NCBI GenBank assembly: GCA_011046135.1
Contig: DSBG01000054.1
Location: 1-43,581, forward strand
DNA from: Deltaproteobacteria bacterium
Lineage (GTDB): Bacteria > Desulfobacterota > Desulfomonilia > UBA1062
Direction: 5' to 3'
DNA length: 43,581 bases
Shown: positions 1 to 43,581 of the stretch, piece after piece
How the letters are laid out: each line of letters begins with the position of its first letter
Position numbering within the stretch: the first letter of the stretch is position 1
The notes under the pieces: generated by a model
Seen by the model: only the letters and a program-made list of their open reading frames with translations
The model's database searches: none
What the model was told of the DNA's origin: nothing
Program-made: the position numbers and the translations under genes

Positions 1-114
1 AGAACGGCCCAGGAACTTCTCGGCAACAAGAATGTCAATACAACCATAATTTATACCCATGTCATGTGCAAAGGGGCCGGAGCCGTGAAAAGCCCGCTCA
101 ACGATCATGGGTAA
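1..114 (+). CDS. Integron-integrase-like tyrosine recombinase, C-terminal fragment (cut by window edge)
   Basis: The open frame from base 1 to the TAA at 112-114 gives 37 residues, beginning [15 protein letters not shown]. The catalytic tyrosine context IIYTHV is followed by a tail ending [10 protein letters not shown]. The TTxIYTHV block is general to tyrosine recombinases; the following G-x-G-x-VxSPL tail is typical of integron integrases (IntI) rather than XerC/D. The family acts on attI/attC sites to insert and excise gene cassettes. The His that normally follows LG in this block (LGH, the His/Trp catalytic position) is Asn here (bases 25-27), which would be expected to impair catalysis. 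The start and most of the gene lie left of the window. I saw no attC-like site within the first 300 bases. Confident on family, unsure whether the gene is functional. Confidence 0.78.
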
Positions 115-263
115 CTTCGGTGCGCACTCCGTCCCTGAAGGGTGTGTGGATGGATGTGTGCTCTCCCTCCCATAAATGTGTTTCCATGAATGGGGCATGA
201 CAGTCCAGGGTGCTTTATCGTTGGTGGCTCTGGGCCACGATACCAGAAAGATGCGGAACAGGC

Positions 264-312
264 AAAAAAAAGTGCGCGGGAGAGGTGAGCTGTGAACTCC
301 TTGCTCCCGCGC
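264..312 (-). terminator. Rho-independent terminator of the selenoprotein/Fe-S/cytochrome b operon
   Basis: On the minus strand a 9-bp perfect stem (GCGCGGGAG at 312-304 pairing with CTCCCGCGC at 282-274) encloses a 21-nt loop. Two bases later comes a run of eight T (271-264). It lies 27 bases past the stop codon of the cytochrome b gene. Confidence 0.85.
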
Positions 313-338
313 ATGAACTGGGGATTGTATGGTCTGAT

Positions 339-1211
339 TCAGGGTTTGTGGTTCGTGTCTGGTTCTCCGATGTTCTTTACGGGGGGTTCGGGGTGCTCTT
401 CCTCGCTCTCCGGTGCCGGTTCAGCAGGTTCCTCTTCTGTATCGGGAGGTTCGGGCAGGGAAACGTCCTGGAGTGGTTCTTCTTCACCTGCGGGCTCCCT
501 GCTGGGTGTCTCGGGCTGAGTCTGTTCGGGCAGGGCAGGGGGCGGCTCCAGCTCCGCGATCCACAAAGGGTGGCGGTGGCGCGCGTAGTCCAGGCGGATG
601 TTGCCGGTGAAGATGGAGCGCACCATGGGCCGGTTGGGCTTGATGACGATGGCTGCCATGTGGGCGAAGAAGGCAAGCACAAAGAGGATGAACAGGAGGT
701 TGTGCACCCAGGTGGCCCACAGGAGGATCCCCAGCGACAGGTCGGGCGCAAAGATGTTCTTGTAGGTCTTGACGAGCCCGGAGATGATGAGCCCTGCAAT
801 GATCATTACCATGCCGGCATAGGCCAGCCGCTGCTCGGGCAGGTACTTGTGGAACGGGGGCTCCTCGGCCTTTCCCAGGAAGCTTTTGATCACCTGGATG
901 GACTGGCGGATGTCGCCTTTTTTCGGGAGCATGGCTTTGTGACCGAGCAGAGCGTGGTAGAAGACGTGGAACAGGCATGCCGCGATGAAGACCACGGATG
1001 CCGCGTAGTGGATGTTCAGCGAGAAGATGAAGTCCCCAGACCAGGTGAGCCCCGGCACCTCGGTGATGTAGTAGCGCTGCGCGATGGGGAGCTGGAAGAT
1101 GCCGGTGAGCACCAGGAGCAGGCCGGAGATGGCGATGGCCCAGTGCTCGATGAGCACGATCGTGCTGTGGCGCTTCACCAGGCCTTTGTCGTACAGGATC
1201 CGGTCACTCAT
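339..1211 (-). CDS. Membrane cytochrome b subunit (formate dehydrogenase gamma-like)
   Basis: A 290-residue protein with four hydrophobic helices between about residues 20 and 215. Histidines suited to haem b ligation sit near helix ends: H15 and H23 in the first segment, several in NIHYAASVVFIAACLFHVFYH, and more in the fourth helix (WVHN and FFAHM). This is the fold of FdnI/formate dehydrogenase gamma-type cytochromes, which pass electrons between a periplasmic Fe-S subunit and the quinone pool. The start overlaps the upstream Fe-S gene by 8 bases, so the two are translationally coupled. The last 70 residues form an unusual Pro/Glu-rich, low-complexity tail after the final helix. The catalytic subunit of such a complex is not adjacent. 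Family assignment is fairly sure; substrate unknown. Confidence 0.8.
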   Translation of the reverse strand: MSDRILYDKGLVKRHSTIVLIEHWAIAISGLLLVLTGIFQLPIAQRYYITEVPGLTWSGDFIFSLNIHYAASVVFIAACLFHVFYHALLGHKAMLPKKGDIRQSIQVIKSFLGKAEEPPFHKYLPEQRLAYAGMVMIIAGLIISGLVKTYKNIFAPDLSLGILLWATWVHNLLFILFVLAFFAHMAAIVIKPNRPMVRSIFTGNIRLDYARHRHPLWIAELEPPPALPEQTQPETPSREPAGEEEPLQDVSLPEPPDTEEEPAEPAPESEEEHPEPPVKNIGEPDTNHKP

Positions 1212-2199
1212 GTGGGCCTTCCTCTTTGGATGACTTCTTCAGTGAGCCTGCAGCAGCAGCCACCCCTGCAACAAGGCCTGCAATGGGCGCCAGCAGCACG
1301 GCGGTTCCCATGGCATCGGTTTTTGCCATGCTCCGCACCACGGGGTTGAAGTGGGGCTTTCCCGGGCCGGTGTCGATTGCGGCATTGATGAGATCGAAGG
1401 GCACCGGTGAGACATAAAGCGTTGAGGTCCCGCCGTTTTCCGTGTCACCGTAGATGAAGCCGTTCATGGATTCTGTTCGCCTCCTGGCCTCGGCGTAGAT
1501 GTCCTCTCTGGGCCCGATGAGCAGGGCCTGCCTCGGGCAGGCATCCACGCACACGGGGTTCCTGCCCTCGACGATCAGGTCGAGGCAGAGGTCGCACTTG
1601 AACATCACGCCGTTTCCCGCCAGGGTGGGCAGGATGTGCAGGTAGATGCCGATGCCGGACTGGCGCTGGGGGATATCCCAGGGGCACACGGTTCGGCACT
1701 TGGCGCCGCCGAAGCACAGGTTCTTGTTGATCACCACGGCCCCGGTTGTGTCCTTGTGGTTTGCGGTAAAGGGACAGATCGTGGCGCAGGCAGGGTTGTC
1801 GCAGTGCATGCAGCGCCTGGGGATGTGGAGGGTTTTCTGTTTTCCGTTGTATTCAACGTCCGCCTTCTGGATGTAGAGATAGGTGTAGGGAGTGAGCCGG
1901 TCGGTCACGTCCTTCTTCTTGGACCAGTCTTCGATCTTTCCCCTGGGCAGGAGCTTCGGGATGGGGTCCACGGGTTCGGGCACGGTCTCGATGTTTTTGG
2001 CCCGGCAGGCTACGATGCAGGCAGGGGTGTCGCGTTCCGGGCACCCGTCGCACAGGCTCAGGTCGATGAGCGTGGCGAGCCTTCCGGTCTCCTGTGCCCG
2101 GGTGGGTTTCGGCAGCCCCACGGTTGAGGCCAGTGTGACCCCGCCCGCGGCCTTGAGAAACGTTCTCCGGGATATGCCGCTGTTGCTCTGCGTGCTCAT
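1204..2199 (-). CDS. Tat-exported 4Fe-4S electron-transfer subunit (HybA/FdnH-like)
   Basis: 331 residues. The ATG at 2199 is chosen over an upstream one at 2232 because GGGAG lies about 9 bases before it and the protein then opens with a twin-arginine signal (SRRTFLKAAGG) ending near an A-R-A cleavage site. Four cysteine groups follow: CDGCPERDTPACIVACR, CMHCDNPACATICP, CFGGAKCRTVCPW and CDLCLDLI...CVDACP. This is the four-cluster pattern of formate dehydrogenase beta and HybA subunits. A hydrophobic stretch near residues 293-315 fits a C-terminal membrane anchor. It should sit on the periplasmic face and wire an unseen catalytic subunit to the downstream cytochrome b. It starts 41 bases after the selenoprotein gene stops and is presumably co-transcribed with it. 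Confidence 0.85.
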   Translation of the reverse strand: MSTQSNSGISRRTFLKAAGGVTLASTVGLPKPTRAQETGRLATLIDLSLCDGCPERDTPACIVACRAKNIETVPEPVDPIPKLLPRGKIEDWSKKKDVTDRLTPYTYLYIQKADVEYNGKQKTLHIPRRCMHCDNPACATICPFTANHKDTTGAVVINKNLCFGGAKCRTVCPWDIPQRQSGIGIYLHILPTLAGNGVMFKCDLCLDLIVEGRNPVCVDACPRQALLIGPREDIYAEARRRTESMNGFIYGDTENGGTSTLYVSPVPFDLINAAIDTGPGKPHFNPVVRSMAKTDAMGTAVLLAPIAGLVAGVAAAAGSLKKSSKEEGPHE

Positions 2200-2240
2200 G
2201 TCAGTATCTCCCTCGCGGTCCTTCAAAATCAAACCCCTGC

Positions 2241-2534
2241 TTACAGCGAACAGCTCCCCGACGAATAGCCAGGGGTCACTCGCGATGCGATGTTCAGTCC
2301 CCGGAAATCAGCATCGATGGTGATGTTCCCGACAAGATCCAGGGTGCTTCTACCAATAATAAAGGTGAATCCGTCAATTTCAAATGTCTCGTCGTTGTCC
2401 TTCGGCTCATCCAGAGCCAGCCGCAGCTGCGGACCGCCTCAGGCGAACCGCATCAGGATTCTGAGTGCGCACCCGTCACGATGTGCATACCGTCTCTCGA
2501 TCTCTTTTCTGCCCTTTTCCGTCATGCTGATCAT
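2241..2534 (-). CDS. HesB/IscA-like selenoprotein, in-frame UGA at codon 32
   Basis: A 97-residue frame from ATG 2534 to TAA 2243-2241, interrupted only by TGA at 2441-2439. GGGAGG lies about 9 bases before the ATG. Around the TGA the protein reads LRILMRFA-U-GGPQLRLALDEP, then DETFEIDGFTFII. This matches A-type Fe-S carrier (IscA/HesB) proteins. The UGA falls where IscA has its first conserved cluster-ligand cysteine, and the GGP...LALDEP context is the signature of the known HesB-like selenoprotein family. One cysteine remains near the C-terminus (C95), where IscA has a CxC pair. A plausible SECIS hairpin follows the UGA. The gene is first in an operon with Fe-S and cytochrome b subunits. 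Because of the UGA, ordinary gene callers would split or miss it. A recent nonsense mutation is the alternative, but conservation on both sides argues against it. Confidence 0.85.
2404..2441 (-). promoter_or_regulatory. Candidate bacterial SECIS element downstream of the UGA
   Basis: Starting 21 bases after the UGA (2441-2439) on the minus strand, GGCTC (2418-2414) pairs with GAGCC (2408-2404) around the five-base loop TGGAT. The loop carries two G residues and begins 26 bases after the UGA. This fits the bacterial rule of a short stem with exposed guanines 15-35 bases downstream for SelB binding. The stem is only 5 bp, so the support is moderate and rests mostly on the selenoprotein call. 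Confidence 0.55.
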
Positions 2535-2561
2535 GTGCCTCGTCCTCCCTGATTTTTTTTC

Positions 2562-2577
2562 GTAATACTTTTGTATC
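2562..2577 (-). promoter_or_regulatory. Possible -10 region for the selenoprotein operon
   Basis: The AT-rich minus-strand stretch TGATACAAAAGTATTAC contains weak -10 candidates (TACAAA at 2575-2570, TATTAC at 2567-2562). A start near 2563-2565 would put the centre of the FNR-type box (2606.5) about 41.5-43.5 bases upstream, the class II activator spacing. No good -35 is seen, as expected for an activator-dependent promoter. Confidence 0.4.
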
Positions 2578-2599
2578 AGACATCAGGTGAAAAATGGCA

Positions 2600-2613
2600 T
2601 TGATCCAGATCAA
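2600..2613. promoter_or_regulatory. FNR/CRP-family operator (TTGAT-N4-ATCAA)
   Basis: The sequence TTGATCCAGATCAA is a perfect dyad and an exact match to the FNR consensus. It lies between the divergent Crp/Fnr regulator gene (ATG at 2638) and the selenoprotein/Fe-S/cytochrome b operon (ATG at 2534). Its position suggests activation of the minus-strand operon and possibly autoregulation of the regulator gene, whose start codon is only 24 bases away. Confidence 0.75.
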
Positions 2614-2637
2614 CAAAATGTGAAAGAGAGAGAACGT

Positions 2638-3345
2638 ATGGAGGCCTTCGAGATCCTTTCACACATTCCGCTCTTCAAGGGACTACCCGACGATCAGCTC
2701 AGGATCCTGGCAGGGTGTGCGAGCGAGCGGCGGTATCGGCCCGGCGAGGCGATCTTCATCCAGGAGGACGAGGCCCAGGCCCTCTACCTCGTGATCTGGG
2801 GCAGGGTGAAGATCTTCAAGGCCTCGGAAGACGGCAGGGAACAGACCATCTTCATGTTCGGACCCGGCGAGCCCTTCTGCCTCACGGCCCTTGCCGATGA
2901 GTTCTCGCCCGCCAGTGCCATGGCCCTCGACGAGGTGCGCATTTTCTCCTTCTCGGCAAAAGTGCTGGAGTCCGTGGCACGCAAGGAACCCTCGCTCCTC
3001 TTCAACATGCTGCTCGTGCTCTCGAGGAGACTCAAGGAGTCGCTCAGTCTCATCGAGGCCCTGGCCCTCAAGGACATTCCCCAGCGCCTGTCGGCCTACC
3101 TTGCAGCTGTGCTGGTTCAGCAGGGGGCAGGGGAGGTGATCGAACTCGGGTTTTCCCAGCGGGAGCTGGCCAAGGTCCTGGGCACCACGCCGGAGACGCT
3201 CTCCCGGGTCTTTCGCAAGCTGGAGACAGAGGGGGTTCTCGAGGTCCGGAACCGCTCCATCAGAGTCATTGACGCGGATGCACTGCTGAAATCATCCGGT
3301 AAAGACGATCCCGACAATCCACGCGCGGACAGGCGCGGTCGCTGA
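2638..3345 (+). CDS. Crp/Fnr-family transcriptional regulator
   Basis: 235 residues. An N-terminal cyclic-nucleotide-binding-type beta-roll (about residues 5-115, with PLFKGLPDDQL and the RPGEAIFIQED turn) is followed by a long dimerisation helix. A C-terminal winged helix carries the recognition sequence FSQRELAKVLGTTPETLSRVFRKL. The E-x-x-S-R pattern in the recognition helix is the one FNR uses to read TTGAT, in agreement with the box at 2600-2613. There is no N-terminal cysteine cluster, so it is not a classical oxygen-sensing [4Fe-4S] FNR. It is closer to the DNR/HcpR-type members, some of which sense haem-bound nitric oxide. ATG 2638 is preferred to GTG 2587, because the longer form would place the operator inside the coding region. 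It is likely the regulator of the divergent redox operon. Confidence 0.85.
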   Translation: MEAFEILSHIPLFKGLPDDQLRILAGCASERRYRPGEAIFIQEDEAQALYLVIWGRVKIFKASEDGREQTIFMFGPGEPFCLTALADEFSPASAMALDEVRIFSFSAKVLESVARKEPSLLFNMLLVLSRRLKESLSLIEALALKDIPQRLSAYLAAVLVQQGAGEVIELGFSQRELAKVLGTTPETLSRVFRKLETEGVLEVRNRSIRVIDADALLKSSGKDDPDNPRADRRGR

Positions 3346-3380
3346 TCCGGCACCATGGCGCAAGGCATCGCCCCGGAGTG

Positions 3381-4535
3381 TCAGGGCACCTCGATGCCGT
3401 TTTTCCTGAGCGTTTCGAAGTAAGTTTCGTAGCAGCGGTGTTCGATTGCCGAGAGCCTCTCGAAGGCGTTGGAAAAGGACGCTGCATCGCTTAAGAACGT
3501 GCCGTGCCCGGAGACGATGGCGGCGTGGCCTTCCACCAGGGCCTCGGGCAGGGTGTGCATGAGGCCGCGCCTGCCGGCTCCCACCTCGCCCGACACGACG
3601 GGGATCCCGCCCACGGAGCGTCTCTGGCCAAAGGGCAGCTCACCTCCGAACATGGACATGATCACGGAGAACTTCGGATGGCCGTGGATGATAAGCCTGT
3701 GACCCGTGAGCTCATAGATCCTCAGGTGGGCCATGAGCTCGGAAGAGGAGGTGAGGTCGCAGGTGGACGACCCGTCGAGGGGCACCCTGTCGATATACCC
3801 GGGGAGCTCATCCAGGGATGAGCCGGTCTGGGAGATGTAGAGGTCGTCCCCTTTGAGGCACGAGATGTTTCCGAAGAAGGAGTCCACCAGCCTCCTTGAG
3901 ACCATGAGCTTTCCCGTGATGTCCATGGCATGGACGATCCCCTCCTCGGTATCAGGAATGCGTGCAGGCAGGTCATTGATGCCCGAGGGAGGCCTGAATC
4001 CATCCAGGAGTTCGAGGGCCTGTTCAAAATGCGCGTGCTCCGGTCGGATCTCCGGGGAGAATTCGCAGATGGTGTTTAGGATGTCTGAAAAGTACTTCAC
4101 GAAGCAGGCGAAGCAGATGGAGCTCAAGACGATGAAGGCCTGTTCAACGGAGACGCTCCCGAGGGTCACGATGCCCGAGTCCCTCACGATGCAGCCCTTC
4201 CTCCGGTTCAGGGCGCAGGCGATCTGGTCGGGGTCGAAGGTGTCCACCACCGGGATGTCGTGGATGAAGGTGAGGCTCTCCGAGTCGCGGGGCGTGATGA
4301 GCAGCAATGACTCGTCACAGAGCGCGGTGATGATCCGCCACAGGTCTCTGCCAGGCCGGGCGTGCACGAGGCTCGAAATGCTCAGGATCTCGAAGAGTCT
4401 CTCCACCTCGCCCGGCACACGGTCCAGGTTCGTGGAGATCTCGTCGTCCAGGCCGTAGAGGGCGCAGTCTTCCCGTGCGTCTATCAGGCCATGGGCCAGG
4501 AGCTTGTTCAGATACTTTTCTACCTGGTTGCGCAC
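3381..4535 (-). CDS. Tandem-domain class II aldolase/adducin-family protein
   Basis: 384 residues from a GTG at 4535, which lies 16 bases inside the end of the oxidoreductase gene and has AGGGGGA about 7 bases upstream. The C-terminal half (about 205-384) carries the features of a zinc-dependent class II aldolase: GN at 222-223, SSE with E266, the metal pair H284/H286 in IIHGHP, and H344 in VSGHGTF. The N-terminal half (about 55-155) reads like a second, decayed copy. Its IVRDSGIVTLGSVSVEQAF resembles the usual LRNHGVVTVG...EEAF segment, but the metal-binding His is replaced by Ser120. Such enzymes cleave or form sugar phosphates or hydroxy-acids with release of an aldehyde, so coupling to an aldehyde oxidoreductase makes metabolic sense. 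Substrate unknown. Confidence 0.75.
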   Translation of the reverse strand: MRNQVEKYLNKLLAHGLIDAREDCALYGLDDEISTNLDRVPGEVERLFEILSISSLVHARPGRDLWRIITALCDESLLLITPRDSESLTFIHDIPVVDTFDPDQIACALNRRKGCIVRDSGIVTLGSVSVEQAFIVLSSICFACFVKYFSDILNTICEFSPEIRPEHAHFEQALELLDGFRPPSGINDLPARIPDTEEGIVHAMDITGKLMVSRRLVDSFFGNISCLKGDDLYISQTGSSLDELPGYIDRVPLDGSSTCDLTSSSELMAHLRIYELTGHRLIIHGHPKFSVIMSMFGGELPFGQRRSVGGIPVVSGEVGAGRRGLMHTLPEALVEGHAAIVSGHGTFLSDAASFSNAFERLSAIEHRCYETYFETLRKNGIEVP

Positions 4536-6274
4536 AGCGCGATCCCCCTGGTTCGGATCTCGGTGAGCGTTCCGTCGGGATTGCATCCCCTGATCCGGTA
4601 GTAGCGGTCCAGCGCCTCTTCGAAGGCGGCCCTGTCGATGGGAGGGATCTCGATGCCGGGGCCGTTCGTGCCGGCCTCGGTGTAGAACCTCTGCGGGAGC
4701 ATGTCGTCTGCGCGGGTGAATCCCCTGAGCGTGTTGATGTGCCGCTCGAGGCTTGAGATGGTGTCCCCGATGCGGAGCAGGTCCTGGGTGTCGAGCTCCA
4801 GCCCCGTGACCGCGGAAAACCCCTTGGCGTACTCCTCCAGGGATGCCCCGAGGAAGGCGAACTTGCAGGCGCCGATGGAGTCGACCACGCTGTTGAGGTC
4901 CTCTGCGATCTTGATGATGCGCGCCTTGCCCGAGAAGCTGAACCGGTCCGTGGCAACAGGCTTTCGCAGGATCTCGTGGGCGATGGGGTAGGCGCGCAGA
5001 TGGCATGCACCGCGGGTGGAGGTGCCGTAGGCCAGCGCCATGCCATATGCCCCGCGGGGATCGTAGGCGGGCAGCTCCAGGGATTTCACGCTCATGGAGA
5101 GCTCCGGCACGCCCAGTTCCCGGGCCATGAGCGCGGAGCCCAGCCTGAGAAGCTCGCCATCGCCTTTTCCAGTGACGATTTCTTTCACCTTTTCCACGAG
5201 GGCGGCGCCGGTATAGCGGGTCTGCCTGATCTCCGCGAGGCAGGCGATGGTGGATGCCGCGGTGATGGTATCGATCCCGGCTTCGTTGCAGAGGCGGTTT
5301 GCCTCGATGATGGACGCGAGGTCGTTGTTTTCGTTGAGGGCCCCGAAGTGGGAGAGGGTCTCGAACTCGGGGAGCGAGGTGTCCGTACGCTTCTTGCACG
5401 CGATGGGGCAGCCGTGGCATGCGTGGTGTGTGACCCGGCCGTGCCGTGCGAGCGTTGGTGCGGAAAACGCCCGGTAGCCTTCGAAATAGGTCCTGCGGAA
5501 GTTGGCCGTGGGCATCATGCGCCGGGATGCCATGAGGTCCACCAGGGTGGCGGTGCCGAAGTTCTTCAGGCCCGATCTCCCCATGATGGCAGGTGACGCA
5601 TCGAAGAGCCGGATGATGTCTGTCCTGGCCGCCTCCTCCCCGGCCCGGTCGACACTTGTAAGGCGTGAGGTGCCCATGACGTTGAGGGCGCGGAGGTTTC
5701 TTGAGGCCATGACGAGCCCCAGCCCGCCCCTGCCCGAGGCATAGGTCCCATCCACCATGATGGAGGCATACCGGCAACCGGCCTTTGCCCCCGGCCCGAT
5801 CGCCGCCGTGGAGCCTCCTTGGCGGGCAAGGGATGCGAAGACCTCGCTCAAGGGGAGATCTGCTGCCAGGTGAGCCTCTTCGAACGTGACCCCGGAGTTG
5901 TCGATTGTCATGACGAGTTCGGTCTCGGCCCTGCCCGTGATGTGAATGAAGTCCGCACCGGCCTTCCTCATCTCGATGGCGAGTCTCCCGCCCACCGAGC
6001 AGCTGCAGATGGTGTTGGTCAGGGGGGAGAAGGCGGAAATTGCCGTGCGCCCCGAGGCCGGGATTCGCGACCCGGTGAGCTGTCCCGTGGCAAAGACGAG
6101 GGGAGCGTCATGGGCAAGGGGGTCCGCGGTGGGGCAGGCGCCCAGAAACCACGAGCCGATGCCCCTGCCTCCGAGGAAGGCACGCGATACGTCATCAGGC
6201 AGTTCCCCGGGGCGGGCTTCGCGTTTCTCCAGGTCGATGTACCAGCCCTTCAGGCTCGTCAGAGGTCGGTCCAT
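4520..6274 (-). CDS. Aldehyde:ferredoxin oxidoreductase, tungsten-pterin type
   Basis: 584 residues, close to the 600-620 usual for the family. The N-terminus has the typical WYIDLEK and LGGRGIGSWFL blocks of the pterin-binding domain, followed by GPGAKAGCRYASI and the GRGGLG block. The [4Fe-4S] ligands are visible as C286, C289 and C293 (HACHGCPIACK) and C470 (SIGACKF). The family oxidises aldehydes to acids with ferredoxin, using a tungsten or molybdenum bis-pterin cofactor in the cytoplasm. A short GGAG lies just before the ATG at 6274. The downstream class II aldolase overlaps it by 16 bases, so the pair forms one translational unit. Which aldehyde is used cannot be told. Members with a short C-terminus and an uncertain cofactor exist, but all key residues are present here. 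Confidence 0.88.
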   Translation of the reverse strand: MDRPLTSLKGWYIDLEKREARPGELPDDVSRAFLGGRGIGSWFLGACPTADPLAHDAPLVFATGQLTGSRIPASGRTAISAFSPLTNTICSCSVGGRLAIEMRKAGADFIHITGRAETELVMTIDNSGVTFEEAHLAADLPLSEVFASLARQGGSTAAIGPGAKAGCRYASIMVDGTYASGRGGLGLVMASRNLRALNVMGTSRLTSVDRAGEEAARTDIIRLFDASPAIMGRSGLKNFGTATLVDLMASRRMMPTANFRRTYFEGYRAFSAPTLARHGRVTHHACHGCPIACKKRTDTSLPEFETLSHFGALNENNDLASIIEANRLCNEAGIDTITAASTIACLAEIRQTRYTGAALVEKVKEIVTGKGDGELLRLGSALMARELGVPELSMSVKSLELPAYDPRGAYGMALAYGTSTRGACHLRAYPIAHEILRKPVATDRFSFSGKARIIKIAEDLNSVVDSIGACKFAFLGASLEEYAKGFSAVTGLELDTQDLLRIGDTISSLERHINTLRGFTRADDMLPQRFYTEAGTNGPGIEIPPIDRAAFEEALDRYYRIRGCNPDGTLTEIRTRGIALCATR

Positions 6275-6478
6275 GATCTCCGACTCTAGTGCAATTACCC
6301 GGGAGGCTCAACATGAAATCTGGCATGGGGTCTCATTTATGTCCTGGTGGGACCTGGATTTTTATCAAGAATATCAGCCGGCATCGAAGCGTTTTTCTGA
6401 CCACGGGAAAAAAAGTTTATCTGTCCCAAGGGAAAAAAAGAAGAGCAGAACAAGGCCATCTTCCTCAATGGTATCTCC

Positions 6479-6506
6479 TTGATTTTCAGTTCATCGTTAT
6501 TATAAT
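6479..6506 (+). promoter_or_regulatory. Sigma-70-type promoter for the OmpA-like gene
   Basis: TTGATT (6479-6484) and a consensus TATAAT (6501-6506) are separated by 16 bases. The expected transcript start near 6513 gives a short leader of about 35 bases before the chosen ATG. Confidence 0.7.
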
Positions 6507-6530
6507 TAGTTGTGTTAACGCACTAATTAT
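6502..6530. promoter_or_regulatory. Operator-like dyad over the -10 and start site of the OmpA-like gene
   Basis: ATAATTAGT (6502-6510) and ACTAATTAT (6522-6530) form a perfect 9-bp inverted repeat with an 11-base spacer containing GTTAAC. It overlaps the -10 hexamer and the predicted transcript start and ends just before the ribosome-binding site. This is where a repressor would bind, though it could also fold as a weak leader hairpin. Confidence 0.45.
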
Positions 6531-6547
6531 ACAGAGGAGGTATGTCT

Positions 6548-7867
6548 ATGGGGAGCTTGTTTAAAACGGGTGTACGAAGTTTGCTGAAGCCGGCATGTCT
6601 TGTGCTGCTGGTTCTGTTTGTGTGTGTTTCTGGCCAGGTCATGGCAGAAAACAGGCCCGGCGCCGTGAACCTCACGATCTTCGGCGGGTACTATCACTTC
6701 GACCACGATCAGGACTTCGATGATGGATGGACCTATGGGGCCGGCCTGGGATACAACCTCACGGAAAACTGGGGCCTCGAGGCTGTGTACAACTACGTGA
6801 ACAGTAACGATCCCGGGGGCGTCAATCTGAGCACGTATACCTGGGATCCCTATGAGGATGTCGGGGCGCACGTCTACCATTTCGATGCCCTCTACCACTT
6901 CTTCCCAGAAAAGAAGCTGGTGCCGTATCTCGCCGCGGGACTCGGCGGGATAACCGTTGATAACGATCGGCAGGGAGCGAAGACCGACACCGATTTCCTG
7001 GTGAACTACGGCGGTGGATTGAAGTATTTCCTCTCTGAAGCCGTGGCCCTCAGGGGCGATATCCGGCACATCACCTCCTTTGACACGACCAACCACAACC
7101 TCGTTTACACCCTCGGTCTCATGTTTGCCCTGGGTGGAGAAAAGAAGGTGATTGACTCTGATGGAGACGGTGTCCCAGATGATATCGACAAGTGTCCGGG
7201 GACCCCTGCAGGAGTCAAGGTCGATGAGTTCGGCTGTCCCATCGACAGCGACGGTGACGGTGTACCCGACTACCTCGACAAGTGTCCTGGAACCCCTGCC
7301 GGGGTAAAGGTGGACAGGTTCGGCTGTCCCATCGACAGCGATGGTGACGGTGTACCCGACTACCTCGACAAGTGTCCGGCAACCCCTGCCGGAGTGAAGG
7401 TCGACCAGTTCGGCTGTCCCATCGACAGCGACGGTGACGGTGTGCCCGACTACCTCGACAAGTGTCCGGGAACCCCTGCCGGGGTGAAGGTCGATGAGCA
7501 GGGCTGTCCCATCGAAGAGGTTGTCGAGGGTGCCTTTGTCTTCAGAAACATCTATTTTGACTTTGCCAAGGCCGATCTCAAGGACGAGAGTCTCCCCATC
7601 CTGGACGAGGTTGTCATGTTCCTCGAGGGCAGTCCGGATGCCAAGATGGAGATCCAGGGCCACACCGACAACATCGGGCCGGCCGAGTACAACATGAGGC
7701 TCTCACAGCAGCGCGCCGAATCGGTGAAGATATACCTCGTGGAGAGCGGTATCGCTGCAGACAGGCTTGCCACGCGTGGATATGGACTGACCAGGCCCGT
7801 TGCGCCCAATGACACCGCGGAAAACAGGGCGAGGAACCGCAGGGTCGAGTTCGTCCCCATGAAGTAA
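6548..7867 (+). CDS. OmpA-family outer-membrane porin with thrombospondin type 3 repeats
   Basis: 439 residues. ATG 6548 is preferred over ATG 6542 because GAGGAGG (6534-6540) lies 7 bases before it but only 1 base before the earlier one. Order of parts: signal peptide (about 1-30, ending QVMA); an eight-strand OmpA-like beta-barrel (about 35-195, with alternating aromatic strands such as LTIFGGYYHF and FLVNYGGGLKYF); four 30-residue DSDGDGVPD-type calcium-binding repeats (about 203-322); and an OmpA C-terminal peptidoglycan-binding domain (about 330-439, with IQGHTDNIG and NRARNRRVEF). The protein should anchor the outer membrane to the wall. The repeats act as a calcium-stiffened spacer between barrel and wall domain. 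It has its own promoter. Confidence 0.9.
   Translation: MGSLFKTGVRSLLKPACLVLLVLFVCVSGQVMAENRPGAVNLTIFGGYYHFDHDQDFDDGWTYGAGLGYNLTENWGLEAVYNYVNSNDPGGVNLSTYTWDPYEDVGAHVYHFDALYHFFPEKKLVPYLAAGLGGITVDNDRQGAKTDTDFLVNYGGGLKYFLSEAVALRGDIRHITSFDTTNHNLVYTLGLMFALGGEKKVIDSDGDGVPDDIDKCPGTPAGVKVDEFGCPIDSDGDGVPDYLDKCPGTPAGVKVDRFGCPIDSDGDGVPDYLDKCPATPAGVKVDQFGCPIDSDGDGVPDYLDKCPGTPAGVKVDEQGCPIEEVVEGAFVFRNIYFDFAKADLKDESLPILDEVVMFLEGSPDAKMEIQGHTDNIGPAEYNMRLSQQRAESVKIYLVESGIAADRLATRGYGLTRPVAPNDTAENRARNRRVEFVPMK
7154..7513 (+). repeat. Four 90-bp tandem repeats encoding thrombospondin type 3 motifs
   Basis: Four in-frame 90-bp units each encode DSDGDGVPDxxDKCPxTPAGVKVD followed by a short variable stretch and GCPI. 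Units 2-4 are almost identical at the DNA level, indicating recent duplication or gene conversion. The repeat also creates a long but spurious open frame on the opposite strand. Confidence 0.9.
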
Positions 7868-7895
7868 GACAGTTCCGGCTATTATCCGGCTGAGT

Positions 7896-7931
7896 GGGGC
7901 ACGCAGGCGTTGCAAAGCCTGAAGGTGCCCC
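7896..7931 (+). terminator. Strong hairpin after the OmpA-like gene (no U-tract)
   Basis: GGGGCAC (7896-7902) pairs with GTGCCCC (7925-7931), and inside it CAGGC (7904-7908) pairs with GCCTG (7917-7921). It lies 29 bases past the stop codon. The following bases are CCTTGG rather than a T-run, so it may be an mRNA 3'-end stabiliser or an attenuating structure rather than a classical terminator. Confidence 0.45.
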
Positions 7932-8013
7932 CTTGGCCGGCACAGCGTGTTCATTAATTGGATGTGAGTGATCACGTCATTCTTCACATACTGCCACAAG
8001 GAGGTACCATCGC

Positions 8014-8826
8014 ATGGAAGACGCTTTGATCAAGATTCAGGAACTGATAACGCTCTACGGGCTCAAGGTCGTTGCCGCTCTTCTCATCTTCATCATAGGA
8101 CGATGGGTCGCCAAGATCCTTCAGCGCATTACGGGAAAGCTCCTTGCGAAACGCAACGTGGATCCCATGATCACCTCCTTTGTGGAGAACCTCGTCTACA
8201 TCGCGCTGCTCGTGTTTATCGTGATCGCGGCGCTTGCCCAGCTCGGGATACAGACCACCTCCTTCATTGCAATCATCGGTGCTGCAGGCTTGGCCATCGG
8301 CCTGGCACTGCAGGGGTCGCTCTCGAACTTTGCGGCAGGGTTCCTCATCCTCATCTTCAGGCCCTTCAAGGCGGGTGACTATGTGGAGGCAGCAGGGGTG
8401 GCCGGCAGCATCGAGAAGATCCAGGTATTTACGACCCAGCTTGCCACGGTTGACAACAGGACCGTGATCATTCCCAACTCAAAGATCATGGGGGACACCA
8501 TCACCAACTATTCAGCCAAGGAGAAACGGCGCGTTGACATGGTCTTCGGGGTGAGTTACAGCGATGACATCGACAAGGTCCGATCGCTCATCAAGGCCGT
8601 CATCGAGAGTGACAGCCGTATTCTCAAAGACCCCGAGCCCATGATCGTGGTGGGGTCCCTGGGGGACAGCAGCGTGAACTTTACCGTGCGTGTGTGGGTA
8701 AAGACTTCGGACTACTGGGGTGTGTTCTTCGACACCACTGAAGCGGTGAAGAAGCGCTTTGATGCTGAAGGAGTTAGCATCCCGTTCCCGCAGACCGATG
8801 TACACGTGTACCAGGCCCAGAAATAA
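8014..8826 (+). CDS. mscS: Small-conductance mechanosensitive channel (MscS family)
   Basis: 270 residues, the short MscS form. Three membrane helices lie at about residues 15-40, 57-80 and 84-115. The third is the pore helix with the Gly/Ala-rich knuckle GAAGLAIGLALQGSLSNFAAG, which is diagnostic. The cytoplasmic beta domain follows, with FRPFKAGDYVEAAGVAGSIEKIQVFTT and the VIIPNSKIM motif, then the alpha/beta domain to the C-terminus. It opens on membrane tension to release solutes during hypo-osmotic shock. AAGGAGG lies about 10 bases before the ATG. It stands alone between the OmpA-like and ferritin-like genes. Confidence 0.93.
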   Translation: MEDALIKIQELITLYGLKVVAALLIFIIGRWVAKILQRITGKLLAKRNVDPMITSFVENLVYIALLVFIVIAALAQLGIQTTSFIAIIGAAGLAIGLALQGSLSNFAAGFLILIFRPFKAGDYVEAAGVAGSIEKIQVFTTQLATVDNRTVIIPNSKIMGDTITNYSAKEKRRVDMVFGVSYSDDIDKVRSLIKAVIESDSRILKDPEPMIVVGSLGDSSVNFTVRVWVKTSDYWGVFFDTTEAVKKRFDAEGVSIPFPQTDVHVYQAQK

Positions 8827-8981
8827 GGGGGTCGTGAAGAAACTGGTTCCCGGCACACCGCTGCAGGAGCGTTCTGGAGCTGCTTGAGGTGTAACCCCCT
8901 GAACTGATCAACGAGGCACGATGAAAGTATGAAGGCGCCTCGTCAGGGTAGGGGTACCCCGCCATCACGAAAGGAGGGACA

Positions 8982-9506
8982 ATGGAGCCGAATGAGAGAC
9001 TCAGTGCCCTGGAACTGGCACTGAACAACGAAATGAACGAGAGGGAATTTTACCTGAAGCATGCCGAGCGAACCAGGAACCCGGTGGGCAAGGCCATGTT
9101 CCAGGAGATAGCGGACGACGAACTTGAGCACTACCAGCGGCTCAAGGACCTCCACCAGACGTGGGAGAAGAAAGAGAAGTGGCCCCAGAGCGTTCCGCTG
9201 ACCGTGAAGAACACGAACATCAAGGATGTTCTCAAAGGAGCGCTGCAAAACGTGGACAAGGAGGCGGTCAGCGACGACGACGATCTCAAGGCGCTCGCAA
9301 CCGCCACCGCCTTCGAGGCGAAGGGGGCGGAATTCTATGCAGGCCTGCGCGACGCGGTGACGGATGAGCGGGAAAAGGCCTTCTTCGATCTCCTCGCCCG
9401 GATAGAGCGTGAACACTACCTTTCCTTGAAGGATACCGAAGAGTACCTGAAGGATCCTGACTCCTGGTTCCGGAAGAGCGAACACCATTCTCTAGACGGC
9501 GCATAG
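8982..9506 (+). CDS. Ferritin-like / rubrerythrin-domain diiron protein
   Basis: 174 residues, predicted all-helical. Two E...ExxH-type ligand sets of a diiron four-helix bundle are visible: E17 and E21 with DDELEHYQ in the first half, and FEAKGAEFYAGL with IEREHYLSL in the second. This is the rubrerythrin-type ferritin-like domain but without the C-terminal rubredoxin. Such proteins usually reduce peroxide or handle iron in anaerobes, in the cytoplasm. AAAGGAGG sits close before the ATG. A good terminator follows at 9573-9599, so it forms a single-gene unit. Confidence 0.82.
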   Translation: MEPNERLSALELALNNEMNEREFYLKHAERTRNPVGKAMFQEIADDELEHYQRLKDLHQTWEKKEKWPQSVPLTVKNTNIKDVLKGALQNVDKEAVSDDDDLKALATATAFEAKGAEFYAGLRDAVTDEREKAFFDLLARIEREHYLSLKDTEEYLKDPDSWFRKSEHHSLDGA

Positions 9507-9572
9507 ACACCAGGCACACTCATTCCCCGGACAGAGCACTGGCACCAGGTGCTCTGCATGGGAACATCACCC

Positions 9573-9599
9573 CCTGCAGATACCTGCAGGATCTTTTTT
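9573..9599 (+). terminator. Rho-independent terminator after the ferritin-like gene
   Basis: CCTGCAG (9573-9579), a four-base loop, CTGCAGG (9584-9590), then ATC and six T (9594-9599). This is a classical intrinsic terminator 66 bases after the stop codon. Confidence 0.85.
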
Positions 9600-9667
9600 A
9601 TTCAAAGAGCACCGCATTCCTGTGCGGTTCAGGCAGGTATGATCACGGGAACCCACCAATCATTCTG

Positions 9668-9694
9668 TTGACAGGGGAAAAGGGCAGTGATACT
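9668..9694 (+). promoter_or_regulatory. Possible promoter of the ParA-CBM48 operon
   Basis: A consensus -35 TTGACA (9668-9673) is followed by only weak -10 candidates: GATACT at 9689-9694 (15-base spacer) or TACTCT at 9691-9696 (17-base spacer). It would leave a leader of about 200 bases. Confidence 0.35.
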
Positions 9695-9908
9695 CTCCAA
9701 CCATTGAATGTAATGATGTTTCCTGGCCCCAGTGGCCGTGTGGAGAGAGCGCATCCACGAAGCATGTCCTTTAGACGTCATCCCACGAAGACTCCCGTTG
9801 CATTGAGAGAGATCGGTTCATGACGGGAAAGGCTCAGCAGTTGGGTGATCACCGTGGAGGAACAATCAGTGTGAGGCAGGAGTGTAGCGTACTTCAGGGG
9901 AGGGAAGG

Positions 9909-10985
9909 ATGAGGACAATCGCCATTATGAACCAGAAAGGAGGTTGTGGAAAAACCACGACGACCATCAACCTCGGTGCGTGCCTCGCGTTTCTAGAGAA
10001 AAAGGTGCTCGTGGTTGATCTCGATCCCCAGGCTCATGCCACACTGGGCCTTGGGTTGAATCCAGGAGACTATTCAAAGAGTATCTATGATCTTCTCATG
10101 GGCAGAGAAAATGCGCCCATGGCCATCGAACAGGTCATCATACACCTGAACGAGAACCTCTCGCTGCTGCCCTCAGAGATTATGCTCTCCGCAGCAGAAC
10201 CCATCCTGCTCCAGAGGGACCACCGCGAACAGTATCTCGCCGGAGTCCTGGGCCAGATCCAGGATCGATATGAATTCATCATTATCGACTGTCCGCCGAA
10301 TATCGGGATCCTCACCTTCAATGCTCTGTTTGTGTGTACAGAGGCCATCATTCCCATCGAAAGCGGGTTGTTCTCCCTCCACGGACTGGCAAAACTTCTG
10401 GACACCATCAATATCGTGAACCTCAGGAGGGCGGACAAGATTGCAGTCACTGCCCTGGCCACCATGTTCGACCGCAGAACCCGTATCGCCCACGAGTCTC
10501 TGGATGAACTGAAAAAGTACATGGCCGGCAATGTCTTCGAGACGCTCATAAATTTCAACATCAAGCTCAAGGAGGCATCCAGCCTCGGAAAACCCATCAG
10601 CGACTATGCCATGAACTCAACGGGATTCGATGATTACCTCTCTCTGGCCAGGGAGGTGCTCCTGCTGAAAAAGCAGAGCAGGGCCAGGAAAAAGGAGGAG
10701 CAGGAGTTCATCAGGCCGGTCATTACCAAGGATGGGGTTGTATTCACCTATTACTCCCCCAAGGCGAACAAGGTCTACGTGGTGGCTGATTTCAACGACT
10801 GGAAAACGAGCGATACGCCCATGGAAAATGTGGATGGAACCGGCGTGTGGCAGACCATTGTGCCGCTTCCCAGCGGCAGGTATGAATACAAGTTCTTCGT
10901 CGATGGACAGTGGGTGAGCGATCCTGACAACCCCAACAAGATAGAAAATGAATACGGGGAGAACTCATACATCGAGATCAAATAA
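9909..10985 (+). CDS. ParA/Soj-type ATPase fused to a glycogen-binding (CBM48/AMPK-beta-like) domain
   Basis: 358 residues. Residues 1-255 form a complete ParA ATPase: deviant Walker A NQKGGCGKTTTTINLGA with K10 and K15, switch region VLVVDLDPQAHATLGLG, and FIIIDCPPNIG followed by TEAIIPIESG. A short charged linker (about 250-266) leads to a C-terminal immunoglobulin-like carbohydrate-binding module (267-358). Its FNDW (W298), YKFFVDGQW (K328, W335) and C-terminal N match the glycogen-contacting Trp, Lys and Asn of the AMPK beta subunit. ParA proteins form ATP-dependent gradients on DNA to position cargo. Here the cargo-binding part appears to be a glycan-binding domain, which suggests glycogen or alpha-glucan granules. 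Two bases separate it from the next gene. Domain calls are firm; the role is inference. Confidence 0.85.
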   Translation: MRTIAIMNQKGGCGKTTTTINLGACLAFLEKKVLVVDLDPQAHATLGLGLNPGDYSKSIYDLLMGRENAPMAIEQVIIHLNENLSLLPSEIMLSAAEPILLQRDHREQYLAGVLGQIQDRYEFIIIDCPPNIGILTFNALFVCTEAIIPIESGLFSLHGLAKLLDTINIVNLRRADKIAVTALATMFDRRTRIAHESLDELKKYMAGNVFETLINFNIKLKEASSLGKPISDYAMNSTGFDDYLSLAREVLLLKKQSRARKKEEQEFIRPVITKDGVVFTYYSPKANKVYVVADFNDWKTSDTPMENVDGTGVWQTIVPLPSGRYEYKFFVDGQWVSDPDNPNKIENEYGENSYIEIK

Positions 10986-10987
10986 CC

Positions 10988-11833
10988 ATGGATGACACCC
11001 AGGGACCGGTCAGAGGCCTCGAACAGGTAGCCCGATTCTACCTTTCGGACAATCAGGAAGACAGAGCCGGTCTCGAACAGCACCACCCATCGATCGACAC
11101 CCTTCGCACAGTGTTTGTCTGCGCACCCGGTTCTCCGAAGATGAGGACCTTTCTGCTCGCGAACCTCTGCCTCGAGCTTGCCAGAAACAGGCACCCTGTG
11201 ATCATTCGTGATCATCCGGGGGATACGGAACCATCCCTTGAGCAGATGATGAAGGCTCTCCCCACGAGACACACCCCAGAGGGTCTGCTCAAGGTGTGCC
11301 TCTACGGTCTTCCCGACATCCTCATCAAAGCGGGTGATTCCGCGGGGCAGCGACTGCCCTCTCGAGGAGAGGAACCTTCCGCAGGCATTCCCGGTACAGG
11401 ATCAGAATGGTTTTCCCTGGTCGGGCTTTCTGGATCCATCGAACGGCTCAAGGGTATGGGGCAAGGATCGAAGGTTACCCTGATGAGCAGGGATGATCCG
11501 ATGTCTCTCCTGAGATGCTACGCCTGCATACACGTGCTCGCAACGAGCGTCCCTGATCTCTACGTAAGCCTGATTCTCCATGGCGTGGGTGATCCACCAA
11601 CCATGCTCAGGCGTTCTCAGCTGTTTTCCGAGATCGTGTCCCGGAAATGCGGTGTTCGACCCAGATACCTGGGCTCTTTCGTACCCGATGCCTGGCTGGA
11701 GCACTCTATCAACGAAGGAAAACCCCTGGTGCTCTTTCACGAGGCATCCCCTGCACGGGAGCAGATGATAACCATTGCCGACCAGTTTCTCCTCTGGTTC
11801 CGGGAGGATCACTCTGAGGCACGTGTACCATGA
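10988..11833 (+). CDS. Degenerate MinD/FlhG-like P-loop protein, predicted non-ATP-hydrolysing
   Basis: 281 residues, not matching a named family that I can recall. Residues 41-75 have the layout of the first strand, P-loop and first helix of a MinD/FlhG ATPase: TVFVCAPGSPKMRTFLLANL then VIIRD. The P-loop glycines are lost and the Walker lysine position is Arg53. The C-terminal third (VRPRYLGSFVPDAWLEHSI then GKPLVLFHEASPAREQM) closely follows the end of FlhG/MinD proteins, where the chain reads like LGYIPYD...A...P.V...P.S.A. It starts 2 bases after the ParA-CBM48 stop, has no good ribosome site of its own and overlaps the next gene by 4 bases, so it is translationally coupled. It could be a regulatory partner or decoy subunit of the ParA protein. 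The remote-homology call is moderate. Confidence 0.6.
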   Translation: MDDTQGPVRGLEQVARFYLSDNQEDRAGLEQHHPSIDTLRTVFVCAPGSPKMRTFLLANLCLELARNRHPVIIRDHPGDTEPSLEQMMKALPTRHTPEGLLKVCLYGLPDILIKAGDSAGQRLPSRGEEPSAGIPGTGSEWFSLVGLSGSIERLKGMGQGSKVTLMSRDDPMSLLRCYACIHVLATSVPDLYVSLILHGVGDPPTMLRRSQLFSEIVSRKCGVRPRYLGSFVPDAWLEHSINEGKPLVLFHEASPAREQMITIADQFLLWFREDHSEARVP

Positions 11834-12399
11834 CAAGGATACTCAAACCCCTCCACATGACCGACCAGGAGCAGGTCACCCGGATCTGCGCGCACTACTT
11901 TGTGGCGGAACGCGGCTTCGAAATCCTCGAGTATCACCTGGGAAACCTCTACACCGGGAGCGTCGATCTGCTCGCAGCTTACGAAGGACGGATTTACCTC
12001 ATCTTTATCAACACCGCGAATTTTTCAGACACCCTGGTGCGTTCCCTCACGGGATACCAGAGATTCATGCAGAATCGGGAATTTCTCGCAAGGGCCTACG
12101 GCGGAGAGCATCTCGATTTCACTCGGCATCCCGTACTCGCGATCCTGTCTCCTTCTTTTCCGGGCGACACAGCCCTTGTCGTTCAGGAGACACTGCGGAT
12201 ACCTGTAGAATGGTATCGTTACCTGCTCTTCGGATCACAAAGCAACCCGGAACTTTTTGTGGAGGCCCTCGATCGAGAAAAGGCAGATCCACCGCTTGAG
12301 GAGGTGGATCTTGGTGCGCTCAGAACAAACCTTCACATCGAGCACGCCGGACTCAGCGACGAAGACATTCTGGATTTTCTCGAAAAAATCCGTGCATGA
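11830..12399 (+). CDS. Unknown protein, possibly a degenerate PD-(D/E)XK-like fold
   Basis: 189 residues; I do not recognise a named family. The N-terminal 70 residues (ERGFEILEYHLGN, then GSVDLLAAYEGRIYLIFIN) follow the alpha-beta-beta-beta order of restriction-endonuclease-like folds. E31 and D46 are in place, but the final E-x-K is replaced by I-F-I-N, so catalysis is unlikely. A second part (about 95-150) has HPVLAILSPSFPGDTALVV and VEWYRYLLF. The acidic C-terminus (LSDEDILDFLEKI) could be a short interaction helix. The start codon overlaps the previous stop as ATGA, placing it in the ParA-CBM48 operon as its last gene. There is no signal peptide or membrane segment, so it is cytoplasmic. 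Confidence 0.5.
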   Translation: MTRILKPLHMTDQEQVTRICAHYFVAERGFEILEYHLGNLYTGSVDLLAAYEGRIYLIFINTANFSDTLVRSLTGYQRFMQNREFLARAYGGEHLDFTRHPVLAILSPSFPGDTALVVQETLRIPVEWYRYLLFGSQSNPELFVEALDREKADPPLEEVDLGALRTNLHIEHAGLSDEDILDFLEKIRA

Positions 12400-12566
12400 G
12401 TCACGCCTGGAACACACAGGCCAAACCAGAGGATTGAGCCCGCGTTACGCCCCGTATCCGAATCCTGATGCCCCGTGTCCGTTCTCTTTCACGGTTTCCT
12501 TTGAACACGGGATCGTTATTATACTATTCAAGATGGACGTGACGAATCCCCGAAGGAGGCCCACAG

Positions 12567-13274
12567 ATGACAAAGACACGGTTTGTCCTGATGGTCGTCG
12601 TTGTTCTCTCAGCCGGCCTTTCGGGCACCCTCTCCCTTGCCAGTGATGTTCCTTCGCTGAGGAGCGCGATGGTGAAAGATCAGATCCGTTCTCGCGGGAT
12701 CGACGACCCGGCGACACTGAAGGCAATGGGTGCTGTTGAGAGGCACCTGTTTGTTCCGGAGTCGCTCAGATCGAGCGCCTACCGCGATAGACCTCTGCCC
12801 ATCGGTCATGGCCAGACCATCTCGCAGCCATATATCGTCGCCTACATGACGAGCGTGATCCAGCCACGGGAAGACTTCACTGTTCTCGAGATCGGAACAG
12901 GCTCGGGGTACCAGGCCGCGGTTCTCTCGGAGATCGTGAAGCGTGTGTACACCGTTGAGATCATTCCCGAACTCGCGGAATCTGCGACGAAGCGGCTTCA
13001 GGGCCTGGGATACGCCAATGTGAGCGTGTCGCGGAACGATGGATATTTTGGATGGAAGGAGTACGCTCCCTATGATGCCATTGTCGTCACGGCGGCTGCC
13101 GACTTCATACCGCCTCCCCTGATCGAGCAGCTCAAGGATGGCGGAAGAATGATCATTCCCGTGGGTTCTCCGTTCATGGTGCAGACACTGACCCTGGTGG
13201 AGAAACAGGGAGACACGATCACCACCACGGCCCTCATGCCGGTACGGTTCGTCCCCTTCCGGAGAGGGAATTGA
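12567..13274 (+). CDS. pcm: Protein-L-isoaspartate O-methyltransferase, exported form
   Basis: 235 residues. The methyltransferase begins with LRSAMVKDQIRSRGIDDPATLKAM, then PLPIGHGQTISQPYIVA, the SAM-binding motif VLEIGTGSGYQAAVLSEI, and YDAIVVTAA with the PVG loop; all are PCMT hallmarks. The enzyme methylates isoaspartyl residues in damaged proteins to start their repair. An N-terminal hydrophobic segment (about residues 5-25, ending SLAS) looks like a signal peptide, so this copy probably acts in the periplasm, where SAM supply is a puzzle. GAAGGAGG lies about 9 bases before the ATG. A -10-like TATACT is at 12520-12525 with no clear -35. The next gene starts inside its stop codon. Confidence 0.9.
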   Translation: MTKTRFVLMVVVVLSAGLSGTLSLASDVPSLRSAMVKDQIRSRGIDDPATLKAMGAVERHLFVPESLRSSAYRDRPLPIGHGQTISQPYIVAYMTSVIQPREDFTVLEIGTGSGYQAAVLSEIVKRVYTVEIIPELAESATKRLQGLGYANVSVSRNDGYFGWKEYAPYDAIVVTAAADFIPPPLIEQLKDGGRMIIPVGSPFMVQTLTLVEKQGDTITTTALMPVRFVPFRRGN

Positions 13275-15673
13275 AAGGATACGAGCCCCTTTCCTGGCGG
13301 CTGCTCTGCTCTCTCGGGTTTCTCTCATCGGCGTTGATCGCCTACCAGATTGTTCTCATGCAGGTTCTCTCCATCACGCAGTGGCATCACTTCGCCTACA
13401 TGGTGATCTCTCTGGCGCTGCTGGGATTCGGCGTTTCAGGAACCGTACTCGCTCTCTTCCGGACGTTCTTCACCACTCGACACGAGGTGATGTTGCCGAT
13501 GCTCATGACCATCACGGCGGGGCTCATGGCAACCGTGGTCAGGTTTTCCCAGCACGAATTCATCCGGTTCGATTCCTTCCTCCTCTTCTCGGAACCAACC
13601 CAGCTGGCACAGCTGTTCATCACCTCTTTTCTGTTCATGCTGCCGTTCTTTACCAGTGCGTTGGCCATCGGGATCGCGTTTGTATGCCATGCAGAGCGAA
13701 TCGGCATGCTCTACAGTGCAAATCTCGCGGGTTCGGGTGCCGGAGGTCTCGGCGTTATCGGTCTTTTCTGGGTTTTGTTTCCTGAACAGCTCCCTGCTGT
13801 CATAGCCCTCGTGCCCCTGGGAGCGTCTCTCCTGCTTCTCGACAGGCGGGTTCCCCGCTCGTTGCTCTGCCTGATCGTTCTCTCCGGAGGCATGGTTTTT
13901 TTGATGCTCCTGAATCCCCCGGCGCTGATCCTCTCCGAATTCAAGGCAGCGAGAAAGGCCCTGGAGATACCGGATTCCGCTGTTCTTCTCAGAAAGAATT
14001 CACCGTACGGCCAGATCGAGCTGATCACCTCCCCCGGCTTGAGGTATGCCCCGGGATTGAGTCTCGCCTTTACCGGAGAGGTCCCGGTCATTAATGGCGT
14101 CTTTCTCAATGGTGACTGGATCGGGCCTCGACTGGAGATGGAGGAACATGACACCGCGAAGCTGTTAGCGTTCACCACGAAGGCCGTAGCCTATGCCATG
14201 GGGGAGAGGCTGCGGGTTCTCGTTCTGGATGCGGGCACAGGTGCCGATATTCTCCTGGCCATTGAGAAGGGCACCGGGAAGGTTCACGCAGTGGAAGAGA
14301 ATGCCGCGCTCCTTGGGGTCTTGCTCCAGGGGGGCGATGGCTTGATCCCTCACCTCCAACCTACGGTCGAGCTCTTCATCAGGGGGTCCCGCCCCTACAT
14401 CGCATCCGCGGCTTCGAGGCACTCCTACGAACTCATCATGCTCCCGGACATCGGAACCTTCGGGGGAGGGTCCGGGATCGGGGCCCTCGAGGAAACGTAT
14501 CTCATGACCGTCGAAGCACTCGAGCAGATGTGGAACCTCCTGAGCCCCGAGGGTGCTCTCCTGGTGAGCTGCTACCGCGACTACCCCAGCAGGAACCCCC
14601 TGAGGATCCTCGCCAGCGTCGTACATGTTCTGAAATCACAGGGTATGGACAACCCCCGGGAACATATCGCAGCAATAAGCGGGTGGGCGAGTATGAGTTT
14701 CATCGTGAAGAAAAGCCCCATCTCTTCGAGGGAAGCAGGGAACATACGGAGGTTCTGCGCCGAGATGCTCTTTGACCCGCTGCTGCTCCCGGACATCATG
14801 CCTGAAGAGAGGACACGCTACAACCGGCTCATGGAGGAAGATCTCATTGTCTTGTTCGATGGGATCCTTGCTCCTGATCGAGGGGCCTTGATCAGGGGGT
14901 ATGAATTCGACATCAGGCCCATCACGGATGACAGGCCGTATTTCTCGCAGTTTCTCCGCTTCAGGAGCGTGCCCGACATTGTCCAACGCTACGGCAGGCA
15001 GGGGATGCCGTTCCTCGAACTCGGGTATGTAATCCTCGTTTTTACCCTGGTACAGATTGCAGTTGCGGCCGTTATCCTGATTCTCCTGCCTCTCTTCAGG
15101 ATCGGCTGGAAGTCCGAGAGATCCTCCCGGGTGCTCGTGTACTTCGGATGTATCGGGATCGGATACATGTTTGTGGAGATCGTACTCATCTCGAAATTCA
15201 TCCTCTACTTCGGCAACGCCCTCTACGCCGCTTCAGCGGTCATAAGCTGCATGCTTATATTTTCAGGTGTGGGAAGCCTGCTGACCTCCCGGGTGCGAAC
15301 AGGTGGTCGGGGTGCACTCTCGATACTCACCACGATCGCACTCATGATCCTCCTGGGTTCTGTCGTGATCTCACCGCTTTTGAGGGAGACCATGTCTTTT
15401 CCGGTGCTCGTCAAGGGATTCCTCTCCCTGCTCCTCATGGGACCCCTCGCCGTTCTCATGGGGATGCCGTTTCCTCTGGGGCTCAGGGCAGTTGCCCGGC
15501 GGGAAGAACCACTGGTGCCCTGGGCATGGGGAATCAATGGGTGCCTGTCTGTTATCAGTGCACCTGCAGCCACACTTATCGCGGTCGAATTCGGTTTCAG
15601 CGTGGTGATGTGGTGTGCTGCAGGCGTATATGCGGCGGCCCTGGCAGTCTCCTGGCTCAACAGAAAGTATTGA
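13271..15673 (+). CDS. Membrane-embedded spermidine-synthase-like protein
   Basis: 800 residues from a TTG that overlaps the previous TGA. About seven membrane helices fill residues 10-230. The soluble middle (about 240-560) resembles the aminopropyltransferase Rossmann domain, with NSPYGQIELI, then VLVLDAGTGADILLAIE and VHAVEENA. The family marker ITDDRPYFSQFL comes near residue 555. A further block of about six helices ends the chain. Proteins with this spermidine-synthase core between membrane helices are widespread in Desulfobacterota but have no established reaction. The GTGAD loop could hold SAM or decarboxylated SAM. Its 4-base overlap with the exported isoaspartyl methyltransferase suggests a shared task, for instance periplasmic or envelope methyl or aminopropyl transfer; this is inference. 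Confidence 0.75.
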   Translation: MKGYEPLSWRLLCSLGFLSSALIAYQIVLMQVLSITQWHHFAYMVISLALLGFGVSGTVLALFRTFFTTRHEVMLPMLMTITAGLMATVVRFSQHEFIRFDSFLLFSEPTQLAQLFITSFLFMLPFFTSALAIGIAFVCHAERIGMLYSANLAGSGAGGLGVIGLFWVLFPEQLPAVIALVPLGASLLLLDRRVPRSLLCLIVLSGGMVFLMLLNPPALILSEFKAARKALEIPDSAVLLRKNSPYGQIELITSPGLRYAPGLSLAFTGEVPVINGVFLNGDWIGPRLEMEEHDTAKLLAFTTKAVAYAMGERLRVLVLDAGTGADILLAIEKGTGKVHAVEENAALLGVLLQGGDGLIPHLQPTVELFIRGSRPYIASAASRHSYELIMLPDIGTFGGGSGIGALEETYLMTVEALEQMWNLLSPEGALLVSCYRDYPSRNPLRILASVVHVLKSQGMDNPREHIAAISGWASMSFIVKKSPISSREAGNIRRFCAEMLFDPLLLPDIMPEERTRYNRLMEEDLIVLFDGILAPDRGALIRGYEFDIRPITDDRPYFSQFLRFRSVPDIVQRYGRQGMPFLELGYVILVFTLVQIAVAAVILILLPLFRIGWKSERSSRVLVYFGCIGIGYMFVEIVLISKFILYFGNALYAASAVISCMLIFSGVGSLLTSRVRTGGRGALSILTTIALMILLGSVVISPLLRETMSFPVLVKGFLSLLLMGPLAVLMGMPFPLGLRAVARREEPLVPWAWGINGCLSVISAPAATLIAVEFGFSVVMWCAAGVYAAALAVSWLNRKY

Positions 15674-15749
15674 GTGCGGCGTGGTTCAGAGAAGATCATC
15701 CTGCATGGCACACCGGAAGGATGGCTGTTTTTCGGTCTTACGAGAAACG

Positions 15750-15766
15750 AGGGGGCGCTGCCCCCT
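15750..15766. terminator. GC-rich hairpin between convergent genes
   Basis: AGGGGGC (15750-15756) and GCCCCCT (15760-15766) form a perfect 7-bp stem with a three-base loop. It sits between the convergent spermidine-synthase-like gene (stop at 15673) and the solute-binding protein gene (stop at 15798). Neither side has a real T-run, so it may block both transcripts only weakly. Confidence 0.45.
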
Positions 15767-15797
15767 GTGCCCGAGGCATGGCATACCGGATGGAGAG

Positions 15798-16589
15798 CTA
15801 TTCTCCGGTTATGACGGTCTCGGGCTGAGCAGAAAACCACTTCTGCCGAAGCTGTGCTTCGATCGTGCTATCCCTGAAGGACCGGAGACCTCTGTTGAGA
15901 ATATCGAGGACTTCTGTATTTCCTTTTTTTACCACGATTCCATACTCCTCACTGGGTAAATCCGTACACCCCTCCGGCATATCTGCTGCGATGGTGAACA
16001 TCTCGAGGAAGCGTTTCCGTGAAAAGGTATACGCGTGCGCAACAGGTGAATCGAGGAGGATTCCCAGGAGGTCTCCTCGTGCGAGGTGGGAAAAGGCCTT
16101 ATCGATCTCATCAACACTATAGTAGGTCATCTTGCATCTGTGTGCGGCCCTGAGGGTTTCTGCCCCTGTCGACAGCTTGAAAATGCCGATCTCTTTTCCA
16201 TAGAGCGGTCCCAAGGCCTGGTTTCTGCGAATAATGAGGACCTGCGTGGCGGAAAAATACGGATCAGAAAAATCAAATCGTGCGCTCCTTGCTTTCGTAA
16301 TGCTCACCGAGGCAAGGACCACATCATAGAGTCCTTCGTTCAATCCCCTGAAAATCGTGCTCCAGGGAACATCCACGATCTGTATCCGGAACCCTTCCGC
16401 CTCAGCAAGGGCATGGATCATGTCGATTTCATACCCGATGATGGTGCCGTCGTGCTCTTTCATCTGCATGGGCGGCCAGTTTGCATTCACTGCAAAGACC
16501 AAGGTTTTACCTGCGCGTGCCGGGGAGGGCAGGAAGCAGCAGGCAAGGATAAGGAACAGGCCGAGGAACCCGGCTACGGAGCCTTTCAT
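15798..16589 (-). CDS. Periplasmic solute-binding protein, family 3 (amino-acid type), copy 1
   Basis: 263 residues. ATG 16589 is chosen because the protein then starts with a clear signal peptide (MKGSVAGFLGLFLILACCFLP, cut after ARA). The upstream open frame has no signal character. The mature part begins LVFAVNANWPPMQMKEHDG, followed by GYEIDMIHALAEAEGF and the WSTIFRGLNEGLYDVVLASVSITKARSARFDFSDPYF block typical of polar amino-acid binding proteins. It binds small ligands in the periplasm. No permease or ATPase genes are nearby, so it may serve a distant ABC transporter or a sensor. It is a close paralogue of the gene at 17042-17842. Confidence 0.87.
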   Translation of the reverse strand: MKGSVAGFLGLFLILACCFLPSPARAGKTLVFAVNANWPPMQMKEHDGTIIGYEIDMIHALAEAEGFRIQIVDVPWSTIFRGLNEGLYDVVLASVSITKARSARFDFSDPYFSATQVLIIRRNQALGPLYGKEIGIFKLSTGAETLRAAHRCKMTYYSVDEIDKAFSHLARGDLLGILLDSPVAHAYTFSRKRFLEMFTIAADMPEGCTDLPSEEYGIVVKKGNTEVLDILNRGLRSFRDSTIEAQLRQKWFSAQPETVITGE

Positions 16590-16727
16590 TCGTCTGTTCC
16601 CGTGCCTCGTTTTTGATGAAAGCCAGAACACGCGGTAACCCCTGTTGGAACGATGTCCCTGACATCGCAGATGAGCATCTCGTTGTCTCCAGATCATACA
16701 GGTCTCTGTTCGGGCCAATACTAATAT

Positions 16728-16844
16728 CTGTGCACAGACAAGACAAGAGCTTTTCTCCCGGGTAAGCATTGTTGGGTGGTGACGATACAATCCTGCTACT
16801 CCTCTCTGTGCACAAACAAAGCGAGATGTTCCCGGGAAAGCATC
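16728..16844. repeat. Two imperfect direct repeats upstream of solute-binding protein copy 1
   Basis: Unit A (16728-16771) and unit B (16806-16844) share CTGTGCACA-ACAA, a middle GAG, then TCCCGGG-AAGCAT in the same order, with small gaps. GTGCAC and CCCGGG within each unit are themselves palindromes. The units are 78 bases apart start to start. They could be duplicated regulator sites of the solute-binding gene, or just remains of a duplication. Confidence 0.55.
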
Positions 16845-16852
16845 ACTGTGTC

Positions 16853-16880
16853 ATGACGGTACCGGCCTGAGCAGAAATAG
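16853..16880 (-). pseudogene. Relic of a solute-binding protein 3' end
   Basis: 22 of the first 25 bases match the last coding bases of copy 1 (15811-15835); the shared core on the plus strand is TGAGCAGAAA preceded by ATGACGGT. Read on the minus strand it still gives SAQ-G-TV-, as in the copy 1 end SAQPETVIT, and then stops. No further coding sequence survives on the 5' side. Confidence 0.55.
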
Positions 16881-16928
16881 GTCAGAGGGCAGGGTGAACC
16901 CGGCCACGCGTATTGGGAGAGAACCGGG

Positions 16929-16979
16929 AAAAAAGAGGCCGTCTCACCGGGATTTCACGTCACCGGGTAAGACGACCTC
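16929..16979 (-). terminator. Rho-independent terminator of solute-binding protein copy 2
   Basis: On the minus strand GAGGTCGTCT (16979-16970) pairs with AGACGGCCTC (16944-16935), ten pairs with one G-T wobble, and is followed at once by six T (16934-16929). The 25-base loop is long. It lies 62 bases beyond the stop codon. Confidence 0.8.
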
Positions 16980-17041
16980 CTTGTGTTCATAGGCGAGATC
17001 GAAGAAGTGAGAAGATCAGAAGGCTTCGTCTCGTTCCATGA

Positions 17042-17842
17042 TCAGTGTACATAGCCGAGCATGGGTTCGGGGAGGGTATCCTTGAACCACTTTTCCTTGA
17101 GCTGTGATTCTATTCCCTTTGCCCGCACTGCCTGGAGACCTTCGTTGATGAGATCGAGGGTGGACGTATCCCCTTTCCTGACGGCGATACCGTATTTTTC
17201 TGCAGGGATGTCACTGCACAGGGACACACTGCCCTGGGCAAGAGTAAAGGTTCCCCGGTACGTCGGGTGCGAGTAGACATAGGTGAGGGCAACGGGTGAG
17301 TCGCAGAGCACACCGCTCAAGTCGCCGCGGTCAAGATCTCTGAATGCCTGATCGATCTGTTCGACCGTGTAGTAGGTCATGTTGCACCCATAGGTTTTCC
17401 TCAAGGCGTCCGCCTGTCTCGACAGGTTGAAAATCCCGATGGCTTTTCCTGTCAGGGAGACTTCGGCCTGATCTTTCCGTACCACGATGAGCTGCTCCGT
17501 GGAGAAATACGGATCGGAAAAGTCATATCTCGCTGTCCTTCCCTTTGTGATGCTCACAGAGGCCATGACCGCATCGAAGGTTCCGGCCTTGAGCTCTTTG
17601 AACAGGGAATTCCAGGGTACGACCACGAGCTTGACCTGAAATCCCGCTTCGGCGGCAACGGCGTGAATCATGTCTATCTCGTAGCCCGTTATGTTTCCCG
17701 CATCATCTTTCATCTGCATGGGCGGCCAGTTGGCGTTGACTGCAACCACGAGTTTTTCTCCTGCAAGCGAGGGCGTGCCCAGGAATATGAAGATTGTCAG
17801 ACACAAGAGAGCGATAATACCGAGGCTTTTTTTCTCTTTCAT
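17042..17842 (-). CDS. Periplasmic solute-binding protein, family 3 (amino-acid type), copy 2
   Basis: 266 residues. ATG 17842 follows AAGGAG by about 8 bases and opens a standard signal peptide (MKEKKSLGIIALLCLTIFIF, cut after SLA). The mature start VVAVNANWPPMQMKDDAGN and GYEIDMIHAVAAEAGF match copy 1 almost word for word. Further shared blocks are MASVSITKGRTARYDFSDPYFS and the CNMTYYTVEQIDQAF region. This is the amino-acid/polar ligand-binding fold feeding an ABC importer or sensor; again no transporter partners lie alongside. Its own terminator follows, so it is expressed separately from copy 1. Confidence 0.88.
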   Translation of the reverse strand: MKEKKSLGIIALLCLTIFIFLGTPSLAGEKLVVAVNANWPPMQMKDDAGNITGYEIDMIHAVAAEAGFQVKLVVVPWNSLFKELKAGTFDAVMASVSITKGRTARYDFSDPYFSTEQLIVVRKDQAEVSLTGKAIGIFNLSRQADALRKTYGCNMTYYTVEQIDQAFRDLDRGDLSGVLCDSPVALTYVYSHPTYRGTFTLAQGSVSLCSDIPAEKYGIAVRKGDTSTLDLINEGLQAVRAKGIESQLKEKWFKDTLPEPMLGYVH

Positions 17843-18158
17843 CCTTGCTTCTCCTTCCACTCTCAGAAATATCCGTATGTAAGATTAATCATCACGGTAT
17901 GGTTTTGTATCGGGTGGACCTTGAATCCCTTTATCAGGGTTACGAAAATGTATCCGGGCCGTGAAGGCACGCAGACAATGGAACAGAACCTGTCGTGCTC
18001 CTGTTTTTTTTGAGCCTGCCCCGGACAGCGAGACGATACACGAAACGGGTCATGAACCCCTCCCGATTGTAGAGATCCCCTGTACATCAGAATGTCCATG
18101 CCCTATTATTATTTCTAAGACATGGCTGCACTGTGCTCGCAAGAAAGGAGGACATGTC
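17843..18158. other. 316-base divergent intergenic region
   Basis: It separates solute-binding protein copy 2 (minus) from the DUF362 gene (plus) and must hold both promoters. An AT-rich TATTATTATTT at about 18104-18114 could be a -10 region for the plus-strand gene, but no matching -35 is visible. A short frame here ends in a Cys-rich tail but lacks a ribosome site. Nothing else can be supported. Confidence 0.35.
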
Positions 18159-19133
18159 ATGGACAACAGGATACTTGCACGGTTTCTCCTCGATCTTGAA
18201 TCCTTCATGAAGAGACCTTTTTCCCGAAGAGAGTATCTGCTCTTTCAGTCAAAAGCCGGGTTGCTTCTCGCTGCGGGGGCTTCGGGATTTCTCCTTCCCT
18301 CTCCCCTGAAGGCACTCGACGTTCCGGATATCGGCATCGCTGTGGGCGGCCCCGGGCCAGCCACGAGGGCAGCCGTCGATCTTCTCGGTGGCATGAAGGC
18401 GTTTGTGAAGCAGGGACAGAGCGTTGTCATCAAGCCGAACATGAGCTTTACAGGGGGCGTCGATGATGCAACGAACACGAATCCCGAGGTGGTCAGGGAA
18501 CTTGTTGCCATGTGCAATGAAGCGGGGGCTTCCAGGGTTCGCGTCCTTGACAATCCGCTGCGTCCCTCTGAACTGTGCATCGAGAGTTTTCGGGAAGCGT
18601 GCAGTCTTTTTGATGATGACGTGGTGCATGCGCTCACGAACAAGGCCTTCTTCAGGGAAGTATCCATACCGGGTGCCGAGACCCTCAAGAAGACGGAGAT
18701 CATGCGGGATGTCCTGGAATCCGATGTGCTCATAGCCGCACCGGTTGCCAAATCCCATGGCAGCACGGGTGTGAGCCTGTCCATGAAAGGGATGATGGGG
18801 CTCATCCTGAACCGGACCGTCATGCACTGGAGGTACGACCTCCATACGGCCATTGTGGATCTGTGCCGTGTTCTTCAACCAAGGCTCGTGGTGATCGACG
18901 GCACCCGGGTGCTCAGTTCAGGGGGTCCGGGAGGTCCCGGCACCGTCCTGAAAGAAAACACGGTCATTGCTTCTCGAGACATGGTGGCAGCCGATGCCCA
19001 GGCGGTGTCCATGTTCACGTGGTATGGACAGAAGATGGAGCCCAGGCAGGTCAAACATATCAGGATCGCTCATGAACGAGGGCTGGGACGCATGGACATT
19101 GAACACCTCACGCGAAAGAAAATCCAGGTGTGA
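18159..19133 (+). CDS. DUF362-domain protein
   Basis: 324 residues. ATG 18159 is preceded by AAAGGAGG, while the longer frame upstream has no such site. A basic segment followed by a hydrophobic stretch (about residues 30-50, LLLAAGASGFLLP) resembles a Tat-like or anchor signal, although the usual RRxFLK is only loosely matched by SRREYLLFQ. The DUF362 core is plain: VVIKPNMSF near residue 90, then NTNPEVVRELVAMCNEAGA, SDVLIAAPVAKSH, and the MKGMMGLI / VVIDGTRVL blocks ending in a GGP turn. Function of the family is not established; it often sits with polyferredoxins, as here. Its stop overlaps the start of the next gene (TGATG). Confidence 0.8.
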   Translation: MDNRILARFLLDLESFMKRPFSRREYLLFQSKAGLLLAAGASGFLLPSPLKALDVPDIGIAVGGPGPATRAAVDLLGGMKAFVKQGQSVVIKPNMSFTGGVDDATNTNPEVVRELVAMCNEAGASRVRVLDNPLRPSELCIESFREACSLFDDDVVHALTNKAFFREVSIPGAETLKKTEIMRDVLESDVLIAAPVAKSHGSTGVSLSMKGMMGLILNRTVMHWRYDLHTAIVDLCRVLQPRLVVIDGTRVLSSGGPGGPGTVLKENTVIASRDMVAADAQAVSMFTWYGQKMEPRQVKHIRIAHERGLGRMDIEHLTRKKIQV

Positions 19134-20782
19134 TGACCGTTCTGAAAATCGCCAGGATCATAAGCCTTCTCCTGTTTTTCATCCTCCTGTTCTATGCAAC
19201 CTTTCCCCTGGTTTCCCTGATTCCCGTCGATATCTTCCTCAGGCTTGACCCTCTCATCTTTGCCGTTACCCTCTCCGGTTCCAGGACAGTCATTCCCCTG
19301 CTCCTGCCCGCGGTGATCATTCTCCTCCTCACCCTGGTGCTGGGGCGATTTTTCTGTTCCGCCATCTGCCCCCTGGGCACAACCATCGACATTGCAGACC
19401 GCATGATCCCGCAGGGGAACCCGGAGCATGATCCAGGAAAAAAGCGCGCGCGCACACACCTCGTCAGGGTGAAGTATCTGCTCCTGATCTTTCTCCTTGC
19501 CGCTGCCGCCAGCGGAATCTCCCTGATCCTGGTTTTCTCTCCCATGGCCCTTGCTACCCGCCTGTACGGCACACTCATCATGCCGGTATTTTTTCTCGTC
19601 GCAGGTGGAGCTCTTGATCTGATCAGGCCGTTGACCTGGGAGTTCGACATCACCACCCTTGCCTATGCAAGCATCGACGTTCCCCGGTTCGCCCTGACGT
19701 GGGTCACGGTTCTGGTCACCGGGGCGATCCTGGGCTGTGCACTGATTGCCCCGCGCTTCTGGTGCAGATATCTCTGTCCTGCAGGTGCGATCTTTGCCGT
19801 GTTTTCGCGAAGACCTCTGATCAGGAGGACCGTGAGCGAAGGGTGTACCCGCTGCGGACTCTGCCAGGAGCTGTGTCCCATGGATGCCATTGGCGAGGAT
19901 CCCCGTGACACGGTGTATTCAGAATGCAGCGGCTGCAGGGTTTGTGCCGGGGTGTGTCCGGAAAGAGTGATATCGTTTCCCCTGAGGGGAAGAACCGGGA
20001 AAAAGGCGGCACAGGAATTTTCCGCAGGCAGAAGAGGGCTTCTCGCTGCAGCGGGCGCAGGCATATCCGCCGGGCTTATCGCCAGGACCGACCTTGGGTA
20101 CAGAACAGGCACGGACGAGCCGGGTGAGGTGCACCACCCGGCATTGATACGACCTCCCGGGGCTATCCCCGAGAACGAGTTTCTTCTCAGGTGCGTCCGG
20201 TGCGGGATATGCATGAAGGCATGTCCCACCAACACGCTGCAGCCCACCTGGTTTGAAGCGGGTCTGGCAGGGATGATGAGTCCGGTGATCAGGCCCAGGA
20301 GAGGACCCTGCGAACCCCCCTGCGCGGTGTGCGGTCACGTCTGTCCCACAGGTGCGATCAGAACCCTGAACCCCGAGGAAAAGATCTGCGCAAAGGTGGG
20401 GACTGCATACATACTCAGACACAAGTGCCTCGCCTGGGAATTCGACCAGCCCTGCCTGATTTGTGAGGAGGTCTGTCCCTATGGGGCAATCGAACTGAGG
20501 ACCGTTGATGGAATACCCGTCACGGTACCGTTCGTGGACGAGAAAAAATGCACCGGGTGCGGGTACTGTGAATACTACTGCCCTGTGCAGGCTGGTTCAG
20601 CCGTGGTAGTTGAGCCCATGGACGAGATCAGGCTCTCTCTCGGCTCATACTGTGAAACGGCCCGGGAGCGCGGATTCATTTTCGATGAAAAAGACGGTCT
20701 GGTTCGCCTGCCGGAGGATGGGCATCGAGACACGAAGATTCCGGAATCAGACGGTGGTCTCCCACCGGGATTCACCGAGTGA
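19133..20782 (+). CDS. Membrane-bound polyferredoxin (NapH/MauM-like)
   Basis: 549 residues counted from ATG 19133; a GTG one codon earlier is also possible. Four or five membrane helices occupy about residues 5-225, with two CxxxCP motifs of the NapH type on helix ends (FFCSAICPLG and WCRYLCPAG). A first pair of [4Fe-4S] motifs follows (CTRCGLCQELCP and CSGCRVCAGVCP). Then comes an SRRRGLL-type hydrophobic stretch and a NapG/MauM-like part with CVRCGICMKACP, CAVCGHVCP, CLICEEVCP and CTGCGYCEYYCP. It thus looks like a NapH and NapG fused in one chain, moving electrons from the quinol pool to a periplasmic or cytoplasmic partner. The DUF362 gene overlaps it upstream. A small GATTCAC/GTGAATC inverted repeat spans its stop codon. 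Confidence 0.87.
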   Translation: MTVLKIARIISLLLFFILLFYATFPLVSLIPVDIFLRLDPLIFAVTLSGSRTVIPLLLPAVIILLLTLVLGRFFCSAICPLGTTIDIADRMIPQGNPEHDPGKKRARTHLVRVKYLLLIFLLAAAASGISLILVFSPMALATRLYGTLIMPVFFLVAGGALDLIRPLTWEFDITTLAYASIDVPRFALTWVTVLVTGAILGCALIAPRFWCRYLCPAGAIFAVFSRRPLIRRTVSEGCTRCGLCQELCPMDAIGEDPRDTVYSECSGCRVCAGVCPERVISFPLRGRTGKKAAQEFSAGRRGLLAAAGAGISAGLIARTDLGYRTGTDEPGEVHHPALIRPPGAIPENEFLLRCVRCGICMKACPTNTLQPTWFEAGLAGMMSPVIRPRRGPCEPPCAVCGHVCPTGAIRTLNPEEKICAKVGTAYILRHKCLAWEFDQPCLICEEVCPYGAIELRTVDGIPVTVPFVDEKKCTGCGYCEYYCPVQAGSAVVVEPMDEIRLSLGSYCETARERGFIFDEKDGLVRLPEDGHRDTKIPESDGGLPPGFTE

Positions 20783-21008
20783 ATCTTCCGCGAAATCGGA
20801 CGTGTGCACCGGGGCAGCGGCGAGAATATCACTTGATGTTCCTTTTGCTGATCCAGTATGATCTCTTCGGGGATGAAGGGGTTGTCACCCGGCAGGGCGG
20901 AGAGACCAAACCAGGGACCTCCCTGGAGGGGTCCCGTCATCGAGGAGGAGGCCCGGGCATCGGTTGTGACCGGGTTGAACAGGAGAAGATGGATTTCAAG
21001 GAGCTGCC

Positions 21009-21203
21009 ATGAAGATTGTTGTTGACCAGCGTAAATGCCAGACTGTGGGAATCTGCGTACAACTGTGTCCGGAGGTGTTCAGGTTTCAGGAGGGGAGCAA
21101 GAAGGCCGTTGCCCTGGAAAATGACATTCCTCTTCGCTATCTCGATGCGTGTATCGAGGCCATCGAGAAGTGTCCCAGCGGCGCGATCAGCCTCCAGGAA
21201 TAG
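21009..21203 (+). CDS. Small single-cluster ferredoxin
   Basis: 64 residues. Cysteines C10, C16 and C20 (CQTVGICVQLCPEVF) and a distal CPSGAI at about residue 55 give the C-x5-C-x3-CP...CP arrangement. This is found in monocluster ferredoxins, often of the [3Fe-4S] or [4Fe-4S] type that serve cytochrome P450s or other oxidoreductases. AAGGAG precedes the ATG by 5 bases. It follows the polyferredoxin by 226 bases in which no gene is seen. The usual Cys in the second position of a [4Fe-4S] site (x2 spacing) is replaced by a Val/Gly stretch, so a [3Fe-4S] cluster is likely. Confidence 0.82.
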   Translation: MKIVVDQRKCQTVGICVQLCPEVFRFQEGSKKAVALENDIPLRYLDACIEAIEKCPSGAISLQE

Positions 21204-21388
21204 ACCGAGTGCTGCCCAGGTCGAACCGCGATCTCCTGGACAAAAGAACTGTTTTACCCGGGGGGCGAAGCGGCGAGCCAGGAGCGTGGAAAAGGGGAGC
21301 ATCGGATCAGGGTCAGGGGGTGGTCCGCATGCACTGCTCAGCCATGCAGGGAGCATCTCCTTCGAGGAGTCATGGAACAAGGGACATG

Positions 21389-22813
21389 ATGCAGGTCACG
21401 GGTGAAATGAATCCCGGGAATCATTCATCAAGCAAGGGTCAGGGTTCAGTGGGGCTGTGCATTCGGCTGGTGCTGTTCCTTCTGCTCGTCGCGTGTGCAC
21501 CGAAAGAACTCCTCTACTACGCATCCCCGGTCCTGGTTCCGGGCACGGCCAGAGAAATGAATACGCCAGGGTTCTGGATTGGCGCTCATCCTGCCCCTGA
21601 CGACGTGATCATGAGCAGCGAGGAGATCATCCTCCTCAATGAACGCATCCGCCAGGAGAGCGGTGTGGTCAGGGATATCCACCAGTACCCGCAGACGACC
21701 AGCGGAATAACCCTGCAGGAAGGACTGAGCAGAGGACTCGATGCACTCTCCCAGAGAACACTGTTTACACGGGAACACAGGAGGGTGGGGCGCGATTTCC
21801 TCGATCCACTTCGCTCGCTCATGAATCTCGAGAACATCCCGCATGAGATCATTGTGAGGTATGCCCTGGTTGTGACCTTTACCGATCAGCGGATCCTGCC
21901 CACGGACCAGGGACTGTATTCCGCCAGGGGCAGGTTCGACTTCGACAGACTTCAGAACAGCGCCCTGGATGTGGGAACACCGGTGGCCGTGCTTCACGAA
22001 AGCCGAGACGGGCAGTGGCTCTATGGAGTCGCTCCCCTGAGCGAGGGATGGATACGATCCGATCATGCCGCCGAGTGCAGTCTCGAACAGCTCGAGTACT
22101 ATACGCGTGCAGAACCCTTTGCCGTGTCTGTGCGGGCAAAGACGGATATCTACCTCGACCCGGGCTTGAGAAAACACTACGGAAGTCTCAGGATGGGGGT
22201 GAGGATGCCCCACAACGGCTGCATAACCCGGGGTGTCTTCGAGGTGCTTCTCCCCCGGCGGAGGGACGATGGAAGGATCACCTTTTCTGGTGGATACATC
22301 TCTGCGGACAAGATCTCGGATGGATACCTCCCGTATACCCCGCGTACCATGATCGAACAGGCCTTCTGGATGCTGAATGCCCCCTACGGATGGGGAGGCA
22401 TGTACGGAGAGCGTGACTGCTCGCGGTATCTCCAGGAGGTGTTTGCCACCTGTGGCATTCAGATTCCGAGAAACTCGGCACAGCAGGCCAGGGTTGGTAC
22501 ACTCATCGCCTCCTTTACTCCGGACGAATCACCGGCCCAAAGACGGGAAAAACTCCTGTCCTCCCCGGGAGGGATCACCATCCTCTCCATGCCAGGGCAC
22601 GTGATGCTGCTGCTCGGATTTCATAACGGCGACCCCTATGCCATCCACGCTCTCTGGGCATACTCAGAGGCAGCAGGTACGTCCGACAGGGTCAGGGTGG
22701 TGAACCGGACCGCTGTCACCAGCCTTTCCCTCGGCGAGTCTTCTGGTCGAAAATCCCTGCTTGAACGGCTGACCACGGTCAGATCCCTGGACAGGGGAAG
22801 TTTTCTGAAATGA
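21389..22813 (+). CDS. NlpC/P60 cell-wall peptidase lipoprotein with SH3 domains
   Basis: About 474 residues from ATG 21389, chosen for AAGGG 5 bases upstream; 21386 and 21407 are alternatives. A lipobox (LLLVACAPKE) marks it as a lipoprotein. An N-terminal stabilising helical part comes next (about 50-200, with DPLRSLMNLENIPHE). Two SH3-like stretches follow (about 180-330), including GTPVAVLHESRDGQWLYG. The C-terminal cysteine peptidase has Cys in YGERDCSRYLQEVF, IPRNSAQQ, His in PGHVMLLLG and a further IHALW. It should cut peptide bonds in peptidoglycan stems or turnover products at the inner face of the outer membrane. The layout is that of the Desulfovibrio NlpC/P60 enzymes with paired SH3 domains. 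Confidence 0.85.
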   Translation: MQVTGEMNPGNHSSSKGQGSVGLCIRLVLFLLLVACAPKELLYYASPVLVPGTAREMNTPGFWIGAHPAPDDVIMSSEEIILLNERIRQESGVVRDIHQYPQTTSGITLQEGLSRGLDALSQRTLFTREHRRVGRDFLDPLRSLMNLENIPHEIIVRYALVVTFTDQRILPTDQGLYSARGRFDFDRLQNSALDVGTPVAVLHESRDGQWLYGVAPLSEGWIRSDHAAECSLEQLEYYTRAEPFAVSVRAKTDIYLDPGLRKHYGSLRMGVRMPHNGCITRGVFEVLLPRRRDDGRITFSGGYISADKISDGYLPYTPRTMIEQAFWMLNAPYGWGGMYGERDCSRYLQEVFATCGIQIPRNSAQQARVGTLIASFTPDESPAQRREKLLSSPGGITILSMPGHVMLLLGFHNGDPYAIHALWAYSEAAGTSDRVRVVNRTAVTSLSLGESSGRKSLLERLTTVRSLDRGSFLK

Positions 22814-22816
22814 TCT

Positions 22817-22845
22817 TTGAAGGTTGAGGAAAAACGTGCTATAAG
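22817..22845 (+). promoter_or_regulatory. Promoter upstream of the MMPL exporter operon
   Basis: TTGAAG (22817-22822) and TATAAG (22840-22845) are exactly 17 bases apart. The start would fall near 22852, leaving a 225-base leader that contains a small candidate reading frame. Confidence 0.6.
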
Positions 22846-22921
22846 ATGAGCCTGCTGCCGGATACGGCGCTGTTCAGTAATGGCAGCTCAGTGTGAATGA
22901 CATGAAGTGCGTGGGGGTATC

Positions 22922-23080
22922 ATGGCCGCTGTGCTTGATTCTGTATCCGAAAGGGCTTCTGATAATCCTTGGTGGATACAGCCGCATCCGCACCACGCTC
23001 CGGTGTTCTTCTTGAGAGCCTTGTCTCCGGGCTGTGATGTACGAACCCTCCCCATGACCGAGGGCAGATCCCTCCCATGA
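22922..23080 (+). CDS. Candidate 52-residue leader ORF coupled to the MMPL gene
   Basis: The frame opens at ATG 22922, 3 bases after a GGGGG run, and ends in a TGA that overlaps the MMPL start codon as ATGA. The product begins MAAVLDSVSERASDNPWW and has a His/Pro-rich stretch (QPHPHHAP). I recognise no family. The MMPL gene lacks a good ribosome site of its own, so translation from this frame could be what delivers ribosomes to it. It may also be chance; the coding character is weak. Confidence 0.3.
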   Translation: MAAVLDSVSERASDNPWWIQPHPHHAPVFFLRALSPGCDVRTLPMTEGRSLP

Positions 23081-25947
23081 AAAAACGCCTCGCAGGGTTC
23101 ATCGAGTGGGTCTTCGGCCATCGCGCCGTGTTTCTGATTGTGGTTGCCGCGATAACCGGCGTCTTTGTGGTGATGTCTCTCGGTCTCGAGATCAACAATG
23201 CCCACGACACCTGGCTCCCCGAGCATGACAGGGTTGCCCAGCTGCTCCGCCAGGTAGACGATGATTTTTCATCCAACGTCATGATCTTTTCCGTAATCGA
23301 GTTCGAGCAGGGGGTTTTCAGTCCTGAAGCGCTCACGCTCGTCGCACGGATCACGCAGGAACTCGAAGAGATCAAAGAACTCTTCAATGTCACCAGCATT
23401 ACCAATGTCCTCGATATCAGGAGCATCGAGGGTGGGATCGAAGTCAGTGACCTCATTCCCGCCATACCGGAGACTGAGCAGGAGATTGAAGAACTCAGGG
23501 AGTATGTTCTCTCGAAAGAGCACTACGTGAACTCCATCGTGTCGGAAGACGGCATCTACACCACCATCATGACGAATATTGTCCAGGATCAGGACGAGGT
23601 CAAGGTGGCCGAGAAGGTCTTTCGCATCATCGATGAACTGGCAGGACCCTATCCCCACTACCACGGCGGCGATCCTGCAATATACTTTTACATGAACTAC
23701 TACATGGTCGAAGACATGAAGGTTCTCGTGCCCATTATTCTGGTTGTTGTGGTCATTGTGCTCAGTTTCGGGCTCAGGCGGATATCAGGGGTAGTTCTTC
23801 CCATGTTCATGGTGAGTCTCGCCATAGTGTGGACCCTGGGAATGATGGCGGTCCTGGGTTTTCCCATCAACATCCTGACACCCGCAGTGGTTGTGCTCCT
23901 GGTTGCCCTCGGCGCAGATTATGCCGTGCACATCTACAACCACTTTCTCAGGAGGGGGGACATTTCTGTCTCGACCTCCGAGATAGCCCTGCCGGTTGGC
24001 ATGAGCGCACTGACTACCATCGCAGGGCTCCTGGCATTCACGACCACGAGGATAGAGGTGCTGAACAACTTCGGAATCGAGCTCGCCTTCGGTCTCGGGT
24101 TTGCGTGCATCCTTTCCATTACCCTGATGGGAACTCTCATCTTCATGCTGAAGACCAAGCCCGCCGTTGACCTGGATACCGGGAAGGTCGACACGCATGT
24201 GTTCACCCAGGTGATGCATGCCCTTGGGGGGTGGGTTCATGACCATGCGAAGGTCATACTCGCGGTCCTGGGGATCATCACCGTGTTCATCGGGATCAAT
24301 ATCGTTAAGATCAGAACCAACGTGGATTTCATTGAACAGCTCCCGGAAGACTCCCCACCGAGGAAGGGATGTACTATCCTCGTGGAACACTTCAGCGGAA
24401 TGTACCCCTTCAATTTCTACGTCAGGGGAGATCTTACGGACCCCGCTGTAATGAACAGGATGAACTTCCTCGAGAATCACCTGCGCAGTGAGCCCAACGT
24501 GAACGGATTTACCTCCATCAGCGGTATCATCGCCCGGCAGAACTGGCTTCTCAACGGGATCTATGCAATTCCCGAGACGCGGGAGGGGATTGCAAACCTC
24601 TGGTTTCTCCTGGAGGGACACAGTGTCCTCAAGACATTTGTCACCACGGACAGGACCAAGGGAATCGTGAATTCCGTTGTGAGGGAGAGCAGTACCAACG
24701 AGTTGCGCTTCCTCGCCGATCGAATGGAGGCGTTTCTCCATGGGAACACGTCCGGGAGAATCGTCACCATTGATCCAGGGATACTTGGCCGTGAAGGCAG
24801 AGAACTCCTCGGAGATGTCAGGCTCAATGAGGCATCACAGCAGGTGCGCTGGCTTTCAGAGTTCTATGACCGGGCAGGAAGGTATGATGATGCATCCTTC
24901 AGGGACGCCCTCGCACGAGGCCTGTCACGTCTCGATGAGACCATCGACCTCGCCGGTGTGTGGGACTCGGTGTATGGTTATCTCTCCGAAGAGACGGTGG
25001 AGATCCTTCCGGAAGCGCTTGTCCTTCAGAGCATTGAATATCTCGAGGAAAACTGGCAGAGAAGGCACGATCCGGAACTTTCGGCGGCGCTCTCCGACCT
25101 CCTTGCAGACAGCGGTGTCATGGACAGAGAAGATGCGGACATCACCGTAAGCGGACTGCTGAAACGGGTGGATTCCTCCTATCGGATGGCACAGGTGGAC
25201 GCCTTGCGAGGCTCCTACGATGCGCTCATCTCCGAGTCGCTGACTCAGAACGCAGACTTTCGCAAGCGCAGCGACGGTGTGCTGTGGGAATTACTCTCAC
25301 CCCGTCCGGCCTTCTTCTCCTCCCAGGTTGCAGCGGTCCCGAATATCGAGCACGCAGTCGTCTCTTCTTCCGAGGTGAAGATTGACCAGGCAGGGATGCC
25401 CGAGACGGTTCGTCTCATTCAGAAGATCCTGATCAGGAGTCAGATACAGAGCCTTGCCATTGCTATTCTCATCGTGTTCTCCATGGTTGCCCTTGCATAC
25501 CGTTCGATGCGCAGGGGGGCGACCTCGATGATGACAGTCCTGGTCCCACTCACCTGCATCCTGGGATTCATGGGAATGATGCATATTCCCCTCGACCTGG
25601 GAACCGTCCTGTGCGGATCACTCATCGTTGGACTCGGAATCGACGGCTCCATCCAGTTCCTCCATCATTACAACACTCTTCACCTCGGGGGCATGAAAAA
25701 ACGGCTGGCTCTCCAGACAACCATGGGACATGTCGGCAGGGCAGTGATCACTGCAAACTTCACAACGTTGTTCGGGTTTATCGTTCTTCTCATGTCCAAC
25801 ACCTCTGCGGTGAGAAATTTCTCCACGGTGAATTCCGTGGCAATCCTGCTCGTGACCATTTCTGTGCTCACGTTGCTGCCCGCCATGGTGACCGTGCTTC
25901 ATCTCGATGTCATCGACGACCTGGAGGACGGCCAAGGACCACAGTGA
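23077..25947 (+). CDS. RND-superfamily exporter, MMPL/Patched-like
   Basis: 956 residues in the classic duplicated layout. Helix 1 (about 15-35) is followed by a periplasmic loop of about 180 residues. A block of helices (about 215-370) contains the sterol-sensing-like run VVVLLVALGADYAVHIYNHF. Helix 7 (about 390-415) precedes a second, larger loop, and a second block (about 790-945) contains GSLIVGLGIDGSIQFLHHY. The two GADYAVH / GIDGSIQF motifs hold the proton-relay Asp of MMPL proteins. Substrates in this subfamily are lipids, hopanoids or other hydrophobic compounds. The second loop has an extra 230-residue helical insertion. The start codon overlaps a small upstream frame; the SGNH hydrolase gene follows after 6 bases. 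Confidence 0.85.
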   Translation: MKKRLAGFIEWVFGHRAVFLIVVAAITGVFVVMSLGLEINNAHDTWLPEHDRVAQLLRQVDDDFSSNVMIFSVIEFEQGVFSPEALTLVARITQELEEIKELFNVTSITNVLDIRSIEGGIEVSDLIPAIPETEQEIEELREYVLSKEHYVNSIVSEDGIYTTIMTNIVQDQDEVKVAEKVFRIIDELAGPYPHYHGGDPAIYFYMNYYMVEDMKVLVPIILVVVVIVLSFGLRRISGVVLPMFMVSLAIVWTLGMMAVLGFPINILTPAVVVLLVALGADYAVHIYNHFLRRGDISVSTSEIALPVGMSALTTIAGLLAFTTTRIEVLNNFGIELAFGLGFACILSITLMGTLIFMLKTKPAVDLDTGKVDTHVFTQVMHALGGWVHDHAKVILAVLGIITVFIGINIVKIRTNVDFIEQLPEDSPPRKGCTILVEHFSGMYPFNFYVRGDLTDPAVMNRMNFLENHLRSEPNVNGFTSISGIIARQNWLLNGIYAIPETREGIANLWFLLEGHSVLKTFVTTDRTKGIVNSVVRESSTNELRFLADRMEAFLHGNTSGRIVTIDPGILGREGRELLGDVRLNEASQQVRWLSEFYDRAGRYDDASFRDALARGLSRLDETIDLAGVWDSVYGYLSEETVEILPEALVLQSIEYLEENWQRRHDPELSAALSDLLADSGVMDREDADITVSGLLKRVDSSYRMAQVDALRGSYDALISESLTQNADFRKRSDGVLWELLSPRPAFFSSQVAAVPNIEHAVVSSSEVKIDQAGMPETVRLIQKILIRSQIQSLAIAILIVFSMVALAYRSMRRGATSMMTVLVPLTCILGFMGMMHIPLDLGTVLCGSLIVGLGIDGSIQFLHHYNTLHLGGMKKRLALQTTMGHVGRAVITANFTTLFGFIVLLMSNTSAVRNFSTVNSVAILLVTISVLTLLPAMVTVLHLDVIDDLEDGQGPQ

Positions 25948-25953
25948 GATGAT

Positions 25954-26700
25954 ATGAAACGATTCTTCCGGCTCATGGTGTTCCTGATCGGGCTTTTGCT
26001 CATCATCAACATCGGTATCTTAGGGGTTCGGGTGGGGATGGGCATCAATCTCGCCCGGGATTCTGAGGCCTTCCAGTTCAATAATCCCGGGGCATCCAAG
26101 AGGGTTCTCATTGTGGGAGACAGCACCGGTGTCGGCACGGGGGCAGCCAGTCCGGAAGACTCCATTGCGGGGCGCATCGCACGGGACTTTCCCTGGGTGG
26201 AAATCACCAATACAGCCGAAGACGGTGAAAAGATGGTGCAGGTCCTGACGCAGATCAATGCTCTCGGGGATGAGGCCTTCGATCTGGTGATAGTCCAGGC
26301 GGGGGGCAACGATATCCTGAGATTCACCCGGCTCGCATCCCTGGAACAGCAACTCGTGGATCTGCTTGGGGCAGCAGGGGCCAAAGGGGGACACGTCATC
26401 TTCATCAGCACCGGGAATGTCGGGCTTGCACCGGCATTCTTCGCCCCCATCAGCTGGGTCTATACCGTAAGGACTCGGCAGGTCAGAGACCTTTTTCAGC
26501 GGGTTTCACGGGAACTCGGGGTCGAGTACGTGGATCTTTTCAAAGAGCGAAAGGATGACCCCTTTCTGGATGACCCCCACAGGTTTTTCGCCCGGGATCT
26601 CCTCCATCCCGGTAGTGAGGGATATGCGCTCTGGTACGAGGAAATCAGGAGACAGACCTCCCTCGTAATGATACTTTCTCCTGAACTGTCGGAGAACTGA
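25954..26700 (+). CDS. SGNH/GDSL-family hydrolase, membrane-anchored
   Basis: 248 residues. A single N-terminal hydrophobic helix (about 5-28) acts as anchor or signal. The SGNH blocks are present: VGDSTGVGTG (nucleophile Ser in GDST), a Gly in the second block, QAGGNDIL (block III Gly-Asn), and DLLHPGSEGY (block V Asp/His). These enzymes are esterases, lipases or acyl hydrolases, here probably acting at the periplasmic face. Its position between an MMPL lipid exporter and a photolyase, 6 bases after the former, suggests an envelope-lipid role for the first two. Ribosome site weak; probably coupled. Confidence 0.85.
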   Translation: MKRFFRLMVFLIGLLLIINIGILGVRVGMGINLARDSEAFQFNNPGASKRVLIVGDSTGVGTGAASPEDSIAGRIARDFPWVEITNTAEDGEKMVQVLTQINALGDEAFDLVIVQAGGNDILRFTRLASLEQQLVDLLGAAGAKGGHVIFISTGNVGLAPAFFAPISWVYTVRTRQVRDLFQRVSRELGVEYVDLFKERKDDPFLDDPHRFFARDLLHPGSEGYALWYEEIRRQTSLVMILSPELSEN

Positions 26701-26714
26701 GGTGTGATAACCCC

Positions 26715-28115
26715 ATGAGATCACGTGGAATTTCATCGGCCAGGATCACGGTGCTGAACCGTGGAGCTTCCGGATCTACAGACTTTGTTCTCTACTGGAT
26801 GCAGCAATCCCAGCGTGCCGAGTACAACCACGCCCTTGAATACGCCTCAGGGCAGGCGAACGAACAGAATCTTCCCCTCGTCGTGCTCTTCTGCCTGATG
26901 GATGGGTACCCCGATGCAAATCTCAGGCACTACCAGTTCATGATGGAAGGTCTCCTGGAAACACGGGAACGCCTCGCCTCCCGGGGGATCTTCATGGCGT
27001 GCAGACATGGCAGCCCCGGCGACATCGTGCCGGAACTGGCACGCCGTGCATCCCTTGTGGTCTGCGATCGCGGGTACCTTCGGCATCAAAAGTCCTGGAG
27101 GAACTCCGTGGCTCAGAGGGTCCCCTGTCCCATGGTTCAGGTGGAGAGCGATGTCGTGGTCCCGGTCGATCTCGCATCGAACAAGGCGGAATTCGCTGCG
27201 AGGACCATCCGCCCCAAAATTACGCGACTGATTCCAGAGTTTCTGCACCTGCCCGAAGAACTACCACTGAAGCGGTCATCTCTCGACATGGCTGAGGGAA
27301 TCGAGGACATTCAGGATCTCGACAAGGTGCTCTCACGCATAAACATCGACAGATCAGTGCGGCCGGTGGGGCGATTTTTCATTGGTGGAACCTCCCGTGC
27401 ACGGGCATTCCTGGAAACATTCATCGAGCGTTCTCTAAACCTCTACGAAGAGAACAGTAATCAGCCCCAGACGGACCACGTGTCCCGCATGACTCCATAC
27501 CTTCACTTCGGACAGATCTCGCCGGTGTACATCGCCACGCGGATCAACAGTGCGCACGCCGGGAAGAGCGCAACGGAAGCCTACCTCGAGGAACTCATCG
27601 TGCGCAGGGAGCTTGCCGTGAATTTCGCGAACTTCACGGCACACTATGATCGGTTTCCTGTTCATCCTGCCTGGGCCCAGAAGACCTTGAAGGAGCACGA
27701 AGGTGACAGGCGCGAGCACCTCTACACCCTTGAAGAACTGGATCAGGCATCCACGCACGACCCCTACTGGAATGCCGCGATGAAGGAAATGAAGTATACC
27801 GGGTTCATGCACAACTACATGAGGATGTACTGGGGAAAGAAGGTGCTCGAGTGGAGCGGCACCCCGAAGGAGGCGTATGAAAGACTGCTGTACCTGAACA
27901 ACCGGTACTTCCTCGACGGCAGGGACCCGAACTCCTACGCAGGGGTCGGTTGGATTTTCGGCCTGCACGACCGTGCATGGCAGGAGAGGCCGGTTATCGG
28001 AAAGGTCAGGGCCATGACGGCATCTGGGCTGGAACGCAAGTGCGATATCCGTGCCTATGTGGCAAAGGTCGAGGCGTTTTCTCCCTCGGTTGGTTCTCAT
28101 GCGAATGAAATCTGA
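26715..28115 (+). CDS. phr: Class II CPD photolyase
   Basis: 466 residues. The N-terminal alpha/beta domain (about 20-190) has VLYWMQQSQRAEYNHALEYA, the class II start block. The FAD-binding helical domain has MTPYLHFGQISPVY, RRELAVNFANFTAHYD, TLYTLEELDQASTHDPYWNAA, YMRMYWGKKVLEWSG and the GVGWIFGLHDR region. The enzyme uses blue light and reduced FAD to split cyclobutane pyrimidine dimers in DNA. GAGGTG overlapping the previous stop codon is its ribosome site, so it belongs to the MMPL/hydrolase operon. A photolyase in a presumed anaerobe implies some life in lit surface water or sediment. Confidence 0.92.
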   Translation: MRSRGISSARITVLNRGASGSTDFVLYWMQQSQRAEYNHALEYASGQANEQNLPLVVLFCLMDGYPDANLRHYQFMMEGLLETRERLASRGIFMACRHGSPGDIVPELARRASLVVCDRGYLRHQKSWRNSVAQRVPCPMVQVESDVVVPVDLASNKAEFAARTIRPKITRLIPEFLHLPEELPLKRSSLDMAEGIEDIQDLDKVLSRINIDRSVRPVGRFFIGGTSRARAFLETFIERSLNLYEENSNQPQTDHVSRMTPYLHFGQISPVYIATRINSAHAGKSATEAYLEELIVRRELAVNFANFTAHYDRFPVHPAWAQKTLKEHEGDRREHLYTLEELDQASTHDPYWNAAMKEMKYTGFMHNYMRMYWGKKVLEWSGTPKEAYERLLYLNNRYFLDGRDPNSYAGVGWIFGLHDRAWQERPVIGKVRAMTASGLERKCDIRAYVAKVEAFSPSVGSHANEI

Positions 28116-28214
28116 TGAAATTCTCTCACGGGAAAGATTCTGAAGCAGTGTGTGCACACGATCCCCCGGGTGGTTTTCTTGAACCCCGGCATCGAACAGT
28201 GGAGGTGATGTGGG

Positions 28215-29336
28215 ATGATCGAGATTAAAACGGTTCACGATGCAAGAATGCGCAAGGAGTTCATCATGCTGCCGTGGAGGGCAGGGATCTATGCACATGA
28301 CCACCTGTGGATTCCGCCCATAATCAGCGAGCAGAAGAAACTGTTCAATCCGCGTACCGGGTATTTCTTCGAGATCGGCGAAGCGCAGCTGTTCATCGCG
28401 TACAAGAACGGAACGCCTGTGGGCAGGATCAGTGCCCATGTCAACCATCTCTATGAGGAAAAGTACGATGCCCGGACGGGCTTCTTCGGGTTTTTCGAGT
28501 CCATCAACGACATCTCAGTTGCACACGCGCTGTTCGATGCAGCATCGAAGTGGCTGAAAGACAAGGGAAAAAAGGTCGTGAACGGTCCCCAGAGCTTTTC
28601 CGTCTACGATTCCGTGGGCTTCGTCGTGGCAGGCCTGAACGTCATGCCGGTCGTGGGCCTGTTTCACTTCGCCCCCTACTACAAGGATCTCGCTCTGGCC
28701 TGCGGCTTCACGAAGTGCATCGACTGGCACTGCTTCCTGGTGAAGAAGATCGAAGACTACCAGCCATACCTCGAAGAAATCCGGCTCAGCATCATGAAAG
28801 ATCTGGATGTCGATTTCAAAACCCTGGTAAAAAAAGACATGGACTGGAGATTCAGGGAGATCATCAGAATTTTCAACATCGCCTGGGAGGGAAACTGGGG
28901 ACACCTCCCCCTGACAGACAGGCAGGCGGAGATGTTCTACCAGGAACTCAAAATGATCGCGATACCCGAACTCACCATATTTGCCGAGAAGGCAGGCAAG
29001 ACTGTCGGGTTCATCATCTCCATTCCCGACGTGAATCCCGCCCTCAGGATCCTCAATGGCCGTCTCTATCCCTGGCGCCTGTTCAAATTCATGAGGCAGG
29101 CGAAGAAGACCAGCAAGATCCGAACGCTCATCATGGGGGTGCTTCCCGAGTACCGCGGACAGAAGATCGATGACGTATTTTACCTCAAAACAATCGAGGA
29201 CGGAATTCGGCTCGGCTTCACCGAGTCAGACTGCTCCCTGATCGTGGAGACAAACAAGAAAATGATCGGTGCCCTGAAACCCCTGTGTGCAGAGCAGTAC
29301 AAGACGTACCGGATCTTTGAACGACCCATAGCCTGA
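28215..29336 (+). CDS. GNAT-like N-acyltransferase, two-domain, unknown substrate
   Basis: 373 residues. The first domain has FIAYKNGTPVGRISAHVNH followed by FGFFESINDISVAHALFDAASKWLKDKGKKVVNGP, which is a GNAT core in which the small beta-bulge acyl-CoA site is poorly kept. The second (about 215-370) has TIFAEKAGKTVGFIISIPDV, LIMGVLPEYRGQKIDDVFY and ESDCSLIVETNKKMI. LPEYRGQKI resembles the P-loop of acetyltransferases (V-x-x-x-x-RGxGxG/A), though only partly. Similar proteins are called YghO-like. It has a good GGAGG 11 bases upstream and is monocistronic, convergent with the PAP2 gene only 20 bases away. Function unknown. Confidence 0.68.
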   Translation: MIEIKTVHDARMRKEFIMLPWRAGIYAHDHLWIPPIISEQKKLFNPRTGYFFEIGEAQLFIAYKNGTPVGRISAHVNHLYEEKYDARTGFFGFFESINDISVAHALFDAASKWLKDKGKKVVNGPQSFSVYDSVGFVVAGLNVMPVVGLFHFAPYYKDLALACGFTKCIDWHCFLVKKIEDYQPYLEEIRLSIMKDLDVDFKTLVKKDMDWRFREIIRIFNIAWEGNWGHLPLTDRQAEMFYQELKMIAIPELTIFAEKAGKTVGFIISIPDVNPALRILNGRLYPWRLFKFMRQAKKTSKIRTLIMGVLPEYRGQKIDDVFYLKTIEDGIRLGFTESDCSLIVETNKKMIGALKPLCAEQYKTYRIFERPIA

Positions 29337-29356
29337 TCTGAAAAAAGGTGACGGGT

Positions 29357-30271
29357 TCAGGCGTCCTTCCCGGCACGGTTTCCGTGTGAATCTTTCTTGC
29401 CCAGCAGGATGAGCGAGAGTGCTGGTCCATAGCGAAAAACGAGCACCCCCAGGAGAGCCCCGACAATGAGATCGATGACGTAGTGGTATCTCAGGTAGAC
29501 CGTGGAAAAGATGATGAGACAAGCCCACACGATGGCGCAGGAAAACAGTTGCCTGGAGTAGCGTCGCGCGAGGAGTGCCGTGAGCAGCGAGATCATGGTG
29601 TGCCCGCTGGGACAGCAGTCACGCATCATTCCTTCGGCCTCTGCCAGCATGGTGCGCACATATTCAAAGGTGAGAACGCCGGTCAGGGGGAAACTCTGCA
29701 GGTGATCAAGGGTGAAGCGCGGGCCGACGACAGGGGTGAGATAGTATCCCAGATAGGAGAGATAGAACCCCATGAGGATGGTTGAGGTGGCGACGTGAAA
29801 CTCGTCACGGTCTTCACGAAGATAGAGTAGAACACACAGACTGAAGGGCAGAAAATAAAAGCTCGCATAGGCAAGCTGCAGTATCTCGGACAGGAGCGGG
29901 AACGTGATGGATTCCATGAGCACGGTCGGGTCGTGCCCGAAAAATATGAGACGGTCGATGGCGATCATCAGATGATCCAGGTCATGGGGGTTGATCAGGG
30001 GAATGAGGATTCTGTTTTCGAGGTAGATGACAATCAGGATCGGCAGCACATACCAGTCTCTCAGCACGTCGAGAAACGGGTTCTTCAAACGCAGGCTCAG
30101 TCTGCACATTGTAAAGATGACGGCAATGATGAAGAAGTTGAGTGCAAAGATAAGCCGCGCAGGAGCAACCTGGTCAACCAGGGTGATGAGCAGGTTCAGC
30201 AGAATGGCCATGACCAGTGTGATCCGTTCTTCAACGGAGAGGTTTCTGATGAGAACGATCATCGAGTTCAT
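29357..30271 (-). CDS. PAP2-superfamily membrane phosphatase or phosphotransferase (Aur1/Ipt1-like)
   Basis: 304 residues with about six or seven membrane helices. The C-terminal helices contain the PAP2 motifs C-P-SGHTMISLLTALLAR (His of motif 2) and LRYHYVIDLIVGALLG (His and Asp of motif 3). Motif 1 (KxxxxxxRP) is not clear; GPRFTLDHLQ at about residue 195 may replace it, as in the inositol-phosphotransferase-like branch. Such enzymes move phosphate or phospho-alcohol groups on lipids at the membrane surface. GAGGAGG lies just before the ATG. No operon partner on its strand. Confidence 0.78.
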   Translation of the reverse strand: MNSMIVLIRNLSVEERITLVMAILLNLLITLVDQVAPARLIFALNFFIIAVIFTMCRLSLRLKNPFLDVLRDWYVLPILIVIYLENRILIPLINPHDLDHLMIAIDRLIFFGHDPTVLMESITFPLLSEILQLAYASFYFLPFSLCVLLYLREDRDEFHVATSTILMGFYLSYLGYYLTPVVGPRFTLDHLQSFPLTGVLTFEYVRTMLAEAEGMMRDCCPSGHTMISLLTALLARRYSRQLFSCAIVWACLIIFSTVYLRYHYVIDLIVGALLGVLVFRYGPALSLILLGKKDSHGNRAGKDA

Positions 30272-30425
30272 GGCCCTCCTCGTGCAAAATTCGTCAGAGC
30301 ATCATGTCGGGTCTTGAAGACCCTTCTCCAGGCAACTCTAACCCAGGAGAGAAGCGTGATTCAACCTCAATTCAAGGAGAACCTTGCGTGTGCGTTCGTT
30401 TCGGGACACGTTCGTTTCTGGAGAG

Positions 30426-30453
30426 TTGACTCTGCCTGCAGCGTGTTTATTAT
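30426..30453 (+). promoter_or_regulatory. Promoter of the PNPOx/phosphotransferase operon
   Basis: TTGACT (30426-30431) and TATTAT (30448-30453) are separated by 16 bases, giving a start near 30460 and a leader of about 55 bases. Confidence 0.6.
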
Positions 30454-30515
30454 TGAAGGAGTGATCAACGGCACCATCGACGGCCCGCATAGCCCGGCCA
30501 GGCAAGGAGACACCT

Positions 30516-30995
30516 ATGGAATACGACGTGAGACGCATCAAGGTCGGTGATCCCGATGAACTCTCAGAACAGCTGAGAACTCTGTTTCACTCACAGCCTC
30601 TGGCAGTCCTTTCCACCCATGAACGAGGGCAGCCCTACTGCAACCTCATCGCGTTTGCATCCACCGATGATCTGAAGTATCTCGTCTTCGCAACGACCCG
30701 AGCAACCCGCAAGTATTCGAATATCGAGGAAGACTCGCGCGTCTCCCTGCTGATTGACAACAGGAGCAACAAGCTCACAGATTTTCACGAGGCCATGGCA
30801 GTCACCGCCACGGGAAGGGCCGGTGAGATTCTGGACGAGGAAAAGGATTCGTTTCTCTCCCTGTATCTGGGCAAGCACCCCCACCTGGAAGATTTTGTCT
30901 TGTCTCCCTCGTGTGCCCTTGTCCGGGTTGCCGTTGACAGGTACGTGATCGTCAGCAGATTCCAGCATGTGATGATGCTGCATATGAAGCCATGA
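30516..30995 (+). CDS. PNPOx-like FMN-binding split-barrel protein
   Basis: 159 residues with the pyridoxamine-phosphate-oxidase-like split barrel: FHSQPLAVLSTHERGQPYCNLIAFAS, then LVFATTRATRKYSNIEEDSRVSLLIDN, where RATRKYxNI is the FMN phosphate contact region. The family includes flavin reductases, haem-utilisation proteins and F420 enzymes, so the reaction is open. AAGGAG sits 7 bases before the ATG. Its stop codon overlaps the ATG of the next gene (ATGA), tying it to the phosphotransferase. Confidence 0.8.
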   Translation: MEYDVRRIKVGDPDELSEQLRTLFHSQPLAVLSTHERGQPYCNLIAFASTDDLKYLVFATTRATRKYSNIEEDSRVSLLIDNRSNKLTDFHEAMAVTATGRAGEILDEEKDSFLSLYLGKHPHLEDFVLSPSCALVRVAVDRYVIVSRFQHVMMLHMKP

Positions 30996-33169
30996 GGTAC
31001 ATTCTCGCTATTTCAGACCTCACCGAGAAGGATCTGGATTCTGTCGGAGGAAAGGCCTGCTCGCTCGGGATGCTGCTGAAGAACGGGTTCACTGTCCCGA
31101 AGGCCCTCTGCGTAACGACAGAGGCCTATGACTTCTACGTGAAATCCACGGGTCTGACGGAACGCATTTCCATGGAACTGAACCGGAAGGATTTTCATGA
31201 TATGCGGTGGGAGGAGCTCTGGGACGCATCACTGAGGATCAGAAACATGTTTCTCAACACAGCGATGCCGGCAATGCTCGTAACTGATCTCAAGAAGCCC
31301 ATGAAAGACCTTTTTGGTGCTGCTGCTGTTGCAGTACGATCTTCTGCCCCCGGCGAGGATTCGAACCATGCATCGTTTGCAGGGCTGCACGAATCCTACT
31401 TGAATGTTCGCGGCGTCTATTCCATCCTTGATCACATCCGCCTCGTCTGGGCTTCCCTGTGGTCTGATGCCGCGCTGCTCTATCGCAGGGAACTCGGGTT
31501 GGATGTAAATAACAGCTCCATGGCGGTTCTCGTTCAGGAACTCGTGGTGGGCAGCAGGTCAGGTGTTATTTTCGGGAAAAACCCCGGAGATGACACGCAG
31601 ATGGTCATTGAAGCCATCTATGGGCTCAATCAGGGGCTGGTGGACGGCACAGTCGAGCCTGACCGCTGGTACCTTGACCGTTCCAGCGGGAAGATCCTCT
31701 CCCACATACCGGTGGAACGTCTCACGTATGTGGTTCCCACAAAATCAGGAATCGTCGTGGAAAACCTTCCTCCGACCCTGGGCAGGAAACCGCCCCTTAA
31801 TAAAAAAGAAGTGGCAGGCGTCTATTCCCTCGCGGAAAAGGCTGAGCATCTCTTCGGATACCCGCAGGATGTCGAGTGGACAGTCTGTGATGCCGAACTG
31901 ATCACGCTTCAGTCACGCCCCATCACAACGGTGAAACCAGACGCTTCCGAGGACAACCGATCCTGGTATCGCAGTCTCTCCCGGAGCTTCGAAAATCTCA
32001 AGCAGCTTCAATCGAAAATCGAGACGGAACTCGTTCCGGAGATGATTGCGGTTGGTGATCAGCTCTCTTCGGAGGATATTTTTAACCTCAGTGATGATGA
32101 ACTCGCCGGAGATATAGAACGCAGGACGAAGATCTTTGATGACTGGGAAAAGGCATACTGGCAGTATTTTATTCCGTTTGCTCACGGGATGCGCCTATTC
32201 GGAAGGGTGTACAATGACACGGTCAGGCCCCATGATCCGTATGAGTTCATGGATCTGCTGCGGGCTTCTGCCATGCTCAGCATCAAGCGTAACCGCATGC
32301 TGGAGGCCATGGCCGACCTGGTGAGAAAAGACAAGAAACTGGCAGAGGCACTCCGCTCGGGAAAAAGCACCGTATTCTTCGTGCCCTTTGAAAGGATGAT
32401 CGGGGAATTCGTTGAGACTTTCGGCGATCTCACCTGCTACTCCGCCCTGTGCCGTCATGGAGACGACGCCGTTCGGAACATTGTCCTGGAGATGGCATCC
32501 AGACCGGCCAATGAGGAAATTCGCCACCTCAAGGATATCGAACAGCTCGAACAGTACTACTTCTCCTTCTTTCCCGAAGAAAAGATTTCCTTTGCCAAAG
32601 ACCTGCTGGATCTTGCACGGGCAAGCTACCGATTGAGAGATGACGACAACATCTACCTTGGAAGGATCAAGGGATTGCTGCTCGATGCCATCGAGGAGGG
32701 AAAGAGACGCATCGAGCTCAGGGGCTCATACCTCCCCGAGGGGTTTTCCGCCAGGGATCTGGTTCGAGGGCTCAAGGAGCCAGGATACATTCCGGAGGTT
32801 CCACGGCGCGAGGAAATGCCGGATACCCGTGATACACGCAGAGTTCGCGCACGACAGTTGATCGGTCAGCCGGCAGGTAGCGGGATCGCAACCGGAAAGG
32901 CTCGGGTGTTTGACGAAGGGTTCACGCTCAGTGATTTCAGGGTAGGCGAGATCCTTGTGTGTGATTCCCTGGATCCGAACATGACGTTCGTCATTCCCCT
33001 TGCAGCGGGGATTGTTGAGCGAAGAGGCGGCATGCTCATCCACGGCGCTATTATCGCGCGGGAGTATGGGCTGCCCTGTGTCACGGGGGTGCCCGAAGCA
33101 GTCCACCTCATTAAAACAGGGGATCAGATCACCGTAGACGGCTATCTTGGGATTGTCGTGATTGCGTGA
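30992..33169 (+). CDS. PEP-synthase-like phosphotransferase with RPH-type domain order
   Basis: 725 residues. An N-terminal ATP-grasp domain (about 1-315) shows GGKACSLGMLLKNGFTVP, AVRSSAPGEDSNHASFAG and the VEWTVCDAELITLQSRPI ending. A helical middle domain (about 325-610) follows, and a swivelling phosphohistidine domain (about 630-725) has GGMLIHGAIIAREYGLPCVTG with H684 as the phosphate carrier. The PEP/pyruvate-binding barrel of real PEP synthases is missing. Rifampin phosphotransferase has this three-domain order and puts its substrate site in the middle domain, which here is shorter. It most likely phosphorylates an unknown small molecule using both the beta and gamma phosphates of ATP. 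Translationally coupled to the FMN protein. Confidence 0.78.
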   Translation: MRYILAISDLTEKDLDSVGGKACSLGMLLKNGFTVPKALCVTTEAYDFYVKSTGLTERISMELNRKDFHDMRWEELWDASLRIRNMFLNTAMPAMLVTDLKKPMKDLFGAAAVAVRSSAPGEDSNHASFAGLHESYLNVRGVYSILDHIRLVWASLWSDAALLYRRELGLDVNNSSMAVLVQELVVGSRSGVIFGKNPGDDTQMVIEAIYGLNQGLVDGTVEPDRWYLDRSSGKILSHIPVERLTYVVPTKSGIVVENLPPTLGRKPPLNKKEVAGVYSLAEKAEHLFGYPQDVEWTVCDAELITLQSRPITTVKPDASEDNRSWYRSLSRSFENLKQLQSKIETELVPEMIAVGDQLSSEDIFNLSDDELAGDIERRTKIFDDWEKAYWQYFIPFAHGMRLFGRVYNDTVRPHDPYEFMDLLRASAMLSIKRNRMLEAMADLVRKDKKLAEALRSGKSTVFFVPFERMIGEFVETFGDLTCYSALCRHGDDAVRNIVLEMASRPANEEIRHLKDIEQLEQYYFSFFPEEKISFAKDLLDLARASYRLRDDDNIYLGRIKGLLLDAIEEGKRRIELRGSYLPEGFSARDLVRGLKEPGYIPEVPRREEMPDTRDTRRVRARQLIGQPAGSGIATGKARVFDEGFTLSDFRVGEILVCDSLDPNMTFVIPLAAGIVERRGGMLIHGAIIAREYGLPCVTGVPEAVHLIKTGDQITVDGYLGIVVIA

Positions 33170-33370
33170 TCCTCACATTCAAACACTGGACTGTTCCGGA
33201 CACGGTGCCCGTGGCTTGTCAGGGACATTCTCGGACATGCGTGTGGAGAGTTCCCCAGGAAGGAGAGGCTCTTTTTCGGGCGTGGGTTTCCCGGGAAAGA
33301 CCATGGGTGTGCAAGGAGACTCGTACCTCGTGGATACTCTGTGCACATCAGGAAACGTGAGGAGGGAATC

Positions 33371-34405
33371 ATGACCGAGGGCGCTCCGTATCGAGAACAC
33401 TTTTCCGTGCAGCACGCAGGCGGTGTCATCAGCCTTGGGGGAGACATCGGTGGGGATTCCTCCCGGGCCATCATGGATGCCTATGCACAAACAGCCTCGT
33501 TTTCATATGTGCTCGTGAATGTTGAAGAGATCGGGCACATCGACATATCGGGGATCGAGACCATCATCAAGGTGCACCTGGACGCAAGAAGAAACCAGAG
33601 GAGGCTCGTTCTGGACGGGGTGAACCGGCAGCTCCGGGAGATCTTTCTCGTAACGCGGCTTGACGGCGTCATCGAAATCCATGCAGGGCACTCACCGGAC
33701 TCACCGGGTAAGGTCAAGACATCGCTCTCTGCCGGCTGGTCAATGCCTGTCACCACGATCAGGTTATCCGAAGTTCCATCCGGTGCTGTGAATCTGAACG
33801 TCGATGGCCTCGAAGTGCGTGGTCCGCTGCAGGGCTTCGGGCAGCTCTGGGAAAAAATCTACCGGGTCAGGCTCGCCGGTGTTTCGGTAAGTCCGAAAGA
33901 GGTTATCAGCGAGCTCAAGGAGCATTTTCAACAATTCCAGCCCGAACAGAACCGGTTCTATCCGACCCGGAGGGGTATCGTTCCGGGTGAAGCCGTCATT
34001 ATCAATGCAACAACCCCGGGGGGATTGATTTCCACAGGGGTGTGGGTGGTCTATGCAGATGAAGAGCAGTTCACCTTCATGACGCCCCAGGGACACCCGG
34101 AGTCCGGTTGGGTGACCTTCAGCGCATACGAGGATCAGGGAGTCACCGTGGCCCAGGTCGTTGGTTTTGCGCGCTCCAGCGACCCTCTCAACGAGCTGGG
34201 GTTTCGCATCGCAGGATCCAGGCTTCAGGAAAAGATCTGGAAGCATGTTCTCACCAGCCTGGCACAGCATTTTGGGGTTTCTGCGCGGGTGGAGGTACAC
34301 AAGACCCGTGTGGCCGATGATCTCCGGTGGGAGTATGCAGGAAATATCTGGGACAATGCACAGATTCGCACCACGCTCGCTATGCTGAGGAAGCGGTTTC
34401 TCTGA
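33371..34405 (+). CDS. STAS domain fused to a DUF1990-like domain
   Basis: 344 residues from ATG 33371, which has GGAGGG 6 bases upstream; a GTG at 33341 would give ten more residues without such a site. Residues about 10-115 form a STAS (anti-sigma-factor-antagonist-like) domain: VISLGGDIGGDSSRAIMDAY, then IGHIDISGIETIIKVHLDAR with the conserved D-S/I-SG loop, where the phosphorylatable Ser is the second S of DISG. The rest (about 140-344) resembles DUF1990: GEAVIINATTPGG, FTFMTPQGHPESGWVTF and VVGFARSSDPL...GSRLQEKIW. I do not know this fusion from a characterised protein. It is first in a run with a flavoprotein (3 bases on) and a chalcone-isomerase-like gene. Confidence 0.6.
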   Translation: MTEGAPYREHFSVQHAGGVISLGGDIGGDSSRAIMDAYAQTASFSYVLVNVEEIGHIDISGIETIIKVHLDARRNQRRLVLDGVNRQLREIFLVTRLDGVIEIHAGHSPDSPGKVKTSLSAGWSMPVTTIRLSEVPSGAVNLNVDGLEVRGPLQGFGQLWEKIYRVRLAGVSVSPKEVISELKEHFQQFQPEQNRFYPTRRGIVPGEAVIINATTPGGLISTGVWVVYADEEQFTFMTPQGHPESGWVTFSAYEDQGVTVAQVVGFARSSDPLNELGFRIAGSRLQEKIWKHVLTSLAQHFGVSARVEVHKTRVADDLRWEYAGNIWDNAQIRTTLAMLRKRFL

Positions 34406-34408
34406 ACC

Positions 34409-35884
34409 ATGCAGGAGTACGACGACATCGTGCAGAGCAGAGGACCCTGTGATGCCCTCGTGGTAGGATCGGGGCCGAATGGCCTCGCGGCAGCCATCAC
34501 CCTTTTACGCGCAGGCAGAGATGTGCTTCTCGTGGAAAAAAAGGAGATCCCGGGCGGTTGTCTCAGCTCCGAAGAAACGACCTTGCCGGGATTTTTTCAC
34601 GATACCGGCTCGGCCATCTACCCCTTTGCCCTCACGAGCCCGTTTTTCAGATCACTCGGCGGTGACATGGCAGGGCCTTCCTGGCTGTTTCCCGAGGCGA
34701 GCCTGGCCCACCCCTTTGATGATGGAACGGCCACCGTGATCTATCGCGACCTGGTCAAGACCATGGATGGACTTCAGGGAGATGGCCTGAACTACCGGCG
34801 TTTTCTCGGTCCCTTTGCCGGCAGATGTTGCGATCTTCTCGGGGATATCCTGCAGCCGCTGCACTTGTTGGGACATCCATGCCTGTTCCTCTCCCTCGGG
34901 TTGAGGTCAACCCTTCCGGTGAGTCTGCTGGCCCCGGCAGTGTTCAGTTCCACACAGGCCCGGGCAGTGCTTGCCGGGCTCGGGGCACACTCGATCCTGC
35001 CCCTGGAACACCCCTTGAGTTCTGCCTTTGCCCTGGTTATGGCGGCGAGCTGTCACTCTCCCGGCTGGCCTATAGCCAGGGGAGGGTCCGGAAAGATTGC
35101 GGATGTGCTCGTTCAAACCCTGAAAGAGGCCGGAGGCTCCATTCTCACGTCAATGCCTGTTCAGACCAGGGATGATTTCAGGAATGCCAACGAGGTTTTT
35201 CTCGATCTCACGCCGAGACAGATCCTGAGCATTCTGGGAAGACATCTCCCCTCCCGGTACCGGAACGCTCTCATGCGATACCGCTATGGTCCCGGGATTT
35301 TCAAGGTGGACTGGGCGCTCAAGGGCCCTGTTCCCTGGAAGGCGCCCGAGTGTCTCGACACCTGCACCCTCCACCTGGGGGGCACACTCGAAGAGATCGC
35401 GCTGTCGGAACACCAGGTGTGGCACGGCAGACACCCGGAAAAACCCTTCGTGATCTTCGTGCAGCCGAGCATCCTCGATCCTTCACGGGCGCCCGAGGGC
35501 TGTCATACTGCATGGGCGTACTGTCATGTGCCCAACGGGTCGCTCCTGGACATGACCGGCAGAATAGAACAGCAGGTGGAGCGGTTTGCACCGGGGTTTC
35601 ACGATCAGATCCTGGCCAGCAGATCGATGAACACCAGGGACCTCGAGGTATTCAATGCAAACCTCGTCGGCGGGGACATTTCAGGGGGAGCCCATGATCT
35701 CAGGCAGTTCTTCACCAGGCCCGTGGCATCGCTTCATCCCTACGCCCTGCCCATACCAGGGGTGTATGTCTGTTCTTCTTCTACCCCGCCAGGTGCCGGG
35801 GTACACGGGATGTGCGGATACCGTGCAGCACGTTTCGCCCTCGAGAGGAAAAGCCAGGAGAGGGCACGATGGGGGTCTGTATGA
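34409..35884 (+). CDS. Phytoene-dehydrogenase-like FAD oxidoreductase
   Basis: 491 residues. The Rossmann FAD motif ALVVGSGPNGLAAAITLLRAG is followed by VLLVEKKEIPGG and the FHDTGSAIYPFA stretch. A C-terminal GGDISGGAHDLRQF and PGVYVCSSSTPPGAGVHGMCGY complete the pattern of the CrtI/NAD(P)-FAD family also found outside carotenoid synthesis. It may desaturate, saturate or isomerise an isoprenoid or lipid. No other carotenoid genes are in view. It begins 3 bases after the STAS gene and its stop overlaps the next start, so it is co-translated with both neighbours. Confidence 0.83.
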   Translation: MQEYDDIVQSRGPCDALVVGSGPNGLAAAITLLRAGRDVLLVEKKEIPGGCLSSEETTLPGFFHDTGSAIYPFALTSPFFRSLGGDMAGPSWLFPEASLAHPFDDGTATVIYRDLVKTMDGLQGDGLNYRRFLGPFAGRCCDLLGDILQPLHLLGHPCLFLSLGLRSTLPVSLLAPAVFSSTQARAVLAGLGAHSILPLEHPLSSAFALVMAASCHSPGWPIARGGSGKIADVLVQTLKEAGGSILTSMPVQTRDDFRNANEVFLDLTPRQILSILGRHLPSRYRNALMRYRYGPGIFKVDWALKGPVPWKAPECLDTCTLHLGGTLEEIALSEHQVWHGRHPEKPFVIFVQPSILDPSRAPEGCHTAWAYCHVPNGSLLDMTGRIEQQVERFAPGFHDQILASRSMNTRDLEVFNANLVGGDISGGAHDLRQFFTRPVASLHPYALPIPGVYVCSSSTPPGAGVHGMCGYRAARFALERKSQERARWGSV

Positions 35885-36528
35885 ACGTCGCTCAAACAGG
35901 CAGAAAAGACCGGGTGTGGTCCACCGGGATATCCATGAAATTGATCCTGAAGGTGTCTCTGGCCATGATCAGTGTGGTTCTGGCCACTCATCCTGGTGCA
36001 TCCCGGGTCAGCGGGATGCCCCCCCAGCAGCTCGAAGTCGAAGGGGTGGTCTTTGAAACGAGCATCGCCAGAAAAGGCGTTTACCTCGACCTCGTTGGTG
36101 CCGGCCTCCTCAGGTACCGCGTTGTGTTCAAGGCCTATGTCGCCTCTTTGTATCTTGAACGGGGGGCTCCGGCCTCACGCGTTTTCATGGATATTCCCAA
36201 ACGCATCGAGATCGAATACTTCCATGCTATCAGTGCCCAGGGATTTATCAAGGCAACCCGCGCAGGGATCGAGGCGAATGTGTCCCCTTCAGTCAGGGAA
36301 CGGCTCTCGAGCAGGATCGATGCCCTGGACAGAACCTACCGCGATGTTCAGCCCTCAGACCGGTATGCCTTCACCTACTTTCCGGGGCACGGATCAGAAC
36401 TGACGCTCAACAATGAAGTGATCGGTGTCTTTGAAGGCCTGGACTTTGCCAATGCCATTTTTTCCATCTGGATTGGAGCTAACCCTCTAGACAGGGGATT
36501 GAAGCGATCTCTGCTGGGAGAGACGTGA
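35881..36528 (+). CDS. Chalcone-isomerase-like periplasmic protein
   Basis: 215 residues from ATG 35881, which overlaps the previous TGA; ATG 35869 or ATG 35935 (giving a plain signal peptide) are alternatives. After a hydrophobic export segment (LKVSLAMISVVLATHPGAS) comes the chalcone-isomerase-fold domain: LVGAGLLRYRVVFKAYVASLYLE, IEYFHAISAQGFIKAT, and the AFTYFPGHGSELTLNNEVIGVFEGLDFANAIFSIWIGANPL ending. Bacterial members bind fatty acids or haem-like ligands rather than flavonoids and often sit with lipid-modifying genes. In light or singlet-oxygen stress gene sets of aerobic proteobacteria the same protein keeps company with CFA-like enzymes, as here. Confidence 0.78.
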   Translation: MNVAQTGRKDRVWSTGISMKLILKVSLAMISVVLATHPGASRVSGMPPQQLEVEGVVFETSIARKGVYLDLVGAGLLRYRVVFKAYVASLYLERGAPASRVFMDIPKRIEIEYFHAISAQGFIKATRAGIEANVSPSVRERLSSRIDALDRTYRDVQPSDRYAFTYFPGHGSELTLNNEVIGVFEGLDFANAIFSIWIGANPLDRGLKRSLLGET

Positions 36529-36594
36529 CGTTAGCAGGTCGTGATTCACATGCAAAAAGGGCGCTTCCTTGAACATCACCAGGCCGTGGCCGTA

Positions 36595-36623
36595 TTGAAA
36601 ACCGCCTGTAACTGACCTATTAT
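36595..36623 (+). promoter_or_regulatory. Promoter of the flavoprotein/CFA operon
   Basis: TTGAAA (36595-36600) and TATTAT (36618-36623) are 17 bases apart; the start would fall near 36630. A GAGGAGG ribosome site follows at 36645-36651. Confidence 0.65.
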
Positions 36624-36624
36624 A

Positions 36625-36643
36625 AAGGATACTGATTATCCTT
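36625..36643. promoter_or_regulatory. Inverted repeat at the start site, next to the ribosome-binding site
   Basis: AAGGATA (36625-36631), five bases, TATCCTT (36637-36643). It lies between the -10 hexamer and the GAGGAGG at 36645 and could be an operator or a small leader hairpin. The right arm does not itself mask the ribosome site. Confidence 0.35.
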
Positions 36644-36661
36644 GAGGAGGGGAAAAAGATC

Positions 36662-37936
36662 ATGGAGAACAGCTCGGGACTCAAGATCGCCGTTGTGGGT
36701 GCCGGTGTAGCAGGCATTGTTGCAGCCCATGTTCTTCAGCGTTCCCACGACATCACCCTATATGAGAAGAACGACTACATCGGTGGCCACACCCACACCA
36801 TTCTCATCGAAGATGGAGTTGACGCCGGGACTCCTGTCGATACCGGGTTCATTGTCTGCAACGACAAGACCTACCCGAATTTCCTGAAATTTCTCGATCA
36901 GCTCGGGGTTGCCAGGCAGAAGAGCACCATGTCCTTCAGCTACTATGACCCATCACGAAACTTTTTCTACGGAAGTCTGAACGCAGACACCTTTTTCATC
37001 CAGCGGAGAAGCATCCTGAACCCTTCCTTCTGGAGGATGATCCTGGGGATCCTCTCCTTCAACCAGGGTACCCCGCGCCTCCTGCACCAGGGAAGGCTTG
37101 CCGGGTTTACCATGGGAGAGTATCTCAAGGCCCACCGCTACAACCGATTCTTCATCGAAGACTATCTTCTCCCCATCACTGCTGCCGTGTGGTCAGCCCC
37201 GGACGTGAAGATGCTCGATTTTCCCATGGAGACCTTCGCACGGTTTTTCGAAAACCACGGGCTGTTCTCCATCATCCGCCACCCCCAGTGGTATACCATC
37301 ACCGGGGGAAGTCATACGTATGTGAAGGCCTTCCTGAACGGCTTCAGGGGGAGGGTCCTTCAGGGCGTTCCGGTTCGCGGCATCCGCAGAGAAGACAACT
37401 CGGTCTTCATCAAGGCCGATGGACTCGAGGAGGAGCGGTATGACAGGGTTGTCGTCGCATGTCATGCAGACGAGGCCTTCGAGATGCTCTGTGATCCCTC
37501 TGAAGAGGAAGCGGCCCTCCTTAACGTATGGACGTACTCGAAAAATCGTACCGTTCTGCACACGGATACCGCTGTGCTCCCTCCTGAGAAAAAGATCTGG
37601 TTGTCCTGGAACTACCTGCGTTTGTCAGATGTAACATCAGGGTCCCCCGTTGTGCTGACCTACAACATGAACCGTCTCCAGAGTCTGACCACCCGGAACA
37701 CCTACTGCGTGACGCTCAATCCGCACAGGACCTTCGAGGAGGGACGTATTATCAGGGACATGGTGTACACGCACCCTCGATTCTCTTTCGATACCATTGC
37801 CACGCAGCCCCGGCTTCGAGAAATCTCGGGGAGGAGAAACACGTACTACTGCGGAAGCTACCACGGGTATGGTTTTCACGAAGATGGTGTGAGGTCGGCG
37901 TTGAACGTGGCAGCGTCATTCGGAATGAGGTTATGA
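36662..37936 (+). CDS. FAD-dependent amine-oxidase-like protein of CFA clusters
   Basis: 424 residues. The FAD site KIAVVGAGVAGIVAAHVLQ starts it, with the YEKNDYIGGHTHT loop and VDTGFIVCNDKTYPNFLKFLDQLGV typical of the flavoproteins that sit next to DUF1365 and CFA-synthase genes. A later FFIEDYLLPITAAVWSAP and a C-terminal YYCGSYHGYGFHEDGVRSAL fit the same family. In Rhodobacter a flavoprotein-methyltransferase pair of this kind helps build furan fatty acids, and others desaturate methylated chains; a fatty-acyl substrate is therefore likely. Good ribosome site 10 bases upstream, own promoter, and a 4-base overlap with the next gene. Confidence 0.85.
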   Translation: MENSSGLKIAVVGAGVAGIVAAHVLQRSHDITLYEKNDYIGGHTHTILIEDGVDAGTPVDTGFIVCNDKTYPNFLKFLDQLGVARQKSTMSFSYYDPSRNFFYGSLNADTFFIQRRSILNPSFWRMILGILSFNQGTPRLLHQGRLAGFTMGEYLKAHRYNRFFIEDYLLPITAAVWSAPDVKMLDFPMETFARFFENHGLFSIIRHPQWYTITGGSHTYVKAFLNGFRGRVLQGVPVRGIRREDNSVFIKADGLEEERYDRVVVACHADEAFEMLCDPSEEEAALLNVWTYSKNRTVLHTDTAVLPPEKKIWLSWNYLRLSDVTSGSPVVLTYNMNRLQSLTTRNTYCVTLNPHRTFEEGRIIRDMVYTHPRFSFDTIATQPRLREISGRRNTYYCGSYHGYGFHEDGVRSALNVAASFGMRL

Positions 37937-39924
37937 ACTCCTGCATCTACGTCGGATCAGTGGAGCACATACGGTTCAAGCCCGTATGGCACAGACTGTA
38001 CTACAGCCTGTACTTCACGTGCATCGACCTCGATGAACTCGAGGAGATTGACAGGGCCATACCAGTCTTCGGATACAACAGGGTCAGGCTTGTTTCCCTC
38101 CACGATGGGGATTACCTTACCCCGGGGTCTGAGAATATCAGGAGAAAACTCACGGCATTTCTCGAGGAACACGGTATTGCAACACCGGTGGAACGCATCG
38201 TGCTGGTCACTTCCGCCCGCCTGCTGTGGAACGTCTTCAACCCGGTGAACTTCTACTACTGTTACAATGCCTCGGGACAGCTCGAGTGCGTTGTTGCAGA
38301 GGTGAACAACACCTTCGGAGAGCGTCACGTCTATCCCCTTACCCATCAGGAAGGAACCAGGGGGAGCTATCCTGCGTGTTTCCGGGTCGCCAAGGAATTT
38401 CATGTCTCCCCGTTCAACGACTTGGAAGGTACCTATGAATTGTGTTTCTCCGCCCCGGGTGAAGAGATCGAGATCAGTATTGACCTGTACAAAGAGGGAG
38501 AAAAGGCATTCACTGCCCGGCTCTGGGGAAGGAGGCGTCCCTTCGAAACCCGCTCCCTTCTCTCTGTTGTGCTCTCCCACCCCCTCATCCCGCACCTCAC
38601 CCTCGGGAGGATTCACTGGGAGGCAGTCAAGCTCTTCTTTGGAAAGAAACTCCCCCTTCACCACAAACCGGTTCCCATGAGCCCCATGACCATCAAGAAG
38701 TTGCCGCCGACGCCTTCCCAGAGAATCTTCATGGGCATGATCGAGGGGCTCCTTTCCTCCGTGAGGATCGGCGTGCTCGAGGTCGTTCTGCCCGATGGAG
38801 CACGGAAAACGTTCGGAACCCCAGAGTTCTCCTCACGCGCAGCGCGCATCATGGTCAACGACTACAGCTTCTTTTCCCGGGTTGTCCTTCACGGTGAGGT
38901 CGGGTTCGGTGAGGCCTACATGGAAGGACTCTGGGACAGTGAAAATCTCCTGGATGTCCTGAAGCTCCTCATCGAGAACAGGCAGGCCATCTCTGATGGA
39001 AACATCGCGCTCTCGGCCCTGTCACGTTTCAAGGACTTCTCCCTCCATCGCAGCAGGCCGAACACCCTCTTCGGGAGCAGGGAGAACATCGCCGCACACT
39101 ACGACCTGAACAACGAGTTTTTCGCAACGTTCCTCGATACGCGCATGATGTATTCCTGCGGTTATTTCCCGCAGGGTTCCGAAACCCTGGATGAGGCCCA
39201 GCTCAACAAGATTCTGCGTGTCATCGAGAAGGCCAGGCTCTATCAGGGCGACCATGTCCTGGAGATCGGATGCGGGTGGGGCGGGTTCGCCATCGAGGCC
39301 GCCCGCAGGACCGGTTGCTCGGTGAGAGGCATCACGGTATCGAGGAAGCAGTATGAGTATGCGCGTAAGGCAGTGCAGGCCCAGGGCCTTGAAGACCGGG
39401 TGGAGATCCTCCTCCAGGACTATCGCACTCTCGAGGGCACCTATGACAGGATCGTCTCCATCGAGATGCTCGAGGCCGTGGGACATGAGCATCTGGGTGA
39501 ATTCTTTGCCCGGTGTGATCGGCTCCTGAAGCCCGACGGGCTCATGGTCCTGCAGGTAATCACCGTTCCGGACCAGCGCTACGATGCTCACCGGAGTGAA
39601 CCCAACTGGATCCAGAAGCACATCTTTCCCGGAGGGGTCCTCCCCTCGCTGACCTCCCTGTGCAATGCCATGACAGCGCACTCTCGCCTCCAGGTGGAGG
39701 ATGTGGAAAATATTGCGGCGCACTACGCCGAGACGCTCAGGCACTGGCGAGAGCGATTTCTTGGTGCCGAACGACAGGTCTCGGGCATGGGTTTCGATCG
39801 GTCTTTCCGGAGGAAGTGGGAATACTATCTCTCGATCTGCGAGGCCCAGTTTGCCCTGAGGGTACTTGGAGACCTCCAGGTTGTGATCACGCGGGAAGGA
39901 AACAGGAGGCTGGGTTCGAGGTGA
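37933..39924 (+). CDS. DUF1365 fused to a cyclopropane-fatty-acid-synthase-type methyltransferase
   Basis: 663 residues. The first 245 are a DUF1365 domain (CIYVGSVEHIRFKPVWHRLYYSLY, NPVNFYYCYNASGQLECVVAEVNNTFGE). From about 275 a full CFA-synthase follows: N-terminal substrate part, MMYSCGYFPQGSETLDEAQLNK with the bicarbonate-site Cys, the SAM motif VLEIGCGWGGFAIEAA (about 441-456), VSIEMLEAVGHEHL with the key Glu, IQKHIFPGG and HYAETLRHW with the Tyr. It methylates unsaturated acyl chains of membrane lipids to cyclopropane, or as a first step to branched chains. In most bacteria the two domains are separate neighbouring genes; the fusion indicates they act together. Its ATG overlaps the upstream flavoprotein stop. 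Confidence 0.88.
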   Translation: MNSCIYVGSVEHIRFKPVWHRLYYSLYFTCIDLDELEEIDRAIPVFGYNRVRLVSLHDGDYLTPGSENIRRKLTAFLEEHGIATPVERIVLVTSARLLWNVFNPVNFYYCYNASGQLECVVAEVNNTFGERHVYPLTHQEGTRGSYPACFRVAKEFHVSPFNDLEGTYELCFSAPGEEIEISIDLYKEGEKAFTARLWGRRRPFETRSLLSVVLSHPLIPHLTLGRIHWEAVKLFFGKKLPLHHKPVPMSPMTIKKLPPTPSQRIFMGMIEGLLSSVRIGVLEVVLPDGARKTFGTPEFSSRAARIMVNDYSFFSRVVLHGEVGFGEAYMEGLWDSENLLDVLKLLIENRQAISDGNIALSALSRFKDFSLHRSRPNTLFGSRENIAAHYDLNNEFFATFLDTRMMYSCGYFPQGSETLDEAQLNKILRVIEKARLYQGDHVLEIGCGWGGFAIEAARRTGCSVRGITVSRKQYEYARKAVQAQGLEDRVEILLQDYRTLEGTYDRIVSIEMLEAVGHEHLGEFFARCDRLLKPDGLMVLQVITVPDQRYDAHRSEPNWIQKHIFPGGVLPSLTSLCNAMTAHSRLQVEDVENIAAHYAETLRHWRERFLGAERQVSGMGFDRSFRRKWEYYLSICEAQFALRVLGDLQVVITREGNRRLGSR

Positions 39925-40053
39925 GGATAACGGGACGAATTCATTCAAGAGACTGAGCCCTTGTGCTTGAAGAGGCAGTCTGGTGGCTGCCGAAGACAGG
40001 AAGCAACGCGTTCATGAAAGAATTCTGATAGTCATGAAAGAAAGGACGCTGAT

Positions 40054-40638
40054 ATGATCACACGACTCATTCCTGGCGCTCTCTGTATCTTCATCATGGT
40101 CCTTGCAGGGTGCTCTGGAAGCGGCACGCGGGGCGTGCACGATATCGCCATCACCTACAGTGCTCTGCGCGATACCGAACCGGGAAGGATCAGCCTCGTG
40201 GAACACGGCAGTGATCTCGAGAAAAAGGCCATCGAACGGTTCAAGGAGTATTACGCGGTTTTTTCCCCCGAAAGAATCACTCAGTCCACCGATGATCTCT
40301 ACGCACAGGATGCCTACTTCGAAGACGGCATCAGGCAGGTTCGAGGAAGGCAAAACATCAAGGAGTACTTTCTCAGCACCACCGAGGCCTTTGACGAGTG
40401 TACCTTCGAGGTGTGGGACGTGGGCTACAGCGAGGGAAACTACTATTTCCGCTGGATCATGCACCTGAAGCTGAAGCGCTATGGAGACGCCCCCCTGGAG
40501 CTTCCCGGCATGTCGCACGTTCGCTTCGACGATGCCGGGCAGGTGGTCTTCCACCACGATTACTGGGAAACCCTGGCGCTCTTTGAACGATTTCCCCTCA
40601 TCGGGGGCATTATCGCCTGGATCAAGAAGCGAATCTGA
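40054..40638 (+). CDS. SnoaL/NTF2-like lipoprotein
   Basis: 194 residues. A lipoprotein signal with lipobox LAGC (Cys20) opens the protein. The mature part has the cone-shaped SnoaL/NTF2-like fold pattern: RFKEYYAVFSPERITQSTDDLYAQDAYFEDG, IKEYFLSTTEAFD and MHLKLKRYG...FDDAGQVVFHHDYWE. Such proteins bind hydrophobic ligands or isomerise them. The same type recurs beside CFA and flavoprotein genes in other proteobacteria, which supports a lipid role. An AAAGGA lies about 9 bases upstream. Confidence 0.8.
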   Translation: MITRLIPGALCIFIMVLAGCSGSGTRGVHDIAITYSALRDTEPGRISLVEHGSDLEKKAIERFKEYYAVFSPERITQSTDDLYAQDAYFEDGIRQVRGRQNIKEYFLSTTEAFDECTFEVWDVGYSEGNYYFRWIMHLKLKRYGDAPLELPGMSHVRFDDAGQVVFHHDYWETLALFERFPLIGGIIAWIKKRI

Positions 40639-40766
40639 ACCGCTCGAGAAAGGCGGGAAAGGATCTTTCTCCTTGGGATGCGGTGCGATTCCTGGGAGAA
40701 GATGAACCCCGCCCGGAGCGAACTAGGGTAAGACGAAAACACCGACACAAAAAAGGAGATACCAGC

Positions 40767-40925
40767 ATGAAAGAAATTGTGTGTGGAATTTGCGGAGAAG
40801 TGATCACCGATGCCGAATCAAACTGTCCCTACTGTGGAGCGGAGCCGAACCACTTCGTCGATGGCTCAACGGTCGACAAGGATCTGCTGCGGAAGATCTA
40901 CGATGAAGGCGGGGCAACGTACTGA
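40767..40925 (+). CDS. Small zinc-ribbon / rubredoxin-like protein
   Basis: 52 residues from ATG 40767, with AAGGAGAT about 8 bases before it. Two CxxC knuckles, CGIC at 6-9 and CPYC at 19-22, separated by nine residues (GEVITDAES), fit a zinc ribbon; the spacing is short for a rubredoxin iron site. Function unknown. A 10-bp hairpin follows the gene. Confidence 0.65.
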   Translation: MKEIVCGICGEVITDAESNCPYCGAEPNHFVDGSTVDKDLLRKIYDEGGATY

Positions 40926-40947
40926 GGAGCCAAAAGAGGGTTGTACC

Positions 40948-40971
40948 CCTGCTGATCGCGGGATCAGCAGG
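40948..40971. terminator. Perfect 10-bp hairpin between convergent genes
   Basis: CCTGCTGATC (40948-40957), a four-base loop, GATCAGCAGG (40962-40971). It lies between the zinc-ribbon gene and the convergent molybdopterin oxidoreductase gene. No T-run on either side, so termination would rely on hairpin strength or Rho. Confidence 0.5.
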
Positions 40972-41086
40972 CGGACCGCTCAAAAGCCTCCGGTGACGAT
41001 GCCCGGTGGGGTAGGTCGTTCAGATCCCTGAAGATGAGTCTTTCGAAGTTCAGTGGAGCCTCGTTCCGGGTGTGCGGGGGGTCCCG

Positions 41087-43324
41087 TTACATCGGCTCGA
41101 TTCGACAGGGAACAAACCGGTGCAGGGGTGTGCCGGCGAATCGATCGCGATATGTGTTCTTCGTCAGGCGGTTGACATTCACGCCATGTTCCCTGCCGTC
41201 ATACACCAGCCCGAACCCGTGGGGGATGATAACCTGACCTCTCCTGGTCGTCGTGGTGAGTTCAGCCTCGAGGTCAACCGTCCCTGCCTCGGTTGTAATC
41301 TTTACCCGCTGCCCGTCGATGATGCTGAGATCGCGGGCGTCTTCGGGATGCATGGAGAGCGTACAGGCCCGCTTTCCTTCGTTCCAGGAGGGATCGCGCA
41401 TGAGGGTGTTGGCGTTCATACTCATGTGCCGCCCTGCCTGGAGGATGAAGGGGTATGACGGTTCGGACTTCAGGGCCTCCTGTTCTGATAGGGGATCGAT
41501 GCCCCTGACCCAGTCCTCCATCTCGGGAATGTGGACGTGGATACGCTTGTCCTCGGTGGCGAGCATGCTGAAGTTGTCATGGGCGTCGAGGGTTCCGATG
41601 ACGGCCCCCTCGGGATGGTCGAGGAGGGCCTGGAACACCTCTTCCCCGAGCGTGACACCAGGGGTGAATCCTGCTCGTGCAGCCGCCTTTCTGAATGCTT
41701 TGGGCGTTGCCTGGAGGAGGCCCCACAGGGCTGCAAGGTTCACGGAACCCAGCGTTCTGCCCAGGGTTTTTGCAAGGATAAAGGGCAGGTCTTTCAGTAC
41801 GGCGGGATTCTCCTGGACAAGGGTCATGAGTTCCATGCCGTAAGTCATGCGGTCACGTGAGGCTGCCTCGGCAAGGGACAAGGGGATCTCCGGTATGATA
41901 CCCAGGGCATCTGCAAGCCGGACGATGATCTTGCCCAGTTCGAGGGGTTCTCCCGCTGGCTCCACGACCGGGCGGCGCATCTGGAAGTAGATCTCCGGGA
42001 AGGTCCAAGCGAAAAAGGTTCCGTCCCACGACTCGTAACCGGATCTGGCGGGGAGCACGTAGTGGGAAAGGGAGGCAGTTTCTGTGAAGGCAAGTTCACA
42101 GGTGACCAGCAGATCGAGGTGCTTGAACGCCTCCTCGTATGCGGTTGTGTCGGCGTAGGAACGCAGCGGGTTGGACTGACAGCAGAGCACGGCACGGGTT
42201 CTGTCGGGATGTTGGTTCATGATCTCCTCGGGCAGGACGTTCGGCGGAAAGACACCCATGAGTGCCGGGTAGTCCGTTGCCACGGTTCGCCACGTCTTGG
42301 GGTCCCGCTCGTCCGTGTGGGATCCCAGGGGCATGAGATGACCCGGGATGATGTTACCGCCCCTGGTGCAGAGCCTTCCGCAGATCGCCGCGAGCACGAG
42401 GTGGAGGTAGGATGCCGCCGTGCTGTGGCGGTTCATGTAGATCCCGAGGTCGGTGTGCATGCTCCACTTCCTGGTTGCGAGCAGATTGCAGACAGCGTGC
42501 ACCTGTTCGTAGTCGAGTTCACAAACCTTTAAGGCTTTTCGTGCATCGAAGTTCGCGAACCAGCCCTCGATTTCTGCAAATCCCGTGACATGATCCCTGA
42601 TGTAGTCCACATCGTGCCATTCCTCCTGGAGGATGATGGCGATCATCGCCTTGGTGAGCAGGGCATCGGTCCCGGGACGGACGCGAAGGTGGATATCGGC
42701 AATTTCAGCGGTCTCGGAGCCTCTCGGGTCGATGACCACCAGGAGCTTGTCGGGGTTTCTGGAAAACTCCTTGAGCACCAGGGGCGCCCGTGGCATCTGG
42801 TGGCTCTGCATCCCGTTCCACCCGATGGCCAGCAGCATGTCTGAAGCATGTTCGTCCGGAATGGCAAAGAGGAACTGTCTTCCGGTAAAGCGGCCGCTGG
42901 CCCAGAAGATGCCGGTGAGCTCCTGGGCCAGGGGGCTGTAGTGGAACCGTGAACCCAGGGCCCTCATGAGCCGGACACCGAAGGCTGCATCAAAATGACA
43001 CCCTTGTCCTCCGCCACCCATGTACGCAAAGGATTTCGGGCCATGGGCCGTTATGATGTCCCTGAGCCTACTCGCGATCTCCCGGATCGCCTGATCCCAG
43101 GAAATCTCTCTGAAGGAGGCACCGACCCTCTTGAGGGGGTGAGTGAGCCTGTCCTTGTGGTGCTGATGGAAGACGATGTTTGCCCCCTTGCGGCACACAT
43201 AGCCCCTGGAGCGGGGATTTTCTCTGTCCCCCCGGGTCTTGAGGATCCGGTTGTCTTCCACGAAGACTTCCAGCCCGCAGTTCTGCGCGCAGAGCACGCA
43301 ACCGGTCTTGTGCCATTCGCCCAT
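41087..43324 (-). CDS. Molybdopterin oxidoreductase (formate-dehydrogenase/DMSO-reductase superfamily)
   Basis: 745 residues, cytoplasmic as it lacks a Tat signal. An N-terminal [4Fe-4S] site is formed by C9, C12, C16 and C44 (TGCVLCAQNCG, YVCRKG). The pterin-binding domains follow, with ISWDQAIREIASRL, MLLAIGWNGMQSHQMPRAP, LLVVIDPRGSETAEIADIHLRVRPGTDALL, and a C-terminal aspartate-decarboxylase-like barrel. In formate dehydrogenases the metal ligand is Cys or Sec in a position that here falls in SPLAQELTG (A133-Q134-E135); neither is present. The reaction is therefore not predictable. GGGAGGG precedes the ATG. The gene has no redox-subunit neighbour on its strand. Confidence 0.85.
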   Translation of the reverse strand: MGEWHKTGCVLCAQNCGLEVFVEDNRILKTRGDRENPRSRGYVCRKGANIVFHQHHKDRLTHPLKRVGASFREISWDQAIREIASRLRDIITAHGPKSFAYMGGGGQGCHFDAAFGVRLMRALGSRFHYSPLAQELTGIFWASGRFTGRQFLFAIPDEHASDMLLAIGWNGMQSHQMPRAPLVLKEFSRNPDKLLVVIDPRGSETAEIADIHLRVRPGTDALLTKAMIAIILQEEWHDVDYIRDHVTGFAEIEGWFANFDARKALKVCELDYEQVHAVCNLLATRKWSMHTDLGIYMNRHSTAASYLHLVLAAICGRLCTRGGNIIPGHLMPLGSHTDERDPKTWRTVATDYPALMGVFPPNVLPEEIMNQHPDRTRAVLCCQSNPLRSYADTTAYEEAFKHLDLLVTCELAFTETASLSHYVLPARSGYESWDGTFFAWTFPEIYFQMRRPVVEPAGEPLELGKIIVRLADALGIIPEIPLSLAEAASRDRMTYGMELMTLVQENPAVLKDLPFILAKTLGRTLGSVNLAALWGLLQATPKAFRKAAARAGFTPGVTLGEEVFQALLDHPEGAVIGTLDAHDNFSMLATEDKRIHVHIPEMEDWVRGIDPLSEQEALKSEPSYPFILQAGRHMSMNANTLMRDPSWNEGKRACTLSMHPEDARDLSIIDGQRVKITTEAGTVDLEAELTTTTRRGQVIIPHGFGLVYDGREHGVNVNRLTKNTYRDRFAGTPLHRFVPCRIEPM

Positions 43325-43581
43325 GTTCCCTCCCGTGGCAGGATCTGCAGGAAGTATAGCATGAGACGATCAACCGGAACCATGGAAAAGAGAGCATCCC
43401 TGGTCGCAGTCGTTGTCCGTGAACCCTCTGAACGGTAATCATTCTCCCCTTCATGAACGCTGAAAGTATGGTTCATCCCACTAAAGCATACTTGGACTCA
43501 TGAAGGGCCAAGATTTTCAGTTTAAAGAACTCTTTATCTCTGAAGCCGTAAGCCTGTCTTTGTAGCGTTTTTATTTTATTG
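43325..43581. other. Window-end intergenic region
   Basis: 257 bases upstream of the minus-strand molybdopterin oxidoreductase. A TATACT at 43358-43353 (minus) is a possible -10 but lacks a well-placed -35. The dyad at 43447-43507 is described separately. The last 75 bases are AT-rich without a recognisable gene. Confidence 0.4.
43447..43507. repeat. 61-base interrupted dyad near the right end
   Basis: The outer arms CCCTTCATGA (43447-43456) and TCATGAAGGG (43498-43507) pair perfectly. The inner arms AAGTATG (43464-43470) and CATACTT (43487-43493) also pair perfectly, with 7- and 4-base bulges between and a 16-base loop. No T-run follows on either strand, so it is not a plain terminator. It could be an operator, a small mobile-element end or a recombination site. 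Confidence 0.5.

Follow-up and report, generated by a model that had tools for sequence, protein, structure and literature searches.

A predicted HesB-like selenoprotein of a distinct branch, encoded beside a divergent Crp/Fnr-family regulator

The hesB locus and its in-frame UGA

The window (the whole stretch of DNA analysed, 43,581 nucleotides) carries on its minus strand a gene for a 97-residue HesB/IscA-like protein, hesB (2241–2534; ATG at 2534, TAA at 2241–2243), which we predict to be a selenoprotein from its translation with TGA as U, its match to NF038090, its relatives and its IscA-like fold. The translation reads MISMTEKGRKEIERRYAHRDGCALRILMRFA-U-GGPQLRLALDEP...SSGSCSL and has one TGA in frame, codon 32 (2439–2441, minus strand). 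This triplet was re-checked and is read as selenocysteine on the TGA and Cys counts in related loci; the motif around it is AUGGPQLRLALDEP. The next gene after hesB, on the same strand, encodes a Tat-exported HybA/HmcB-like 4Fe-4S protein (1204–2199) and overlaps a gene for a cytochrome b561/FdhI-like membrane subunit (339–1211, minus strand; PF01292, TIGR01583). Divergent from hesB on the plus strand is a gene for a Crp/Fnr-family regulator (2638–3345) with a cNMP-binding domain (PF00027) and a Crp helix-turn-helix (HTH; PF13545). Between the two divergent genes lies a perfectly palindromic predicted FNR/DNR-type site, TTGATCCAGATCAA (2600–2613). Also in the window are a piece that by eye resembles the final part of a tyrosine-recombinase/integrase gene (1–198, plus strand) and, near the hesB locus, an aldehyde ferredoxin oxidoreductase gene (4523–6274, minus strand; AFOR_C, E = 1.8e-100).

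Four claims of an earlier, sequence-only reading of this DNA bear on the open reading frame, and each is borne out. Gene callers were expected to split hesB, and no minus-strand frame in the conventional list of ORFs of at least 50 amino acids covers 2241–2534, because the two halves are 31 and 65 residues long. The halves were held to form one A-type-carrier-like protein, and the NF038090 match spans the UGA. The UGA was placed at a conserved IscA cysteine; its column in a profile alignment matches the GCSG cysteine of E. coli IscA (1s98), the first in that protein. Lastly, the GGP...LALDEP context of HesB-like selenoproteins is present, including the UxGP motif that an extract of PMC13188914 (Table 1) gives for them.

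The aligned codon was compared across 113 related loci, 33 from searches of the genome itself and its relatives and 80 from genome contigs. It is TGA in 106 and Cys in seven, with nothing else at this position; the 106 comprise 104 that read U in the alignment and two (L022 and L085) that were dropped by trimming and have TGA there. Relatives with neither Cys nor Sec had been named as a result that would count against selenocysteine. The lone such copy, at the hesB locus of genome G014, was found later and lies outside the 113; it looks broken because it is frameshifted besides having neither UGA nor Cys at the codon. Downstream of the TGA, differences at first, second and third codon positions number 3, 3 and 16 between L106 and L107, and 6, 3 and 17 between L106 and L108 (L107 against L108 gives 4, 0 and 4, too few to tell). 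The L106/L107 differences are mainly at third positions and therefore indicate that the part of hesB after the TGA is translated.

A SECIS-type hairpin, GGCUC-UGGAU-GAGCC (2404–2418, minus strand), starts 20 nt past the UGA, with its loop 25 nt past it. All five pairs are kept in 104 of the 105 TGA loci examined (the one failure is GGTCATGGATCAGGA), and seven loci show a compensatory change to GGUUC..GAACC. The hairpin is also present in L085, the 106th TGA locus, and is whole in only two of the seven Cys loci. Against the 104 observed, synonymous recoding with pooled codon usage retained it in a mean of 11.8 loci (maximum 23, 500 draws); when the 3' arms were shuffled among loci a mean of 96.5 stayed intact, and none of 1000 shuffles reached 104. 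The bacterial SECIS constraints stated in available text of PMC13188914 are a loop of 3–9 nt, a stem of 4–16 bp, a G within the first two loop positions and a distance of 16–37 nt from the UGA; the window hairpin (loop UGGAU, 5 bp, 25 nt) falls within all of them. For the 61 nt after the UGA the minimum-energy fold is another structure (z −0.68), and a 48-nt fold shows the hairpin, so we base the case for it on conservation and not on energy. An Rfam scan of the window returned no match at gathering thresholds.

The source genome (G000; 2.92 Mb in 181 contigs, a draft rated 99% complete) was expected to hold selA, selB, selC and selD. Three of these are there: tRNA-Sec (selC, 74.6 bits, over the cut-off and called by ARAGORN too), selB (343 bits) and selD (374.6 bits; L102, G000:C7:33297–34223), the last probably a selenoprotein gene since it has an in-frame TGA of its own. 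The genome has two further HesB-like loci with TGA. Neither TIGR00474 nor PF03841 detected selA in the draft, although PF03841 finds it in 17 of 24 genomes from the family. A conserved gene adjoins selA in G003, G012 and G023; this usual neighbour, which lies upstream of selA, was likewise not found in G000. The loss of a whole block favours an assembly gap over true absence, and a gap is the likely reason why selA is missing. A patatin match on contig C143, considered as a synteny marker for selA, was discarded since it adjoins another gene.

Taken together, these sequence data make it nearly certain that the hesB product contains selenocysteine. The failure to find selA and the broken copy in G014 could be read as signs of a pseudogene or sequencing error, with the TGA a true stop and the frame dead; we rejected this as wholly improbable on the TGA in 106 of 113 loci, the third-position bias after it, the conserved hairpin and the presence of tRNA-Sec, selB and selD. 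Decoding of the UGA as Trp or Cys, by near-cognate suppression or a reassigned code, was also weighed; it is scarcely credible given tRNA-Sec, selB, the SECIS-type hairpin and the in-frame TGA in selD of the same genome, and code reassignment was rejected on these grounds.

Two other HesB arrangements were seen. A second HesB-like selenoprotein gene of G000 (L003/L150, G000:C81:6260–6556) has an ArsR-like gene on one side and, some way along on the other, genes resembling TusA/YedF and cysteine desulfurase (by eye); this context is suggestive of selenium or sulfur handling. Several genomes of family f41 (L168–L170, e.g. G247:C58:11741–12446) have two HesB genes in tandem, of which one has TGA and the other none, possibly a natural Sec/Cys pair.

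A distinct branch and its regulator

Alignment of the 97-residue product to HesB-like selenoproteins, proposed with the original reading, shows homology over the whole length (NF038090, IscA_HesB_Se of NCBIfam; residues 1–96, E = 2.1e-16). The score of 60 bits is under the cut-off of 85. TIGR01911 (HesB-related selenoprotein) gives E = 5.1e-7 and 30.2 bits against a cut-off of 66.35, and the match to PF01521 is weak (E = 0.003). Because it scores below the curated NCBI cut-offs, we regard the window protein as a divergent branch rather than a standard member. Curated models miss divergent members, and divergent selenoprotein genes thus likely remain split in databases. Calling the protein of an 'unannotated type' is apt as regards these scores, but the family itself is long known: 11 HesB-like selenoproteins were counted in 2006, according to an extract of PMC1794560. 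As such proteins have been known since at least that year, the selenoprotein itself is ordinary.

An AlphaFold model of the window protein (28 sequences; pLDDT 84.2, pTM 0.74; last ten residues below 50) has IscA 1s98 as its closest solved structure (Z 11.7, rmsd 3.3, 90 aligned), followed by IscA 1r94, DsrR, IscA 1x0g and SufA 2d2a (Z 10.6). The A-type carrier (IscA) fold is thus predicted. IscA ligates its cluster by three cysteines, C35 and a C-terminal CxC. The window protein, with Sec at the first ligand position and one Cys in the tail, does not have this three-Cys set.

Ten loci, termed here the clade (the window and G003, G019, G010, G023, G022, G017, G007, G001 and G006), form one side of a branch with support of 94/97 in a tree that was built on a short alignment and takes in 111 of the 113 rows, L022 and L085 being left out as cut short. 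Two long branches, L002 and L114, sit beside the clade. NF038090 matches all ten members. A divergent Crp/Fnr gene stands beside every one of them, nine with E < 1e-109 and the tenth, in G023, an internally deleted remnant. No such regulator was found at E 1e-5 beside the other 103 loci, in flanks of up to 1.5–3 kb (some shorter at contig ends), nor at 1e-3 beside another 24 loci found by searching 395 genomes of the phylum, a count that leaves out L166 and L167 as re-fetches of two clade loci. Among these 395 genomes scores above 120 bits occur only in the window's family (six loci), the next being 95. No isc or suf neighbours were noticed in the stretches read.

The regulator in the window has the recognition helix TPETLSR and lacks the N-terminal Cys cluster of FNR, and on this last ground its assignment as FNR was rejected; FtrB and CRP were set aside because both equivalogs score far under cut-off. 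Excerpts of PMC1274295 link Pro/Ser at position 180 of deltaproteobacterial HcpR to a TTGAC-type motif, give the DNR motif as TTGATnnnnATCAA, and describe both HcpR and DNR as without the FNR cysteines. By the residue-180/181 rule in the same excerpts, the TPETLSR helix fits a TTGA-type motif.

A perfect TTGATnnnnATCAA box lies 79–97 bases upstream of the hesB start in nine of the ten clade loci, and a scan of all ten (31,463 bases) shows no other match with at most one mismatch. The remaining locus, G023, has two mismatches in its box alongside the deleted regulator, a joint decay seen in one case and in a draft assembly. The whole G000 genome holds five perfect boxes and none of the reversed control pattern. 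One of them (L160 ~1501; G000:C100:2512) coincides with the beginning of a gene that by eye is Fur-like, with FeoA- and FeoB-like frames (also by eye) after it. A regulon defined by perfect boxes was considered and rejected; apart from this box and that of the window, the G000 copies fall within recA-, degP- and larE-like genes (by eye) or at their ends and are probably due to chance.

As judged from these alignments, the hesB branch is monophyletic and distinct, and always comes with the divergent Crp/Fnr regulator and a box between the two genes. Control of hesB by this regulator is probable. What appears to be new is a branch below the cut-offs, with a reduced cysteine tail and under an apparently dedicated regulator; among the papers that literature searches on HesB-like or Sec-containing A-type proteins and Crp regulators listed, no title or abstract opening reports the pairing.

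Partner genes and the proposed role

The Fe-S/cytochrome b pair follows hesB in four of the ten clade loci, those of the window, G003, G019 and G010, and the partners in the latter three are 60–69% identical to the window's. These genes were not seen in the stretches read at the other six, one of which has the remnant regulator. G014 combines regulator, box and Fe-S/cytochrome b pair, but with the broken hesB. Opposite the regulator and a perfect box, G009 has a thioredoxin gene (PF00085, E = 7e-27), and behind it come counterparts of the window's Fe-S and cytochrome b genes, at 70% and 62% identity. G018 likewise has a thioredoxin gene opposite a perfect box, there with a partial regulator. 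G020 and G013 have a regulator homologue, and neither hesB nor thioredoxin was found beside it; in G012 and G021 a contig end truncates the locus. Past the regulator and thioredoxin of G018 (L209 2351–3598, G018:C117) there are genes resembling by eye an outer-membrane protein and a sulfide:quinone oxidoreductase, an arrangement that could hint at a sulfur signal.

The best overall explanation, to which we assign a probability of about 75%, is a HesB-like selenoprotein of a regulator-paired branch whose gene would be switched by the regulator. SelB and tRNA(Sec) would insert selenocysteine at the UGA. The regulator, HcpR/DNR-like and without the FNR Fe-S cysteines, would sense a redox or NO-type signal, bind the box between the genes and switch both hesB and itself. 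Less surely, the selenolate and the tail cysteine may hold iron or an Fe-S cluster, or may carry out thiol redox chemistry, and the setting may be a stress operon that in some genomes would pass electrons on to the membrane through an added Tat Fe-S protein and cytochrome b. Between carrier and redox chemistry we slightly favour some binding of iron or a cluster, because the fold and the ligand position are kept.

A serious rival to cluster delivery sees the protein as working by selenol redox chemistry instead of carrying Fe-S clusters, in a redox operon under the regulator's control where thioredoxin can substitute for it. Sec is typical of redox sites, and the tail cluster cysteines of the IscA type are down to one in the window protein. 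Thioredoxin moreover fills the hesB slot in two sister genomes, facing the homologous regulator and a perfect box in G018 and, in G009, standing ahead of the same Fe-S/cytochrome b genes. Yet the swap is confined to these two genomes of one genus, and the fold predicted for the window protein is IscA-like. Nor does the swap separate a carrier from a redox role, since thioredoxin and its reductase load iron on IscA in vitro (PMC12683245, in extract). We consider the purely redox reading plausible, with the odds somewhat against it.

The sequence-only reading had suggested that hesB, at the head of an Fe-S/cytochrome b operon, has a dedicated role in supplying it with clusters; the divergent regulator and its box went unmentioned there. 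The gene order and tight spacing in the window, the same order in G003, G019 and G010, and the predicted A-type fold are all consistent with a carrier for the adjoining Tat Fe-S protein and cytochrome b. The proposal has lost ground, with six of the ten clade members lacking these genes in the stretches read and G009 having them with thioredoxin instead. As the invariant partner is the regulator and not the pair, the protein's general role is unlikely to be delivery to this pair only, and we regard a dedicated carrier as improbable. More tentatively, we speculate that a Sec-containing protein of A-type fold may have left Fe-S assembly to become the effector of a dedicated Crp/Fnr redox/NO switch, its selenolate doing thiol-redox work for the membrane electron-transfer pair and thioredoxin replacing it in the sister genus.

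HesB-like selenoproteins are widespread in anaerobes. They are listed without a function in the available part of a 2026 review (PMC13188914). A branch tied to one regulator, one box and few partner genes is a first handle on what the selenolate does, and the regulator's signal, once found, makes that role testable.

Comparison with known systems

With the A-type carriers IscA, SufA and ErpA (PF01521) the window protein shares the predicted fold (Z 11.7 to 1s98) and the first ligand position; it differs in having Sec for Cys35 and a tail CxC reduced to one Cys. In common with the HesB-like selenoproteins (NF038090, TIGR01911; PMC1794560, in extract) are UxGP at the position of IscA C35, the A-type carrier domain, a SECIS element in the codons past the UGA and hosts among anaerobic deltaproteobacteria and others. 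The window branch departs from them in scoring under both NCBI cut-offs, in its cysteine-poor tail, in its separate position in the tree (94/97) and in its constant association with a Crp/Fnr regulator and an FNR/DNR-type box. The regulator in turn resembles HcpR1 and DNR, as described in excerpts of PMC1274295, in the missing FNR Cys cluster, Pro-Glu at HTH positions 180/181, a TTGA-type palindrome and an orientation divergent to a redox gene, whereas its candidate target is the Sec-encoding hesB or thioredoxin and not hcp or denitrification genes.

Follow-up and report, generated by a model that had tools for sequence, protein, structure and literature searches.

ATPases of the ParA/MinD family position cargos that include chromosomes, plasmids, carboxysomes, chemosensory clusters, flagella and the divisome. 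To our knowledge, the cargo in the known ParA/MinD systems is bound by the partner protein and not by the ATPase, a point that counts against the reading of the locus proposed below. Partner proteins generally contact these ATPases through charged N-terminal stretches (PMC10241942), and ParB can stimulate ParA through an N-terminal peptide alone (PMC12462528). The main text of the former paper, which deals with ParA/MinD positioning systems, makes no mention of glycogen; a literature search turned up no publication on a ParA that carries a CBM48 module or on glycogen placed by a ParA, and active placement or inheritance of glycogen by bacteria is not addressed in the literature that was found.

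The window analyzed here, the whole 43,581-nucleotide stretch of contig DSBG01000054.1 (assembly GCA_011046135.1), contains on its plus strand three open reading frames designated A (9909..10985, 358 aa), B (10988..11833, 281 aa) and C (11830..12399, 189 aa), with a 2-bp gap between A and B and a 4-bp ATGA overlap between B and C, as the original prediction had said. A is a ParA-CBM48 fusion, recognized by its matches to Pfam AAA_31, AMPK1_CBM and CBM_48 and by its orthologues; B is a degenerate protein of predicted FlhG/MinD fold and a putative adaptor and ATPase activator, and C probably adopts a PD-(D/E)XK-like fold that is catalytically dead, both assigned with AF2, Foldseek and hhalign. 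The locus had also been described as bounded by a terminator upstream and by a new transcription unit downstream. A terminator-like hairpin 3' of the upstream rubrerythrin gene (9573..9590, plus strand) fits the first boundary, but the pattern scan that located it observed 5 sites versus 3.5 expected in shuffles and is near chance overall; at the second boundary, the scan found no plus-strand terminator-like site between C and the start of the next gene at 12567. The region 12567-15673 of the window holds a PCMT gene followed by a gene for an 800-aa membrane protein without a significant Pfam match, and in G007 (locus L037) A-B-C is likewise followed by a PCMT-like gene and by the gene of a protein of 801 aa with a similar N-terminus.

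Full-length A was found in 15 genomes of the family to which the window belongs, counting its own, and the order and close spacing of A-B-C are kept at all 15 loci, with 58-65% identity between A and its orthologues in the 14 other genomes; a single-gene artefact is ruled out by this conservation. Three family genomes that lack A (G004, G006 and G017) yielded neither C nor B, except for a weak MinD/FlhG-type match to B in G006. In G023 (locus L046, 7719-9411), B and C are intact, whereas all that is left of A is a piece of the CBM, interrupted by an in-frame stop and located between rubrerythrin and B inside a 264-kb contig. Relatives of all three proteins also occur in Myxococcota, Acidobacteria and Planctomycetes, and the expectation that the three genes co-occur across genomes holds; the description of the locus as an operon, as being of ParA type and as a new system stands, and its distribution is far wider than had been supposed.

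The ATPase domain of A (about residues 1-253; 9909..10667, plus strand) matches AAA_31 with an E value of 1.7e-52 (residues 1-178) and contains the deviant Walker A sequence QKGGCGKTT, which has the form KGGxGK[T/S]. The signature lysine, Lys10, and Lys15 are present in all 79 homologues that cover the region, and the membership of A among the ParA ATPases is established at the level of sequence. At the position of Soj (NxRLxEAP) where a basic residue is associated with non-specific binding of DNA, Soj has the arginine of NIRLCEAPS and A of the window has lysine (NIKLKEASS), and either arginine or lysine is found in the family. The C-terminal module of A (10743..10982, plus strand) is of the CBM48/AMPK-beta glycogen-binding type: residues 274-358 match AMPK1_CBM (E value 9.7e-15) and CBM_48 (2.6e-13), and among solved structures its closest relatives are AMPK beta subunits (E value 1e-10). 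The glycan-contact residues of the AMPK beta module, W100, K126 and W133 (PMC2642990), correspond to W298, K328 and W335 of A, and this Trp, Lys and Trp set is present in the window and its family. Across homologues, W298 is conserved in 80 of 80, W335 in 77 of 80 and N352 in 72 of 80; the position of K328 is lysine in the family and mostly arginine in other phyla, and the position of AMPK L146 is F/Y in the family and T/A/M in four Myxococcota without alpha-glucan enzymes.

B has no match in Pfam or NCBIfam. Its AF2 model (pLDDT 79) matches FlhG, FleN and MinD in Foldseek searches, with FlhG 4rz2 the best (E value 1.1e-9), and an alignment of 16 orthologues reveals at 11120..11146 (plus strand) a dead P-loop from which the Walker lysine is absent in every sequence. 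Because the modeled fold is that of FlhG/FleN/MinD and the P-loop lysine is missing, B appears to be a pseudo-ATPase, and the name pseudo-MinD that had been given to it is apt. Comparison of B with the Myxococcota B by hhalign gave 98.6% over 8-275. The N-terminus of B carries a ParB-like motif, RGLEQVARFYLS (11012..11047, plus strand), identified in the family alignment, of which R9, G10 and L19 are invariant in 16 sequences. Its family form is [RK]LGRGLx[DE][VI]SxFYLS, from which the version in the window, VRGLEQVARFYLS, is slightly degenerate, as is that of one other family member. The ParB of the same genome holds RLGRGIDALFSD close to its N-terminus, and the ParB proteins of four related genomes start with RLGRGIDALF or GLGKGLxA[IL]. 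Written more loosely, the family motif is [RK]LGRGL..[VI]S..[FY]L[ST], and a similar N-terminal motif was counted, partly by eye, in the downstream partner at 62 of 79 ParA-CBM loci from various phyla, 58 of them clear cases and 4 weaker ones. With the motif present in every B of the family, B has what is expected of an adjacent partner that contacts its ATPase through a short charged N-terminal stretch, and is predicted to interact with A. The B of G172 (locus L208, 4100-4996) includes a MerR/HTH_17-type helix-turn-helix, which suggests that some members may contact DNA.

C likewise has no Pfam or NCBIfam match, and Pfam and PDB sequence searches with it yielded nothing useful; B and C represent protein families without any annotation. 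The AF2 model of C (pLDDT 83) has weak Foldseek matches to PD-(D/E)XK proteins, the best with an E value of 1.8e-3. In an alignment of the core of C, DLLAAYEGRIYLIFINT (11965..12015, plus strand), Asp46 is invariant in 16 sequences but the E-x-K of the catalytic D...ExK pattern is replaced. An active nuclease was rejected as a candidate function because the ExK is missing, and C is modeled as a probable inactive PD-(D/E)XK fold. By hhalign, C matches the Myxococcota C at 96.5% and the C region of an Acidobacteria fusion at 97.0%; in Sedimentisphaerales (Planctomycetota), B is fused to a C-like C-terminus (94.5% by profile comparison). The Acidobacteria locus L108 (1277-3211) combines ParA, a CBM that is only marginal, the motif LGRGLEDVS and C in one chain with no MinD domain, which suggests that the minimal set consists of the ATPase, the CBM, the motif and C.

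In a scan of genome contigs, full-length ParA-CBM was found in about ten phyla among the best 80 loci, the carriers besides 'Deltaproteobacteria' being Planctomycetota, Zixibacteria, Omnitrophota, Myxococcota, Latescibacterota, Krumholzibacteriota, Acidobacteria, Auribacterota and Margulisbacteria. It occurs in 107 of 193 sampled Omnitrophota genomes and is rare in the window's phylum outside the window's own family (G042, G116, G172 and G220 among 247 sampled genomes). A tree of ParA domains, limited as a test by the choice of its sequences for their similarity to A, splits ParA-CBM and a small CBM-less sister clade from chromosomal ParA with a support of 1.0. The profile of B alone was discarded as a marker of the system; it matches 170 of 395 genomes of the phylum, mostly through the C-terminal half that is shared with MinD/FlhG-type proteins. 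At locus L216 of G242 (7531-9140), the gene after a sister ParA without a CBM encodes a protein of 184 aa that has a similar motif, RSLKDISRTFIT, and lacks a MinD domain; the two may form a related system for a different cargo. In the Myxococcota-type loci L109, L115, L123, L124, L131, L140 and L146, a gene for an ECF-type sigma factor lies 3' of A-B(-C), a recurrence that could reflect shared ancestry.

In Omnitrophota the partner is swapped relative to B. The -1 gene at 45 of 60 ParA-CBM loci encodes a single-TM protein with the N-terminal motif [DE]IYxHLAxxYL[DG], the likeness of which to the motif of B was judged by eye; B is present at 8 of the 60 loci, and none has both partners. A GH57 gene is present nearby at 32 loci, at position -2 in most of them; among the 45 membrane-partner loci, 31 contain it. 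In loci L257-L316, ParA-CBM is clustered with porin-like, GH57, single-TM motif, DUF4870-like and basic translation-factor-like genes, and this cluster is conserved.

The original prediction held that the cargo is a storage alpha-glucan and that the locus tracks with glycogen genes, and it took occurrence in species that make no alpha-glucan as a refutation. Tracking was found in part. Genes for a debranching enzyme, GT4/5, GH57 and a glycogen synthase-phosphorylase fusion precede A-B-C on one strand in G005, with 292 bp before A; glgB adjoins B in G172; and glgA and a GH57 gene are upstream in L102. Within the window's family, canonical GlgA is encoded by 10 of 11 genomes with A versus 1 of 5 without (p=0.013), an association that does not reach significance when only genomes of 90% completeness or more are counted. 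The corresponding numbers for Omnitrophota, 101 of 107 genomes with A versus 70 of 86 without (p=0.006), indicate a weak association that is confounded by small genomes, and one of the six Omnitrophota carriers without GlgA was classed as such because it did not appear in a list. Glycogen queries found no glycogen genes near A-B-C in most family members, the window included, and none adjoining most of the other ParA-CBM loci. Against tracking, no canonical GlgA, glycogen phosphorylase, GH13 or GH57 was found in six genomes that have ParA-CBM and a B-type partner: four Myxococcota of 4.6-5.5 Mb (G436, G446, G447 and G454), a 4.3-Mb single chromosome and a 2.5-Mb genome, the last two being G438 (Latescibacterota; one chromosome) and G439, both with marginal PF08323 matches only. 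Thus storage alpha-glucan is not the universal cargo; a universal glycogen cargo was ruled out, and the strict storage-glucan version of the prediction fails as a general rule. This failure does not extend to the window's lineage, where glycogen is a plausible cargo.

The claim that the system positions something is reasonable in light of the invariant Walker signature lysine, the distinct ParA branch and the activator-like N-terminal motif of the partner, and we infer a positioning system from the partner motif together with the operon. Our leading proposal, which falls somewhat short of being probable, is that A-B-C acts as a chromosomal module of ParA type for positioning or partition in which CBM48 holds the cargo, the likeliest cargo here being glycogen particles or enzymes attached to them. 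ATP-bound dimers of A would sit on the nucleoid by binding DNA, and the CBM48 at the C-terminus of A would grip the cargo by binding its glycan. B would be the partner, with a basic LGRGL-type N-terminal peptide that docks on the dimer of A and stimulates ATP hydrolysis, and the dead MinD fold of B, with C, would form a scaffold. The outcome would be gradients like those by which ParA systems space and distribute their cargo. Against this proposal count, besides the six carriers without alpha-glucan enzymes and the lack of nearby glycogen genes in most family members, the arginine that mostly replaces K328 in other phyla and the helix-turn-helix in the B of G172. A wider proposal, held rather more tentatively, is that ParA-CBM48 is an ancient and widespread branch of ParA that has its CBM on the ATPase and an exchangeable partner, either the cytosolic pseudo-MinD with C or a membrane-anchored protein, and that both places and shares out a polysaccharide. 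If true, this would make ParA-CBM48 the first system of ParA type to position a carbohydrate; a ParA with a glycogen-type module in many phyla and in more than half of the sampled Omnitrophota makes the question of glycogen placement testable with a named set of genes.

The six carriers in which no alpha-glucan enzymes were found speak for a positioning module of the same ParA type in which CBM48 is not on storage alpha-glucan, being instead directed to another glycan or acting as a protein-docking Ig-like domain, with some other cargo such as envelope-polysaccharide or membrane assembly. The Omnitrophota partner, with its single TM, its outer domain and its porin-like neighbor, points the same way, as does the difference between the window's family and the four alpha-glucan-negative Myxococcota at the position of AMPK L146. 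We consider this reading possible but doubtful, given that even the genomes without alpha-glucan enzymes retain both Trp and the Asn of the AMPK-type glycan site, that glycogen genes are adjacent in G005, G172 and L102, and that GH57 stands beside ParA-CBM in Omnitrophota. It is unlikely that the locus encodes a glycogen-sensing regulatory switch, in which the CBM would sense glucan as in AMPK beta, which employs its CBM as a glycogen sensor (PMC2642990), and the ATPase-pseudoATPase pair would control either enzymes or, in the manner of FleN with FleQ, transcription. Although the fold of B is closest to FlhG/FleN, the B of G172 has its MerR-type helix-turn-helix and a MerR-like gene lies upstream in G042/G116, A is a Soj/ParA-type and not an FlhG-type ATPase, and no regulator gene recurs beside A in the window's family.

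A DNA partition system, plasmid-like or chromosomal, to which the CBM would be incidental, is very improbable. The ParB-like LGRGL motif of B, the similarity of C to nuclease folds and the occasional MerR-like domain could be accommodated by it, but no ParB domain was found in B or C, an ordinary Soj/ParB pair is also present in the four genomes checked, and none of 72,556 plasmid records matches more than 80% of A, that is, none has the CBM fusion; plasmid partition was rejected on this last ground. That an orphan ParA came to lie beside two unrelated genes by chance might be read into G023, with its intact B and C beside a broken CBM remnant of A, but this is scarcely credible, as it is already refuted by the same order and spacing at 15 of 15 family loci and by the fusion proteins of other phyla.

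Compared part by part with described proteins, the module of A is of the same type as the CBM48 of the AMPK beta subunit and has the same glycan-contact residues, but it is attached to ParA instead of a kinase regulatory subunit, and its binding of glycan is predicted from these residues. B has the fold of FlhG, FleN and MinD but no Walker lysine, and C is weakly similar in fold to PD-(D/E)XK nuclease-like proteins such as XisH and YaeQ but has lost the E-x-K, has no Pfam match and is probably not a nuclease. As a system, A-B-C resembles ParABS (Soj/Spo0J) in the Soj-like ATPase domain of A and in the RLGRGL motif of the B family, which is similar to RLGRGIDAL in the ParB of the same genome; unlike ParABS, it has no known parS and, B and C being without Pfam or NCBIfam matches, no ParB with CTPase/ParBc and HTH domains, its ATPase bears a CBM48, and its ParA belongs to a separate branch. 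With McdAB and the other protein-cargo systems (ParC, PpfA, PomXYZ), it shares a ParA-family ATPase and a partner that has a basic N-terminal motif and is otherwise diverse (PMC10241942), but in A-B-C the ATPase itself would carry the cargo domain, and a folded pseudo-MinD together with C would serve as the partner.
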